Origin: Pseudomonadota bacterium
GTDB lineage: Bacteria > Pseudomonadota > Alphaproteobacteria > Rhizobiales > Xanthobacteraceae
Reading direction: 5' to 3'
Assembly (NCBI GenBank): GCA_963204905.1
Contig: CAUJJN010000241.1
Span: 1 to 64,000, forward strand
Length of the DNA stretch: 64,000 nucleotides
The notes under the pieces are model-generated. The model saw nothing but the letters and a program-made list of their open reading frames with translations, ran no database searches and was not told where the DNA came from. Shown here in pieces: positions 1 to 64,000 of this stretch; positions within the stretch are counted from its first letter, which is position 1, and each line of letters begins with the position of its first letter. The position numbers and the translations under genes are program-made.

Positions 1-108
1 CAAGCCATCTATGACAATCAGAAAAGCGTCTTGATGAAAGCCCAGATCACATACGAGACCGGCGAGATCGGCGTGATCGAGCGCACGCTCTCGGTGCAGG
101 AGGTCTGA
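1..108 (+). CDS. C-terminal fragment of an upstream gene in the Liv operon (possibly acyl-CoA ligase-like), truncated by window edge
   Basis: Open frame from base 1 to TGA at 106-108 (QAIYDNQKSVLMKAQITYETGEIGVIERTLSVQEV*), immediately before livH; product uncertain. Confidence 0.4.
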   Translation, partial: QAIYDNQKSVLMKAQITYETGEIGVIERTLSVQEV

Positions 109-111
109 GCC

Positions 112-999
112 ATGGATACCCTGCTACTGCTGGAATCCTCCCTCAACGGCGCTCTCGTCGGCCTGATGTATTCGCTGGTGGCGATGGGCATTGTGCTGAT
201 CTACAAATCCTCGTCGGTGCCGAACCTCGCCCAGGGCGCGATGGTGATGCTGGCCGGCTACGTCATCCTGGCCTTCGCCAACCAATTGCACCTGCCGCTG
301 TGGGTGGCGATCCCTGCTGGCATCGTGACGATGTTCGGCATCGGTGTCGGCATCGAGCGCGTGGCGCTGCGGCGGCTGGCCGGCCGCCCGATCATCATGA
401 TCCTGATGATGACGCTGGGCATCGAGATCTTCCTTCGCGCCGGCTCGATGACGATCTGGGGCGGCACCTCGCGGCCCTTGTCGATCGGCATCAGCGACGC
501 GCCGCTGTTTCTCGGACCGCTCCTGATCAACCGCGCCTACGCCGTCGGCGCCGGCGTCGCGGTGGCGATGTTCGTGCTGCTGGTGCTGTTCTTCCGCACC
601 CGGATTGGCGTCGTGCTGCGCGCCATCTCGGACGATTACACCGCCGCCTGGTCGGTTGGCATCTCGGTCGAGCGCGGGGTCGCGCTGTCCTGGGCGATCT
701 CGGCGGTGGTGGCAACCATCGCTGCGGTGCTTTGGGGATCGGTGCAGGGCGTCGATCAGTCGCTGGCGCTGTTGCTGCTCAAGGGCGTAACCGTCGCGGT
801 GCTCGGCGGGATGGATAGCATCGCCGGGGCGCTGCTCGCCGGCATCCTGCTCGGAATCGTCGAAGGTTTGGCCTCCATCGTGCTCGACCCCTTGCTCGGC
901 GGCGCCAGCCGCGAGTTGGTCGACGCCGCGATGCTGATCCTCACCATCATGCTGCGACCTCACGGCCTGTTCGGCCGCCATGACATCGAACGGGTGTAG
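112..999 (+). CDS. livH: Branched-chain amino acid-type ABC transporter permease (LivH family)
   Basis: 295 aa hydrophobic protein with NLAQGAMVMLAGY and GGMDSIAGALLAGILLGIVEG motifs typical of LivH. Confidence 0.93.
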   Translation: MDTLLLLESSLNGALVGLMYSLVAMGIVLIYKSSSVPNLAQGAMVMLAGYVILAFANQLHLPLWVAIPAGIVTMFGIGVGIERVALRRLAGRPIIMILMMTLGIEIFLRAGSMTIWGGTSRPLSIGISDAPLFLGPLLINRAYAVGAGVAVAMFVLLVLFFRTRIGVVLRAISDDYTAAWSVGISVERGVALSWAISAVVATIAAVLWGSVQGVDQSLALLLLKGVTVAVLGGMDSIAGALLAGILLGIVEGLASIVLDPLLGGASRELVDAAMLILTIMLRPHGLFGRHDIERV

Positions 1000-1003
1000 G
1001 ATC

Positions 1004-2077
1004 ATGCTGTTCCGTCAAGCCGGCATACTTCACACCAACTACGCTCAGGACCGGGCGCTGTTTCCGATCCCCGCCGATCGCTGGATGATCGGCGGTCTGT
1101 TGCTGCTGGCGGCCGCCGCGCCGTTCTACATGAACTCGCTCTACCTCAGCAGCTATCTGCTGCCGTGGCTGGTATGGACCGCAGCCGCGCTCGGCCTCAA
1201 CCTGATTCTCGGCTGGGCCGGCCAATTTCATCTGGGTTACGCGGCGGTGATGGGCATCGGCGCTTACGCCGCGGTTCACGCGCAACGCAACGGCGTCCCG
1301 TGGGAGATCGCCATCGTTCTGGCCGGATTGACGGCGGCGGTGATCGGCAGTGTCTTCGCCTTCGCGGCGCTGCGTGTCAAAGGACTTTATCTCGCGCTCT
1401 CCACGCTGGCGCTGCAATTCGTGATGGACTGGACCATCTCGCACGTTCCCGCCATCTCTGGCGGCACACAGGCGACGTTGCAGGCGCCGGACATCCGCAT
1501 CCTCGGCCAGGCCGTCACCTCGGACGCCGGCCTCTACTATGTCGCGCTGGTGTGGTGCGTGCTGGTCACCACCTTCATGCTGAACCTGCGGCGAACCGCG
1601 CTCGGCCGCGCGCTGGTCGCCGTGCGCGAGAAGGACTACGCCGCCGCAGTGATCGGCGTGAACAGCTTCTACTTCAAGCTCGTCGCGTTCGCGACCTCGT
1701 CCTTCATCGCCGGCGTCGGCGGCGCGATCCTGATCGGCACCTTCTATCACGCGGTGACGCCGGAGCAGTTTTCCGTCGACGTCTCGATCCAGGCGCTGGC
1801 CATGGTGATCGTCGGCGGTCTGGGCAGTATTATCGGCAGCTATCTGGGCGCGGGATTCATTCTCCTGATGCCCGGCGCGATGAACGCTTTCATCTCATGG
1901 CTCACGGCGCAGTTCGGCTTTTCGCTCGGCATCGAAACGCTGGCCCACCTGCCCCACGCGCTCTACGGCGCGCTCATTATCGGCTTCCTGCTGATCGAGC
2001 CGCTCGGCCTCGGCAAGATCTACGGCAACATCCGCGATTATCTGCTCGTCTGGCCTTTCGGCTACGTCAAGAAATAG
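1004..2077 (+). CDS. livM: Branched-chain amino acid-type ABC transporter permease (LivM family)
   Basis: LNLILGWAGQFHLGYAAVMGIGAY and GGLGSIIGSYLGAGF motifs; ATG at 1004 preferred over ORF start 980. Confidence 0.92.
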   Translation: MLFRQAGILHTNYAQDRALFPIPADRWMIGGLLLLAAAAPFYMNSLYLSSYLLPWLVWTAAALGLNLILGWAGQFHLGYAAVMGIGAYAAVHAQRNGVPWEIAIVLAGLTAAVIGSVFAFAALRVKGLYLALSTLALQFVMDWTISHVPAISGGTQATLQAPDIRILGQAVTSDAGLYYVALVWCVLVTTFMLNLRRTALGRALVAVREKDYAAAVIGVNSFYFKLVAFATSSFIAGVGGAILIGTFYHAVTPEQFSVDVSIQALAMVIVGGLGSIIGSYLGAGFILLMPGAMNAFISWLTAQFGFSLGIETLAHLPHALYGALIIGFLLIEPLGLGKIYGNIRDYLLVWPFGYVKK

Positions 2078-2083
2078 CGCACC

Positions 2084-2899
2084 ATGACAGGCATGACCGA
2101 CAATCCGACCGACGAGATCCTGACCCTCAATAACGTCGAGGTCGTCTACGACTACGTTTCACTGGCGATCAAGGGCGTCTCGCTCGCGGTTCCGAAGGGC
2201 GGGATGGTGGCGCTGCTCGGCGCCAACGGCGCCGGCAAGAGCACCACCCTCAAATCCATCAGCGGGCTGCTCGCGGCGGAGCGCGGCGAGGTGCGGCGCG
2301 GCGAGGTCAAATTCCAGGATCAAAGCATTCGCGGCCTGATGCCTCAGAATCGCGTCAAGCTGGGCATTGCCCATGTGCTGGAAGGCCGCCGCGTGTTCGA
2401 GCACCTGACACCGGACGAAAACCTGATCGCCGCTTCCGCCGTACGCAGTCGTCACGACGCCGCCCGCAACAAGGACCGCGTCTACAGCTATTTCCCTCGC
2501 CTGTTCGAGCGGCGCGGCAGTGCCGCGGGCTATCTCTCCGGCGGTGAACAACAGATGCTGGCGATCGGCCGCGCACTGATGACACAGCCGAAACTGCTGA
2601 TGCTGGACGAGCCCAGCCTCGGTCTGGCGCCGTTCCTGGTTGCTGAGATTTTCCAGATTCTCAGCCGCATCAACCGCGAGGAAGGCCTATCGGTGTTACT
2701 GGTCGAGCAGAATGCGATTGCCGCGCTGGAAATCGTCTCGCACGGCTACCTGATCGAAAGCGGCCGTATCGTCATGCATGACACCGCCGAGGCGCTGAAG
2801 AAGAATCCGGACATTCAGGAATTCTATCTCGGAGGCGCCGAGAACAAGAATTTTCACGACATCAAGCACTATCGTCGCCGTAAACGCTGGTTGACGTAA
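2084..2899 (+). CDS. livF: ABC transporter ATP-binding protein (LivF family)
   Basis: Walker A GANGAGKST, signature YLSGGEQQMLAIGRALM, Walker B LLMLDEPSLGLAP. Confidence 0.93.
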   Translation: MTGMTDNPTDEILTLNNVEVVYDYVSLAIKGVSLAVPKGGMVALLGANGAGKSTTLKSISGLLAAERGEVRRGEVKFQDQSIRGLMPQNRVKLGIAHVLEGRRVFEHLTPDENLIAASAVRSRHDAARNKDRVYSYFPRLFERRGSAAGYLSGGEQQMLAIGRALMTQPKLLMLDEPSLGLAPFLVAEIFQILSRINREEGLSVLLVEQNAIAALEIVSHGYLIESGRIVMHDTAEALKKNPDIQEFYLGGAENKNFHDIKHYRRRKRWLT

Positions 2900-2978
2900 C
2901 AACATCGCCTGCCAAACTCGTCCTACGCCGAGCCCAGAAAACAACCACTCCACCGTCCGAACAAGGGAGGACACCAAC

Positions 2979-4226
2979 ATGAAACTAAGATCGATTATCG
3001 GCGGCCTCGCGCTGATGCTCACCAGCAGCCTGACCGCGCATGCCGCCGACCCGGTGAAGTTCGCGCTGTGCTACGATCTCAGCAAGGCTTACACATTCGT
3101 TACGCCCCAGGTCGCGCAAGCCGCCAAGGACTACGCCGATCTGCTCAACGCCAAAGGCGGTCTCGAAGGTCACCCGATCGAGGTGATCGTGCAGGACCAC
3201 GGCAATGAACCGCAGCGCGGTATCGAATGCTACGAGCGGCTGAAGCGCGAAGGCGTGATGGTGTTCGACATGCTCTCGACGCCGGTGTCCCGCGCGGTGC
3301 TGCCGCGCGTCATGAAGGACGGCAACATCCTGATGCAATCACTGGCTGGCCGCGGCGACGCAGTGGATGGCGACGTCTTCAAGTGGGTATTCCCGATCGG
3401 GCCGACCTATTGGGGCCAGGCCGCCAACGACGTCGGCTACATCAAGCAGCAATCGAAGGGCAACCTGAAAGGCGTCAAGATCGCCTTCGTCTACGTCGAC
3501 TATCCGTTCGGTCAGGAGCCGATCGGCATCATGAAGACGCTGGCGCAGAAGGAAGGCTTCGACCTTCAGCTGTTCCCCTATCCGCTGCCGGGCAACGATC
3601 AGGCTTCCGCCTGGACGCAGGTACGGCGCTTCAATCCCGACTGGATCATCAGCTGGAGCCTGTCGAACATGCACGTTATCGCTTCGCGCGAAATGAAGCG
3701 TAACGGCATCTCGATCGATAAATATATCGGCGTCAACTGGCTGAACGAAGTCGATATCAAGAACATCGGCGCCGACGCTGCAAAGGGCATCAAACGCGGC
3801 ACCAATGTCGCCGGCGGTTCGACCCAGCCACTGGTTCAGGAGATCATCAAGGAGCTCTACGACAAGGGCAAAGGTAACGGCGACCGCAAGCATCTCGAAG
3901 ACGTGTACTACAACACCGGCCTCGCGATCTGGTCGATCGGCTTCGAGGGCGCGCGTCTCGCCATCAAGAAGGATGGCTGGCCGCTGACCCCGCAAAAGCT
4001 CAAGGACGGCCTCGAAAGCATCAAGGGCTTCGACGCCAACGGCCTGATGGCGCCGGTGACGGTGACCGCATCGGATCACGGCGGTGGCGGCAAGACCCGC
4101 ATCGAGATGTGGGACGGCACCAAATGGGTCCCGCAAACCGACTGGATCGCCTCGTTCCCGGAAGAAGTCTTGAGCGTCGTGAAGGAGCAGTCAGCGGCCT
4201 ACGCCAAGTCCGACGCGAACAAGTAA
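2979..4226 (+). CDS. ABC transporter substrate-binding protein (LivK-like)
   Basis: Signal peptide followed by PVKFALCYDLSKAYTFVTPQVAQAAKDYADLLNAKGGLEGHPIEVIVQDHGNEPQ; type I periplasmic binding fold; last gene of Liv operon. Confidence 0.92.
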   Translation: MKLRSIIGGLALMLTSSLTAHAADPVKFALCYDLSKAYTFVTPQVAQAAKDYADLLNAKGGLEGHPIEVIVQDHGNEPQRGIECYERLKREGVMVFDMLSTPVSRAVLPRVMKDGNILMQSLAGRGDAVDGDVFKWVFPIGPTYWGQAANDVGYIKQQSKGNLKGVKIAFVYVDYPFGQEPIGIMKTLAQKEGFDLQLFPYPLPGNDQASAWTQVRRFNPDWIISWSLSNMHVIASREMKRNGISIDKYIGVNWLNEVDIKNIGADAAKGIKRGTNVAGGSTQPLVQEIIKELYDKGKGNGDRKHLEDVYYNTGLAIWSIGFEGARLAIKKDGWPLTPQKLKDGLESIKGFDANGLMAPVTVTASDHGGGGKTRIEMWDGTKWVPQTDWIASFPEEVLSVVKEQSAAYAKSDANK

Positions 4227-4244
4227 GCGGCGGAACAAGTGCGT

Positions 4245-4269
4245 CATGGCCGGGCTCATCCTGGCCATG
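4245..4269. repeat. Short intergenic palindrome CATGGCCGGG-CTCAT-CCTGGCCATG
   Basis: Direct inspection; resembles intergenic palindromes common in Bradyrhizobiaceae. Confidence 0.5.
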
Positions 4270-4281
4270 GCAATGATTGCC

Positions 4282-4315
4282 GAAGCCCGCTTCTGATGCG
4301 TCAGAAGCGGGCTTC
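4282..4315 (+). terminator. Rho-independent terminator-like hairpin after livK-like gene
   Basis: 15-bp perfect stem GAAGCCCGCTTCTGA-TGCG-TCAGAAGCGGGCTTC followed by GTGTTTTCG. Confidence 0.8.
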
Positions 4316-4343
4316 GTGTTTTCGTTACGCCCTGTCGAACGAT

Positions 4344-5288
4344 TTACCGCCCTGGCACTTCGCCAATCTGCGCGAACACCGTTTCGCAAGTCATCAGATC
4401 GAGATGACCTCCACCCGCATTTTTGAAGAAAGTTATATCGCTCACCGCGCTGCGGCCCGGCACTGAACCGCCAGCGAGATCGTAAAGATCGCCAAGCACG
4501 TCCGCCTCCCCGATCGCGCCGCTTGCGATTGGCTGAAGGATATCGCCGACGCCATGGAATGCGGTCTCCCGCCGATCCACGAACACCCGCGCGCGCCGTG
4601 CGGCTTCATCATCTGCCTCGCGGGTTTGCGGCGTGTAGCCGCCGACCAGATCGAGATGAACACCCGTCTTGAGGTTGGCGCCCTTGATCAGCGGTGTATG
4701 AGATCGCGTACAGGCGGTAATGAGATCAGCCTGGCGGGTTGCCCCGTCCAGATCGGTTACGATCTCGGCGCGGATGCGATCTTGCGCCAAGCGATCGGCC
4801 AGCTCAGAAGCGCGCGCATGACTTCGGTTCCATATCAACACGCGCGCGAGCGACGGCCGCACGACGCGGTGCGCCTGCACCAACCACCACGACATCTTGC
4901 CGGCCCCGATCACAAGCATAGTCTCGGGCTCAGGATTGGCGAGCAGCCTGGCACCCAACGCCGAATCCGCCGCCGTGCGCCAATGCGTGATCGAGGTACC
5001 GTCGATCACCGCCAGCGGGCGACCGTCGCGACCGTCGAACAGCACGCAGACCGCCTGCACGGCAGGCAAAGCGCCAGCGAAGAGATTGGACGGGAAGCTG
5101 GTGAACATCTTGCTCAGCATGTAGCGGCCGGGATCGACCGCGCTGCGGATCACATACTGCGCAGCTTCGTTGCCCATGAAGCCATCGAGGATTTCGATCT
5201 TCGCACGCCGATGCGCGGTCTCCATCGCTGCAATCAGCACCGGAAACGAGAGCGCGCCCGCCACCTCGGCATCGCTGACAAACCGCAT
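4344..5288 (-). CDS. Ornithine cyclodeaminase/mu-crystallin family protein
   Basis: 314 aa; MFTSFPSN, LPAVQAVCVLFDGRDGRPLAVIDGTSITHWRTAADSALGARLLA and VIGAGKMS motifs. Confidence 0.9.
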   Translation of the reverse strand: MRFVSDAEVAGALSFPVLIAAMETAHRRAKIEILDGFMGNEAAQYVIRSAVDPGRYMLSKMFTSFPSNLFAGALPAVQAVCVLFDGRDGRPLAVIDGTSITHWRTAADSALGARLLANPEPETMLVIGAGKMSWWLVQAHRVVRPSLARVLIWNRSHARASELADRLAQDRIRAEIVTDLDGATRQADLITACTRSHTPLIKGANLKTGVHLDLVGGYTPQTREADDEAARRARVFVDRRETAFHGVGDILQPIASGAIGEADVLGDLYDLAGGSVPGRSAVSDITFFKNAGGGHLDLMTCETVFAQIGEVPGR

Positions 5289-5362
5289 TGCACCTCCAGG
5301 GTTTCAGCCGCGTCCTGGCTGGAGCCGAATAACTTCAGGGTCGATCGCTCATTCCAGCCGTG

Positions 5363-5433
5363 ATTGCAAGGAGCGTGAGCTACGAAGCGATCCAGCCCCT
5401 GCTTTAACGCTCCCGAATTGCTTCGCGCGCAAT
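5363..5433. repeat. REP-like intergenic palindromic repeat
   Basis: ATTGCAAGGAGCGTGAGCTACGAAGCGATCC ... GAATTGCTTCGCGCGCAAT: imperfect inverted repeat with outer ATTGC/GCAAT and inner GAAGC/GCTTC arms. Confidence 0.5.
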
Positions 5434-5438
5434 GGCGA

Positions 5439-5954
5439 TCAATCTGTTTTCATTTCGTCATAGACGATCTCGATCGTCATCGGCGGAACAACTTCCGCGC
5501 AGTCACGCGCATCGCCCGCTTCCCACATCAGCATCGATAGCGACGCCGGGCCGTCGAGCGCGATCAATGGCGAGTGCCACACGCCGGCGTTGTAGTGGAT
5601 GATGGCGCTGTCGTCAGCCATAAACGCCTGCGCCCGCGCGATATCCGGTTGCCCGTCAGCGAGATTCGGAGCCACCGCCAGCAAGAGCCTGGCGCAACGG
5701 ATCGGGATGAACACCTGCGAGCTCAGCACATGGCGCTCGAAGCAGGCCAGCGTAAACGGCAGCGGCGACGGATTCAGATGATAGACATCGAGCACGGGCC
5801 GCGTGGCCGCGGCATCGTGCGCGAGATCGGCGATGCCGGGAATGCGGCGGCCACGATCCTGATTGACGGCCCGCCCACCCGCGGCGTCGAATGCCGCCAG
5901 CGAGCCGAATGGCGCGAAGGCCTTCGCAGTCAGTGGCTGCGCGTGGAGGCGCAT
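5439..5954 (-). CDS. Ureidoglycolate lyase family protein
   Basis: MRLHAQPLTAKAFAPFGSL... FACFERHVLSSQVFIPIRCARLLLAVAPN ... YNAGVWHSPLIALDG resembles AllA; start at 5954 (or 5975) preferred to 6062, which overlaps livF. Confidence 0.8.
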   Translation of the reverse strand: MRLHAQPLTAKAFAPFGSLAAFDAAGGRAVNQDRGRRIPGIADLAHDAAATRPVLDVYHLNPSPLPFTLACFERHVLSSQVFIPIRCARLLLAVAPNLADGQPDIARAQAFMADDSAIIHYNAGVWHSPLIALDGPASLSMLMWEAGDARDCAEVVPPMTIEIVYDEMKTD

Positions 5955-5976
5955 TGTGTCCTCAGCGCCTGTCATC

Positions 5977-6720
5977 TCAAAAATTGATGCCGAGCCATTG
6001 CTTAACCTGCTCATGCAAGTCGCCGGCGAAATCGGCGGGCGCGCCGGAGGCAGTGATTTCACCGAGGCTCAACACGTAAATGCGATGAGACATCGCGATC
6101 ACGCGCCGCACGTTGTGGTCGACCAGCAGAATGGCCATCTCCTCCGCCGCGAACAGGCGTATCCACTCGAAAACCTCCTCGACAATTTTCGGCGCGAGAC
6201 CGATGGAGGGTTCGTCGATCAGGCACAGGCGCGGTCGCATCAGCCAGGCCTTGGCGAATTCCACCATCTTCTGCTGCCCACCGGAGAGATCGCCGGCCTG
6301 CGATCGCAGCTTCGTGCGCAGCGCCGGGAATTTCTGCAGCATGGCTTCGAAACGTTGATCGATTTCGTTCCGCGCAGGCTGACCGGTCGCGCGTGACAAA
6401 CCCTCCAGCGGCAATCGCAAATTCTCCGTCACCGTCATGAACGGAAACAGGCTGGACTCCTGTGGGATGTACCAGATGCCGCGAGCGCTCAATTTATGCG
6501 GCTCGAGCCCGGTGATATCTTGCCCCTCGTAGATCACCTTGCCGGCCTTCGGCTTCAGGAAGCCGCAGATCGCCTTCATCACCGTCGATTTTCCGGCACC
6601 GTTGAGGCCGATCAGGCCGGTGATGCGGCCGGCATCGACGTCGAGGCTCAGGTCGCGCAGAACATCGATGTCGACGCTATAGCCGGCGGTGACGTGATCG
6701 AGCGTAAGCACCGTGCTCAT
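5977..6720 (-). CDS. livF: ABC transporter ATP-binding protein (LivF family)
   Basis: GLNGAGKSTVMKAICGFLKP, DLSGGQQKMVEFAKAWLMRP, LIDEPSIGLAP. Confidence 0.92.
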   Translation of the reverse strand: MSTVLTLDHVTAGYSVDIDVLRDLSLDVDAGRITGLIGLNGAGKSTVMKAICGFLKPKAGKVIYEGQDITGLEPHKLSARGIWYIPQESSLFPFMTVTENLRLPLEGLSRATGQPARNEIDQRFEAMLQKFPALRTKLRSQAGDLSGGQQKMVEFAKAWLMRPRLCLIDEPSIGLAPKIVEEVFEWIRLFAAEEMAILLVDHNVRRVIAMSHRIYVLSLGEITASGAPADFAGDLHEQVKQWLGINF

Positions 6721-7436
6721 GCCGCCTGCCCTCCGAGGTAGGCTTCAATCACCCGCGGATCGTTCAGAACCTCGCGCGTCGTCGCATCGATCACGACAGC
6801 GCCCGCGTTCATGCACACCGCGCGCGGACACAGCTCAACCACCACAGGCATATCATGGCTGACCAGAATAAAGGTCTGCCCCTTCCCGTGACGCGCGCGA
6901 ATGAAATCGCCCATGATCTCCTTCATGGTCGGATGCACTGCGGCGAAGGGTTCGTCGAGCAGCGCGATGCGCGGCGGCACCATGAAGCAAACGCCAAATT
7001 CCAGCAGCTTCATCTGGCCGCCTGACAATTGTCCGGCATCGAGGTGACGAATGACGTCGAGCCGCAACTCGGTGATCAACGCGTCGGCGCGCGACAACGC
7101 CTCGTCCGCGCCAAGTCCCAGCGCGCGGCCTGCGACCAGCAGATTGTCGACGACGTTCATGCGGCGGAACACGCGGGTGAGCTGGAACATGCGCATCACG
7201 CCACGGTGGGCAAGACGTTCCGGAGTCAACCCTTGGCACGGCACGTTATCGAGCAAGATCTCGCCGCTATCCGGATCAGCCAGACCGCTGAGAATATTGA
7301 GCAGCGTGGTCTTGCCAGAGCCGTTGGGACCGATCAATCCAACCAGTTCCCCGGCGGCGATATCGAACGACACGTTGTTCACGGCGACGAGGCCGCCGAA
7401 TCGCTTGCTGACGCCGCGCACAGACAGAAGTGTCAT
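6717..7436 (-). CDS. livG: ABC transporter ATP-binding protein (LivG family)
   Basis: MTLLSVRGVSKRFGGLVAVNNVSFDI, GPNGSGKTTLLNILSG, LSGGQMKLLEFG. Confidence 0.92.
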   Translation of the reverse strand: MTLLSVRGVSKRFGGLVAVNNVSFDIAAGELVGLIGPNGSGKTTLLNILSGLADPDSGEILLDNVPCQGLTPERLAHRGVMRMFQLTRVFRRMNVVDNLLVAGRALGLGADEALSRADALITELRLDVIRHLDAGQLSGGQMKLLEFGVCFMVPPRIALLDEPFAAVHPTMKEIMGDFIRARHGKGQTFILVSHDMPVVVELCPRAVCMNAGAVVIDATTREVLNDPRVIEAYLGGQAA

Positions 7437-8419
7437 GCTCGCCTCCAGCGTTGCACGGCCGCTCTCGCCAACCCCCACAGACCTTCGCGGAAGAAACGCG
7501 CGAAGATGATGACCAGCGCCGCAAACACCACGAGTTGATAGCCGCCGACATCGCGCAGCCATTCCGACAGCACATAGACCAGAAACGCCGCGACCAACGG
7601 GCCCGCCAGCGTCCCCATGCCGCCGATTACCGTCATGCTGACGATCAGGCCGGTCTGGCCGATCAAGCCGAGTTCAGGAGTGACCAGTTCGGCGAAATGC
7701 GCGTAAAGGGCGCCGGCGAAGCCGGACGCCGCCGCCGAGAACGCAAATGCCGCCGTCTTCCAGAACACGACGTTGACGCCAGCGCGGCGCGCCGCAACCT
7801 CATCGTCACGGATTGCTTGCAGGAACAGCCCGGCCTTGGAGCGCAGCAGAGCGTAGAACAGGATCAGCAGCCCCACCAGCGCGCCGAGGAACAGGTAGTA
7901 CCAGCCGACACGGCTGCTCATCAGTCCCGCGACGCCGAGCCCGAGATCCCCTCGCGTGATATCGATGGAGTTCGAGGCGACAAGCCGCATGATCTCGGCG
8001 AAGCTCAAGGTGGTGAGCGCGAGATACGGCCCAACGAGGCGGAGCACGGCACGGCCGAGCAACAGACCAACCAGGCCCGACACGATCACCGCCGCGACAA
8101 TACCCAGCAGCGGCGGCACGCCGAAATAGTGATTGAGCAGGCCCGTGGTGTAGGCACCGATCATAGCGAAGGTCGCCGGGGCCAGCGAGAATTGCCCGGT
8201 GTAGCCCGCGAGCAGATTCCAGCCGCCGGCGAGGATCGCGAAATACATCGAGACGATCAACACGCCGAGCCAATAGGGATTGCTGACACCGAGCGGGATC
8301 AGAGCCACAACGGCCATCGCCACCAGCGCCGCGCGAAACTCGACCGTCGTTTTGGTCGTGGAAAGCTGCGCGCCGGAACGGTTGGCCACGGGGGATGTTG
8401 CAGATGACGGCGCCATCAA
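7433..8419 (-). CDS. livM: ABC transporter permease (LivM family)
   Basis: LAGYTGQFSLAPATFAMIGAYTTGLL and GGMGTLAGPLVAAFL motifs; 4-bp overlap with livG. Confidence 0.9.
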   Translation of the reverse strand: MMAPSSATSPVANRSGAQLSTTKTTVEFRAALVAMAVVALIPLGVSNPYWLGVLIVSMYFAILAGGWNLLAGYTGQFSLAPATFAMIGAYTTGLLNHYFGVPPLLGIVAAVIVSGLVGLLLGRAVLRLVGPYLALTTLSFAEIMRLVASNSIDITRGDLGLGVAGLMSSRVGWYYLFLGALVGLLILFYALLRSKAGLFLQAIRDDEVAARRAGVNVVFWKTAAFAFSAAASGFAGALYAHFAELVTPELGLIGQTGLIVSMTVIGGMGTLAGPLVAAFLVYVLSEWLRDVGGYQLVVFAALVIIFARFFREGLWGLARAAVQRWRRA

Positions 8420-9312
8420 ACCTCCCGTCCTTTTTCACCAAACAAGCCTTGCGGACGAAACAGCAGGAACATCATCAGCAGGATGAGGCCGAACGCATCG
8501 CGATATTGATACGAGATATACACCGCGCCGAAACTCTCGATGACTCCGAGAAGCAGGCTGGCGATGATGGCGCCGGGCACCGAGCCCATGCCACCAAGCA
8601 CCACGATGATGTAAGACTTGATCGCCGGGAAAACACCCACATCCGGCGATGCATTGATCACCGGTGACAGCAATGCACCGGCGAAAGCCGCAAGGCCGCC
8701 CGACAACATGAACACGATAACGCTCGCCTTCGCGGTATCGATGCCGGCGAGCGACGCGCCGAGTCGGTTCTGCGATACTGCGCGGATCTGTTGTCCCCAG
8801 AACGACCACTTGATCAACGCCGCCGTGATGGCAATCACCGCGATGGCAATGCCGGCGGCGAGCAATCGATGGCCGCTGATCAGCACCGGGCCGAGCGCGA
8901 TGCGGCTTGTCTCCACCAGCGGCGGACCGCGATAGGCGTACGGCCCGATCACCTTGTCGACAAAGTTGATAAGAAACAGCGAGAGGCCGAAGGTGACAAT
9001 CACCGCGTATTCGTCCCGCATCAATCCCCACGAGGTGTAGCCGGCGTAGAGCGGACGCATCAGCGTCCGCTCCGTCAGCCAGCCGAGCAGCGCGCCGACC
9101 ACGAAGGCAAGCGGCAGCGCCACCCACACCGGAACGCCGAGCGCAAGCGCGATCAGCGTGTAGGCATAAGCGCCAACCATGTAGAATTCGCCATGGGCGA
9201 AGTTCACGATCTTCAAGATACCGAAGATCAGCGACAGACCGATGGCCATCAATGCGTAGAACAGCCCCGTAATGAGGCCGTTCACCGCGAGATCGACGTC
9301 GATACCGCTCAT
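8416..9312 (-). CDS. livH: ABC transporter permease (LivH family)
   Basis: ILKIVNFAHGEFYMVGAYAY and VLGGMGSVPGAIIASLLLGVIESFG motifs. Confidence 0.93.
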   Translation of the reverse strand: MSGIDVDLAVNGLITGLFYALMAIGLSLIFGILKIVNFAHGEFYMVGAYAYTLIALALGVPVWVALPLAFVVGALLGWLTERTLMRPLYAGYTSWGLMRDEYAVIVTFGLSLFLINFVDKVIGPYAYRGPPLVETSRIALGPVLISGHRLLAAGIAIAVIAITAALIKWSFWGQQIRAVSQNRLGASLAGIDTAKASVIVFMLSGGLAAFAGALLSPVINASPDVGVFPAIKSYIIVVLGGMGSVPGAIIASLLLGVIESFGAVYISYQYRDAFGLILLMMFLLFRPQGLFGEKGREV

Positions 9313-9333
9313 GAGTCCGATCTGCCCCGGCGC

Positions 9334-10560
9334 TTACTTCGCGGGTTTCCAGAGCTTGGCCGGATCGACCGGTTGTCCCGCCTGAGAGACGAGCGCGGAA
9401 TGACCCACCTTCTGGTTGATCTCGGTGAGCTGGAACGTCACGTAGGGCACATCCAGCCACTGATTGAACGCGTAGCCCTTGTCCTTCGAGAAGGTAATCT
9501 CACCGCGGGTGCCGGTGTATTTGGTTTCACCCAATGCCTTGATCAGCGCCTCGGAGTCGGTGGACTTGGCGCGCTTCACCGCATCTGCGATCAGGAACAG
9601 CGAGTCGGCCGCCTGGAACAGCAGGCGGTTCGGCTCGTTCTTGGTCTTCGCGGTGTAGGCTTCGCCGACCTGCTTGCCGAGCGCCGGTTGCGCCATCTTC
9701 GGATGATAGAGGCCGAACACCAGCATTCCCTTCCCGGCTTCCTTCACGTTCTGCCAGAAGTCGGGATAGTCGGCGAGGCCGGAGCCGTCATAGAGCCAGG
9801 TCTTCGCTGACGGGGCAACGCCCTGCTCATAAAGCTGGTTCATCATGATGTAGGCGGCCGGCGGCAGCATCAGATTGATGATCGCGTCCGGCGCATTGGC
9901 GCGCATCGGCAGGATGGCCGGTAGAAAGTCCTTGGACGCGCGATCCAGCGTTTCGTACTTGTATTGAACGTCGGGCGCGACCTTCTTCAGCGCCTCGCCG
10001 ATCGCCTTGGCCAAGCCGATACCGTAGTCAGTGTTTTCGGCGATGGAAACCACACGCTTGACGCCGAGCTCCTTCATCGTCGCCGCAGCGGCGCTACCGA
10101 CACGGCTGTTGTAGTTGCCGGGGTTGAAGACTTCCGGATACCCCTTTTCGCGCACCACATCCGACCAAGCGTTGGTGTTGATGTAGGGCACCTTGTAGCG
10201 GTGCGCGACTTCGATGCCGGCCAATGCCGCCGAACTCTGATGCTCGCCGGTGATGGCCGCCACCTTGTCGCGGGTTGCCAGCTTCTCGACCGCGGCCCGG
10301 GCCTTCTCCGGTAATCCTTGCGTATCTTCGATCACCAACTCGATCTTGCGGCCATCCACGCCGCCAGCGTCGTTGATCATCTTGGCGGCAACCTCCAGAC
10401 CGTCCTTGACCTGCGTGCCCTGCACCACCGAACCGGGAGGCGATTGCGTGATGGTGACTCCAACCTTAATCGGATCGGCGGCCTGCGCGCCCGCAGCAGG
10501 AAGCATGATCGCCGCAGCCGTCAGCGCGACGCCCAGCACATCTCGACGCAGTAAACCTGC
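9334..10560 (-). CDS. ABC transporter substrate-binding protein (LivK-like)
   Basis: Signal peptide then DPIKVGVTITQSPPGSVVQGTQVKDGLEVAAKMINDAGGVDGRKIELVIEDTQG. Confidence 0.92.
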   Translation of the reverse strand, partial: AGLLRRDVLGVALTAAAIMLPAAGAQAADPIKVGVTITQSPPGSVVQGTQVKDGLEVAAKMINDAGGVDGRKIELVIEDTQGLPEKARAAVEKLATRDKVAAITGEHQSSAALAGIEVAHRYKVPYINTNAWSDVVREKGYPEVFNPGNYNSRVGSAAAATMKELGVKRVVSIAENTDYGIGLAKAIGEALKKVAPDVQYKYETLDRASKDFLPAILPMRANAPDAIINLMLPPAAYIMMNQLYEQGVAPSAKTWLYDGSGLADYPDFWQNVKEAGKGMLVFGLYHPKMAQPALGKQVGEAYTAKTKNEPNRLLFQAADSLFLIADAVKRAKSTDSEALIKALGETKYTGTRGEITFSKDKGYAFNQWLDVPYVTFQLTEINQKVGHSALVSQAGQPVDPAKLWKPAK

Positions 10561-10722
10561 CATTTCGTGACCTCCCCCTTGGATCAGCATCCCTGATGCT
10601 TTTTGTTCAGCTCATATTTCCATGAGTATGCTCAAGGAATTTTCAATTTGAAACATCATTTTGGTCTAAGAGCCACGCGATTTTGCTGCATGGCTCGGAT
10701 TGCAAGGCAGCATTCCGGCGAT

Positions 10723-11739
10723 TCAGGCCGAGGGCCGTGCGATTGCCAGAAATCTCTCGCGCAAGGGCTCGCCCTGTAATCCGGTCCCGAGAAGCAGCGC
10801 CAGCAGCAACCGCGCCTTCAGGCCGCCCAATGCTCCGCCGGGAATGAGACCGCGCGCGAGCAAATCGGTTTCCGAACCGGGGAAGCCGTAAGTCTTGCTG
10901 AACACCGGCCCCGAAGCGACGCGCGAGCTCAGCACCACCGGAAAAATCTTCACGAGGTTCGCCAGCGCGTCGACCATCGCGGCCGGAACGTGTCCGACGC
11001 CCATCGCCTCAACGACAAGCCCGCGATAGCCAAGCGCTGGCAGACCCGCGAGCATCCGGCCATCCTCTCCCAGAGCCGCGGTGATCAGCGCAACAGGCTG
11101 GTCAATCCCGGCGTCGCCACCGGCGATGACATCCTGCCGCGCGACGCGCAGATCGATTCGCGCAGCGCCTTCGATTACGCTGCCGAGCGCTCCGCCGGAA
11201 AGCGATGCGAACGTCGAGGGAAGAAACGTGCTTGCCTTTTGCACGAAGCGCGCGGCGTGAATGGTTTCGTTCAAAACCACCAGTGTCCCGAATCCCCGCG
11301 CCGCTTGCGACGAGGCCACGATGGCGCTGGCCAGCAAATTGGCCGGTCCGTCGGCTCCGGCGGCCTCCGCCCCTCGCATCGCGCCCGTGACGATCACCGG
11401 TTTGTCGCCACCGACGAGGCAATCCAGCACGAATGCGGTTTCCTCGATGGTGTCGGTCCCCTGAACGACGATCGCGCCGGCGATATCCCCTGCCAACCGT
11501 TCATTCAGAAGCCGCGCTACTTCCCGGAGATGACCAAGAGTCAGCGACGGCCCGGGCAAACGAAATGGAGAAACCGCTTCGATTTCGGCCACCTCGGCCA
11601 GCGCCGGCACCGCGCGAACGAGATCCGCTCCGGTCAGTGTCGGCACGATGCCAGGCCCGGCACCCGACGTCATCGTGATCGTTCCACCTAGCGAAACAAG
11701 CAAAATCTTGGGTTGTCCGGTCAAACCTTCCGCCGCCAT
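10723..11739 (-). CDS. Asparaginase family protein
   Basis: LLVSLGGTITMTSG and AIVVQGTDTIEETAFVLDCLVGGDKPVIVTGAMR asparaginase motifs; start at MAAEGLTGQP. Confidence 0.9.
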   Translation of the reverse strand: MAAEGLTGQPKILLVSLGGTITMTSGAGPGIVPTLTGADLVRAVPALAEVAEIEAVSPFRLPGPSLTLGHLREVARLLNERLAGDIAGAIVVQGTDTIEETAFVLDCLVGGDKPVIVTGAMRGAEAAGADGPANLLASAIVASSQAARGFGTLVVLNETIHAARFVQKASTFLPSTFASLSGGALGSVIEGAARIDLRVARQDVIAGGDAGIDQPVALITAALGEDGRMLAGLPALGYRGLVVEAMGVGHVPAAMVDALANLVKIFPVVLSSRVASGPVFSKTYGFPGSETDLLARGLIPGGALGGLKARLLLALLLGTGLQGEPLRERFLAIARPSA

Positions 11740-11880
11740 TTTTTGAATCTTCCCGACGTGTGGCGCACAAAAGACTACGGCGCCGGCCACATCGGCGCCG
11801 CAGGGCGTTATAGCCTTTCTACGCAAGCTGAATAGTCGTCAGCATGGAGTTAGGCTGTATTCCGATTTTCGGTGCGGCCT

Positions 11881-12567
11881 TCAACAAACCACGGGAAGCA
11901 CGTCGACGTCATAGCTATGTGTCAACGAGCGCTTCAACACGGGATCGTGCAATTCCATCTCGAACCTGGCGGCGGGGCGGATGCCGCCAATGGCGCCGGG
12001 CGTACCGCAAAACATCAACGTCCCGGGGAGCAACGTGTCGGCGTTGATGTACTTTCGGATGAGGTCTCGTGGCGTGCGCAGGCTCGACACCCCGCTCTCC
12101 TGATAGAGAGTGCGCTGACCGTCGATGGTGGCCCAAGAACGTAAAACCAGATTGTCCCAATGACCCTCGACCTCGGCATAGGACCACAGTTGCCTCCCGA
12201 CTGGCTTGCCGCAAAGCTGTTTCGACAGCGCGATGCCGAAGGTTTCCGCCTTGCGGTCGGTATGGTCGGAGCCGATGCCGATCCATAAGCCGTCCGCCAG
12301 CGCGACCACGATCGGCTCGACTTCGCCGGAACTGTCAGATCCGAGCACCACGAGCTTGTCAGCCTGCGTCAGCGTCTGCGCGGCGACACGATAGTAGAGC
12401 GGCGTGGTCGAGGGGCGCGGCACTCCGATAACCGCCAACTCCTCGATGTGATGCTCGATTGCCGCGACGTCCCGCCCGGCCCATCCGGCAATCACCAACG
12501 CATCGATCGAAACCCCGATCCGATCATTCCCATTCTTCGTGATGCGATCAAACTGCAACATCTTCAT
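11881..12567 (-). CDS. DUF2848 / fumarylacetoacetate hydrolase-related protein
   Basis: 228 aa; VVLGSDSSGEVEPIVVALADGLWIGIGSDHTDRKAE ... KQLCGKPV resembles DUF2848 proteins. Confidence 0.75.
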   Translation of the reverse strand: MKMLQFDRITKNGNDRIGVSIDALVIAGWAGRDVAAIEHHIEELAVIGVPRPSTTPLYYRVAAQTLTQADKLVVLGSDSSGEVEPIVVALADGLWIGIGSDHTDRKAETFGIALSKQLCGKPVGRQLWSYAEVEGHWDNLVLRSWATIDGQRTLYQESGVSSLRTPRDLIRKYINADTLLPGTLMFCGTPGAIGGIRPAARFEMELHDPVLKRSLTHSYDVDVLPVVC

Positions 12568-12686
12568 TCCTCGGTGAGCTTACCTGTCCGCTCTCGGATC
12601 TGGTGGCGCTCGATCCGCAAGACGCCCTCGGCGATCTCGCGGTTCAGGTCCCCCACACGAACGCTTTCGATCGCAGCTTGAACCTA
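12564..12686 (-). pseudogene. Truncated C-terminal remnant of a gene once coupled to the DUF2848 gene
   Basis: Minus-strand frame VQAAIESVRVGDLNREIAEGVLRIERHQIRERTGKLTEE* ends in TGA overlapping the ATG at 12567 (ATGA), with an in-frame TAG just upstream (12684-12686). Confidence 0.45.
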
Positions 12687-13658
12687 GCCGACGACAACTA
12701 TCATGCGATACCTGACAACGCTCTTCAGATTACGCATCCCTGAATAGCTTATCGGGATGGCCATGCGCTATAGCCGTTTCGGCATGTAGTCCGTTCCCGC
12801 GCATCGAATTCAGATGGCTGCTGCATATTCCGAACGACATTGCCGCTGGCGGCGATCAACGATCGCGTCCACCAAGCACACCGGAATGACGCCGTGGCAG
12901 AATACGGAAGAACCGACGCCGCGCGCCGCATACGGACGAAAAGCGAAGCGGTAGTTGCGCTGCTTCCACGACTGCTGGAGAGACGCGCGTACATGTCCGC
13001 TCGAAACGGGCGACCTTCATGCAAATGTCCGCGCAACATCGCCGGCAAGCTATGCGCCCTCCACCCACGCTCATTGGAAATTGCGTTCATATTGACAGGA
13101 TCAGTATTTGGCACGCGAATAACCTACAGCGCGTTCGGTCCGTTTGCTTCGCGGACTATCATCACAAGGGTCAGCGCGCTGATCGACCTGGGCGACGCAA
13201 TCGCTGGGGCGAAGTACAAAAGTCACAGGGACGAGGAAACGCTTGAACGGCTACCTTGCTTTGGGGGAGGCGGAAACGCGTCGATATCATCGACGCGTTG
13301 CGAGAAAAGCTTGGGGCGCTGCTTCCGATGCCGCACAAGCTTCAGAAAGCCTTTGGCTATATTGCCTCGGATACATCTCCTCTAACCGCCTGCGCACAAA
13401 GCATTTCCAGTATGGGAAAGTCGCGCCGTCGCGCTGCTTGTCGCAATGCAGCACAAGATCGTTGGACCGGGGTGTCCTCGCGGACCATGCGCGAAAATTC
13501 CGGGAACCTCCGACGTGCCATCAACTCAAACTTGAGCACGCGAGGACCGGCTTTCGATCCGCGGGTTCGTTATGCCTTCGACCGCTACTGGCAGCAGACC
13601 GACAGACTTAATTTCAATCCAACGAGAAAAACAAGACTGGCTCACGGAAGGAAACCTG

Positions 13659-15089
13659 ATGGAATTCACGGAACCTAAGTCCTATTCGCGATCGCTGATT
13701 CCGTTTCTCGATCGCTCGCATTCGGTGGCCAAGCCAGGCTTCTCGCGCTGGCTGGTGCCTCCCGCCGCGCTGTGCGTGCATCTGTGCATTGGACAGGCCT
13801 ATGCCTTCAGCGTCTTCAATCTACCCATGACCAGACTGATCGGTATCACACAATCCGCGCCCGACGATTGGAAGCTGACCGAGCTTGGATGGATATTCTC
13901 AATCGCGATGCTCTTTCTCGGGCTCTCGGCCGCTGTGTTCGGACGATGGGTGGAGGAAGGCGGCCCACGCAAGGCGATGTTCACGGCCGGTGTATTGTGG
14001 GCCGGCGGCTTCATGGTGTCGGCGGTCGGCATTCATCTCCATCAGCTCTGGATCATCTACCTCGGCTACGGCGTGCTGGGCGGCTGCGCGCTCGGCATCG
14101 GCTACATTTCGCCGGTTTCGACGCTGATGAAGTGGTTTCCGGATCGTCCGGGGATGGCGACCGGCATGGCTATCATGGGATTCGGCGGCGGCGCGCTGAT
14201 CGCCTCGCCGCTCTCGGTGTGGTTGATGAGCAAATTCGCCACAACGAGCGATGTCGGCGTGCTCTGGAGTTTCATCGCACTCGGTTGCGGCTATTTCGTC
14301 TTCATGATGGTGGGCTCAGCCCTCGTGCGCGTGCCCGCTGCGGGCTGGAAACCGGATGGCTACGTGCCGCCCGCTGCCGCCACCAAGCTGATCACCAAGA
14401 ACGACGTCTACGTCTACGACGCGGTCAAGACGCCGCAGTTCTGGCTGATCTGGACGGTGCTGTTCCTCAACACCACCGCCGGCATCGGCGTGCTGGGCCA
14501 GGCCTCAGCCATGAGCCAGGAAATGTTCCCCGGCCACATCACGGCAGTCGCCGCCGCCGGTCTGGTCGGCCTCATGAGCCTGTTCAACATGGGCGGTCGC
14601 TTCAGCTGGGCCTCCCTGTCGGATTTCATCGGCCGGAAGAACACCTACTTCGTCTACATGTGCCTTGGCTTCCTGCTCTACATCACGGTTCCCTACGCGG
14701 GCAGCAGCGGCAACGTCTATCTGTTCGTGTTCTGCTTCCTCATCATCGTCAGCATGTACGGTGGTGGCTTCTCGACCGTGCCAGCCTATCTCAGGGATAT
14801 GTTCGGCACGCGCTATGTCGGCGCCATCCACGGCATTCTGCTGACAGCCTGGTCGGCCGCCGGCATCGCTGGACCGGTGCTCATCAACTACATCCGCGAG
14901 TACAACGTCACCCACGGCGTACCGAAAGCACAGGCTTACAATACCACCATGTACATCATGGCGGGGCTGCTGGTGATCGGCTTCATCGCCAACTTCTGCG
15001 TCAAGGCGGTCGACAGGCGTTTCCATATGAAGACCGACGAGGACACTGCCACCGACAAATCGCTGGCGGCTGCCGCAAGCCGCGCCTGA
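13659..15089 (+). CDS. OFA (oxalate/formate antiporter) family MFS transporter
   Basis: Start MEFTEPKSYSRSLIPFLDRS; PPAALCVHLCIGQAYAFSVFNLPMTRLIG, YISPVSTLMKWFPDRPGMATGMAIMGFGGGALIASPL are OFA-family hallmarks. Confidence 0.9.
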   Translation: MEFTEPKSYSRSLIPFLDRSHSVAKPGFSRWLVPPAALCVHLCIGQAYAFSVFNLPMTRLIGITQSAPDDWKLTELGWIFSIAMLFLGLSAAVFGRWVEEGGPRKAMFTAGVLWAGGFMVSAVGIHLHQLWIIYLGYGVLGGCALGIGYISPVSTLMKWFPDRPGMATGMAIMGFGGGALIASPLSVWLMSKFATTSDVGVLWSFIALGCGYFVFMMVGSALVRVPAAGWKPDGYVPPAAATKLITKNDVYVYDAVKTPQFWLIWTVLFLNTTAGIGVLGQASAMSQEMFPGHITAVAAAGLVGLMSLFNMGGRFSWASLSDFIGRKNTYFVYMCLGFLLYITVPYAGSSGNVYLFVFCFLIIVSMYGGGFSTVPAYLRDMFGTRYVGAIHGILLTAWSAAGIAGPVLINYIREYNVTHGVPKAQAYNTTMYIMAGLLVIGFIANFCVKAVDRRFHMKTDEDTATDKSLAAAASRA

Positions 15090-15170
15090 CGCTCGATCTC
15101 GGGCCGCCTCGCCGGACTTCCGAGCGAGGCGCCTCAATCAAAAACCATCTCCGGATTTCGGGAGGACATT

Positions 15171-15296
15171 ATGGACAATGCAACGATCAAGAAGACGTCG
15201 CCGATCCAAGTGGCTCTGGCGTGGGGTTTCGTCGGCATCCCGCTCTTTGCGGGAGTCTGGCAAACTCTCATCAACGCGATGAAGCTGTTTCAATAG
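15171..15296 (+). CDS. 41-aa single-TM protein; candidate MFS transporter small subunit
   Basis: ATG at 15171 with GGAGG upstream (15161-15165): MDNATIKKTSPIQVALAWGFVGIPLFAGVWQTLINAMKLFQ*; directly downstream of OFA carrier and before a terminator; below the ORF-track length cutoff. Confidence 0.75.
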   Translation: MDNATIKKTSPIQVALAWGFVGIPLFAGVWQTLINAMKLFQ

Positions 15297-15353
15297 ATTT
15301 CGGCGCACCGGGCAATTCGCCCTTGTATATCCGAAACGACCATCGACAACGAA

Positions 15354-15380
15354 CAATGCCCGCGGATTCCGCGGGCATTG
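15354..15380 (+). terminator. Rho-independent terminator-like hairpin
   Basis: Perfect 12-bp stem CAATGCCCGCGG-ATT-CCGCGGGCATTG followed by TGTTTGTGT. Confidence 0.75.
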
Positions 15381-15428
15381 TGTTTGTGTCGCTATATCCC
15401 TCAGCGAAGCGCGCTCCCCGACGCAGGA

Positions 15429-16520
15429 TCAGGAAATCGCGGCTTTCGCTTCGACGCTGTCCAGGAAACGTGGGACGGTGCTGACCGTGCCGGTGTTGGC
15501 GGCGATATAGCCCGGCAACATCGCGACGGCATCGTGAAACTCTTTGCCCTTCATGATCTCCAGGATGCGTTGCATCGGTTCGGTTTCAAGAAACGCGCGG
15601 CGGCAGACGAAGAAATAATCCTCCGTTAGCAACCGGATGAAATCGAGCCCGAACTGGCGCGCCGCCGCCTCGACGCCGAAGCTGGCGTCGGCCATATCAC
15701 TGGCGACATATGCGGCAACGGCGGCGTGAGTGAATTCGATGCGCTGCGCGCCGTCGATTGCCGCCTCGTCGACCTTATGCAGCGCCAGCAACTGATTGAA
15801 GAGGAGCCGCGTCCCCGAATCCGGATCGCGATTGACGAAGCGAACCTTGCGCGCGACCAGATCCTGAAGCGAATTCACGCCCAATGGATTGCCGCGCTTG
15901 ACCATCAGCCCAAGTTCGCGCGTGACAAAGTTGATCACGCGATATTCGCGCGGATCGAGCCATTCCTTGCACGCATCGATGCTTTGCTGGCGCAACACGC
16001 CACGCGGCAGATGCACGCCCGACAGATCGCAAGCCCCCTGCGCCAGAGACACCAACGAATTCTGGTTACTGACATAGCGCAGATCGATGCCGAGGCCCGG
16101 CGTGCGATCAAGCAGCTCACGCAGTTTCGGGACGGCAAAGCCATGGCTGGCGTGAACGCGGATCACCGAAGGGCCGTTGTGCAGGAACGGCTTGATCTCG
16201 GTCGCAAGTTCCTGCGCAAGGTTTTCAAGCTGCGGCCCAAGCCGCGCCTGCAACCGTTGTCCGGCCCACACCAGCTTTTCACCGAAGCTGGTCAGCCTCG
16301 TGCCCTTGCCGCGATGGGTCTCCACCAGCGGCACGCCAAAGAAATCCGACCACTGCTCGATCAGGCTCCAGACGTGTCGATAGGACAACCGCGCGTAACT
16401 GGCCGCACTGGTGAGCTTGCCGGTCTTTCTCACCTCGTTGAGAACGCCGAGCATCACCACGGCCGTCTGCGGGCTGCCCTCCTTGTGGAAGCGCCAGATG
16501 GTCTCGATTTCAATTTGCAT
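15429..16520 (-). CDS. ModE-type HTH regulator with periplasmic-binding-like effector domain
   Basis: N-terminal ModE/LysR-like HTH (LTSAASYARLSYRHVWSLIEQWSDFFGVPLVETHRGKGTRLTSFGEKLVWAGQRL) followed by PBP-like domain (ACDLSGVHLPRG, NRDPDSGTRLLFNQLL). Confidence 0.85.
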   Translation of the reverse strand: MQIEIETIWRFHKEGSPQTAVVMLGVLNEVRKTGKLTSAASYARLSYRHVWSLIEQWSDFFGVPLVETHRGKGTRLTSFGEKLVWAGQRLQARLGPQLENLAQELATEIKPFLHNGPSVIRVHASHGFAVPKLRELLDRTPGLGIDLRYVSNQNSLVSLAQGACDLSGVHLPRGVLRQQSIDACKEWLDPREYRVINFVTRELGLMVKRGNPLGVNSLQDLVARKVRFVNRDPDSGTRLLFNQLLALHKVDEAAIDGAQRIEFTHAAVAAYVASDMADASFGVEAAARQFGLDFIRLLTEDYFFVCRRAFLETEPMQRILEIMKGKEFHDAVAMLPGYIAANTGTVSTVPRFLDSVEAKAAIS

Positions 16521-16768
16521 TGGCCGGGCCTATTATGAAATTAAGATCATATTTTGGCTGAAATCCAGCATCCCATATTCGCGCAAATGGCTTCAATAGC
16601 TATTATTCGCGACCGCTTCATAACTTATGATATGATATCAATTTCATATATAAGTGCTGCCTCGCACGATCCCGACAGGAAACCGCGACCGCGGCCGCCC
16701 AGGGCCGCGCTCTGCTAATCGCCTTATCAACACCCGTAAAGCGGATCAAACCCTGGCGCCGGCACGAC

Positions 16769-16795
16769 AAAAGGCCTCCCGAGGGGAAGGCCTTT
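16769..16795 (-). terminator. Terminator-like hairpin after metE
   Basis: Minus strand AAAGGCC-TTCCCCTCGGGA-GGCCTTTT with T-rich end, just past the metE stop at 16840. Confidence 0.6.
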
Positions 16796-16839
16796 CGATA
16801 ACAGACAGCCGATCGACGAAAGCGGAAACGCGCGCGGTA

Positions 16840-19182
16840 TCAGCGCGACCGCAACTCTCTTGCCGCCGCCACCATATTGACGAGCGCAGGTCGCACCTCG
16901 TCCCACTTGCGGGTCTTGAGGCCGCAATCCGGGTTGATCCAGATTTGCTCATCTGACAAGCGCTGCCGGGCCAAGCTCAGCAATTGTGCCATCTCTTCGG
17001 GAGCCGGCACGCGCGGCGAATGGATGTCATAGACTCCGGGGCCGATCTCGTTCGGATATTTGTAGCTCCTGAAGACGTCGAGCAATTCCATCTTGGATCG
17101 CGATGTTTCGATCGAGATGACGTCGGCATCCATCGCGGCGATGGACGCGATGATGTCGTTGAACTCCGAGTAGCACATATGCGTATGTATCTGCGTGGCA
17201 TCTGCGACACCGGATGAGCAGATCCGGAAACTCTCCACAGCCCAATCGAGATAGGCCTTCCACTCCGAGCGTCTGAGCGGCAGGCCTTCGCGGAGCGCTG
17301 CCTCGTCGATCTGGATCATTTTCGCGCCCGCTTGTTCAAGATCAACCACTTCGTCGCGGATCGCTACCGCGATCTGGCGACAGGCTTCACTGCGCGGAAT
17401 ATCATCACGCACGAACGACCAGTTCAGGATCGTGACCGGGCCGGTAAGCATCGCCTTCATCGGCTTCTGCGTCAGCGATTGCGAGTAGCCCCACCACTCC
17501 ACCGTCATCGGCTTGGGCCGAGCGACGTCTCCAAACAGAATTGGCGGGCGGACATAGCGCGAGCCGTAGGATTGCACCCAACCATGTTTGGTGAAGGTGA
17601 ATCCCGACAGCTGCTCCCCGAAATACTGCACCATGTCGTTTCGCTCGAACTCACCATGCACCAGCACGTCGAGCCCGATCTCTTCCTGCCAACGCACGGT
17701 GCGCGCGGTTTCGTCCCTCAAGAATTGGCGATACTGCGCATCGCTCATTGCACCGCGCGCGTGAGCGGCACGCGCGCCTCGTACCTCCGCGGTCTGAGGG
17801 AACGAGCCGATGGTCGTGGTCGGAAACCGGGGCAGTCCGAATTGCGGCCGCTGCACTTCTGCACGCTTGGCGAACGGACTGGTCCGGCAACGCATTCCGT
17901 CATCGATTGCCTCGACGCGCTGAGCCACGGCCCTGTTGTGAATCTTTGGCGATGTCTTTCTCAGCTTCGCCGCGTTAGCGGACTCCGCAAGGCTGGCGGC
18001 GACAGTGGCGCGATTGCCCGCAAGCGCCGTCGCCAGTGTCACCAATTCCCTGATCTTCTGCACCGAGAACGCCAGCCAGCTTTTGACATCGGCATCGAGC
18101 GCATCTTCAAGCTCGAGATCGATCGGAACGTGCAACATCGAACACGACGAGGCGATCTGCACGCGGTGCTTGCCGATCCTGGTCACAACGGGTTCAAGAC
18201 GTTCCAGAGTTTCGGCGAGATCAGCGCGCCAGACATTGCGACCGTCAATCACGCCCAGCGACAGCACAAGGCCCACCGGCGCCTTCGCCAGCAAGGCCTC
18301 AAGCTGGTCCGGCGCACGCTTGAGGTCAACGTGAAGGCCGGCGACAGGCAGCGACAGCGCGGTATCGAGATTGTCGCCCAGCGCCCCGAAGTAGGTCGCC
18401 TGCATCACCTTGAGACCGGGGACGTTGGCCGCGATCTCCGCATAGGCGTGACGCAAAGCCGCGCGCGTGGCGTCGTCGAGATCGAGCACAAGGCATGGTT
18501 CGTCGATCTGTACCCATTCAGCACCGCGTTTCGCCAACTCGCGCAACACCTCGACATAGACGGGGATCAGCCGATCCAGCAGGGAAATCGGATCGAACGT
18601 CGGATCGGCGCTCTTGCCGAGCTTGAGAAGCGTCACCGGCCCGACCAGCACCGGGCGGGTCTGATAACCAAGGTTTTTCGCTTCCTGATATTCCTCGATC
18701 GGCTTGCGGGACGCCAATTGAAAGGTCTGATCTCTGCGAAACTCAGGGACCATGTAATGGTAGTTGGTGTCGAACCATTTGGTCATTTCCTGTGCCGGCG
18801 CACCGTGGCCGTTGGCGGCCTCGTGATGTACATGTCCGCAAGACGTGTCATGCGCATCACCCTGCGCGCCGCGCGCCATGGCGAAATAGGTCGCCAGCGA
18901 AACCGGGCCGCCCTTCCAGCCGTAGATGTCAGGAACCGCACCCACCATGACGCTCGTATCGAGAACCTGATCGTAGAGCGAGAAATCGTTCGACGGGATC
19001 ACAGTGGCCCCGAGCGACTTCTGGCGCGCCCAATTGGCGGCGCGCAATGCCGCCGCCGTCTCCAGCAACGCCTGCTCGCTCAATGTTCCGGCCCAAAAAC
19101 TTTCGAGCGCGAACTTCAGTTCGCGGCGAGGCCCGATGCGAGGCGTACCGAGTGTAGCAACAGGGAGAGACGTGATGGACAT
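16840..19182 (-). CDS. metE: Cobalamin-independent methionine synthase MetE
   Basis: MSITSLPVATLGTPRIGPRRELKFALESFW...; PTTTIGSFPQT, WVQSYGSRYVRPPILFGDV, CYSEFNDII, INPDCGLKTRKW catalytic motifs. Confidence 0.97.
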   Translation of the reverse strand: MSITSLPVATLGTPRIGPRRELKFALESFWAGTLSEQALLETAAALRAANWARQKSLGATVIPSNDFSLYDQVLDTSVMVGAVPDIYGWKGGPVSLATYFAMARGAQGDAHDTSCGHVHHEAANGHGAPAQEMTKWFDTNYHYMVPEFRRDQTFQLASRKPIEEYQEAKNLGYQTRPVLVGPVTLLKLGKSADPTFDPISLLDRLIPVYVEVLRELAKRGAEWVQIDEPCLVLDLDDATRAALRHAYAEIAANVPGLKVMQATYFGALGDNLDTALSLPVAGLHVDLKRAPDQLEALLAKAPVGLVLSLGVIDGRNVWRADLAETLERLEPVVTRIGKHRVQIASSCSMLHVPIDLELEDALDADVKSWLAFSVQKIRELVTLATALAGNRATVAASLAESANAAKLRKTSPKIHNRAVAQRVEAIDDGMRCRTSPFAKRAEVQRPQFGLPRFPTTTIGSFPQTAEVRGARAAHARGAMSDAQYRQFLRDETARTVRWQEEIGLDVLVHGEFERNDMVQYFGEQLSGFTFTKHGWVQSYGSRYVRPPILFGDVARPKPMTVEWWGYSQSLTQKPMKAMLTGPVTILNWSFVRDDIPRSEACRQIAVAIRDEVVDLEQAGAKMIQIDEAALREGLPLRRSEWKAYLDWAVESFRICSSGVADATQIHTHMCYSEFNDIIASIAAMDADVISIETSRSKMELLDVFRSYKYPNEIGPGVYDIHSPRVPAPEEMAQLLSLARQRLSDEQIWINPDCGLKTRKWDEVRPALVNMVAAARELRSR

Positions 19183-19295
19183 CGCGAAACCTCTTCGATT
19201 AAGCGCGAGGCTGGCGACGCGGCATGGCGTTCCGCGCGACTGATGTCGCGGGAGGACAAGCGCACCACCGGGACACCCCGCCCGTGGACGATTAT

Positions 19296-19488
19296 GTTGT
19301 CGAGGCAGGTCTCCTGGCTCGCGGGTCAGCACTCACATCTGGCCTTCCCGAAGCGAGCGCTTCAGTGACCGTCTCGATGTGAATTCACCGCTTACAGTTG
19401 CGGGGGCAGCGCCGGCTTGACGCGATCCATGCGGATCTTTGCGCACCGGCTTCCCTCTTAGCTCCGGACAGGTCCGGAGAACCTCGAC
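19296..19488 (-). promoter_or_regulatory. Cobalamin riboswitch upstream of metE
   Basis: Minus strand contains AGCTAAGAGGGAAGCCGGTG, GCCGGCGCTGCCCCCGCAACTGTAAGCGG and B12 box AGCCAGGAGACCTGCC; ends about 110 nt before metE ATG; boundaries approximate. Confidence 0.93.
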
Positions 19489-19610
19489 ATTGGCATATTG
19501 ACTCAGCAGAAGCCCGGTTGACAGGGCAACCGCCGTGGAATCTTGCCCACCGCGAACGGCGGGACGCGATGCGGCGACACCGGCCCATCGGGGGTGGGCA
19601 GATCGGGATT

Positions 19611-20531
19611 TCAAAGCTGCGGCATCGCCTCCGGAATGATCGTCTGCACGATGGAAGCATCTAGCGCCTCGTAATCGTGTAGGCCGATGGTCGCGTAGAG
19701 TTCGGCACGGGTCTGCATTCGCTCGATCATGTTGTGAGTCCCACCGTCACGCGCGATGGCCTTGTAGAGTTCATCCTGCGCCTTGTTGGCGACGCGTAGC
19801 GAGGACACCGGCCAGATGACCATGCGATACCCCATGTCGCGAAATTCGCTCGCAGTGAAAAAAGGCGTGCGGCCAAACTCCGTCATGTTGGCAAGCAACG
19901 GCACACCTGGCATTCGCGCGGCGAAAGCACGGAACATCTCCGCCGAGGTCAAGGCTTCCGGGAAGATCGCGTCGGCGCCAGCTTCGATGAAAAGCCTGGC
20001 GCGGGCGACCGCGCCGTCGATGCCTTCGCTGGCGGCGGCATCGGTGCGCGCGATCAAATAGAGATGACGGCGCGCTTTCGCGGCCGCCGCGACCTTCGCC
20101 GCCATGTCACGAGCATCGGCGAGTTTCTTGTCGTTCAGATGGCCACATTTCTTTGGCAGCAGTTGATCCTCGATATGGACCGCGGCAGCTCCGGCATCCT
20201 CAAAGGCGCGGACCATATGCATGACGTTGAGCGCCTCGCCGTAACCGGTGTCCCCGTCGACAAGCACCGGCAGCCCACTGGCACGCGCCACCTGCCGGAT
20301 GAAGAAGGCGACCTCATCAACGGTGATGATGCCGAGATCGGGCAATCCCATCGATGCGGTCATGGCCGCGCCGGAGAGATAGGTTGCCTCAAACCCGGCG
20401 GCCTTGGCTTGAAGCGCCGCCATGCCATTATGGCTACCGGGCAATTGCAGAATTCCACCCCGCTCCACCAGAGCGCGGAAACGTTCGCCGGCAGGCGCGG
20501 ACGGAAGATCGGAAGCAACGAGATAGGGCAT
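19611..20531 (-). CDS. prpB: 2-Methylisocitrate lyase (PEP mutase/isocitrate lyase family)
   Basis: LPVLVDGDTGYGEALNVMHMVRAFEDAGAAAVHIEDQLLPKKCGHLNDKKL; next to prpC/prpD. Confidence 0.92.
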   Translation of the reverse strand: MPYLVASDLPSAPAGERFRALVERGGILQLPGSHNGMAALQAKAAGFEATYLSGAAMTASMGLPDLGIITVDEVAFFIRQVARASGLPVLVDGDTGYGEALNVMHMVRAFEDAGAAAVHIEDQLLPKKCGHLNDKKLADARDMAAKVAAAAKARRHLYLIARTDAAASEGIDGAVARARLFIEAGADAIFPEALTSAEMFRAFAARMPGVPLLANMTEFGRTPFFTASEFRDMGYRMVIWPVSSLRVANKAQDELYKAIARDGGTHNMIERMQTRAELYATIGLHDYEALDASIVQTIIPEAMPQL

Positions 20532-20542
20532 CGGCTTTTCCT

Positions 20543-21727
20543 TTACGCGGCACGTTTCGCGGGTGGGGCCGTGCGCTTCTCAATCGGAACGAACGTCAAA
20601 TTCTCCGGGCCGACGTAATTCGCCGTCGGACGAATGATCTTGTTGTCCTGGCGCTGCTCGATGACATGTGCGGCCCAGCCGGAGGTTCGCGCGATCACGA
20701 ACAGCGGTGTGAACATCGCGGTCGGCACGCCCATCATATGGTAGGAAACCGCACTGAACCAATCGAGGTTGGCAAACATCTTTTTCGTTTCCGCCATCAC
20801 CGCCTCGATGCGATCAGCGATATCGAACATCTTCATCGACCCTGCCTCGGCGGAAAGCCGCCTCGCCACATCCTTGATGATGCGGTTTCGTGGGTCGGCC
20901 ACCGTGTAGACCGGATGCCCGAAGCCGATCACGACTTCCTTGGCCTCTGCCCTCCGACGAATATCGGCCTCTGCCTCATCCGGATTGCCATAACGTTTCT
21001 GGATTTCGAACGCGACTTCGTTGGCGCCGCCATGCTTTGGCCCCCGCAGAGCGCCAATGGCTCCGGCAATCGCTGAATACATGTCCGATCCCGTTCCGGC
21101 GATACACCGCGCGGTGAAGGTCGAGGCGTTGAACTCATGTTCGGCATAAAGATTGAGCGATGTATGCATCGCATGGACATGCGATGCCTTCGGCGCGACC
21201 CCATGAAGCAGGTGCAGGAAATGTCCACCGATACTGTCGTCGTCGGTCTCGACTTCGATGCGACGCCCGTTGTGAGCGAAGTGGTGCCAGTACAGCAGCA
21301 TCGAGCCGAGCGAAGCCATCAGGCGATCGGCGATGTCGCGTGCGCCCGGATGGTTGTGGTCATGCGCCTCAGGTAACACACAGCCGAGCGTGGACACGCC
21401 GGAGCGCATCACATCCATCGGATGCGCGGCCGCAGGCAATGTCTCCAAGGTTGCACGCACCGCGGCTGGAAGCCCGCGCAGGCCTTTGAGCTTCGCCTTG
21501 TACGCCGCGAGTTCAGCGGATGTCGGCAACGCACCATGGACAAGCAGATACGCGATCTCCTCGAACTCGCAGGTTTCGGCGATGTCGAGAATATCATAGC
21601 CGCGATAGTGGAGATCGTTGCCGGTGCGCCCCACGGTGCACAGCGCCGTGTTGCCCGCGGCGACACCGGACAGTGCGACGGATTTCTTCGGCGCGGACTT
21701 GGCAGCGACAGTCTTTTCAGCGCTCAT
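20543..21727 (-). CDS. prpC: 2-Methylcitrate synthase
   Basis: Citrate synthase fold with [22 protein letters not shown] and [21 protein letters not shown]; start at [10 protein letters not shown]. Confidence 0.93.
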
Positions 21728-21740
21728 GGTGTCCTCCCAT

Positions 21741-23285
21741 CTATTCGGCCGCGTCGGAACGGCGCACGTTCGCGCCGTTCCAATCGAAAATGCCCGATGA
21801 CCTGTGCGTGCCGAGACGCGCGGCATCGACGGTGAAGGTCAGCCCGCCCAGTTCCCGGGCTGTGAGTTCGGGCAACCGCGCGACCAGAGCAAGAAACCGA
21901 TCCTGCTCGGCCGGTGCGATGACATCGTCGGCGAGCGAACGGAATTTCGCGACATACTGATCCCGTGCAAACGGGCGCGCCCCCGACGGATGCGCGTCGG
22001 CCAGAGCGATCTCGTCGGCAATGATCGAACCGCCCTTGAGATGGACGACGACCTTGCCACCGAACGCCTTCTCCTTCGGATCGCGACTGTGATAGCGCCG
22101 CGTCCATTCCGCGTCCTCGACAGTGGAAATCTTGCGCCACAGCGCCACGGTTTCCGGACGCGCCGCGCGCTCGGGCGCATAGGAGCGCTCGTGATGCCAG
22201 CCACCGTCTTCCAGCGCGACCGCGAAGATGTACATGATCGAGTGATCGAGCGTCTCCCGGCTGGCCTTTGGGTCCATCTTCTGTGGATCGTTGGCGCCAG
22301 TGCCGATGACGTAGTGTGTGTGATGGCTGGTGTGGATGACGATGCTTTCCACCTTGGAAAGATCACCGATCTTTTTACCAAGCCTGCGCGCCAGGTCGAT
22401 CAGCGCCTGACTTTGATATTCCGCCGAATGCTCCTTGGTGTAGGTATCGAGGATGGCGCGCTTGGCCTCGCCTTTTTCCGGCAGCGGAACGACATATTCA
22501 GCTTTCGGTCCCGATAGGAGATACGCGATGAAGCCGTCCTCGCCTTCCCATGCGGGGGACGGCGCGCCCTCGCCGCGCATGACGCGGTCAACAGCCTCGA
22601 TCGCCATCTTTCCGGCAAAGGCAGGCGCGTAGGCCTTCCAGCTTGAAATCTCGCCCTTTCGCGATTGTCGTGTCGTGGTGGTGGTGTGCAGGGCCTGCTG
22701 CACCGCCTGATAGATGGTCTCCGTCGGCAAGTTCAGCAGTGTGCCGATGCCTGCTGCGGCGGAAGGTCCGAGGTGAGCGATGTGATCGATCTTGTGCTCG
22801 TGAAGACAGATCCCCTTCACCAGATCGACCTGAATCTCATACCCCGTCGCAAGACCACGAACGAGATCGGCGCCGGATGATCCGCAATGCTGCGCTGCCG
22901 CCAGGATGGGCGGGATATTGTCGCCGGGGTGTGAATACTCGGCGGCCAGAAACGTATCGTGGAAATCCAGTTCACGCACGGCGACACCGTTGGCCCACGC
23001 CGCCCATTCCGGCGAAATCCGCTGCTGTTGCGGCAGGCCGAATACCGTCGCGCCCGGCTGAAACGGATGCGCTTCCGCCTGCGCGCGTGCGCTCGCCACC
23101 GGCCGCCGCGCCAGCGAGGCAGCGGCAACCGACGCATTGTCGATGATCCGATTGCCGATCATCTCGACGACATCGGCCTCGACTGCCACCAGATCGGCCG
23201 CGACCTCGGCGATCTTCCAGGCAAGCTGATCGTTGCGCCGCAGGTCTTCGGCGGATTTATGCGTACGGACGGTATGCGATTTCAA
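21741..23285 (-). CDS. prpD: 2-Methylcitrate dehydratase (MmgE/PrpD family)
   Basis: 514 aa; [28 protein letters not shown] and [23 protein letters not shown]; in prp operon. Confidence 0.93.
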
Positions 23286-23710
23286 AGCGACATCTCCTCT
23301 CGTGGAATCTGATTGTTGGTGCCGGGTATGGGGATCGGCGCCCCTGCCGCGTCGATCGCCACCATCATGAACCGGCCAGTAATGCGCGGCGGCTCGAATT
23401 CACCGGACGCGTCTTCGGTCGCGATCTCGACAATCACGGTCATCGACGAGCGCCCGTGAAAAACAACCTGGGCCCGCACCTCGATGATCTCGCCAAGCAA
23501 AACCGGCTTGCGAAACTCGATATTGTCCGCTTTCGCCATGACGACGGCGCACCGCGCGTAGCGCGATGAGCAGACAAAGGCGGCCTTGCCCATCAGTTGC
23601 AGCGCGGCGACGCCATAGAGCGTGCCGTAGTGATTGGTGTGTTCGGGCACCACCAACTCCACCAACCGCACGTCGGACGCGCGCACCTTTTCAACGGCAG
23701 ATGACGTCAT
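23282..23710 (-). CDS. Hotdog-fold acyl-CoA thioesterase
   Basis: [63 protein letters not shown]; overlaps prpD by 4 bp; start at MTSSAVEK. Confidence 0.88.
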
Positions 23711-23743
23711 CGGGCCTCCCTCAGCGCTTGCTTTCCGGCCAGT

Positions 23744-23839
23744 AACTTCGCAATATTCACACAATGGAAAATCTCTGAAGGGCTGATATTGCGGATATTT
23801 GCAAACATCCTTCGTCATTTTTGTAAAGTTTGTGAAGTT
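23744..23839. promoter_or_regulatory. Divergent promoter/operator region with RamB/ScfR-like half-sites
   Basis: AACTTCGCAA (23744-23753), TTTGCAAA (23798-23805), and TTTTGTAAAGTT / TTTGTGAAGTT (about 23819-23839) between divergent thioesterase-prp and regulator genes. Confidence 0.5.
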
Positions 23840-23850
23840 GAGGGGCCGTA

Positions 23851-25275
23851 ATGAAGAAGGTCTTCATGGGCATACGGCTGAAGCGGCTGCGCGAAGAACG
23901 GCGCATGACGCAACAGGCGCTGGCATCCGCGCTTGGCCTGTCCCTGAGCTATCTCAACCAGATCGAAAACAATCAGCGACCGCTCACAGTGCCCGTGCTG
24001 CTGAAGCTCAACGCCGCGTTCGGCATCGACGTACAGTTGTTTTCCGACGATGATGAAGCGCGCCTGATCTCCGATTTGCGCGAGACGTTATCCGACCCGC
24101 AAATCGGTGAAGCCGTTTCCACCGCGGAACTTCGCGAGGTCGCAATCAACATGCCCGCCGTCGGTCGTGCGCTCGTCAACCTCAATCGCAAATATCGTCA
24201 CGCGATCGAACAAAGCGCGGCTCTGTCCGCTCGGCTGGGGGAAGATCGTCAGGCGACCATTGCAACGATTCCATCCACCCCTTTTGAGGAAGTCAGGGAC
24301 TTTTTTTACCTGCATCATAACTACATCGGAGAACTCGACGAGGCCGCAGAAGCCATCGCCACGCGAATGAAGTTTCCCGTCGGCCAAACAGCGCCGGCGC
24401 TCGCGGCCTACCTCGAGGATCGACATCGGATCAAGGTGATGACCGACGGCATCGACAATGCCGGGCTTGCGGTTCAGCGAAGCTACGATCCCGCAGCGCG
24501 AACGCTGCGCCTCGCACCAAACCTGCGGCCGGGCCAACAAGCCTTCCAGATGGCCACGCAGATTGCCATTCTGGAGCAAGATGATCTGTTGCGCGCAATC
24601 GTCGACAAAGGAGCATTCACGAGCAGCGAATCCCGCGGGCTTGCACGCATTGGGCTTGCCAATTACTTTGCCGGCGCGCTGACCCTTCCCTATGCGACCT
24701 TTCTTGGTTCTGCCGAGCGACAGCGCTACGATATCGAATTGCTGGGGCATCAGTTCGGAGTCGGCTTCGAGACCGTCTGTCATCGCCTGAGCACGCTACA
24801 GCGTCACAATGCGCGCGGTGTGCCATTCTTCTTCATTCGTGTCGATCGCGCCGGAAACATTTCGAAACGTCAGTCCGCCACCGACTTTCACTTCTCGCGC
24901 GTCGGCGGCACATGCCCGTTGTGGAATGTCTATGAGGCATTCGCCAACCCGGGACGCATCCTCACGCAATTGGCGCGAATGCCGGACGATCGGACTTACC
25001 TTTGGATCGCCCGGACAGTCTCGCATGGGCGGAGCGGATATGGTGCGCCGACCAAAACTTTCGCGATCGCGCTGGGATGCGACATTCGCTACGCCGACCG
25101 CGTGGTCTATGCCCAAGGCCTGAACATCGATCCGTCGTTGGCGACACCGATCGGCATGGGGTGCAAGGTCTGCGAGCGCTCCGGGTGCCCGCAACGCGCC
25201 TTCCCGCCGATTGGACGGGACCTCAACGTCGATGAGACACGCTCATACTTCGAGCCTTACGCCACATCGTCCTGA
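23851..25275 (+). CDS. XRE-family short-chain fatty acyl-CoA regulator (ScfR/RamB-like)
   Basis: N-terminal Xre HTH (RLKRLREERRMTQQALASALGLSLSYLNQIENNQRPL), IrrE/ImmA-like middle domain, C-terminal Cys-containing domain (GMGCKVCERSGCPQRAFPP). Confidence 0.9.
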   Translation: MKKVFMGIRLKRLREERRMTQQALASALGLSLSYLNQIENNQRPLTVPVLLKLNAAFGIDVQLFSDDDEARLISDLRETLSDPQIGEAVSTAELREVAINMPAVGRALVNLNRKYRHAIEQSAALSARLGEDRQATIATIPSTPFEEVRDFFYLHHNYIGELDEAAEAIATRMKFPVGQTAPALAAYLEDRHRIKVMTDGIDNAGLAVQRSYDPAARTLRLAPNLRPGQQAFQMATQIAILEQDDLLRAIVDKGAFTSSESRGLARIGLANYFAGALTLPYATFLGSAERQRYDIELLGHQFGVGFETVCHRLSTLQRHNARGVPFFFIRVDRAGNISKRQSATDFHFSRVGGTCPLWNVYEAFANPGRILTQLARMPDDRTYLWIARTVSHGRSGYGAPTKTFAIALGCDIRYADRVVYAQGLNIDPSLATPIGMGCKVCERSGCPQRAFPPIGRDLNVDETRSYFEPYATSS

Positions 25276-25467
25276 AGGACGTATGACGTATCGACCGGAA
25301 ACCCGGAAGGCCGCTTCTTAACCCGAACAGAATCGGATCAACATCGTGGCCTGTCGGGGTCGGCGGCGGGATATTCCGTCGAAGCCGATCGCCGAAACTC
25401 AATTTATTCTGAGTATCGCGTTAAGAGGCCATTGACACTTTCCGCCGAATGTCACCACATATAGGCG

Positions 25468-25662
25468 TCATGGTTCTGCCGGATCGCAAGATTTGGTGGC
25501 TAAGAGGGAAGCCGGTAAACTGCGCATAGCGCACGAGTCCGGCGCTGCCCCCGCAACTGTAAGCAGTGAGTTTCGCCCGATTTTACGTCACTGACGCTCC
25601 TTTGAGCGTCGGGAAGACCGGGCGCGACGACGACCTGCGAGCCAGGAGACCTGCCGTGACAC
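25468..25662 (+). promoter_or_regulatory. Cobalamin riboswitch upstream of nrdAB
   Basis: GGCTAAGAGGGAAGCCGGT, CCGGCGCTGCCCCCGCAACTGTAAGCAGT and B12 box GAGCCAGGAGACCTGCC; boundaries approximate. Confidence 0.94.
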
Positions 25663-25792
25663 CAGAACGTCCACGGGCGGGGTGTCCGGAGGCCGCTTGC
25701 TTGTCATGGCCGACATCTGAATCGGCATGCGATCCGGCGCCTGCTCACGTCCAGCCCCCCACGATAACCGACCAACGCTACGGGGCCTGCCG

Positions 25793-28705
25793 ATGTCTTT
25801 GTCTCTTGATCGCGAACGCGCGAACGAACGTCCTCTCATTCAGTTGCGTCCCGAGTCCCTGAAGAAACCGGCCGCCGAACCGGGAATGCAGATCATCCGG
25901 CGTAACGGCACGGTCTCGCCGTTCGACGCCGGCAAGATTTCCGTTGCCATGACCAAGGCATTCCTTGCGGTGGAAGGAAATACCGCAGCCGCATCACGCC
26001 GCGTGCATGAAGCCGTCGAAAAGCTCACCGAGGAAGTCGTCGGCACCCTCACCCGCAGGCTGGGAGATGGGCGGACATTCCATATCGAAGACGTGCAGGA
26101 TCAGGTCGAACTGGCTTTGATGCGCAGTGAGCATCACAAGGTGGCCCGCGCCTACGTGCTGTATCGCGAGGATCGTGCCAGGCGGCGCGCCGAAACCGAA
26201 GCCGCGAAGAACGCACAATCGCCCGCCGGGCCCGCGCTGCACGTCAAACTGGCAAACGGCGCGCTGGCGCCGCTCGATGATGCCCGCGTAGCGCTTATCG
26301 TTCGCGAAGCCTGCGCCGGTCTCGACGGTGTCGATCCGTCTCCGGTTCTCGCTGAAACCTATCGCAATCTCTACGACGGCATCAGCCAGGACGAACTGGC
26401 ATTGGCCAGCGTGATGGCCGCGCGTACGCTTGTCGAACAAGAGCCGAACTACACCTACGTCAGCGCACGGTTGCTGCTCGACAAACTGCGGACCGAGGTT
26501 CTGTCGTTCGTCCATGGCGCGCCGACGAGCGCCTCGCAAGCCGACATGGCGACACGCTACGCCGAATACTTCCCGGCCTACATCAAGACGGGCATCAGGA
26601 CCGAACTGCTCGATCCCGATCTCGGCCGGTTCGATCTCAAGAAGATCGCAGCCGCGCTGAAGCCCGAACGCGATCTCGCCTTCCAGTTCCTCGGCCTGCA
26701 AACGCTCTACGACCGTTATTTTCTTCACACCGACGGCAATCGTATTGAACTGCCGCAGGCGTTCTTCATGCGCGTCGCCATGGGGCTGGCGATCCGCGAA
26801 ATCGACCGCGAAGCTCGCGCCATCGAATTTTACGACCTGCTGTCGTCGTTTGACTTCATGGCCTCGACGCCGACGCTGTTCAACTCCGGAACGCTGCGTC
26901 CGCAACTCTCGTCATGCTTCCTGACCACGGTGGCCGACGACCTCGACGGGATCTTCAAGGCCATCAAGGACAACGCGCTGCTGGCGAAGTATTCCGGCGG
27001 CCTCGGCAACGACTGGACCCGCGTCCGCGGCCTCGGCGCGCACATCAAGGGCACCAATGGCGAAAGCCAGGGCGTGGTGCCGTTCCTCAAGGTCGCCAAC
27101 GACACAGCCATCGCGGTGAACCAGGGCGGCAAACGCAAGGGTGCGGTCTGCGCCTATCTCGAGACGTGGCACATCGACATCGAGGAGTTCCTCGACCTGC
27201 GCAAGAACACCGGCGATGACCGCCGCCGCACCCACGACATGAACACCGCCAACTGGGTGCCCGACCTGTTCATGCAACGTGTCGAGGCGGACGGCGATTG
27301 GACCCTGTTCTCGCCGGACGAAACTCCCGACCTGCACGACCTCTACGGCAAGCCGTTCGCGGAACGCTACGCAGCCTATGAAGCCAAGGCCGAACGCGGC
27401 GAAATGCGGGTCTTCAAGACGATCCGCGCCACCGACCTCTGGCGCAAGATGTTGACGATGCTGTTCGAGACCGGGCATCCGTGGATCACGTTCAAGGACC
27501 CGTGCAATCTGCGCTCGCCGCAACAGCACATTGGCGTCATTCACTCATCGAATCTCTGCACCGAGATCACGCTGAACACCTCGGATGACGAAGTCGCGGT
27601 CTGCAATCTCGGCTCCATCAACCTGCCCAATCACATTCTCGACGGCGGCCTCGACGACGCACGCTTGCAGCGCACGATCACGACCGCCATGCGAATGCTC
27701 GACAATGTCATCGACATCAACTTCTACACCATCCCGGAAGCTCGCCGTTCCAACCTGCAACATCGCCCGGTCGGCCTGGGTCTGATGGGATTCCAGGATG
27801 CCATTCAGACACTACGTATCCCGATGGCGTCGGAGGCGGCCGTGGCGTTCGCCGACACCAGCATGGAAGCGATCTCGTTTCATGCGATTTCCGCGTCGGT
27901 CGACCTTGCCGCCGAACGCGGCCGCTATCCGTCTTTCGACGGGTCACTATGGAGCCAGGGCATTTTGCCGCTGGATTCCATCGAACGCCTGGCCGATGCG
28001 CGCGGCGCGCTCGATCTCGACCGCTCCGCGACCCGCGACTGGGAGACCTTGCGCGGACGGGTCAAGATCATCGGAATGCGCAACTCCAATGTAATGGCAA
28101 TCGCGCCGACCGCGACCATCTCCAACATCTGCGGCGTCGCGCAATCGATCGAACCCGCCTACCAGAATCTCTATGTGAAATCGAACATGTCCGGGGACTT
28201 CACGGTGGTGAACGAGCTTTTGGTTCGCGACCTGAAGGCGCGCGGTCTCTGGGACGAGGTGATGATCAACGACCTGAAATACTTCGACGGCAGCGTCGGC
28301 GCCATCGACCGCATCCCGGACGACCTCAAGGCGCTCTACGCCACCGCCTTCGAGATCGATTGCGCATGGCTCATCGAGGCGGCCGCGCGCCGGCAGAAAT
28401 GGATCGATCAGGCGCAGTCGCTCAACCTCTACATTGCCAATCCATCCGGCAAGAAGCTTGATGCCCTGTATCGTCTGGCATGGACGCGCGGCCTCAAGAC
28501 GACCTACTATCTGCGTTCACGCAGCGCCACCCACGTCGAGAAATCCACGCTCAAAGGCACTGACGGCAAGCTGAACGCGGTCTCCGCGACGACGTCAATG
28601 ATAACGCACGCACCCATCCTGGTGCCACGCGCGGAAACCGCGCCCAACCTCGACGGCGTCCTAGCCTGTTCCATCGACAACCCTGACTGCGAAGCCTGTC
28701 AGTAA
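25793..28705 (+). CDS. nrdA: Class I ribonucleoside-diphosphate reductase alpha subunit (with N-terminal ATP-cone)
   Basis: [27 protein letters not shown]-cone; [54 protein letters not shown]-terminus; no TTG-start needed, ATG at 25793. Confidence 0.96.
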
Positions 28706-28826
28706 TCAATCCGTCGTCACGGCCCGGCCTCTCATCGTCCGTGTCGCCTCTTCGACACCGCATCTGAATGTGAAGCGCCGCCAACGAGGCCGGCCGCGAC
28801 GAACAATAGACTCAAGGAAAACCATC

Positions 28827-29960
28827 ATGCTCGACTGGTCCGACACATCCACCCCCGCAAAGCCTACACCGGCGACGATCTTTAACTCCGCTGCCCCGTC
28901 GTCCGCCGAACAGACCGGCCTCGGCGCGATCGATCGTTCGGGCGGCCGCGTATCCGTTGACGACAAGCGGATGATCAACTGCCGCGCCGACGTCAACCAG
29001 TTGCTGCCGCTGAAATACCGTTGGGCGTGGGAAAAGTATCTCGCAGGCTGCAACAACCACTGGATGCCCACAGAGGTCTCCATGCAAGCGGACATCGCGC
29101 TTTGGAAATCCAAGGATGGGCTGACGGACGACGAACGACGCGCCATCAAGCGCAACCTCGGATTCTTCGCGGCCTCCGAAAGTCTCGTCGCCAACAACAT
29201 CGTGCTGGCAATCTATCGCCACCTCACTAATCCGGAGTGCCGGCAATACCTGTTGCGGCAGGCATTCGAGGAGGCGGTGCATACTCACACGTTCCAGTAC
29301 ATCGTCGAAAGCCTCGGTCTCGACGAGGGCGAGCTCTTTAATATGTACAGGGAGGTCCCCTCCATTACCGACAAGGCGGCATGGGCACTCAAGCACACGC
29401 AACATCTCGACGATCCGGACTTCAAGACCGGCACGCCCGAGGCGGACCAGGCTTTCCTGCGTGATCTCGTCGCCTTCTATGTCATTTTCGAAGGTATGTG
29501 GTTCTACACCGGCTTCGCACAGATCTTGTCGCTCGGCCGCCGCAACAAGATGGTCGGCATCGCAGAACAGTATCAGTACATCCTGCGCGACGAGTCGATT
29601 CATCTCAATTTCGGCATCGACGTCATCAATCAGATCAAGATCGAGAATCCGCATTTGTGGACAGCGACCTTCCAGGAAGAGGTTCGCGGCATGATCCGGA
29701 CCGCCGCGGACCTTGAGGCCGCCTATGGCCGGGACACCATGCCGCGCGGCTTCCTCGGACTGAATGCGGCGCTGTGCGAGCAATATATGCACTTCATCGC
29801 CAATCGCCGCTGCGCCCAGATCGGTCTCGCGCCGGTGTTCGCGGAGGCCGACAATCCCTTCCCATGGATGAGCGAGGCGATGGATCTCAAAAAGGAGAAG
29901 AATTTCTTCGAGACCCGCGTGATCGAGTATCAGAACGGCGGCGCGCTGAGTTGGGAATAG
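28827..29960 (+). CDS. nrdB: Class I ribonucleoside-diphosphate reductase beta subunit
   Basis: [55 protein letters not shown] and [18 protein letters not shown] metal-site motifs; start MLDWSD. Confidence 0.96.
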
Positions 29961-30271
29961 CCGGGCCGGGCTGCGCCCGACCACAACTCAGGCTACAAAT
30001 ATTGGCTCCCCATGGCTGTCACGATGGCGAGAGAATCACGCCATCGTGCATGTGCGATCAAATCGGCGGGCGATTCCCGATCGCTTGTCGAGGCGACAGC
30101 GGCGGCCTGCTCACAGACTGGCATTCCGATCTTCGAACGGACGTGACTACGCGCATCCCGACTTTTGGTATCAGGCGAACATTATGCGTAATCATTCCGT
30201 TAGCCGGCGCGAACTCGCAACGTGAGCTTGCTCGGCCCAAAGCGAATCGAAAACCTCCTGAACGCTCGCAG

Positions 30272-30610
30272 CTAGTGACTGATCATCCAGGGCCGTGCGG
30301 TCGGAAAGCCCTTTGCTCCGCCCTTTGTCTTGGTCATCAAACGTGACGGCTTTCCGGAACAGCAACCGCAGCCCGGGCCGTGCGAAGCCTTGTACTCGTC
30401 GAGCGTCTTCGGTGCGTGCGCGCTGCGCTCATTGAGCGAGCGCGCCTTGCGCGTCTCCGCCGGCATGCATGAAAACCGGGGCGCCGTCAGAATGACCCGC
30501 GGTGACGCCTCGCCACAATCCGGGCAGACGTCCGGCAGCTCATATTCCGACATCGGTCGCATGTTGGTGAAAGGGCCGCAGTCGTCGCAAAGATACTCGT
30601 AGACCGGCAT
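30272..30610 (-). CDS. fmdB: FmdB-family zinc ribbon protein
   Basis: MPVYEYLCDDCGPFTNMRPMSEYELPDVCPDCGEASPRVI. Confidence 0.88.
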   Translation of the reverse strand: MPVYEYLCDDCGPFTNMRPMSEYELPDVCPDCGEASPRVILTAPRFSCMPAETRKARSLNERSAHAPKTLDEYKASHGPGCGCCSGKPSRLMTKTKGGAKGFPTARPWMISH

Positions 30611-30682
30611 ATCAACCTCGCCATCAATCGGGAGCATGAACGTGAGCGACGATTGCGCCGCCCACGTTTCTGAAGCAGTTAC

Positions 30683-31912
30683 TTACTTGTCGGGTGACAG
30701 TGGCATGTCGATGCCGCCCTTGATGTGCTTCACGGGGCCGGCGGCCGACGGCATGATATCGAAATCGAAGATTTCGGTCGGCAGATACAGGGTGGCACAG
30801 GCATTCGGAATATCAACCACGCCGGAGATGTGTCCCTGCACCGGCGCGACGCCGAGGATCGAATAGGCCTGCGCGCCGGAATAGCCGAACTTCTTCAGAT
30901 ATTCGATCGCGTTGAGGCAGGCCTGTCGATAGGCGATCTGCACATCGAGGTAGTGCTGCTTGCCGGATTCGTCGACCGAAATGCCTTCGAAAATCAGATA
31001 GTCCTTATAATTTGGCGTGATCGGTGACGGGCGGAAGATTGGGTTCTTGATGCCGTACTTCTCCATTCCGCCCTTGATCAGATCGACACGAAGATGCGTC
31101 CAGCCCGCCATCTCGATCGCGCCGCAGAACGTGATCTCGCCATCGCCCTGGCTGAAGTGCAGGTCGCCCATCGAGAGGCCTGCGCCAGGAACGTAAACCG
31201 GGAAGTAGATCTTCGAGCCGCGCGACAGATCCTTGATATCGCAATTGCCGCCGTGTTCGCGCGGCGGCACGGTGCGAGCACCCTCGGCCTGAATCTTCGA
31301 TTTGACGTCGCCGGTGGCGCGACCCGCGTGCGCGGTGCTGGCGAACGGTGGGTTGGCGAGCGGCGGCACCCGCGTCGGGTTGGTGGCGATCAGGGCAGTC
31401 TCGCGTTCGTTCCAGTTCGCCAGCATTTTCGGATCTGGCAGGCAGCCGATCAACCCAGGATGAATCAGACCGGCGAAGTTCACGCCCGGCACATGGCGCG
31501 ACGACGTATACAGCCCCTTGAAGTCCCAGATCGACTTCTGCGCCTGCGGGAAATGCTCTGTGAGGAAACCCCCGCCGTTCTGCTTGGAGAAGAAACCGTT
31601 GAAACCCCAGAGACTCTCCTTCATGGGTCCGATATCGAGCAGATCGACCACCAGCAGATCGCCCGGCTCCGCACCCTTGACCCCGATCGGTCCGGAAAGA
31701 AAATGTACCGTCGTCAGATCAATGTCACGGACGTCGTCAGCGGAATCATTATTTTTGATGAAGCCGCCGGTCCAGTCGTAGGTTTCGAGAATGAAATCGT
31801 CGCCCGGGTTAACCCACTCGACGATCGGAATATCCGGATGCCAGCGATTGTGGACCTTGTCGTTTTCGTAGGCGGGCCTGCTCAGATCGACTTTCACCAG
31901 TGTCTCAGGCAT
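30683..31912 (-). CDS. fmdA: Formamidase/acetamidase (FmdA/AmdA family)
   Basis: MPETLVKVDLSRPAYENDKVHNRWHPDIPIVEWVNPGDDFILETYDWTGG...; SRGSKIYFPVYVPGAGLSMGDLHFSQGDGEITFCGAIEMAG. Confidence 0.95.
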   Translation of the reverse strand: MPETLVKVDLSRPAYENDKVHNRWHPDIPIVEWVNPGDDFILETYDWTGGFIKNNDSADDVRDIDLTTVHFLSGPIGVKGAEPGDLLVVDLLDIGPMKESLWGFNGFFSKQNGGGFLTEHFPQAQKSIWDFKGLYTSSRHVPGVNFAGLIHPGLIGCLPDPKMLANWNERETALIATNPTRVPPLANPPFASTAHAGRATGDVKSKIQAEGARTVPPREHGGNCDIKDLSRGSKIYFPVYVPGAGLSMGDLHFSQGDGEITFCGAIEMAGWTHLRVDLIKGGMEKYGIKNPIFRPSPITPNYKDYLIFEGISVDESGKQHYLDVQIAYRQACLNAIEYLKKFGYSGAQAYSILGVAPVQGHISGVVDIPNACATLYLPTEIFDFDIMPSAAGPVKHIKGGIDMPLSPDK

Positions 31913-31940
31913 TCGGGACTCCCTTCTTGAAAAAACACGT

Positions 31941-32633
31941 TTAGACGGACAGATATTTAGCGACCTGCGCTTCATCGACGCTGTTACGCGGATCGTCGCG
32001 AACGATCTCACCGTTCTCGATCACCAGCACACGATCGGCGATGTCGAGGGCGAAGCTCAGCACCTGTTCGGACACCACGATGGACAGTCCACGCTCATCG
32101 CGGATGCGCTTCAGCGTGCGTCCCATCTCCCGAATGATCGACGGTTGAATTCCTTCGGTCGGCTCGTCCAGCAGCAGAACCTTGGGCTTGGTCGCGAGCG
32201 CCCGCGCAATGGCGAGTTGCTGCTGCTGACCGCCGGAGAGGTTACCTCCGCGCCGGTTCTTCATTTCCAGAAGCACCGGAAACAGCTCGTAGATATCGGC
32301 GGGCACCTCGCTGTCCCCGCTGGTGACGAGGCCGGTTTCGATATTCTCCTTCACTGTCATCGAGGAGAAGATCATTCGGCCTTGTGGAACGTAGGCGAGC
32401 CCCCTGGCGACGCGCTCGTAGCTTTTGAGGCCAGACACCTCCACGTCGTCCATCTTCACCGACCCGCTTTTGGTCGGAACGATCCCCATCAACGACTTCA
32501 TCAGCGTGGTTTTGCCCATGCCGTTGCGCCCCATGATGGCGACGATCTCGTTGGAGGCAACGGAGACGTTGAGACCATGCAGCACTTCGCTCTGCCCGTA
32601 AGCCACATGGAGATCCTGAATCGCAAACATCAT
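31941..32633 (-). CDS. ABC transporter ATP-binding protein (UrtE/FmdF-like)
   Basis: AIQDLHVAYGQSEVLHGLNVSV, GRNGMGKTTLMKSLMGIVP, LSGGQQQQLAIARALATKPKVLLLDEPTEGIQPSI. Confidence 0.92.
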   Translation of the reverse strand: MMFAIQDLHVAYGQSEVLHGLNVSVASNEIVAIMGRNGMGKTTLMKSLMGIVPTKSGSVKMDDVEVSGLKSYERVARGLAYVPQGRMIFSSMTVKENIETGLVTSGDSEVPADIYELFPVLLEMKNRRGGNLSGGQQQQLAIARALATKPKVLLLDEPTEGIQPSIIREMGRTLKRIRDERGLSIVVSEQVLSFALDIADRVLVIENGEIVRDDPRNSVDEAQVAKYLSV

Positions 32634-32643
32634 GCCCCCCTGT

Positions 32644-33399
32644 TCAGTGTCCGAGATAGACTTCGATGACCTTCGGATCGTTCTTGACAGTCTCCATGGA
32701 GCCCTCGGAAAGAATCTTGCCTTGATGAAGAACGGTAACCTTGTGGGCGATGTCCTCGACGAACTTCATGTCGTGCTCGATCACCAGCACCGACCGGTTC
32801 TTGATGATCCGGTTCAGCAGTTCGGCGGTTTTCACGCGCTCGCTGACGCTCATGCCGGCCACCGGTTCGTCGAGCATCAACAACTCGGGATCCTGAATCA
32901 GCAGCATCCCGATTTCGAGCCATTGCTTCTGCCCGTGGCTCAGCAGGTCGGCCGTCGTATCGAGACGGTCCTTGAGAAAGATCATCTCCGCGACTTCCTC
33001 GACGCGCTCCCGAACAGCCTGATCGCGCTGGAAGGTCAAGGCTCCAAACACGGTGCGTCCGCGCGGGAAGGAAATCTCGAGATTCTCGAAGACGGTCAGA
33101 TCCTCGTAGATCGACGGCGTCTGAAACTTGCGGCCGACGCCGGCCTGGACGATCTGGTTCTCCTTGAGCCTGGTCAGCTCCTTGCCGCGAAACTGGATCG
33201 AACCCGAGGTCGCTTTGGTCTTGCCGCAGATCAAATCGAGCACAGTGGTCTTGCCGGCGCCGTTCGGGCCGATGATGACGCGGATTTCGTTCTCGTCGAC
33301 GTAGAACGAAAGATCGCTCACCGCCTTGAAGCCGTCGAACGATACGGTCAGCGCCTCGACCGCGAGCAGGAAATCCTTGGGTTGACTGCCGATCAGCAT
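32644..33399 (-). CDS. ABC transporter ATP-binding protein (UrtD-like)
   Basis: GPNGAGKTTVLDLICGKTKATSG, LSHGQKQWLEIGMLLIQDPELLMLDEPVAGMS is the UrtD-type signature. Confidence 0.93.
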   Translation of the reverse strand: MLIGSQPKDFLLAVEALTVSFDGFKAVSDLSFYVDENEIRVIIGPNGAGKTTVLDLICGKTKATSGSIQFRGKELTRLKENQIVQAGVGRKFQTPSIYEDLTVFENLEISFPRGRTVFGALTFQRDQAVRERVEEVAEMIFLKDRLDTTADLLSHGQKQWLEIGMLLIQDPELLMLDEPVAGMSVSERVKTAELLNRIIKNRSVLVIEHDMKFVEDIAHKVTVLHQGKILSEGSMETVKNDPKVIEVYLGH

Positions 33400-33408
33400 G
33401 GGTGCCTC

Positions 33409-34554
33409 CTATTCCGCTGGTGCGCCGTTGGTCACAGGGGGATCGATCAGATCGCCGGTCTTGCGGTTGGCGCGAGAGAACAAACGCTCAATCCTGCCCT
33501 GGACGTGGTCGCGCCAAATTCCGGCCAGTCCGCTGGGGAAGATCAGAACGACGGCAATGAACAGTGCACCGAGGCCAAACAGCCAAAGTTCAGGGAAAGA
33601 TTCGGAGAGGCTGGTCTTGGCGAAATTCACCAGCAGAGTGCCGTAAACCGCGCCGAAGATCGAAAGCCGTCCGCCGACCGCCGTGTAGATCACCATTTCA
33701 ATCGAGGGGACGATGCCGACGAAGGATGGTGACATGAAGCCGACCTCCAGCGTGAACAGCGCACCGCCGATGGCCGCGAACACGGCCGCGATGCAGAAAG
33801 CAAAGATCTTGAAGTTCGCGACGCTATAGCCGGAGAAGCGGACCCGGTCTTCCTTCTCGCGCATCGCCACGAGAATGCGACCGAGCTTCGAATGTCGGAT
33901 GTATTGTGCGACGCCGACACAACCAAGCAGGCAGACCACTTCGACGAAGTAGAGGATAAACTTCGCATTATCGGTCCGGATATCCCAACCATGCAGCGTG
34001 CGGAGATCGGTGATGCCGTTGACGCCGCCGGTGTAGCCCTGCTGACCAATGATGAGGATCGTGAGGATTGCTGCGATAGCCTGGGTGATGATGGCGAAAT
34101 AGACGCCGCCGACACGGCGTTTGAACATCGCCGCACCGATGATGAAGGCGAAGATTGCCGGCACCACGATGATTGCGATGATCGTGAAGGTCAGGCTGTG
34201 AAATGGTTTCCAGAAGAACGGGAGCGATGTGATCTGATTCCAGTCCATGAAGTCCGGAATTCCGGGGGTCGACTGGATCTTGGTATTCTCGACGCTTGAC
34301 GCCTCAAGCTTCAGGAACATCGCCATGCAGTATCCGCCGAGGCCGAAGAAGACGCCCTGGCCAAGGCTTAGAATGCCGCCATAACCCCAGCATATCACCA
34401 GGCCTAGCGCCACGAAGGCGTAGGTCAGATACTTCGCGACCAGATTCAGGCGGAAGATGTCCAGCGACAGTGGAAGCACCACGATCAGGAATGCCGCCAG
34501 CACCAGGAAGCCGATGAATTCGGAACGATTGAACAGGCGAGGATTGTCGGACAT
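33409..34554 (-). CDS. ABC transporter permease (UrtC-like)
   Basis: GLVICWGYGGILSLGQGVFFGLGGYCMAMFLKLEA ... IPSIEMVIYTAVGGRLSIFGAVYGTLLVNFAKTSLSE. Confidence 0.93.
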   Translation of the reverse strand: MSDNPRLFNRSEFIGFLVLAAFLIVVLPLSLDIFRLNLVAKYLTYAFVALGLVICWGYGGILSLGQGVFFGLGGYCMAMFLKLEASSVENTKIQSTPGIPDFMDWNQITSLPFFWKPFHSLTFTIIAIIVVPAIFAFIIGAAMFKRRVGGVYFAIITQAIAAILTILIIGQQGYTGGVNGITDLRTLHGWDIRTDNAKFILYFVEVVCLLGCVGVAQYIRHSKLGRILVAMREKEDRVRFSGYSVANFKIFAFCIAAVFAAIGGALFTLEVGFMSPSFVGIVPSIEMVIYTAVGGRLSIFGAVYGTLLVNFAKTSLSESFPELWLFGLGALFIAVVLIFPSGLAGIWRDHVQGRIERLFSRANRKTGDLIDPPVTNGAPAE

Positions 34555-34569
34555 GGTCGCTCCAGCCGT

Positions 34570-35496
34570 TTACTTGCGAACCTTGAGGGCGAACAGGCCT
34601 TGAGGCCGCAGCATCAGAATTCCGACGATCGCCAGCAGCGTGATGACCTGCGCCATCGAACCGGACAGGAAGAACTCCAGCGTCGAGCGGGCCTGTGAGA
34701 TGGTGAACGCGGAAGCGATCGTACCGAACAGACTGGCCGCGCCGCCAAAGACGACCACGAGGAAAGTATCGACGATATAAAGCTGCCCCGAGGTCGGCCC
34801 GGTCGAGCCGATCATGGTGAACGCGCTGCCGGCGACGCCAGCAATGCCGCAACCCAATCCGAAAGTGTAACGGTCCACCTTTTCGGTATTGATGCCGACC
34901 GCGCCGGCCATGGCGCGATTTTGCACCACCGCGCGAACCTGCTTGCCCCAGCGCGACTTGTAGAGGATATAGGCCACCGCGATGGTAATCAGGATCGTCA
35001 ACGCCATGACGAACATGCCGTTGATCGGAATCTGAATGCTGTCGGTCACCTGCCACGATCCCATCATCCATTCCGGAAGCTCGACGCCGACTTCGCGTGC
35101 GCCGAAGATGGAGCGGTAGGCCTGCTGGAGAATGAGGCTCAGTCCCCACGTCGCCAGTAACGTGTCCAGCGGTCGCTTGTAGAGATGGCGTATCAACGCC
35201 CACTCCACCAGCATTCCGAGCGCGCCTGCCGCGACGAATGCGACGATCATGGCGACGAAGAAGTATCCAGAGAACAGCGAAGGCAGATAGTTCTGGAAAA
35301 ACCCGGATGTCATCCAGGTCATGTAGGCCCCGAGGATCATGAACTCGCCATGGGCCATGTTGATGACGCCCATCTGGCCGAAAATGATCGCAAGGCCCAG
35401 CGCCATCAGCACGAAGACGGAGAACAGGATCAATCCTGCGAAGCCCTGCATCACGAAAATTGAACTGAGATCAGCAAGCGAATAATCGCCGAACAT
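34570..35496 (-). CDS. ABC transporter permease (UrtB-like)
   Basis: GQMGVINMAHGEFMILGAYMTW, VFGGAASLFGTIASAFTISQARSTLEFFLSGSMAQV; start MFGDYS. Confidence 0.92.
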   Translation of the reverse strand: MFGDYSLADLSSIFVMQGFAGLILFSVFVLMALGLAIIFGQMGVINMAHGEFMILGAYMTWMTSGFFQNYLPSLFSGYFFVAMIVAFVAAGALGMLVEWALIRHLYKRPLDTLLATWGLSLILQQAYRSIFGAREVGVELPEWMMGSWQVTDSIQIPINGMFVMALTILITIAVAYILYKSRWGKQVRAVVQNRAMAGAVGINTEKVDRYTFGLGCGIAGVAGSAFTMIGSTGPTSGQLYIVDTFLVVVFGGAASLFGTIASAFTISQARSTLEFFLSGSMAQVITLLAIVGILMLRPQGLFALKVRK

Positions 35497-35523
35497 GAAT
35501 CGCTCTCCTGCCTTCAAGGGGTG

Positions 35524-35557
35524 CCCCGCGCCGCGAACAGATGGACCCGGCGCGGGG
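35524..35557 (-). other. Intercistronic hairpin between substrate-binding gene and permease
   Basis: Perfect 10-bp arms CCCCGCGCCG ... CGGCGCGGGG with 14-nt loop and no T-tract. Confidence 0.6.
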
Positions 35558-35599
35558 TAAGGGTGCGGCCCTATTCGGCCACACCGGGAGAGGAAGGAC

Positions 35600-36862
35600 C
35601 TACTGGTAGCCCTTGGGGAACGGATCGGGTTCGACCAGATCCTTGGTTTCGTAGATCAGTTCGAATTGTCCGTCCGTTTTGGCTCGGCCCACGCGCGTCT
35701 TCGACCAGAGATGATGATTCTCGTGGATTCGGACGTAGCCTTCCGGCGCACCCTTGAATTCGACGCCGGGTGACGCCGCCGCGATCTTGTCGATATCGAA
35801 CGACCCTGCTTTCTCCGCTGTCAGCTTCCACAGGTGCGGACCGAGATAGGCAGCCTGCGTGACGTCGCCGATCACGGTCTTCGGGCCCCACATCTTGTGG
35901 AAGGCCTCGACGAACGCCTTGTTGTTCGGATTATCGAGCGACTGGAAATATTTCATGCAAGCATAGGCGCCCGCGATATTTTCACCGCCGATGCCGTCGA
36001 TTTCGTCTTCGGTCACCGAGATGGTGAGCAGCGTCTGCTTCGACAGATCGATGCCCGCAGCCTTGAGCTGCTTGTAAAACGCGACGTTCGAGCCACCAAC
36101 GATGATCGCGTAGATGACATCGGGTTTCTTCAGCTTGATCTTGTTGATGACGGAATTGAACTGGGTATGACCGAGCGGGAAGTATTCCTCGCCGACCACC
36201 TTGCAGTCCGTAAGATGGCTTTCGATGTGCTTGCGCGCGATCTTGTTGGAGGTGCGCGGCCAGATGTAGTCGGACCCAAGCAGATAGAAGCTCTTGGCCC
36301 CCTTGGTCTTGTTCACCCAGTCGAGGCCGGCGATGATCTGCTGAGTCGCTTCCTGGCCGGTGTAAATGACGTTCTTCGACTGCTCGAGACCTTCGTAGAA
36401 GGTCGGGTAATAGAGCATCCCATTGTACTGCTCGAATACCGGCAGCACGGCCTTGCGGGATGCCGACGTCCAGCAGCCGAACACGGCGGCGCACTTGTCG
36501 TTGACGAGCAGCTTCTTCGCCTTCTCGGCGAAGGTCGGCCAATCGCTGGCGCCATCTTCCTGAATGAATTTGATCTTCCGCCCGAGCACGCCGCCGGATG
36601 CGTTGATCTGTTCAATGGCCAGCTTTTCCGCTTCCACCGAGCCGGTCTCGGAAATCGCCATGGTGCCGGTGACCGAGTGCAGAATGCCTACGGTCACCTC
36701 GCTGTCGGTCACCGCCAGCCCGGTGGTGTTGATGGCGGAGGTGGCAGGAACATCGGCCAGCGCCTGCCGCGGAAGGAGCGACAGCGCCGGCAGCGCCGCC
36801 ATCCCCATCAAGAGTTTGCGTCGGAATGGCGATTCCAGAATCGGTCGTTTCTCGTCTGACAT
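35600..36862 (-). CDS. ABC transporter substrate-binding protein (UrtA/FmdD/AmiC-like) with Tat-type signal
   Basis: FRRKLLMGMAALPALSLLPRQALA signal; TVGILHSVTGTMAISETGSVEAEKLAIEQINASGGVLGRKI; start MSDEKRP. Confidence 0.93.
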   Translation of the reverse strand: MSDEKRPILESPFRRKLLMGMAALPALSLLPRQALADVPATSAINTTGLAVTDSEVTVGILHSVTGTMAISETGSVEAEKLAIEQINASGGVLGRKIKFIQEDGASDWPTFAEKAKKLLVNDKCAAVFGCWTSASRKAVLPVFEQYNGMLYYPTFYEGLEQSKNVIYTGQEATQQIIAGLDWVNKTKGAKSFYLLGSDYIWPRTSNKIARKHIESHLTDCKVVGEEYFPLGHTQFNSVINKIKLKKPDVIYAIIVGGSNVAFYKQLKAAGIDLSKQTLLTISVTEDEIDGIGGENIAGAYACMKYFQSLDNPNNKAFVEAFHKMWGPKTVIGDVTQAAYLGPHLWKLTAEKAGSFDIDKIAAASPGVEFKGAPEGYVRIHENHHLWSKTRVGRAKTDGQFELIYETKDLVEPDPFPKGYQ

Positions 36863-36920
36863 GGATACCCCGCTTGGTTTGCCAAAGGTGCTTATCGATA
36901 AGGCGAGGATGCCCAACATT

Positions 36921-36958
36921 GTGCACTGCACGCATACGCAAGATCGCGTATACTGCAC
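36921..36958. promoter_or_regulatory. Candidate operator in divergent urtA-like / sensor-kinase promoter
   Basis: Inverted repeat ATACGC-AAGATC-GCGTAT (36934-36951) flanked by direct repeats ACTGCAC (36925-36931 and 36952-36958). Confidence 0.45.
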
Positions 36959-37009
36959 CGCAAAATCGCGGTGTAGGTTCCGGACAAAGGTAACGGGAGA
37001 TAGTCTCGG

Positions 37010-40000
37010 TTGGCAGGACGTCAGCAGATAGACCGGGTCAGACGGCAATATAATCAATGGGTTGCCAACCAGACCCTGGAGGATTACGCGCTGCGGTTCA
37101 CAGCCAAAAGCGCGCGGCGCTGGTCTGCCGCCAGGGTTGCCAACACCGCTCTTGGTGCCATTTCATTTCTTGCCCTTGAGGCGATCGGGGGCACGATTAC
37201 CCTCAAGTATGGCGTCACAAATGCCGCCGCGGCGATCGCGGTGGTCAGCCTGATTATTTTCGCCTGCGGACTTCCGATCGCTTACCATGCCGCGAAAGCG
37301 GGTGTGGATATCGACCTGCTGACGCGCGGCGCCGGCTTCGGCTACATCGGCTCGACGATCACCTCGTTGATCTACGCGACCTTCACATTCATCTTTTTCG
37401 CGCTCGAAGCCGTAATCCTCGCGATGGCGCTGGAATTGTGTTTTGGCATCCCGCGCCCGATCGGCTACCTCGTCAGCGCGGTGGTCATCATTCCGCTGGT
37501 GACGCACGGCATCACGCTGATCAGCCGCTTCCAGCTCTGGACCCAGCCGCTCTGGATCATCCTGCATATCCTGCCGTTTGCGGCGATCGCCTTCAAAAGC
37601 CGCGACTCTTTCGTGGCATGGACGCAATTTTCCGGTGAGCACGGCGGCCCGCCGGGGCAACTTGATTTGCTGATGTTCGGAGCGGCAGCGTCGGTGGTGT
37701 TCTCGCTGGTGGCGCAAATCGGCGAGCAGGTCGACTTCCTCAGGTTTCTTCCACGCGATCGGCGAACATCGCGAAAGACCTGGTGGTTCGCTCTGTTGAG
37801 CGCCGGCCCGGGGTGGATCGTCATCGGCGCACTCAAATTGCTGGCAGGGTCATTCCTCGCATTCTTCGCGCTGAGCCACAGCATTCCAGCGGAACACGCC
37901 GCCGAACCGACACAGATGTATCTCGCCGCCTTTCAGTATGTGCTGTCGCAGCCTGACCTCGCGGTGGCGCTGACCGGCACCTTCGTGATCCTGTCGCAAC
38001 TCAAGATCAACGTCACCAACGCCTATGCCGGCTCGATTGCGTGGTCGAATTTCTTCTCCCGCCTCACCCATAGCCATCCGGGACGCGTGGTATGGCTGGT
38101 TTTCAACGTGGTCGTTGCCGTCCTGCTGATGGAGATCGGCGTCTACAAGGCGCTGGAACAGACACTCGCACTCTACTCGAATGTCGCGATCGCATGGGTC
38201 GGTGCGCTGGTCGCCGATCTTGTGATCAACAAGCCGCTCGGTCTGAGGCCGCCGGTAATGGATTTCAAGCGCGCGCATCTCTACGACATCAACCCAGTCG
38301 GCGTCGGCTCGATGGCGATTGCCGCCATCGTCTCGATCAGTGCGTTCTATGGAATGTTCGGCACCACCGCGAAGGCGCTTTCACCATTCGTCGCGCTCAT
38401 TGTCGCCTTCGCGACGGCGCCGACCATCGCGTGGCTTACGCAGGGAAAATACTATTTCGCGCGCAAGCCGAAGCGGAGCTGGCGAAATCTATCGCAGATC
38501 GAATGCTGTATCTGCGAGCATTCATTCGAGCCGGAGGACATGGCCTATTGTCCAGCCTATGCCGGCCCGATCTGCTCGCTGTGCTGTTCGCTGGACGCGC
38601 GCTGTCACGACATGTGCAAGCCTCATGGCGGCCTTCGTGAGCAAGCGGGTGAAGCATTGCGGAAAAGCCTTCCGGTTTCCGCGCAAGGCTACATCAATTC
38701 CCAACTCGGGCACTATCTGGTGGTGTTCGTAAGCGCCACCAGTCTGGTCGGAATGACGATGGCGCTGATCTATCTACAGACTTCGCTCGACGTCCAGATC
38801 GACAAATCCCTGCTGGCGGACGTGCTGTGGAAGGTGTTCTTTGCCCTCGTCATCATTATCGGCGTCGTCGCCTGGCTTTTTGTGCTGGCGCGCCAAAGCC
38901 GAAGGGCCGCCGAGGAAGAAACCCGCCGGCAGACCGCTTTGCTCATTCAGGAAATCGACGCGCACAAGCGGACCGACGCCGAGTTGCAACGAGCCAAGGA
39001 AGCGGCGGAATCCGCCAACCTGGCTAAGAGCCGCTATGTCGTGGGATTGAGCCACGAGTTGCGGTCGCCGCTCAATGCCATCAGCGGCTATGCGCAGTTG
39101 CTTTCGCAGGATACGTCGCTGCCGGGCAAATCGCTCGACCAGATCGGCGTCATGCGGCGTAGCGCGGATCATCTTTCGGGCTTGATCGACGGTATTCTCG
39201 ACATTTCGAAGATCGAGGCGGGGCGACTGCTTCTGGCGCGCGACGAAGTGCTGATTGGCGAATTTCTCGACCATCTGGTCGGCATGTTCCGTGTGCAGGC
39301 TGTCGCGCAGGGCATCGACTTCATTTTCGAACGGCCGGACAATCTTCCCGCGCTGGTTTATGCGGATGAAAAACGGCTGCGCCAGATTTTGATCAATCTC
39401 TTGTCCAACGCCATCAAGTTCACCGAATGCGGATCGGTCAGATTCGTCATGCGTTATCGTAACCCCGTCGCGGAGTTCGAGATCGTCGATACCGGGCCCG
39501 GAATCCCGGCTGGCGATCTGGACCGGATTTTCGCGCCGTTCGAGCGCGGCGCGCTGGGGAACACGCAGCCGCATACCGGCACAGGTCTCGGTCTGACCAT
39601 CTCGCGGTTGCTCGCCGGCGTGATGGGAGGCGACATTCGGGTGACGAGCGCGGTCGGCGTCGGCAGCACGTTCCGCGTGAAGCTGCTGTTGTCCGAGGTA
39701 ACGAACCCGACCCGCGTGGGATCAATCTCCGGTCACGTTACGGGCTATGAGGGACCGCGCAAGACCATCATCGTGACCGATGACAATCCCACGCATCGTG
39801 ACCTCATCCGTGAAGTGCTTACACCGCTTGGATTCATCATTCTCAGCGCGCACGACGCGCCGTCTTGCCTCGCTTTGGCCGCACATTGCGAACCCGATCT
39901 CTTCATTCTCGATATTTCGATGGGCGAGACCGATGGATGGGCACTGGCACAGACACTGCGGGGCAGCGGCCATCAACGTGCTCGAATCCTGATGATCTCC

Positions 40001-40381
40001 GCGAGTGCGATCGAAGCACACGGAGTTTCGTTGGCTCAGACCTACCACGACGGCTACATGATGAAGCCGATCGATGTTCGTCGCCTGCTGGAGCACATCG
40101 GTCAACTCCTGAAGATTCAATGGTTGCAGACACGCGATGGCGAACCCGATGCGACGCTGCCCCCACTGGGAGGGGCCAGGCCTTCGATGAATGACGTCGA
40201 AGAACTGAGGGAGCTGGCGCAAATCGGACACATCAAGGCCATTCAGCGAAAGCTGGACAAGCTCGACACGGATCATCCTGAGCTTGCCGCCTTCGTCGCC
40301 CGAATGCGAACACTCGTCGAACGATTCGATTTCAAGCAGTATCTGGAAACACTTCGCACCTTTGAACTTCATGACAGATGA
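37010..40381 (+). CDS. NCS1-type permease / Cys-rich domain / hybrid histidine kinase fusion with C-terminal receiver
   Basis: Residues ~1-480 multi-TM NCS1/CodB-like; CCICEHSFEPEDMAYCPAYAGPICSLCCSLDARCHDMCKP; HisKA SHELRSPLNAI; HATPase NLLSNAIKF, DTGPGIP, GTGLGLTIS; REC with LFILDISMGETDGW. TTG start at 37010 after TAACGGGAGA. Confidence 0.88.
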   Translation: MAGRQQIDRVRRQYNQWVANQTLEDYALRFTAKSARRWSAARVANTALGAISFLALEAIGGTITLKYGVTNAAAAIAVVSLIIFACGLPIAYHAAKAGVDIDLLTRGAGFGYIGSTITSLIYATFTFIFFALEAVILAMALELCFGIPRPIGYLVSAVVIIPLVTHGITLISRFQLWTQPLWIILHILPFAAIAFKSRDSFVAWTQFSGEHGGPPGQLDLLMFGAAASVVFSLVAQIGEQVDFLRFLPRDRRTSRKTWWFALLSAGPGWIVIGALKLLAGSFLAFFALSHSIPAEHAAEPTQMYLAAFQYVLSQPDLAVALTGTFVILSQLKINVTNAYAGSIAWSNFFSRLTHSHPGRVVWLVFNVVVAVLLMEIGVYKALEQTLALYSNVAIAWVGALVADLVINKPLGLRPPVMDFKRAHLYDINPVGVGSMAIAAIVSISAFYGMFGTTAKALSPFVALIVAFATAPTIAWLTQGKYYFARKPKRSWRNLSQIECCICEHSFEPEDMAYCPAYAGPICSLCCSLDARCHDMCKPHGGLREQAGEALRKSLPVSAQGYINSQLGHYLVVFVSATSLVGMTMALIYLQTSLDVQIDKSLLADVLWKVFFALVIIIGVVAWLFVLARQSRRAAEEETRRQTALLIQEIDAHKRTDAELQRAKEAAESANLAKSRYVVGLSHELRSPLNAISGYAQLLSQDTSLPGKSLDQIGVMRRSADHLSGLIDGILDISKIEAGRLLLARDEVLIGEFLDHLVGMFRVQAVAQGIDFIFERPDNLPALVYADEKRLRQILINLLSNAIKFTECGSVRFVMRYRNPVAEFEIVDTGPGIPAGDLDRIFAPFERGALGNTQPHTGTGLGLTISRLLAGVMGGDIRVTSAVGVGSTFRVKLLLSEVTNPTRVGSISGHVTGYEGPRKTIIVTDDNPTHRDLIREVLTPLGFIILSAHDAPSCLALAAHCEPDLFILDISMGETDGWALAQTLRGSGHQRARILMISASAIEAHGVSLAQTYHDGYMMKPIDVRRLLEHIGQLLKIQWLQTRDGEPDATLPPLGGARPSMNDVEELRELAQIGHIKAIQRKLDKLDTDHPELAAFVARMRTLVERFDFKQYLETLRTFELHDR

Positions 40382-41297
40382 AACAACCAGCAGCGTCGTC
40401 CTCGTCGTCGACGATTCTCCCGATACCCTGCGTATGTTGACCGATGCGCTGGATGCCGCCTCGATGACCGTCATGGTTGCGCTCGACGGCACATCGGCGA
40501 TGCGGATCGCGCAGCGGATAACGCCCGATATGATCCTTCTGGACGCGGTGATGCCGGGGCTCGACGGCTTTGAGACCTGTCGCCGTCTCAAGCGCGATCC
40601 CCGGCTGGCCGACGTGCCGGTCATTTTCATGACTGGTTTGACGGAAACCGAACACATTGTGCGCGGGCTGGAAGCCGGCGGCGTCGACTATGTCACCAAG
40701 CCCATCGTGGTGGCGGAGATGCTGGCGCGCATCAAGGTCCATCTGACCAACGCCCGCCTCACCCAGAGCGCGCGCGCCGCGCTTGATGTGTCCGGGCGTT
40801 ACCTTTTCGCCGTTGACAGGAACGGGGCGGTTGTCTGGTCGACCCCACAGGCGCAGAAGCTGCTTGCGGGAGAAACGCCCTCCGGAACGTCGGACGCCGC
40901 GTCTCCGCTGCCGGTGCCCTGGTTGCAATGGTTGCGGCACATCGCGAGCGGGCGCGCCGGAGCTGATACAGCATCGCCGGCCGCAGCCTATCGCGGAGGC
41001 TTTCAGCTCCAGTATCTCGGAATGTTTCGGACAAATGAATTCCTGCTTCAGTTGACCCCAGAAGCGGTTGCGGAAATCACCACCAACTTCAGCAAGAAAT
41101 TCGGATTGACGCCGCGCGAGGGAGAAGTCTTGTCATGGCTCAGCAAGGGCAAGACCAATCGCGACATCGCCCAGATTCTCGGGCTCAGTCCACGAACGGT
41201 CGACAAGCATCTCGAGCAGATTTACGCCAAGTTAGGGGTAGAGAACAGAACTGCGGCGGTTGCATTCGCCTCTGATGCACATCAACGACGCGGCTGA
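40371..41297 (+). CDS. Response regulator, REC + PAS-like + LuxR HTH
   Basis: VVLVVDDSPDTLRMLTDAL, MILLDAVMPGLDGFE, LTPREGEVLSWLSKGKTNRDIAQILGLSPRTVDKHLEQIYAKLGVENRT; ATG overlaps kinase stop. Confidence 0.93.
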   Translation: MTDETTSSVVLVVDDSPDTLRMLTDALDAASMTVMVALDGTSAMRIAQRITPDMILLDAVMPGLDGFETCRRLKRDPRLADVPVIFMTGLTETEHIVRGLEAGGVDYVTKPIVVAEMLARIKVHLTNARLTQSARAALDVSGRYLFAVDRNGAVVWSTPQAQKLLAGETPSGTSDAASPLPVPWLQWLRHIASGRAGADTASPAAAYRGGFQLQYLGMFRTNEFLLQLTPEAVAEITTNFSKKFGLTPREGEVLSWLSKGKTNRDIAQILGLSPRTVDKHLEQIYAKLGVENRTAAVAFASDAHQRRG

Positions 41298-41322
41298 GAA
41301 ATTCAGACCCGACCCAAAATTA

Positions 41323-41345
41323 TGAGCCATTCCGGACATGGCTCA
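41323..41345 (+). terminator. Hairpin shortly after response-regulator gene (possible terminator)
   Basis: TGAGCCAT-TCCGGAC-ATGGCTCA 8-bp perfect stem; no clear T-tract. Confidence 0.4.
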
Positions 41346-41674
41346 GGAGCATCTCGACGATTCTGACAGACCAGCGTGTCAATCGGCTCGGAAACTTGGC
41401 CCCGTATCCGCGCCCAATTCTGCCGCCCTTGCGCGACGCGGTTTGAAAGTAGCATGCGATACCGGGTTATAAGTAACGACCTTCGAGCGTGGCCATCCGC
41501 CCCATCTTTTCGGGCGCAAGTTCAACGAGCCGATCCGGCCTGAGCGGAATCCACCTATGAAGCTAGCTCATCGATGATCATGGGCGAAGCGAGCATCCGC
41601 GCTCGGAGAGCAACGGCGCCGCCATCATCGACGGGAAGCGGCAGGCCGGCATCGCCATGAATGCTTGCTCGCTG

Positions 41675-42301
41675 CTAGAGGCCGACTGTGCTTGGAACCA
41701 AAGTGCGAAACGGTTCACCGCCAATCTCGTTTTCATTTCGACCCTGAATGGTCGACTCGCATCGCGGTTTCGCGGGCCGCGCCATCTGCTTCGAAGCACC
41801 AACGTGGGCCTTCACAGTGACGGGCCGGTTCGTATCGATCGGAAGCACCGTCTTATGGGAGATTCGTTTCAAGGCCAGATTCGACCGAATACAGGAGACG
41901 CCGGGGATGCGGGAGATCTTGTTGACGATGAGATCTTCCAGATCCTCGATATCCGCGACCATCACCCGAAGGAGATAGTCATGATCTCCTGTGATGAGGT
42001 AACATTCCATAACTTGGTTCAAGCGATCGATTGCCCGCGTGAAACTCTCCAGAGAGATCTGAGCCTGCTTTTCAAGCTTGATCTGGATGAATGCAGTGAC
42101 TCCAATTCCGAGGATTGCCGCATCCAGCACGGCTATTCGGCGATCAATAACGCCGAGTTTCTCGAGATTTTTTACCCGGGCGAGGCAAGGTGACGGTGAA
42201 AGATTCACACGCGACGCAAGCTGAACATTTGTCAGATTTGCATTCTGCTGCAACTCATTCAGAATTTTGATATCGATCCTATCGAGCGCTGTCGTCATCA
42301 T
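41675..42301 (-). CDS. Lrp/AsnC family transcriptional regulator
   Basis: LDRIDIKILNELQQNANLTNVQLASRVNLSPSPCLARVKNLEKLGVI and C-terminal RAM-type domain. Confidence 0.93.
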   Translation of the reverse strand: MMTTALDRIDIKILNELQQNANLTNVQLASRVNLSPSPCLARVKNLEKLGVIDRRIAVLDAAILGIGVTAFIQIKLEKQAQISLESFTRAIDRLNQVMECYLITGDHDYLLRVMVADIEDLEDLIVNKISRIPGVSCIRSNLALKRISHKTVLPIDTNRPVTVKAHVGASKQMARPAKPRCESTIQGRNENEIGGEPFRTLVPSTVGL

Positions 42302-42675
42302 ATCGTTGCCTCCCGTAGGTAACTGATAGTTGGCCTTAGCTGAATTCCTCGCGTCGTTCCGCGTTATGACATCTCGATGATTGGAACGATGCTAATGGCA
42401 AGTCCGAACTATGGGATTTCGACAAAGTGACGATTTATATCTAAAAACAGTCAATCGCTTGGATGACCTGGATAAGCGGGATAAGGCCGGCCGAGTTGCA
42501 GCTTTGCTTAGCAACAACCACGCTTTTCGGCAGCGTTTCAGCGCTTCTGAAAGTTCTTCGCAATCAAAGCTGTATACCCGAGCACGGATGACGCTGGATG
42601 TTGCTGTCAGCATCAAATCAACCGAAGATTTTCGATGCTCTCTAGCCGAACCTACGAAATGTCGGCCCTGTGCCT

Positions 42676-44418
42676 CTAGCGATCCATACGCTTCTGGTGA
42701 GCTTTTTTGTTCGGCAACAGATCTGTGCAAACGTTCTCATAAACTTCCGCCGCCATCCCGATTGTCTCGCCGAACGTCGGATGCGGGTGAATGGTTTTGC
42801 CGATATCGATTGCATCCGCGCCCATCTCGATCGCCAGACAAATTTCTCCGATCATATCGCCGGCGTGTGGACCAACAATCACACCGCCAACAATGCGATG
42901 TGTGGCCTCATTGAATATCAGCTTCGTCATCCCGTAGGAGACACCCGACGCGAGCGCTCGACCCGACGCCGCCCAGGGGAATTTGGCAGACACAAGCCGC
43001 GGGCCGGACGCGGTCGTCGCGTCCTGCTCCATCGTTCCAACCCACGCGATCTCCGGATTCGTATAAGCCACATTGGGAACGATCTTTGCGTCGAAGGACG
43101 TTTTCACGCCTGAAGCCACCTCGGCCGCGACATGCCCTTGATGAACGGCCTTATGCGCCAGCATGGGTGCCCCGACGACATCTCCGACCGCGAAGATATG
43201 GGACTTGTTGGTTTGCATTCTATCGTTGACCACGACGAAACCTTTGTCGTCCTGCACGACGCCGATAACCTCCAGACCAAGACCGGAACTGTTTGGCGAT
43301 CGACCTGTCGACTGCAGCACAAGATCGTAGGATCGCGTGACCTTCGTTCCGCCATCGATCTCGACGCTCACACCATCGGTTTCCGCGCGGGCGCTGACGA
43401 CAGCGGCATTCAGATCGATGTGCCCGAACCGGTGTGCATTCCTGCTCTGCCAGGTTTTGACCGCCTCCCGATCAACGCCAGCAAGCATATGAGGCAATCG
43501 TTCGACCAAATCGACTGTCGCGCCGAGGGCGCTGTAAACGGTCGCCATCTCCAAGCCGATGATGCCGGCTCCGACAATCAACATTCGCTTTGGAATGCTT
43601 TCGAGCCACAGCGCGCCTGTTGATGTCACGATCCTGGGGTCTTCAGGAAACACGCCCAGTTTTACCGCTGAAGACCCAGTGGCAATGATGCACTTCTTGA
43701 ACGCAATACGTTGAGTCGACCCATCCGACAGCGCGATCTCGAGATGATGCAGCGAAATGAACTTTGCTACGCCGTTCAGGACGCGGACGTTTCGAGCTCG
43801 CGCCATGTGGTTCAGGCCGTCAGTCAGTTTTTTGACAGTCCCGTCCTTGAACGATCTGAGCGCATCGATATCCAGTTCCGCTGGGCCGAAGCGGATACCT
43901 TTGTCGACGATCTTCTCCGCTTCCTCCTTAACCGCCGCGATATGCAGCAGCGCTTTTGACGGAATACATCCGACATTCAAGCAGACGCCGCCCAGCGTCT
44001 GATGCCGCTCGACAATGGCGACGTTCATTCCGAGATCCGCTGCGCGGTAGGCTGCCGAGTATCCTCCTGGCCCGCCACCGATCACCACCACGTCGATCTG
44101 CTCGAGATTCTCAATGCTTTGGTCCGGCGCCTCGGTCTCGCTTCCAACGGATCGTGACGTGGCGATCTGCTCAGACGCAGGCAGCTCAACTTTCGCGATG
44201 ATCGCGCCCTGCGATACCTTGTCACCGACCGCCAGCATCATCTCGACGATGAATCCGGCGACAGGCGAAGGAACCTCCATGGTTGCTTTGTCGGATTCGA
44301 GGCTGATGAGCGGCTGCTCCGCCTTTACGAGGTCACCCGGCTTTACAGAAACCTCGACAACCTGGACTTCGCTGAAGTCTCCGATATCGGGGACAGGAAT
44401 ATCGATAATCCGTTTCAT
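42676..44418 (-). CDS. lpdA: Dihydrolipoamide dehydrogenase with N-terminal lipoyl domain (E3)
   Basis: Lipoyl domain PLISLESDKATMEVPSPVAG; VVVIGGGPGGYSAAYRAADLGM; GGVCLNVGCIPSKALLH redox-active disulfide. Confidence 0.94.
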   Translation of the reverse strand: MKRIIDIPVPDIGDFSEVQVVEVSVKPGDLVKAEQPLISLESDKATMEVPSPVAGFIVEMMLAVGDKVSQGAIIAKVELPASEQIATSRSVGSETEAPDQSIENLEQIDVVVIGGGPGGYSAAYRAADLGMNVAIVERHQTLGGVCLNVGCIPSKALLHIAAVKEEAEKIVDKGIRFGPAELDIDALRSFKDGTVKKLTDGLNHMARARNVRVLNGVAKFISLHHLEIALSDGSTQRIAFKKCIIATGSSAVKLGVFPEDPRIVTSTGALWLESIPKRMLIVGAGIIGLEMATVYSALGATVDLVERLPHMLAGVDREAVKTWQSRNAHRFGHIDLNAAVVSARAETDGVSVEIDGGTKVTRSYDLVLQSTGRSPNSSGLGLEVIGVVQDDKGFVVVNDRMQTNKSHIFAVGDVVGAPMLAHKAVHQGHVAAEVASGVKTSFDAKIVPNVAYTNPEIAWVGTMEQDATTASGPRLVSAKFPWAASGRALASGVSYGMTKLIFNEATHRIVGGVIVGPHAGDMIGEICLAIEMGADAIDIGKTIHPHPTFGETIGMAAEVYENVCTDLLPNKKAHQKRMDR

Positions 44419-44426
44419 GGCTACCG

Positions 44427-45716
44427 TCACAATACGCATCGCCGAAGGTCGGAAAGGGAGCTCGCGATGAACGCGAGGAATCGCGTCGCCGCAACACCAT
44501 CGACCACGCGATGATCCCATGAGAGGCTGATCGGAAGAACAAGCCGTGGGCGAAACTCGCGTCCGTGCCAGACCGCTTCCGTTGAAGCCTTGCCCGCTCC
44601 CAAAATTGCGACTTCCGGCGCGTTGATGATGGGAGTGAATCCATGCCCCCCGACACCTCCGAGAGAGGAAACGGAGAAACATCCTCCTTGCATGTCTTCG
44701 GCGGCGAGTTGCCCCTTGGTCGCCTTGTCGGCGAGCCTTCGCATCTCGGAAGCAATCTCGAGCAAGCTTCTCCTGTCACAGTCCCTGATAACCGGGACGA
44801 CCAGGCCGTTCGGCGTGTCAACCGCAAACCCGATATGAACATATTGTTTGAGAATTAATTCATCCCGGCCCAGCGATGAATTGAAGCGCGGGTACTTCTT
44901 CAGTGCACCGGACGCGGCCTTGATGAGCATGGACACCATGGTCAGCTTCACCGAGCCCTGTTCGGCCTCGTCGTTGACGATCTTCCGAAACGTCTCAAGT
45001 TCAGTGACATCGGCCTTATCGAAGTTTGTTACATGCGGAATCATCCGCCAGTTTCGTAACAGATTGGCGCCGGTCAGTTTCTGAATTCGCGATAGAGGCA
45101 TGCGCTCGATCGTGCCGAATTTCTCAAAGTTCGGTATAGGCCAGTCAGGAGCGGCCCCATCTGTGACCGGAGATTCCTTTCGACCCTCAGCCATCACCTG
45201 CTTCACGTGGTTGATAACATCATCACGGAGCACCCGGCCCTTGAGACCACTTGGCGTCACACCATCCAACGATACGCCAAGCTCGCGCGAGAGAGCACGC
45301 ACCGAAGGAGACGCATGGGGCTCGACGGCTCCGGTTACCCGTCGATCATTCGGCCTTTCCACAGGCTCGAATTCTTCAAGCGGAGCGCCCGTGGTGGCGA
45401 TCGTCGCGCTCAGATCATCCTTGGGCTTCTTTGGTTCAGATGCAGAAATCGGCGCCGTGTCGGATCGATCCTCCTCACTGCCGTCGAGGATCATCAAAAG
45501 CGCGCCTTGGGAAACGCGGCTGCCGATCTCGACCATCAGTTTGCTGATCGTGCCGGCAGCGGGGGACGGGACCTCCATCGTAGCCTTGTCGGATTCGATC
45601 GATAGCAACGGCATGTCGATCTGAACCCGATCGCCAACCGCCACATTGATCTCAACGACAGGAACGTCCTTGTAGTCTCCGATATCCGGCAGCGTAACTT
45701 CCACTGAGCCTGTCAT
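44427..45716 (-). CDS. aceF: Dihydrolipoamide acetyltransferase (E2)
   Basis: Lipoyl domain LLSIESDKATMEVPSPAAG; PSBD SPSVRALSRELGVSLDGVTPSGLKGRVLRDDV; catalytic LSWDHRVVDGVAATRFL. Confidence 0.93.
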   Translation of the reverse strand: MTGSVEVTLPDIGDYKDVPVVEINVAVGDRVQIDMPLLSIESDKATMEVPSPAAGTISKLMVEIGSRVSQGALLMILDGSEEDRSDTAPISASEPKKPKDDLSATIATTGAPLEEFEPVERPNDRRVTGAVEPHASPSVRALSRELGVSLDGVTPSGLKGRVLRDDVINHVKQVMAEGRKESPVTDGAAPDWPIPNFEKFGTIERMPLSRIQKLTGANLLRNWRMIPHVTNFDKADVTELETFRKIVNDEAEQGSVKLTMVSMLIKAASGALKKYPRFNSSLGRDELILKQYVHIGFAVDTPNGLVVPVIRDCDRRSLLEIASEMRRLADKATKGQLAAEDMQGGCFSVSSLGGVGGHGFTPIINAPEVAILGAGKASTEAVWHGREFRPRLVLPISLSWDHRVVDGVAATRFLAFIASSLSDLRRCVL

Positions 45717-45737
45717 CTTCGTCCTGCGATATGATTG

Positions 45738-48425
45738 CTATCTTGACCAGGGAGACGTTTCGTCAGTCACGATTTCGTAACGTGCGATCGCCTCCGCTAC
45801 ACGTTCACGGGGGATCGATCCGGCCTGCGCCAGAGCTGATAGCGCAGCGAGGACGATGTGCTTGCGATCGACTTCGAAAAATGACCTCAGCGCCCCGCGG
45901 GTGTCACTTCGTCCGAAGCCATCCGTACCCAGAACCGTATACGGCGCATCGAAATACGAACCGATGAACTGCGGATAGGCGCGCACATAATCGGACGCCG
46001 CAACCACGGGCACCGACCCGGACAGACATCTCGAAACGTGACACTGTTCAGGAGTTGACAGGGGATTAAGCCGATTCCTCCGCTCCACCTCGCGCGCGTC
46101 GTGCGCCAGCTCCGAGAAGCTCGTCGCGGACCAGACTTCACTCTGAATTTGCCAATCGCTTTGCAACATCCGAGCCGCCATCATCGTTTCGATGAGAATC
46201 GCTCCGGAGCCGACGAGACGAACCTGTGCGACCGACCCCTCGCTTTCGACAATGCGATAGAGTCCCTTGATGATGTCGGATCGCACATCCGACGGCATGG
46301 TCGGCTGCGCGTAGTTTTCATTCATAACAGTGATGTAGTAGAATTCGTCACGCCCCTCTTCCAACATGGCGCGCATGCCATGATCGACAATGACGGAAAC
46401 TTCGTAGGCGAACGTCGGATCATAGGCGCGACAGTTCGGTATCGTCGCAGCGATGACATGACTTGAGCCATCTTGATGCTGGAGACCTTCGCCGCCAAGC
46501 GTCGTCCGGCCCGCTGTGGCGCCGATCAAAAAACCTCTGGCACGCTGGTCGGCAGCCGCCCAAATCAGATCGCCGACGCGCTGAAAGCCGAACATCGAAT
46601 AGTAGATGTAGAAGGGCAGCAACGCGAATTCATGAACGCTGTAGGATGTCGCTGCCGCGGTCCATGACGAGATCGCACCCGCTTCCGTGATGCCTTCTTC
46701 GAGCAGCTGACCGTTTACGGCTTCCTTGTAGTAGAGCATCGATCCGGCATCTTCCGGCTCGTAAAGTTGGCCGACCGGGGAGTAGATCCCGACTTGCCGG
46801 AAGAGATTGGCCATACCGAAAGTGCGCGCTTCATCCGCCACGATAGGCACGATCCTTGGCCCGAGATTCTTATCCTTGAGCAGATTGGAGAACAGTCGAA
46901 CGACGGCCATCGTCGTTGACATCTCCTTCCCGTCAGCCTTGAGCGCGAATTCGGCATAGTTGTCGATAGGCGGAACCGGCACGCTGGCCGCAGCCCGCGT
47001 TCTGGTCGGCAGATACCCCCCGAGAGCTTCACGCCGGGAGCGCAAATACTTCAACTCGGCACTGTCCTCTGCCGGACGGAAGAACTCGAGGCGCTCGACC
47101 TGCTGGTTCGTCAGCGGCAGCGAAAAGCGATCGCGGAAAGCATAGAGCGCTTCGACATTCAGCTTTTTAGCTTGGTGGGATGTCATCCGCGATTCGCCGG
47201 CGCCTCCCATGCCGTAGCCTTTTTTGGTTTTCGCAAGGATGACGGTAGGGCGTCCTTTCGTTGCAGCCGCGGCTGAGTAGGCCGCAAACAGCTTGCGGAG
47301 ATCATGACCTCCGCGCCGCAACGCGTCGATATCGGCGGCCGACATGTGGGAAACGAGTGCTGCGAGCTTCGGGTCCTCTCCGAAAAAGTTCGCCAGATTG
47401 TAGGCCCCGTCCTTTGCGCCGAGCGTTTGATACTTTCCATCCACCGTCTCGGCAAACTTCCGCAACAACGCATGCTCGGAATCCCGGGAGAAGATGTCAT
47501 CCCAGCCCGATCCCCAGAGGACCTTGATGACGTTCCACCCTGCACCGCGAAAAAGCATTTCCAGTTCCTGGATGACCTGACCATTGCCGCGGACAGGGCC
47601 GTCCAGACGCTGCAGGTTGCAGTTCACGATGAAGGTCAGGTTATGCAGCCCCTCACGAGCGGCCAGGGACAGGCCGGCGATCGATTCCGGTTCGTCCATT
47701 TCCCCATCGCCAAAAACACCCCACACGCGGCGGCCTTGCGTCTGTAGCAATCCTCGATTTTCGAGATAACGCATGAAGCGCGCCTGATAAATGGCACTGA
47801 TCGGTCCGATGCCCATCGATCCTGTCGGCATCTGCCAGAAGTCTGGCATCAGCCAGGGATGCGGGTAGGAGGAAAGACCGATGCCAGTCAGTTCCTGACG
47901 ATAGTTCGCCAGGTTTTCCTCAGACAGGCGTCCCTCCAGATATGCGCGGGCGTACACGCCAGGCGACGAGTGCGGCTGGAAGTAGACGATATCGCCCTTG
48001 GATGCGCCGTCGGACGCGCGGAAAAAATGATTGAATCCGACTTCGAATATCTCGGCGGCGGATGCATAGCTTGCAACGTGGCCGCCGAGTTCTCCGTAGG
48101 CCGTGTTAGCCCGCACCACCATTGCAAGGGCATTCCATCGAATGATGGCGGTGATCCGCGTCTCCATCTCGACATCGCCGGGATAGGGCGGCTGCGCTTC
48201 GAGCGGTATAGTGTTTCGATAGGGGAAGTAAGGCGGCGCCTCCGACAATACGCCGAGTTCCTTGGCACGCTGATCGAGGATAGAAAGGATGAAACGAACG
48301 CGTTCAGCACCCGCGCTCCGCAAGAGAGAGCCGAGAGATGCCAGCCAGTCGGCGGTTTCGATCGGATCACTGTCAGTCGATTGCGAACCGGTTGCTTTGA
48401 TCGACGGATCGATGTGAACGTTCAT
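45738..48425 (-). CDS. aceE: Homodimeric 2-oxoacid (pyruvate) dehydrogenase E1
   Basis: 895 aa; GDIVYFQPHSSPGVYARAYLEGRL, VWGVFGDGEMDEPES ... IVNCNLQRLDGPVRGNG; start MNVHIDPSI. Confidence 0.93.
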   Translation of the reverse strand: MNVHIDPSIKATGSQSTDSDPIETADWLASLGSLLRSAGAERVRFILSILDQRAKELGVLSEAPPYFPYRNTIPLEAQPPYPGDVEMETRITAIIRWNALAMVVRANTAYGELGGHVASYASAAEIFEVGFNHFFRASDGASKGDIVYFQPHSSPGVYARAYLEGRLSEENLANYRQELTGIGLSSYPHPWLMPDFWQMPTGSMGIGPISAIYQARFMRYLENRGLLQTQGRRVWGVFGDGEMDEPESIAGLSLAAREGLHNLTFIVNCNLQRLDGPVRGNGQVIQELEMLFRGAGWNVIKVLWGSGWDDIFSRDSEHALLRKFAETVDGKYQTLGAKDGAYNLANFFGEDPKLAALVSHMSAADIDALRRGGHDLRKLFAAYSAAAATKGRPTVILAKTKKGYGMGGAGESRMTSHQAKKLNVEALYAFRDRFSLPLTNQQVERLEFFRPAEDSAELKYLRSRREALGGYLPTRTRAAASVPVPPIDNYAEFALKADGKEMSTTMAVVRLFSNLLKDKNLGPRIVPIVADEARTFGMANLFRQVGIYSPVGQLYEPEDAGSMLYYKEAVNGQLLEEGITEAGAISSWTAAATSYSVHEFALLPFYIYYSMFGFQRVGDLIWAAADQRARGFLIGATAGRTTLGGEGLQHQDGSSHVIAATIPNCRAYDPTFAYEVSVIVDHGMRAMLEEGRDEFYYITVMNENYAQPTMPSDVRSDIIKGLYRIVESEGSVAQVRLVGSGAILIETMMAARMLQSDWQIQSEVWSATSFSELAHDAREVERRNRLNPLSTPEQCHVSRCLSGSVPVVAASDYVRAYPQFIGSYFDAPYTVLGTDGFGRSDTRGALRSFFEVDRKHIVLAALSALAQAGSIPRERVAEAIARYEIVTDETSPWSR

Positions 48426-48880
48426 TTCAGCGCTCCTGCTAACAACTTCTGTGGTAGCATCGAGTCGCCTGGCATAGGCTGCCGAAAAAATTTCCCCAAT
48501 CGGGCGAATATGTCTCCGATCACGCGGCAACGAAGATTACGCAGCATTCCATGCGGCACCCGGATTTAGGCGCGTTTGCGAGACACATTGATGCCAAGCG
48601 ATGCGGATCAGGCGTTCAACTCGCCTTACTACCGCTCGCATCGAACGGCGGGTCTTGGGATGGCCACACGCTGATTTTCGGCTTGAAAACCTGGCCGGAA
48701 GCCCGGCCGACGCCGCTCCTGTCCACGCTTCCGACTCCAACTGCCGCACATTTTGCCGCAGTTCGCACCAGATTAGTCTTCAATTTTTCCGTAGCGATCG
48801 GCCGCGATCGGGATATTCTCTGTCAGAACCTGTTACCGGCCTCGTGACTGCCAGGCAGATCGAAATATGGGTTTCCTCTC

Positions 48881-49753
48881 GTGAATTCGATGCATTTCTC
48901 ATACACCCCCGAGGCCGATCCGGATTTCGCCCGGATGGATCTGCCAGAGCTGCGGATCAACTATTTTCCCTTCGATCCGGATCAGTTCGATCGCCCGATC
49001 AACTCGTTCTTTCTGGAAACCGGCCAGGACAATGATGACCTTCCGTTGCATTCCCACCGGAAAGGACAGCTGGTTGTTGCAGCCCATGGTTCGGTCATGT
49101 GCCGCACGCCGGGCGGGCTTTGGATCGTTCCGCCGCGCGGCGCGGTTTGGATCCCTGCCGGCATTCTTCATAGCAATTGCGTGTCAAACAATGGCAAGGT
49201 CTATGTCATTTTCATCGACCCGAAAGCCAGCCCGCTTCCCACAACCTGTTGCACGTTCACGATATCATCTCTTGTCCGGGAACTGATCCATCGACTGGCC
49301 GTATTCCCCCCTTTGTATCCCGTGGAAGGACCGACCAGTCGGCTCGCACGCGTGCTACTCGATGAATTGGTACAGATGTCGACGGAGCAGATGTATCTAC
49401 CGATATCGACTGACAGCCGGCTTCAGCACCTCGCCGCATCACTGCTCGATAATCCCGGGGACCGCGGCACGGTGGAGGAACTCGCGGCGCGATACGCGAT
49501 GAGTGAACGCACGTTTGCCCGTCTCGTTCTCAGAGAAACCGGAATGACGTTCGGGCGCTGGCGGCAACGCCTGCATATCCTGGTCGCGTTGCAGCGTCTG
49601 GCAGCGGGTTCTTCGGTCCAAGCTGTCTCTCTGGATCTCGGCTACGAGACTCCCAGCGCTTTTATTACGATGTTCAAAAAGGCGATGGGAAAGAGCCCTC
49701 GCCGCTTTCTCGCCGAACGCTCGGATTTCGTCAATCGGGAGCTGTTCGAGTAG
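48881..49753 (+). CDS. AraC family transcriptional regulator (cupin + HTH)
   Basis: LPLHSHRKGQLVVAAHGSVMCRTPGGLWIVPPRGAVWIPAG cupin and C-terminal YAMSERTFARLVLRETGMTFGRWRQRLHILVALQRLAAGSSVQAVSLDLGYETPSAFITMFKKAMGKSPRRF. Confidence 0.93.
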   Translation: MNSMHFSYTPEADPDFARMDLPELRINYFPFDPDQFDRPINSFFLETGQDNDDLPLHSHRKGQLVVAAHGSVMCRTPGGLWIVPPRGAVWIPAGILHSNCVSNNGKVYVIFIDPKASPLPTTCCTFTISSLVRELIHRLAVFPPLYPVEGPTSRLARVLLDELVQMSTEQMYLPISTDSRLQHLAASLLDNPGDRGTVEELAARYAMSERTFARLVLRETGMTFGRWRQRLHILVALQRLAAGSSVQAVSLDLGYETPSAFITMFKKAMGKSPRRFLAERSDFVNRELFE

Positions 49754-49815
49754 AAAAATGCGCCAGGGCAGGCGATCCTCGCCTTGTTCAGCAAGAACCG
49801 CCGCCCTTTGCGTTA

Positions 49816-51045
49816 TTACCTCGAGCTGAAGGGGACGAGGGGATACTGAAGTGAAGCTTCAGCAATTTCCTTCGGAGCCACAACGCGCGGGCGGCCCTGC
49901 AGTCCCTGCAGCATCACCATCGAGCAATGCACGTTCTGGCCGGTCGCATCGAACTTGGTGTTATCGCCGTACATCAGGATCGGCTTCATGTCCGTCGCCT
50001 TGAGGGCGGCGTGAATGGCAGCGGATTCCGACGATTTCGTGCGACTCACCGCATCGCCTACAATCTGTACAGCCTCGAACGCACATCCCGCATTGGCATC
50101 GAACCAGTCGTTGGGATAGTCCGCGGCGAACATCTTCATGATCTTGTCGAAATCCGACGCCTTGGGATTGGACCACAGCGCAGCCAAGATCGGTCCGTCT
50201 CCGTACTTTCCAAGAGCGTCGTGATAGGCCTTGTCTATCACGCCGTTCGAGTTCGGCGAAAAGATCATCTTCGGGTTCCAGCCTTGCTTGATACATTCCC
50301 GGGTGATCATGATTGCATCGTTCACCCGCGTCACCGAAACGATCGCATCAGCGCCGGACGCCTTTGCCTTCGCGACTTCAACGGAGAGATCCTTTGCCCT
50401 CTCATCGTACGGCACATACTCGGCGATCTTCAGCGGAACGTTCACTTCCTCCCACGCCTGCTTGATGCTTGCCGCGGTGGATTGGCCCATGGTGTTGTTG
50501 AGGTGAAGAACCGCCACGCTGGTTGGCGGGTCTTTCAGCGTTCCCAGCACCGATTTCAATTCGACAAGCGATTGTCGAACAATCGTCAGTGACGTCGGAT
50601 AGTAACGGAAAACCTGGGTGAATCCCTGTGAGGTGACTTGAGTGGCGCTCGCGATGTGCACCACCATGGGGACTTTGGCGGCTTCGCACGCCTGAAGCGC
50701 CGAAATGGTCGCTCCCGAGTCCCACGCGCCGATAAGCACGGTGCATCCCTGACGGATCAACCCCTCCGCGGCGATGCGCCCGTTCTCCGGTCGGCTTTGT
50801 GTGTCGGCATGAACGACTTCGATATCCAGACCGTACTTCTCGCGAGCGAATTTTGCTCCGAGGTTGATGCCGCGGACACAAGCCTGCCCGGGAAACGCCA
50901 GAACACCACTGCTGGGCATGATCGCGCCCACCTTCACCTTCGTCGATGCAGCGGCTCTCAGAGACGACGACATCAACCCTGCGGCAAGGCCCGCACTCCC
51001 GCCAAGTACCGTGCGGCGTGTCAACCCGATCTTCTCAATTTTCAT
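49816..51045 (-). CDS. ABC transporter substrate-binding protein (LivK-like, Tat-type signal)
   Basis: LTRRTVLGGSAGLAAGLMSSSLRAAAS; KVGAIMPSSGVLAFPGQACVRGINLGAKFAREKYGLDIEVVHADTQS. Confidence 0.9.
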   Translation of the reverse strand: MKIEKIGLTRRTVLGGSAGLAAGLMSSSLRAAASTKVKVGAIMPSSGVLAFPGQACVRGINLGAKFAREKYGLDIEVVHADTQSRPENGRIAAEGLIRQGCTVLIGAWDSGATISALQACEAAKVPMVVHIASATQVTSQGFTQVFRYYPTSLTIVRQSLVELKSVLGTLKDPPTSVAVLHLNNTMGQSTAASIKQAWEEVNVPLKIAEYVPYDERAKDLSVEVAKAKASGADAIVSVTRVNDAIMITRECIKQGWNPKMIFSPNSNGVIDKAYHDALGKYGDGPILAALWSNPKASDFDKIMKMFAADYPNDWFDANAGCAFEAVQIVGDAVSRTKSSESAAIHAALKATDMKPILMYGDNTKFDATGQNVHCSMVMLQGLQGRPRVVAPKEIAEASLQYPLVPFSSR

Positions 51046-51233
51046 ACTATCCTCCCCTTCTGGCTAGATGACGATGTTAAATGTCAAAGACCACGTGCAA
51101 TGCTGGCGCGTCCGAGGCACGATGCAAACGAATACGCAAGCGGTTTAGTAAGTCCGTGCCGGCTTCTCAGTTTCTTTTCGGCAAAGTGATAGCATCACAT
51201 CATTGGACCCCAAGACGGCCAAGATCCCCGGCG

Positions 51234-53099
51234 TCATCCTTTCATCTCGGCTTTGATGAGGTTATCTTCACTCTCGTCATAGAGCGTGTCGATCAACGAC
51301 TTGTATCGCTCCATCAGCTGCTTTCGGCGCTTCTTTCTCGTGGGAGTCATCACGCCGTTCTCCGGCGAAAGCTCCTCCGGCAGAATTCTGAAGGCCTTGA
51401 TTTGCTCAGCTCGCGCGAGCCGGCTATTCGCCTTTGCCACTTCCGCTTCGATCAGATGAACAATGACTTCGGATTCCGCAAAATCCGAATACTGCTTTAC
51501 GGGGAGATCTCGCGACTTCGCCCAGTCCATCGTCGCGGTCGCATCTACCTCTATCAGCGCCGTGAGATACTTCTTGCCCTCACCGATGACAGCTGCTTCG
51601 GAAATGAACGGACTGTGGCGGATCTCGTTCTCGATCTGCGTCGGGCTTACGGACTTGCCGTTTGATGTGTTTATGATTTCCTTTTTCCGATCGACGAGTT
51701 TGAAAAGCCCGGTCGGCCCTATCTCGACGATATCGCCAGTGTAGAGCCATCCGTCCCGCAGCGCCGACTTGGTCTCGTCCGGCTTATTCCAGTAACCCAC
51801 GAATAGGCCTGGCCCACGCACGATCATTTCATTGTCGTCGAGAACGGCAGTCTCCCATGCCTGATCGATAACCGGAATCCCGACCGTTCCTGCTTCAGGC
51901 CAATCCGCCATCTGGACCAGGTTTCCTCCGACCATCTCCGTTTGCCCGTAGCATTCCTTCAATTGCAGGCCCCAAAGCTGCCACAGCGTCATCAGTTCGG
52001 AAGGCATCGCCGCAGAGGCCGTGAACGGAACTTTCAATTCGTCGAAACCCACTTCTGCAAGCAAAGGCAGAAAGATTTGCTCGCGACACGTTGCGAACAA
52101 GGCCGAGATAAACGGATCCGCGCCGCCTGCTTGACGATCGTCGAGCGCCTTGCGCGCGATTTCCATCGCGAGGTGGTAGTGGCTTTTTTGCTTGTCTGTC
52201 CCGGAATGAACCTTGCTGAGAATCTGCGTGGCAAAGCGCTGGTAGAACCGGGGTGGCGCCATATAGAAAGTGGGTTTCACTTCCTTGATCGTTTGGACGA
52301 AATCGGCCGTTGATTCACCGAAATGTGGTACGATTCCGGAAAACAACGGCAAGGTGGTGGCTTGGGCACGTGCTACCGTATGCGACATCGGCAAATGAAC
52401 GACGACCCGATGGGAATCCAAACGAATTCCCTGACTGAATGTCGTAACGACGTGCGCTCCGGCCAGAATTGAAAGATGCGTCAGCATCGCTCCCTTCGGG
52501 TTACCGGTCGTCCCCGATGTGTAGCCGATACTGGTCAGATCGCGCGCATCCGCTGTCGCGATCTGCCTCGCGAAAAAATCATCAACGTCAACACGCCCGT
52601 TTGAAAATTCGGCGAGAGAGACGACGTTGTCAGACTTGCCGGATGCTTTCCAGGTGGGATCGAGAACAACCACCTTGCGCAGCTTATCCGATTGACCGGA
52701 TGCCAAAGCGATTCGAAGCTGACTTTCATTCCCGACAAAAATGAAGGACGCCCCCGAATCCTGCAGGTAGTACGCAACTTCTTCCGGTGATGACGTGAAG
52801 TAGACGCCAACCATGACCCCACCGGCGCAGATCGTCGCCATGTCAGCGATCAGCCACTCCTGCGAGGCATCTCCCATGATGGCGACGCGGTCTCCGCGCT
52901 GCAGGCCCGCGCGCTGCAATGACGTCGCCAGATCAGCGACCTTCTGCGCATACTCCCTCCACGTCACGGCGTTCCAGACGCCATGACGTTTCTGCTTGAA
53001 CGCAATCGTGTCCGGGCGTTCAAGCCGACGCGCATTGAGAAGCTGCGGGACGGTTATCCCCGCGAGTTGAGAGCCGGAGCTGATGGATTGGACATTCAT
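51234..53099 (-). CDS. Long-chain-type acyl-CoA synthetase (AMP-forming)
   Basis: TSIGYTSGTTGNPKGAMLTHLSI, YGQTEMVGG, DGWLYTGDIVEIGPTGLFKLVDRKKEIINTSNGKSVSPTQIE; start MNVQSISSGS. Confidence 0.93.
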   Translation of the reverse strand: MNVQSISSGSQLAGITVPQLLNARRLERPDTIAFKQKRHGVWNAVTWREYAQKVADLATSLQRAGLQRGDRVAIMGDASQEWLIADMATICAGGVMVGVYFTSSPEEVAYYLQDSGASFIFVGNESQLRIALASGQSDKLRKVVVLDPTWKASGKSDNVVSLAEFSNGRVDVDDFFARQIATADARDLTSIGYTSGTTGNPKGAMLTHLSILAGAHVVTTFSQGIRLDSHRVVVHLPMSHTVARAQATTLPLFSGIVPHFGESTADFVQTIKEVKPTFYMAPPRFYQRFATQILSKVHSGTDKQKSHYHLAMEIARKALDDRQAGGADPFISALFATCREQIFLPLLAEVGFDELKVPFTASAAMPSELMTLWQLWGLQLKECYGQTEMVGGNLVQMADWPEAGTVGIPVIDQAWETAVLDDNEMIVRGPGLFVGYWNKPDETKSALRDGWLYTGDIVEIGPTGLFKLVDRKKEIINTSNGKSVSPTQIENEIRHSPFISEAAVIGEGKKYLTALIEVDATATMDWAKSRDLPVKQYSDFAESEVIVHLIEAEVAKANSRLARAEQIKAFRILPEELSPENGVMTPTRKKRRKQLMERYKSLIDTLYDESEDNLIKAEMKG

Positions 53100-53100
53100 C

Positions 53101-53880
53101 TCACCGCTCCGCGAAGCGCTTACGCTTTTCAGCAAAAGCCGCCACCGCTTCGCGCCGTTCCGGCGACGCGAACGTGAGCATTTCCAGCGCAGCCGACGTA
53201 TCAAGCAACAGATGCGCGTAGTTTTTGATGATTTTGTTGACGCTGTACTTGGTCCAGACAATCGATTCCAGCGGCCCGCTGGCAAGCATCTCGGCATATT
53301 CGATCGCGGCGTCCTTAACGTCTCCCTCCGAAATGACCCGATTGATCATTCCCATCTCCGCCGCCTTCTCTGCGGAAATGAAGTCACCCGTCATCAGATA
53401 GTGCTTCGCGCGCACGGGACCCATCAGCAGCGGCCAAATCACCGCCCCGCCATCGCCAGCCACGACACCCGCCGTCACATGCGTGTCCGCGAAACGCGCG
53501 GTCGGGCTTGCAAAGATCACGTCGCAGAACAGGGCAAGCGTTGCGCCGAGACCTACTGCGGCGCCGTTGACCGCCGCCACAATGGGAACCTCGACTTCGA
53601 GCATATTACGGATCAGGTGGCGTCCACTCCGGGTCGGGGACGGGAGCTGGCCCTTGTCAAGTGACTTTTGATCACCCCCGGAGCAAAAGCCGCGTCCAGC
53701 GCCAGTCAGAACGATGGCACGGACCGACTTGTCGCTATCGAGCTCGACGAAGACACGCTCGAGTTCTTCGTGCATGTCCCAGTTGATCGCGTTAAGAATC
53801 TCGGGACGATTCATGGTAATGACGGCGACGCCGCTCGATCGCTTTTCGACAATAAGGTATTCGTAGCTATGCTGTGACAT
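53101..53880 (-). CDS. Enoyl-CoA hydratase/isomerase family protein
   Basis: VAVITMNRPEILNAINWDMHEEL, ALVLTGAGRGFCSGGD-like segment (AIVLTGAGRGFCSGGDQKS), PIVAAVNGAAVGLGATLALFCD. Confidence 0.93.
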   Translation of the reverse strand: MSQHSYEYLIVEKRSSGVAVITMNRPEILNAINWDMHEELERVFVELDSDKSVRAIVLTGAGRGFCSGGDQKSLDKGQLPSPTRSGRHLIRNMLEVEVPIVAAVNGAAVGLGATLALFCDVIFASPTARFADTHVTAGVVAGDGGAVIWPLLMGPVRAKHYLMTGDFISAEKAAEMGMINRVISEGDVKDAAIEYAEMLASGPLESIVWTKYSVNKIIKNYAHLLLDTSAALEMLTFASPERREAVAAFAEKRKRFAER

Positions 53881-53904
53881 TGTTTGGAATCCTTTTTCGT
53901 TCGT

Positions 53905-55035
53905 TTATTTCTGAGGTCGCATAGCCCGAATTTCACCGAGGATATCCTCGGTCGGCCGCACCACATTGTTCTTGTCATTGAAGTGCGGGATCACGTAGCG
54001 GCCGACCATATCGATCGCTTCCATGATCTTGTCGTGGTTGACCGAATCGAGATGCAGCAGCACCTCTTCAATGCCCAATGCTTCGAATTTCTCGATCTGA
54101 CGGATGACCGTATCCGGGCTTCCGCATACCGTTGTCGCGGATTGATTGAGCAGATAATCCCAATCGTTCGCCGCACGCTCCATCGCCGGAATGCTTTCGC
54201 TCATATACGCGTAGTCATCAGCCAGCTTCGCAAGGCGCGGATACGCATCGGTGGAGATGCGCGCGTAGTGCATCAGGGGTTCGGCGTAATCGTCCTTGGC
54301 TTTCTGATCAGTCGCTCCGATGCCGAAGAAGAGCGGAAGGCCGACACGGGGACGATCGAGCGACCCCTGCTCGTCCCGCTTCCACGCGCCGCGATAAGCG
54401 CCCAGAAGTTTCTCAAGGGCTTCCCATCCCTGGTAGATATTGCTGGTCATCACGGCCAGCCCTTCAGCACCGGCCCAGCTGTGGCTGCGCTCGCTTGTCG
54501 CCGCAATGCCGAGAATGGGATGGGGCTTCTGGAGCGGCTTCGGAACCAGCATTCTGGGAGGAATCTGGTAATATTTGCCTTCGAACGTAAAAATGTCCTC
54601 ACGCATGGCTTTTCTGATCAGCGCCATACCTTCTTCCATCTGTGCCAGCGTTTCGCCGGGATCAACATTGAAGGCCCGCATCGCGATGGTCGTGTTCGCA
54701 CGGCCGGCGTAGAATTCCATGCGACCATTCGACAGAATATCGGTCACCGCCATGCGCTCTGCCGAACGCAAGGCATGATTGATTCTCTGAGGCATCAAGG
54801 TCACGGCCGATCGGAGCTTGACGCGCGATGTGACCGCGGCGAGGTAACCGAACACAACCTCCGGCGCGGAGCTCGAGATTCCGCCGAGCGCAACATGCTG
54901 CTCGGAAAGGGCGACGCAATCGAAACCGACTTTTTCCGCAAGGCGGACTTCTTCCACCAGCTCGTGAAGTCGGCGTGCGTAGCTCTGCCCGACCTGGGTT
55001 TCCTGCTCCGACCAAAACCCGAACTTGAGTGCCAT
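53905..55035 (-). CDS. LLM-class (luciferase-like) flavin-dependent monooxygenase
   Basis: MALKFGFWSEQET..; LHELVEEVRLAEKVGFDCVALSEQHV; YLAAVTSRVKLRSAVTLMPQRINHALRSAERMAVTDILSNGRMEFYAGRA. Confidence 0.9.
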   Translation of the reverse strand: MALKFGFWSEQETQVGQSYARRLHELVEEVRLAEKVGFDCVALSEQHVALGGISSSAPEVVFGYLAAVTSRVKLRSAVTLMPQRINHALRSAERMAVTDILSNGRMEFYAGRANTTIAMRAFNVDPGETLAQMEEGMALIRKAMREDIFTFEGKYYQIPPRMLVPKPLQKPHPILGIAATSERSHSWAGAEGLAVMTSNIYQGWEALEKLLGAYRGAWKRDEQGSLDRPRVGLPLFFGIGATDQKAKDDYAEPLMHYARISTDAYPRLAKLADDYAYMSESIPAMERAANDWDYLLNQSATTVCGSPDTVIRQIEKFEALGIEEVLLHLDSVNHDKIMEAIDMVGRYVIPHFNDKNNVVRPTEDILGEIRAMRPQK

Positions 55036-55223
55036 TTCCTATATCCTTTGGGACATTCGAGACCGGCACAGCGTTTCACACGCGAAGCAATATTTTCGTT
55101 CGAAGATCAGCGTTCGGCACGCGACTTTCCAAATTTTATGCTGTGGGAGAACAGATCGTCCGCGTCAGCGGCGTACTGGATTGGATCGACGTCGCGCTAT
55201 CGTTCTGTGGTGAGGACGCAATA

Positions 55224-56024
55224 TCAGCGATCACTTCGGGCGGATTGCGCCGAAGCAATATCTCGAAACGCATCGGCCAGAAGGTCGGTGATCGCATCGA
55301 GGCATTGCTTTCCGATCCGCTGCGTCGATCCGACCGGATTGCCGAGAATCCCATTTGCGGTAACGGATTTGATGCCATTCGCCCACATCGAGCGAAGCTG
55401 CTCCTCCGACAGCGCGCCGACATGACCAATCTCGAACCGATCCGGCCGCACACTTTCTGGTCGGATCACCATCATCAGCGACGTCTCCGCGATATCCGCG
55501 TGTCCACCGACCGCATTCGGATCACCCCCGGCCGCCTCCACCGCGCACCGCCATCTCTCGATCCAGCCGAGGGAATCGGAGAATGCATCGATCATGACAT
55601 CAGGCGGCACAGCCTGCCTCAACCGAGGGAGCATATCCTTGAAGGAAGGAAAATTTCCGATATGTCCTGAGAACAGTAGAATCCGTTTGAAGCCGTGCCG
55701 CGCCAGACTGGTGCAGCAATCCAGACACACGGCTTCGAAGGTTTCCGCGCGCAGCGAGACCGTTCCGGGAAACGCGAGATGATGCGCCGAGCAACCCAGC
55801 TTGATCGTCGGCGCTATCAGCGTATGGCCAAGCTTCTTCGCGAGCTTTTCCGCTAGAGCCTCAGCATGATCCGCATCCATGCAGAGAGGAAGATGCGGCC
55901 CATGCTGTTCCACGGCACCACACGGGATCAGAATCGTCGAATATCCGTTTTCAAGCGCTGTCGCAACGTCCGGGAAGCTCATCAACTCCAGGCGAAGTTG
56001 ATCCGACGGGGCGGCGACTGCCAT
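55224..56024 (-). CDS. Creatininase family amidohydrolase
   Basis: TILIPCGAVEQHGPHLPLCMDADHAEALAEKLA; GCSAHHLAFPGTVSLRAETFEAVCLDCCTSLARHGFKRILLFSGHIGN. Confidence 0.92.
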   Translation of the reverse strand: MAVAAPSDQLRLELMSFPDVATALENGYSTILIPCGAVEQHGPHLPLCMDADHAEALAEKLAKKLGHTLIAPTIKLGCSAHHLAFPGTVSLRAETFEAVCLDCCTSLARHGFKRILLFSGHIGNFPSFKDMLPRLRQAVPPDVMIDAFSDSLGWIERWRCAVEAAGGDPNAVGGHADIAETSLMMVIRPESVRPDRFEIGHVGALSEEQLRSMWANGIKSVTANGILGNPVGSTQRIGKQCLDAITDLLADAFRDIASAQSARSDR

Positions 56025-56025
56025 A

Positions 56026-56793
56026 CTATGCTTTCTTTTCACTCTTGGAGAGAAAGCGTTCACGCGCGTCCGCGGAGCGGCCTTCTGTCAAGTAGCACCC
56101 GAGATCCTGGACCGTCATCGCTTCCAGCGATTCGTCGTCCATTTGATCCGTCAAGTTCAGCGAACGTTTGATCGCGGCAAAGAGTTTTTGATCTTTTCCC
56201 CGGAGCAGTTGGCAAACCTCCAATGCGCGCCGCGACACGTCGGCCGTGGACGCGATCTCATCGATGGCACCGATCTCCAACGCCTTCTGGGCATCGACGA
56301 GTTCTCCCCGGTAAAGCAGCGCCCGCGCCGCGCGAAGGCCCAGCTTCTGTACGGCTTGACGTATTCCCTTCGTCGCAGGCAACAGGCCATGGTTGATTTC
56401 CGGAAATCCGATCCGGGATTCCGGATTGGCGACCACGTAGTCCGCGAAGAGAAGAAACTCCAGCGCGCCGCCAACAGCATAGCCTCGGACGGCACAGACG
56501 ATCGGGGCGGGATAGCGCTCCATGGTGCAGAGCAACGCATGAAAGGTTTTGATGCGTGGCGCTGCGATCTCGATGCCGACAATCTCCTTGATGTCGCCGC
56601 CGGCGCTGAAGAAGCGATCACCGAGCCCGGTTAGCACAATCCCGGGCGGCGATTCTTCGGCGGCCAATGTGCCGATGTGGCGTTCCAGCGCCGCGATCAA
56701 CTCGAAGTTCACGGCGTTCGCGGGAGGCCGGTTCATGGTCAATGAAACCACGTCGCCGTCGCGTTCGATGATCAGGATTTCGCTTTCGGTCAT
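56026..56793 (-). CDS. Enoyl-CoA hydratase/isomerase family protein
   Basis: VVSLTMNRPPANAVNFELIAALERH, GIVLTGLGDRFFSAGGDIKEI, PIVCAVRGYAVGGALEFLLFADYVVA. Confidence 0.92.
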   Translation of the reverse strand: MTESEILIIERDGDVVSLTMNRPPANAVNFELIAALERHIGTLAAEESPPGIVLTGLGDRFFSAGGDIKEIVGIEIAAPRIKTFHALLCTMERYPAPIVCAVRGYAVGGALEFLLFADYVVANPESRIGFPEINHGLLPATKGIRQAVQKLGLRAARALLYRGELVDAQKALEIGAIDEIASTADVSRRALEVCQLLRGKDQKLFAAIKRSLNLTDQMDDESLEAMTVQDLGCYLTEGRSADARERFLSKSEKKA

Positions 56794-56982
56794 GGGTGAA
56801 ACCTAGGCCGTCGGCGCGAGAATTAGCTGCTGTTGACAGCGTCGTCACAGGCGCGCGGCGCAATGTGCGTTCATGAATGGCCCTATTTGCGGCATTTCAT
56901 GCTTCGCTCTTCGCCGGAATAGTCCCATTCTCTAAGGCTGACGCCTAATGCAACACGCAGTGAAGCCGCCGCGGCTTTTGGA

Positions 56983-57702
56983 TCACATTCCAAGATAAGC
57001 GCGCTGGACCTCGGAATTATTCAAGAGTTCCTCGCTCGATCCTTCAAGAACGACTGCCCCATTCTCGAGGACATAACCGCGGTTGCTCAGTGACAGTGAC
57101 TTCGCGACGTTTTGTTCAACCAGCAAAATAGTTGCGCCCTGCTCGTGCAGCAATTTCACGACACCGAACATCACGTCGGTCAAGGCAGGTGACAATCCTA
57201 TCGACGGCTCATCGAACATCACAATTTCAGGTTTTGCCATCATCGCGCGGCCGATCGCCAGCATCTGCTGCTCACCGCCGGACAATGTTCCGGCGAGTTG
57301 ACGACGCCGCTCGCGCAGCCGGCCGAACAGCCCATAGACGGATTCGAGCGTGCTCGCCCGCTCGGCTTTCGCTCGCTTCAGGGTGGCGCCGAGAAGCAGA
57401 TTTTCCTCGACTGAAAGCGCCCCAAAAATCTGACGACCTTCGGCGACCTGAGCGATGCCGAGCTCGCAGATTTCCCACGGCGGCTTTCTCGTGATGTCGA
57501 CGCCGTTCATTTTTACCGCACCGCCAGAAGCCGGAACGATCCCCGCAATGGATCTGATCAGAGAGGTTTTGCCCGCTCCATTCGCTCCGACGACACAGAT
57601 CAGTTCGCCCTTGCGAATACTCAAGGACACGCCGTTGAGGGCGTTGGAGCCATCATAAGCGACGGAAATTTTATCTACCGTTAGAAGCGCCTCGTCACGC
57701 AT
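56983..57702 (-). CDS. livF: ABC transporter ATP-binding protein (LivF family)
   Basis: GANGAGKTSLIRSIAG, TLSGGEQQMLAIGRAMMAKPEIVMFDEPSIGLSP. Confidence 0.93.
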   Translation of the reverse strand: MRDEALLTVDKISVAYDGSNALNGVSLSIRKGELICVVGANGAGKTSLIRSIAGIVPASGGAVKMNGVDITRKPPWEICELGIAQVAEGRQIFGALSVEENLLLGATLKRAKAERASTLESVYGLFGRLRERRRQLAGTLSGGEQQMLAIGRAMMAKPEIVMFDEPSIGLSPALTDVMFGVVKLLHEQGATILLVEQNVAKSLSLSNRGYVLENGAVVLEGSSEELLNNSEVQRAYLGM

Positions 57703-58420
57703 GGAAGCCGGTCCCTAGATAGCTTTCGAGAACCTGTGGATCGGCGACCACATCTTGTGGGCGGCCTTCCGCGATCTTGGCACCATGGTGAAGCACCACG
57801 ACGGTCGAAGCGACTTCCATCACGATCCGCATCACATGCTCCACTAGCAGAATCGTTAGTCCATTCTCCGCCAGCTTCCGCAGTACCTGAACGACGCCGA
57901 CGGCTTCGGTTGGACGCAGGCCGGCCATCACCTCGTCGAGCAGAAGCAGCTTCGGGCGCGTTGACAGGGCCTTGGCAACCTCCAGCATCTTTCGGTCCGG
58001 CATCGTCAGCTGATCTATCCTGGCGTTCGCCTTCGCAGCGAGGCCGACACTTTCGAGGGAGTCCAATGCCGTCGACCTGGCTTCGGCGACGTTCGTGGTC
58101 CAACTGAAAGCGCCGACCATCGCATTCTCTACAACAGACATATCCCGCATCGGCCGCACGATCTGAAAGGTGCGCGCGATACCCATCCGACAGATGTTTT
58201 CGGGCGGCATTCCCTCGATCGATCGCCCTTCAAAGAACACTTTTCCGGTCGTCGGCTTCAATGCGCCGGCAACAAGGTTGAAGCATGTGGTTTTTCCTGC
58301 CCCGTTAGGCCCGATCAGGGCGGTGATCTGCCCAGCCGCGAGCGTAAAGCTCACGCCGTTGACGGCGACCAAGCCTCCGAACGACCGTGAAAGATTTTGG
58401 ACGTCGAGCAGATCGGTCAT
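57695..58420 (-). CDS. livG: ABC transporter ATP-binding protein (LivG family)
   Basis: MTDLLDVQNLSRSFGGLVAVNGVSF, GPNGAGKTTCFNLVAGALKP; Walker B LLLLDEVMAGLRP. Confidence 0.93.
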   Translation of the reverse strand: MTDLLDVQNLSRSFGGLVAVNGVSFTLAAGQITALIGPNGAGKTTCFNLVAGALKPTTGKVFFEGRSIEGMPPENICRMGIARTFQIVRPMRDMSVVENAMVGAFSWTTNVAEARSTALDSLESVGLAAKANARIDQLTMPDRKMLEVAKALSTRPKLLLLDEVMAGLRPTEAVGVVQVLRKLAENGLTILLVEHVMRIVMEVASTVVVLHHGAKIAEGRPQDVVADPQVLESYLGTGFHA

Positions 58421-59448
58421 TCTTCTGCCTTTCGCAGTTTGAGAGGCCAGGAAGATGCGGATTCCTTGATCGCCTGGTAACGCCGGACGATTGCCGGCCA
58501 GATACCATCCGGCAGAAACCACACCACCAGGATCAGAATAATGCCGTAAGTGATGTTGTTGAGCCCCGGAATTCCGAGAGTATCGCCGAGACCGCTCATC
58601 AGGTGATTGAGAGGGATAGCCACGAGTGAACCGACCAGTGGGCCGAACGCGGTGCCAAGCCCGCCCACAATGGGTCCGATCAGAACGTCAACGGAAATTC
58701 CCATTCCCATGATGGAATCGGGAAATATCGCACCCTGGACGAGCGCCAGAATTCCACCACCCGCTGCCGCACTCGCAGCCGAGATCGAGATGACCAGGAT
58801 CTTGTGCCGGAATGTGCGAACGCCGAGGGCGCGAGCGGCCTCATCGTCGTCTCTCATCGCCCTCCATACATATCCGAAGTAGGATCGCGATATGATTTCC
58901 GTTCCCGCTACGCCGATGGCCGCCAAAGCGAGAGCCACGAAATAGTAGAACCGGGCTCCTCCGCGCAGCATCGATAGCTCAACGTTTCCGCTCGGCGCGG
59001 GGAAAAATAGCCCCTGCATCGCGCCGACGAATTCCCAGCCGCTGAACATGATGCGGGCGAATTCCGCCGCGGCGATTGTCAGAAGCGCGAAGTAGATGCC
59101 GCGCACTTCGAAACGAAAGCTCAACCAGGCCAGAACCGCGCCGACCGCCCCGGCGATCACCATCCCTACGAAAAGACCGATCCATGGCGAAATGCCGTAC
59201 TTGATATACAGCACCGCCACCGAATAGGCCCCGAGACCAACAAAAAGGGCGTGACCGATCGACAGTTGCCCACCGATCCCCAGCATCAGATTCCACGACT
59301 GTCCCATGAAGGTGAACAGCAGCACGATCGTCAGCAGTGAGAGGATGTACGAATTCGACAGGATACCGACCAGCGCCAGAATGCCGAACGCCATGGCACC
59401 GGTAGCCCATCGCATCACGTCCGTCGTCCTATTAATTTTCTTTGGCAC
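58417..59448 (-). CDS. livM: ABC transporter permease (LivM family)
   Basis: GQSWNLMLGIGGQLSIGHALFVGLGAYSVA and GPIVGGLGTAFGPLVGSLV. Confidence 0.92.
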   Translation of the reverse strand: MPKKINRTTDVMRWATGAMAFGILALVGILSNSYILSLLTIVLLFTFMGQSWNLMLGIGGQLSIGHALFVGLGAYSVAVLYIKYGISPWIGLFVGMVIAGAVGAVLAWLSFRFEVRGIYFALLTIAAAEFARIMFSGWEFVGAMQGLFFPAPSGNVELSMLRGGARFYYFVALALAAIGVAGTEIISRSYFGYVWRAMRDDDEAARALGVRTFRHKILVISISAASAAAGGGILALVQGAIFPDSIMGMGISVDVLIGPIVGGLGTAFGPLVGSLVAIPLNHLMSGLGDTLGIPGLNNITYGIILILVVWFLPDGIWPAIVRRYQAIKESASSWPLKLRKAEE

Positions 59449-60307
59449 CGAAAAATCCTCTCGGACGGAAGATCAGAATGACGATCAGAAGCGCATAGGG
59501 AAGCGCCGTCTTCATTGACGGCGAGAACATCAAGGCAGCGACGGCTTCAGCCACGCCGATCGTCAATCCGCCCAGTAACGCACCGCCAAAACTGCCGAGG
59601 CCGCCAACAATCACTGTCACGAATGCCAGCAGGGTAAAGTCAACTGCAAGATATGGCTGGGCGTCAAACAACGGCGATATCAACGCGCCTGCAACGCCGG
59701 CACACGCGGCACCGATGCCGAACGTCACTGCATAAACGCGGGGAATATTCAGCCCGACGATCAGACCGCCCAGGCGATTGTTCGCAGCCGCCCGCAACGA
59801 TCTGCCGAAAGAAGAGTACTTCAGATACACGCCGAGCATCAGGATGAGCAGGCCGGCGACGGTCGCAGCCTGGAGCCGCGCCAAATCCAGTTTCAGGATT
59901 CCGATCGATACGGTCTGAAACGACAGCTGAGACATCGTCGGGCGCGGATCCGGACCGAACGCGACCAGCAGGATTCCAGTGAAAAGCAGGGACAAACCGA
60001 TGAAGACAATGAACTGATAGTGGTGCGGACGATTCACGAACCGCGTTACGACCAGCCTTTCCAGCAAGTACCCGAATACGAACATGACAACCGCAGCAAG
60101 CGCGGCGGCGCCGACAATGGGCATTCCCCAGATACGCGCGGACCAGTATCCTATATAAACTCCGAAAACGACCATCTCGCCATGAGCGAAGTTGACGACA
60201 CGCATCACTCCGAAAATGATGGTGAGTCCGAGCGCCACCAGGCCGTACACGAGGCCGATCAGAATTCCGCTCGCGAGAACATTCAGCCAGAGCGACAGCA
60301 TCAGCAA
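59432..60307 (-). CDS. livH: ABC transporter permease (LivH family)
   Basis: VMRVVNFAHGEMVVFGVYIGYW and VIVGGLGSFGGALLGGLTIGVAEAV. Confidence 0.93.
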   Translation of the reverse strand: MLMLSLWLNVLASGILIGLVYGLVALGLTIIFGVMRVVNFAHGEMVVFGVYIGYWSARIWGMPIVGAAALAAVVMFVFGYLLERLVVTRFVNRPHHYQFIVFIGLSLLFTGILLVAFGPDPRPTMSQLSFQTVSIGILKLDLARLQAATVAGLLILMLGVYLKYSSFGRSLRAAANNRLGGLIVGLNIPRVYAVTFGIGAACAGVAGALISPLFDAQPYLAVDFTLLAFVTVIVGGLGSFGGALLGGLTIGVAEAVAALMFSPSMKTALPYALLIVILIFRPRGFFGAKEN

Positions 60308-60506
60308 ACTCGTGCTGAAAGAGGTCGATGATACGGTTTTAACAACGACACGCAGGACGGCGTGCGACCTCGCGTTTCCCGGACTGTTGCGCCCATCCAG
60401 GCGAGAACCCTAACGGAAACCCAAATTGGTGCGCTTTCGCTCGCTCTCCCCCGGGACATCGTTCAACTCCTGCTGTTTGATCTGTGATCGGAACGACGTA
60501 CAGACA

Positions 60507-61028
60507 TCAATGATGCGAGTCGTGGACTTTCGGCACAGCGAATTCTCCACGGACATAAACCAGAGGCTCGCTGTCCGCGCTCATTGTCTGTGCAAGGACC
60601 GCACCGACAAAGATGGTGTGACTTCCCGCGTCATGCGCCTCGACGACGTGACAATCAAAGCTGCATATCGCTTCGATCAAGCTCGGCGCACCTGTTACCA
60701 GCGTCTGCCATGATCCTTCGGCGAAACGGATGTCACCTTTGCTTCCATCCTGGCCTGAGAATGTTCGGGCGAGGCCGGAATGCTGGGCAGCCAGGATATT
60801 CCAGCAGAACACTTGGCTTGCCACGATCGTATCGTGCGCTCCCGCGGTTTTGTTGACGCAAACAAGAACGCGTGAGGGCTCCGTCGACAACGAGCAGCCG
60901 GCCGTCAGGGTCAAGCCATGCCTGCCAGGCCGCACTCCTGTCGTAACAATTGAAACCGTGCCTGGAACATTTCGCATCGCACTGCGGAATTCCACAGGAT
61001 TGAATGGTGAGGCTTGTTGGATCGACAT
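60507..61028 (-). CDS. Flavin reductase family protein (FMN-binding)
   Basis: FRSAMRNVPGTVSIVTTGVRPGRHGLTLTAGCSLSTEPSRVLVCVNKTAGAHDTIVASQVFCWNILAAQHSGLARTFSG. Confidence 0.92.
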   Translation of the reverse strand: MSIQQASPFNPVEFRSAMRNVPGTVSIVTTGVRPGRHGLTLTAGCSLSTEPSRVLVCVNKTAGAHDTIVASQVFCWNILAAQHSGLARTFSGQDGSKGDIRFAEGSWQTLVTGAPSLIEAICSFDCHVVEAHDAGSHTIFVGAVLAQTMSADSEPLVYVRGEFAVPKVHDSHH

Positions 61029-61089
61029 GGGCGGGGATCACATTCGTCTTGTTGCGCTTCAATAAAGGGCACTGCAGTGAGAGACAGCA

Positions 61090-61440
61090 CTATCCGCTGG
61101 CTGCCTGATAGAACTGAATGACGTTTCCCTGAGGATCTTGCACCTGAACGGTTCGACCGTGGGAGCCCATGTCGCGAATGTCGCCGGACACCTCAGCGCC
61201 CGCGGCCCGCGCTTTCTCGATCATCGCTTCCATATCCTCGGTTTCGTAAACAAGAACGGCGCCCCGAGCCGGCGAAGACACTGACTCGGTCGGGCCGGCG
61301 ATACAAAATGCAACTTTCTCGCTCGAGAATTGAACCCACTTCCCGGCATCCACAAAGCGAATTGGCAGGCCCAAAGCCTCATAGAATCTTGCGAGACCTT
61401 CGGGTTCGTGCGCCGAGAGATATACTTGTTTGAGTTTCAC
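61090..61440 (-). CDS. VOC (glyoxalase/dioxygenase) superfamily protein
   Basis: KLKQVYLSAHEPEGLARFYEALGLPIRFVDAGKWVQF ... VSGDIRDMGSHGRTVQVQDPQGNVIQFYQ. Confidence 0.9.
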   Translation of the reverse strand: MKLKQVYLSAHEPEGLARFYEALGLPIRFVDAGKWVQFSSEKVAFCIAGPTESVSSPARGAVLVYETEDMEAMIEKARAAGAEVSGDIRDMGSHGRTVQVQDPQGNVIQFYQAASG

Positions 61441-61895
61441 GATCGTGATCCCAGCTCTGCGAGTTGCATTGTTGTAAATCTCTGTTGAACTCGGCCTGTT
61501 TTGAAATAGTACCCGGACCGTCCAGCATTAATGTTCGAACAAATAATTCGAGCTGTTGCGGATCAGCATTTTATGCTGCCGGGCAAGGAGAGCACGCACG
61601 ATTGTTTCAGACGCCGCTTTATCAGGCACCATCGTTGCAATCGTCGCATCATTGAAAACAGCCAGCCCGTCCGACTCGGAGCTGCGCTTCATCGTCGGGA
61701 ATCCCTTACGCATGACCCGCATGTCGTAAACTGTTGGCGGATTCGGTCAGTTCGTTGAAATAGCCGTCGTCAAGTACGCCGCCCCGAAAGGCTGCGGCCT
61801 CCGGTCGCCAGTCATGCGCCGTCAACGCCACCGATGTCGTCGTAGCGCAACGTCGTGTTGAATTGTCCGATTGCAATCGCCGCAGGGATGCGGCG

Positions 61896-63044
61896 TCAAT
61901 GAACCGGATCGTCGCCAGATATTCCGGCATGCGAGCGAGAACTGTCGCCACGGATCGCATCCGGCGAGATCGCCGCCAGGCTGTCACAGCCTGTCAGCAC
62001 CATCGTGGCCTCCAGCTCCGCGTGCAGGATGCGCAACACGTGGGCAACGCCGATCGCGCCGGCCGCCGCGAGACCATGTACAAATGCGCGGCCGATCAGA
62101 ACTGCACGCGCGCCGAGCGCGACAGCCTTGAAAACATCGCTCCCCCGGCGGATTCCGCCATCAAGAAGAATTGGCGCGCGACCTGCCACCACGTCGGCGA
62201 TCTCGGGCAGGATATCGATGCTCGCGGGCTGACCGTCGAGAACCCGCCCGCCGTGGTTCGACACGACGATACCATCCACACCGGCATCAAGGCCGCGGAC
62301 CGCATCGTCGGCAGTCATAATTCCCTTCAACACAAGTGGGAGCCGCGTCTGCGAGCGCAGCCACGTAACATCCTTCCATGTCGCCGCAGCCGCAATTAGG
62401 GGGTTGTCGAACAGCGACATGCTCGTCGCCTGCGGAAGTGGCGCAAGTCCCCGCAGGTTGACCGGAAATACATCGGGTGGAAACGCAAACCCGGCCCGCT
62501 GCTCTCGATTGCGCAGGCCACTGATCGGCGCATCGACGCTGAGCACCAGCGCGCGATAGCCCGCCCCTTCGGCACGGCGTACGAGATCCAGCGTAAACTT
62601 GCGATCGTGCTGGATGTAGATTTGAAACCAGAGAGGCGTTTCGGCGGCTCGAGCGACATCTTCGAGGGAAACGCTGGCCTGCGTGCTGACGATCATCCCC
62701 GCCCGCATCGCAGAGGCACCGAGCACGGTGGCGATTTCACCATCCGGATGCGCGAGCTTCTGATAAGCTACCGGCGCCAGCAGAATGGGATGCGGCAGCC
62801 GCAGTCCAAAAATCTCACACGCCGTTCCACTGCCTGGAGGGAACGATCGCAACACTCGCGCCCGCAGCCGAAGCCGCGCGAACGCCGCACGGTTGTCCGC
62901 CACGGTCAATTCGTCGGCCGCGCCGCCATCCAGATAAGCCCAAGCACTGGCCGACAGTCGTTCGCGCGCAAGCGGTTCGTAATCCGCCACGGCGGCGACC
63001 ACGGGTGGAACGCTCTGGAGCTTCGGAAGCGGGGGTGCGGTCAT
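61896..63044 (-). CDS. FMN-dependent alpha-hydroxy-acid oxidase/dehydrogenase
   Basis: SAWAYLDGGAADELTVADN, HPILLAPVAYQKLAHPDGE, GIVVSNHGGRVLDGQPASIDILPEIADVVAGRAPILLDGGIRRGSDVFKAVALGA. Confidence 0.93.
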   Translation of the reverse strand: MTAPPLPKLQSVPPVVAAVADYEPLARERLSASAWAYLDGGAADELTVADNRAAFARLRLRARVLRSFPPGSGTACEIFGLRLPHPILLAPVAYQKLAHPDGEIATVLGASAMRAGMIVSTQASVSLEDVARAAETPLWFQIYIQHDRKFTLDLVRRAEGAGYRALVLSVDAPISGLRNREQRAGFAFPPDVFPVNLRGLAPLPQATSMSLFDNPLIAAAATWKDVTWLRSQTRLPLVLKGIMTADDAVRGLDAGVDGIVVSNHGGRVLDGQPASIDILPEIADVVAGRAPILLDGGIRRGSDVFKAVALGARAVLIGRAFVHGLAAAGAIGVAHVLRILHAELEATMVLTGCDSLAAISPDAIRGDSSRSHAGISGDDPVH

Positions 63045-63048
63045 GATA

Positions 63049-63729
63049 TCAGGTGTCGCACCATTCGCGCAGCAGGTTGTGATACATCCCCGTCAGACGC
63101 GTTACTGCAGGCTGTGCCGGATTATCCTGCGTCAATCCCTGGATCGTAGTGTCGAGATCGAACAGCATGGCGCGGCGGCTGTGCTCTCGCACCAGGCTCT
63201 GAATCCAGAAGAATGCCGCGAGACGCGCGCCACGCGTCACGGGCGTGACCTGATGAAACGTATTGGCGGGATAGAGAATCATATGGCCAGCCGGAAGCTT
63301 GAACTGATGGCGCGCATACTCACCCTGCACGGTCAACTCGCCGCCGTCATAGTCCCCCGGATCGCTAAGGAAGAGCGTCGACGACAAGTCGCCGCGAATT
63401 CGCACACCCACGCCGGGCACCGTGAAAATGGCGTTGTCGATATGATCACCATAGGTGCCCCCGCCGGTGTAACGGTTGAAACGCGGCGGCAGCACTTTCA
63501 GCGGCAAGGCGGCGGATACAAACAGACTGACCTGAGAGAGGCGCTCGAGAAGGAAGTCGGCCAGTTGCTGGGCGAGAGGGTCGTTCTGTCCGAGTTGCTC
63601 ATTGGCCTTCACATGGACCGCGATATGCCCTGCTGTCGCCCGTCCGTCCTGCCATGAAGCTTGTCCGAGCAGTTCGCGGAAACGCTGGATTTCGTCCGAC
63701 GTCAGAACATCTGGAATAATCTGGATCAT
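63049..63729 (-). CDS. PKHD-type Fe(II)/2-oxoglutarate hydroxylase (PiuC/YbiX-like)
   Basis: [91 protein letters not shown]. Confidence 0.93.
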
Positions 63730-63909
63730 ACCATTCCTGCCTTCCCTATGTTCTAGCATCGGCATCCGGCAAACCATAGCGACATAGCGCCGAGGCGATG
63801 ACATGCCGTCGCGGGATATATCCGTCGCCGCCCGCCTCCATAACCGGATCGCCCCGTCGCGGATTGCAACGAGGCGATCGGTGTTGATGTCAAGTTTGAT
63901 GGAATTTCA

Positions 63910-64000
63910 TCAGAACTTGAAGTTGGTGCTCACCCGGTAGGTGCGAGACGGACCCAGCAAGGCTCGACTACCCGCCCAGTTCGTCGATACCGCGTAGCGT
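63910..64000 (-). CDS. C-terminus of TonB-dependent (siderophore) receptor, truncated by window edge
   Basis: Minus frame YAVSTNWAGSRALLGPSRTYRVSTNFKF*: beta-strand terminus ending in F, next to PiuC-like gene. Confidence 0.75.
   Translation of the reverse strand, partial: RYAVSTNWAGSRALLGPSRTYRVSTNFKF

Follow-up and report, generated by a model that had tools for sequence, protein, structure and literature searches.

An NCS1-like carrier fused to a hybrid histidine kinase beside an amide/urea uptake and formamidase operon: a candidate sensor of urea or short-chain amides

The closest described systems are the SLC5-STAC histidine kinases CbrA and CrbS in which, as at the locus analysed here, a carrier is fused to a kinase that has a cognate regulator. 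The LuxR-type regulator CrbR uses an inverted repeat (PMC5715377). Another precedent is the Amt-type ammonium sensor kinase of Kuenenia (PMC5764959), in which a histidine kinase is likewise joined to the fold of a transporter for a nitrogen compound, although its Amt/Rh fold, ligand and gene neighbourhood differ from those found here. On the substrate side, the fmdCABDEF genes of Methylophilus methylotrophus, induced by formamide and urea, combine formamidase with high-affinity ABC uptake of amides and urea, as at the present locus; their review names a putative positive regulator and no sensor kinase (PMC10781810). In the literature searched (openly licensed papers) we found no description of an NCS1-kinase fusion or of a formamide/urea sensor kinase.

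The features of the locus, which lies in a 64,000-nt stretch of DNA (the window), are collected in Table 1. The kinase ORF starts with TTG, is preceded by an in-frame TAG at 37001 and has a Shine-Dalgarno sequence, GGGAGA, at 36995. From the N-terminus, the computed order of domains runs from a carrier-like membrane domain through an 8-Cys module and a further pair of TM helices to HisKA/HATPase and REC. Pfam placed HisKA at residues 673-738 (E 1e-15) and HATPase_c at residues 786-894 (E 1.9e-25); the H-, N-, G1- and G2-boxes and REC Asp968 are all intact, which identifies the protein as a hybrid histidine kinase. Hydropathy located the extra membrane segments at residues 568-590 and 597-631, and the AlphaFold model, of moderate quality (pLDDT 74, pTM 0.73; about 55-63 in the Cys region), predicts helices at 565-594 and 599-654. 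Pfam, hydropathy and fold thus agree with the single-ORF fusion described in the first-pass annotation. The regulator most likely starts at ATG 40371, giving an 11-nt overlap with the kinase stop, and its REC (E 2.5e-26) and GerE/LuxR HTH (E 2.6e-19) domains assign it to the NarL/LuxR class; of the REC-PAS-LuxR arrangement first proposed for this overlapping gene, only the mid-protein PAS went undetected by Pfam. NCBIfam equivalog matches for UrtA/B/C/D/E and FmdA (E 2.1e-183 to Pfam FmdA_AmdA) identify an Urt/Fmd amide-urea operon, and together with the strands they bear out the divergent arrangement of kinase and regulator relative to urtABCDE-fmdA-fmdB.

Table 1. Features of the kinase-regulator locus and the divergent operon
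Feature	Position	Strand	Basis
fmdB-type zinc ribbon / RPWMISH protein	30272..30637	-	NF053663, TIGR02605
fmdA formamidase (provisional start; listed ORF to 32011)	30683..31930	-	NF045496, 759 bits (cut-off 500)
urtE-like ATPase	31941..32633	-	TIGR03410
urtD-like ATPase	32644..33399	-	TIGR03411
urtC-like permease	33409..34554	-	TIGR03408
urtB-like permease	34570..35517	-	TIGR03409
urtA/FmdD-like substrate-binding protein (likely start ATG 36862)	35600..36862	-	TIGR03407, 549.5 bits (cut-off 492.75)
Predicted regulator box TACGCAAGATCGCGTA, TACGY-N6-RCGTA dyad	36935..36950		Sole exact copy in window; 163-locus survey
Hybrid sensor histidine kinase with NCS1-like membrane domain, 1123 aa	37010..40381	+	ORF list, Pfam, motifs
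NCS1-like carrier domain, aa 1-490	37010..38479	+	hhalign, Foldseek; no PF02133 match
Cys-rich module, aa 499-536, C-x2-C-x11-C-x7-C-x2-CC-x5-C-x3-C	38504..38617	+	27-homologue alignment; kinase-free relatives
Two further TM helices ahead of coiled coil, aa 568-631	38711..38902	+	Hydropathy; predicted helices
HisKA + HATPase_c, aa 673-894, His682	39026..39691	+	Pfam; H/N/G1/G2 boxes
Receiver domain, aa 920-1030, Asp968	39767..40099	+	Pfam (9.2e-17); motif check
REC-LuxR response regulator, 308 aa, Asp58	40371..41297	+	Pfam; motif check

The system is best classed as a transporter-kinase fusion of the CbrA/Amt-HK kind with a different carrier. We consider it probable that it is a two-component system in which an NCS1-fold, urea/short-chain-amide permease-type sensor kinase controls the genes of the amide/urea ABC transporter and formamidase. 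The carrier-like domain would bind, and perhaps transport, formamide, urea or a close analogue, and its conformational state would reach the HisKA/HATPase core by way of the Cys-rich module, the two extra TM helices and the coiled coil. Phosphoryl transfer from the kinase to the cognate REC-LuxR regulator would follow, whether direct or balanced against the kinase's own REC. The regulator would bind TACGY-N6-RCGTA in the divergent promoter, and in other genomes ahead of fmdA, amiE or urtA, and so control (we infer activate) the transporter and formamidase genes. If this is correct, the formamide/urea-inducible genes would be supplied with a sensor.

Since phmmer and hmmsearch of the kinase N-terminus against PDB sequences gave no match, profile-profile and fold comparisons were used. 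Alignment with an NCS1 set by hhalign indicated full-length homology (probability 99.0%, E 9.3e-18, 420 columns), and the top five PDB matches in Foldseek were all CodB or Mhp1 (target TM 0.62-0.75, E 1.1e-8 to 2.1e-7), with NCS1 structures outranking those of SLC5. Both methods thus point to the NCS1 identity originally proposed for the N-terminus. The fold and the signatures R-x2-FG-x2-G and D-F-x-R-F are common to the sensor and to NCS1 proteins (CodB, Mhp1; PF02133), but the sensor lies outside the Pfam model and differs in its Cys-rich tail and urea/amide gene context. PF02133 matched neither the kinase protein, nor any of 27 homologues, nor its own genome; the only relative to reach the cut-off (L168) is 25% identical. 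In the alignment the Na2-site Ser/Thr pair (CodB TTN, before the TM8 Asn) is absent, Lys332-Ile333 standing in its place, and Lys occupies position 332 in all full-length members examined. The carrier initially called an apparently complete NCS1 protein keeps the profile and fold match, but is missed by the Pfam model and lacks the sodium-site pair. By profile and modelled fold it is an outlying NCS1 branch, for which the label is correct at the level of remote homology only. The Na2 pair is also missing in some NCS1 subgroups (GIN), and the Na2 site of CbrA also has a Lys, K196 (PMC13022988).

The CbrA and CrbS carriers belong to SLC5, whereas the carrier here is NCS1-like, and Pfam found no SSF (SLC5) domain in the kinase protein. 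Nor did Pfam match the STAC four-helix domain of CbrA and CrbS; the region between carrier and kinase core holds the Cys-rich module, modelled with low confidence, and the two extra TM helices. If the assignment holds, the NCS1 fold would join the small set of carriers with a known coupling to kinases.

The Cys residues of the module are invariant or nearly so among 27 homologues. Searches against zinc-finger families gave only weak, chance-level matches; we class the module tentatively as probably zinc-binding. On a rival reading the NCS1 domain would not be the primary detector, and the protein would read ammonium or nitrogen status, carrier flux, or metal or redox state through the eight Cys. 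The motif is strongly conserved in full-length members, four of its Cys are absent from the stand-alone Acinetobacter protein, and ammonia also represses the fmd genes of Methylophilus (PMC10781810). However, an alignment places the core Cx2C...CSLC in kinase-free permeases too, which makes it a trait of the carrier family and not of signalling alone; moreover, conservation of the carrier region is high (a mean column identity of 83% in the A1 alignment) and the partner genes are substrate-specific. We regard this mode of sensing as unlikely.

Stand-alone permeases 44-46% identical to the carrier domain (Acinetobacter L123, Streptomyces L125) bear on the ligand. Proteins labelled 'allantoin/cytosine permease' beside urease or fmdA in Acinetobacter, Klebsiella, Moraxella and Tsukamurella share the Cx2C...CSLC tail of the sensor but, unlike it, have no kinase. 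More generally, kinase-free relatives adjoin urease, fmdA-fmdB or the aliphatic amidase gene amiE, and for this reason we infer that urea or a short-chain amide is a likelier ligand than a nucleobase. A sensor of nucleobases, hydantoin or allantoin-type compounds, with the amide genes acting downstream of such catabolism, would be in keeping with classical NCS1 function, with CodB (cytosine) and Mhp1 (hydantoin) as the closest solved folds and with the database labels. The labels are based on similarity only, however, and the genes that recur next to fused as well as kinase-free forms are urt, fmdA, amiF, amiE and urease; in the annotated regions we saw no repeated occurrence of genes for the catabolism of nucleobases, hydantoin or allantoin. 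We hold this reading to be improbable; of the 'formamide/urea/nucleobase-like' ligand first suggested, the nucleobase/hydantoin side finds no support, and the amide-uptake and formamidase neighbourhood described with it is borne out. More tentatively, and with somewhat less than even confidence, an unrecognised NCS1-fold branch may transport short-chain amides and urea in a manner that is probably sodium-independent by virtue of the Lys at the old Na2 site, and may have become a widespread family of kinase-linked transceptors, with two alternative kinase modules, that control formamide/urea assimilation through a portable TACGY-N6-RCGTA box. If so, the 'allantoin/cytosine permease' label would be corrected for the carrier family beside urease, including Klebsiella and Acinetobacter.

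A recurrent association with amide or urea genes, on which the first-pass annotation had staked its proposal, was found. The kinase occurs in 45 of 46 FmdA-carrying genomes of the family sample (Fisher 1.8e-33) and in 43 of 44 of the phylum sample (Fisher 5e-40), values that overstate independence because the genomes are related. The family was detected in 65 of 398 phylum genomes (E<1e-100), all as kinase fusions with no kinase-free member in that sample; a GTDB scan gave at least 586 related stretches, and 527 plasmid records matched, 342 of them from Klebsiella. Gene order is strongly conserved across alpha-, beta- and gammaproteobacteria; family and order are far beyond chance. Where FmdA is missing, the neighbours are usually urt and/or urease (urt and urease in Methylosinus and Sphingobium) or the unrelated formamidase AmiF, as in Klebsiella; Methylovirgula has fmdAB without urt near the kinase. 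Across these loci the partner genes change while their chemistry is retained. Two diverse kinase loci (L137, L142) have no urt, fmd or urease nearby.

The divergent kinase/urtA promoter contains TACGY-N6-RCGTA, new in the present analysis, which we read as the predicted box of the regulator; the CrbR box is an ACTU motif such as TACTACCATCGTCGAAT, and the target genes differ too. In 163 loci, whose relatedness overstates the independence of the counts, 118 of 139 copies are found no more than 800 bp upstream of the kinase gene and 21 elsewhere in 3.35 Mb (0.905 versus 0.0065 sites per kb). Controls showed enrichment for spacing 6 only and for the TACG half-site only. The dyad also accompanies fmdA, amiE or urtA when these sit elsewhere in the locus: it precedes fmdA by 55-115 bp in eight loci where this gene is a separate unit, and amiE by 142 bp in Methylovirgula. 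The box in the shared promoter and before relocated fmdA, with the near-perfect FmdA co-occurrence, supports the earlier suggestion that the system may control the adjacent operon. Shared horizontal transfer alone can yield close linkage, and six same-genus genomes lack the pair, as would suit a co-inherited neighbour of the amide genes that controls something else; given that the box tracks its genes to other positions and that the association also holds where the partner is urease or a formamidase of non-homologous type, we find this very improbable. Because the operator site is predicted exactly, the regulon is directly testable.

Among 39 diverse fmd loci, 4 lack the dyad, and it is likewise missing at each of the four SHORT-form loci and at most urease-linked loci. 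A search of kinase promoters of the urease-only class for a conserved dyad found none. Some promoters of this class carry a sigma-54-like TGGCAC-N5-TGC.

The HisKA, HATPase_c and receiver domains proposed for the kinase open reading frame were all matched by Pfam, and motif inspection found every kinase box intact. The regulator gene overlaps the kinase stop and encodes a receiver and a LuxR-type HTH domain (Pfam), but the PAS domain claimed for it in the first-pass annotation was not detected by Pfam. The phospho-acceptor Asp is intact in both proteins. The genes facing away from this pair, on the opposite strand, were identified by NCBIfam models as urtABCDE, fmdA and an fmdB-type gene.

Positions of the features described in the text
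Feature	Source	Position	Description
Kinase ORF	window	37010-40381	1123 aa; TTG start after GGGAGA; in-frame stop just upstream
Regulator gene	window	40371 (likeliest start)	ATG; 11-nt overlap with kinase stop
Candidate box	window	36935-36950	about 60 bp before kinase start, 72 bp before urtA ATG
Window cluster	window	30272-41297	
Second urtB	own genome	G000:C32:19207-20079	
Kinase-free carrier-Cys copy	Methylovirgula L122	16652-18331	
Urease-permease region	Klebsiella L242 (CP125156.1)	1853-8563	

Residues 1-655 of the kinase gave no Pfam match above the cut-off. The NCS1 carrier annotated there as apparently complete was missed by Pfam; an NCS1 relationship was supported at the level of remote homology. 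A profile of 32 family members, aligned with one of 29 ORFs taken from loci matching PF02133 (about 3 of the 29 were wrongly picked, adding noise), gave a probability of 99.0% and an E-value of 9.3e-18 over 420 columns. The five best PDB matches of the AlphaFold model (27 sequences, pLDDT 74, pTM 0.73) were CodB and three Mhp1 entries, above other APC-fold carriers. Two NCS1 signature motifs, R-x2-(F)G-x2-G and D-F-x-R-F, line up with the carrier domain in the alignment. L125, a stand-alone relative with no kinase (44% identical), gives a weak match to the cytosine-permease model (2.3e-6), and a distant relative, L168 (25%), matches PF02133 (3.6e-9) and TIGR00800 (2.5e-16). Taking the Pfam miss together with these matches, we call the domain NCS1-like, an outlying branch not assigned to PF02133. 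The CodB-type Thr-Thr-Asn of the sodium site aligned with Lys332-Ile333-Asn334. The lysine, found in all full-length members examined and likewise at the Na2 site of CbrA (PMC13022988), suggests that the carrier domain may operate independently of Na+.

Carrier-kinase fusions are known from the SLC5-STAC type (CbrA, CrbS, RpuS) and from Amt. In the openly licensed literature we found no NCS1-based fusion and no formamide/urea sensor kinase; hence the protein is a variant on a known kind of fusion, and its NCS1-based form appears new by that measure.

The Cys module (residues 499-536, C-x2-C-x11-C-x7-C-x2-CC-x5-C-x3-C) is conserved family-wide and had no convincing match in domain-family searches; its plain reading is a putative zinc-binding module. 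Kinase-free permeases retain the core Cx2C...CSLC, the Acinetobacter one without the remaining four Cys. Two further TM helices and a long helix separate the module from the kinase. A SHORT form of the kinase (~890 aa), a separate clade in the tree (support 100), keeps carrier, Cys module and TM linker, has a different kinase core (≤30% identical) and no receiver, and in L164, L167, L176 and L177 adjoins fmdA/fmdB and a different regulator gene. The simplest reading is that the kinase was exchanged while the sensor part stayed the same. In Methylovirgula L122 a kinase-free carrier-Cys copy adjoins a kinase-regulator pair and amiE.

The recurrent tie to amide/urea genes held in a neighbourhood survey: the majority of the 80 closest GTDB loci share the window's gene order. 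The kinase was present in 43 of the 44 genomes with FmdA above the cut-off among 398 of the phylum (p 5e-40), and in 45/46 with FmdA among 150 of the same family (p 1.8e-33), both tests ignoring relatedness of the genomes. Kinases without FmdA mostly adjoin urt and/or urease genes, and urease context requires about 8 changes on the kinase tree. Methylovirgula has fmdAB without urt; a Klebsiella plasmid combines urt with the unrelated formamidase AmiF. Kinase-free relatives adjoin urease (Acinetobacter, Klebsiella), fmdA/fmdB (Moraxella, Tsukamurella) or an aliphatic amidase (Arthrobacter); the regions from Streptomyces, like a further one from Arthrobacter, showed no urease, fmd or amidase neighbour. 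The common denominator of the neighbourhoods is urea and short-chain amides.

Promoter comparison revealed a dyad, TACGY-N6-RCGTA (the box), as predicted regulator site. Across 163 loci, many of them close relatives, 118 sites lay in the 800-bp stretch before the kinase gene, as against 21 anywhere else; other spacings gave 0-1 upstream sites, and the remaining 23 orders of the same four half-site letters at most 6 each. In a diverse set, 35/39 full-length fmd loci had at least one box. Of those 21, eight precede fmdA by 55-115 bp in loci that have it as a separate unit, one stands 142 bp ahead of amiE, and two are about 200-240 bp ahead of the first part of urtA that aligned. The pattern matches once in the window and four times elsewhere in 4.27 Mb, which makes the predicted regulon of this genome small. 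Among the 163 loci the box was absent from SHORT and most urease-linked loci. In L144, L146, L156, L157, L158 and L160 it is missing and a sigma-54-like TGGCAC/TGGCAT-N5-TGCA lies upstream of the kinase gene; this replacement suggests that the urease-linked clade may be under general nitrogen control.

In the best-supported reading of the whole mechanism, a ligand-dependent state of the carrier domain would set kinase activity, and the regulator would, through the box, control the transporter and amidase genes. Because formamide and urea were reported to induce the fmd cluster of Methylophilus (review PMC10781810), we infer that control is probably activation by substrate.

A second urtB of the own genome (87% complete, contamination 5.75%) scores above the window copy on the UrtB model, while the genome, at that completeness, yielded no urease alpha subunit. 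Both fit a window urt copy dedicated to amides, without proving it. The kinase and above-cut-off FmdA are both absent from six same-genus genomes; the window cluster may have been acquired horizontally, or the contig may be misbinned.

Carrier-domain matches occur in 342 Klebsiella plasmid records. On a conjugative IncFIB/IncFII Klebsiella plasmid (L126, AP022158.1) a urt-amiF-kinase-regulator cluster lies near clpK/hsp20 heat-tolerance genes. In Klebsiella L242 the urease genes are immediately followed by one annotated 'cytosine permease', likely a mislabelled urea/amide permease.
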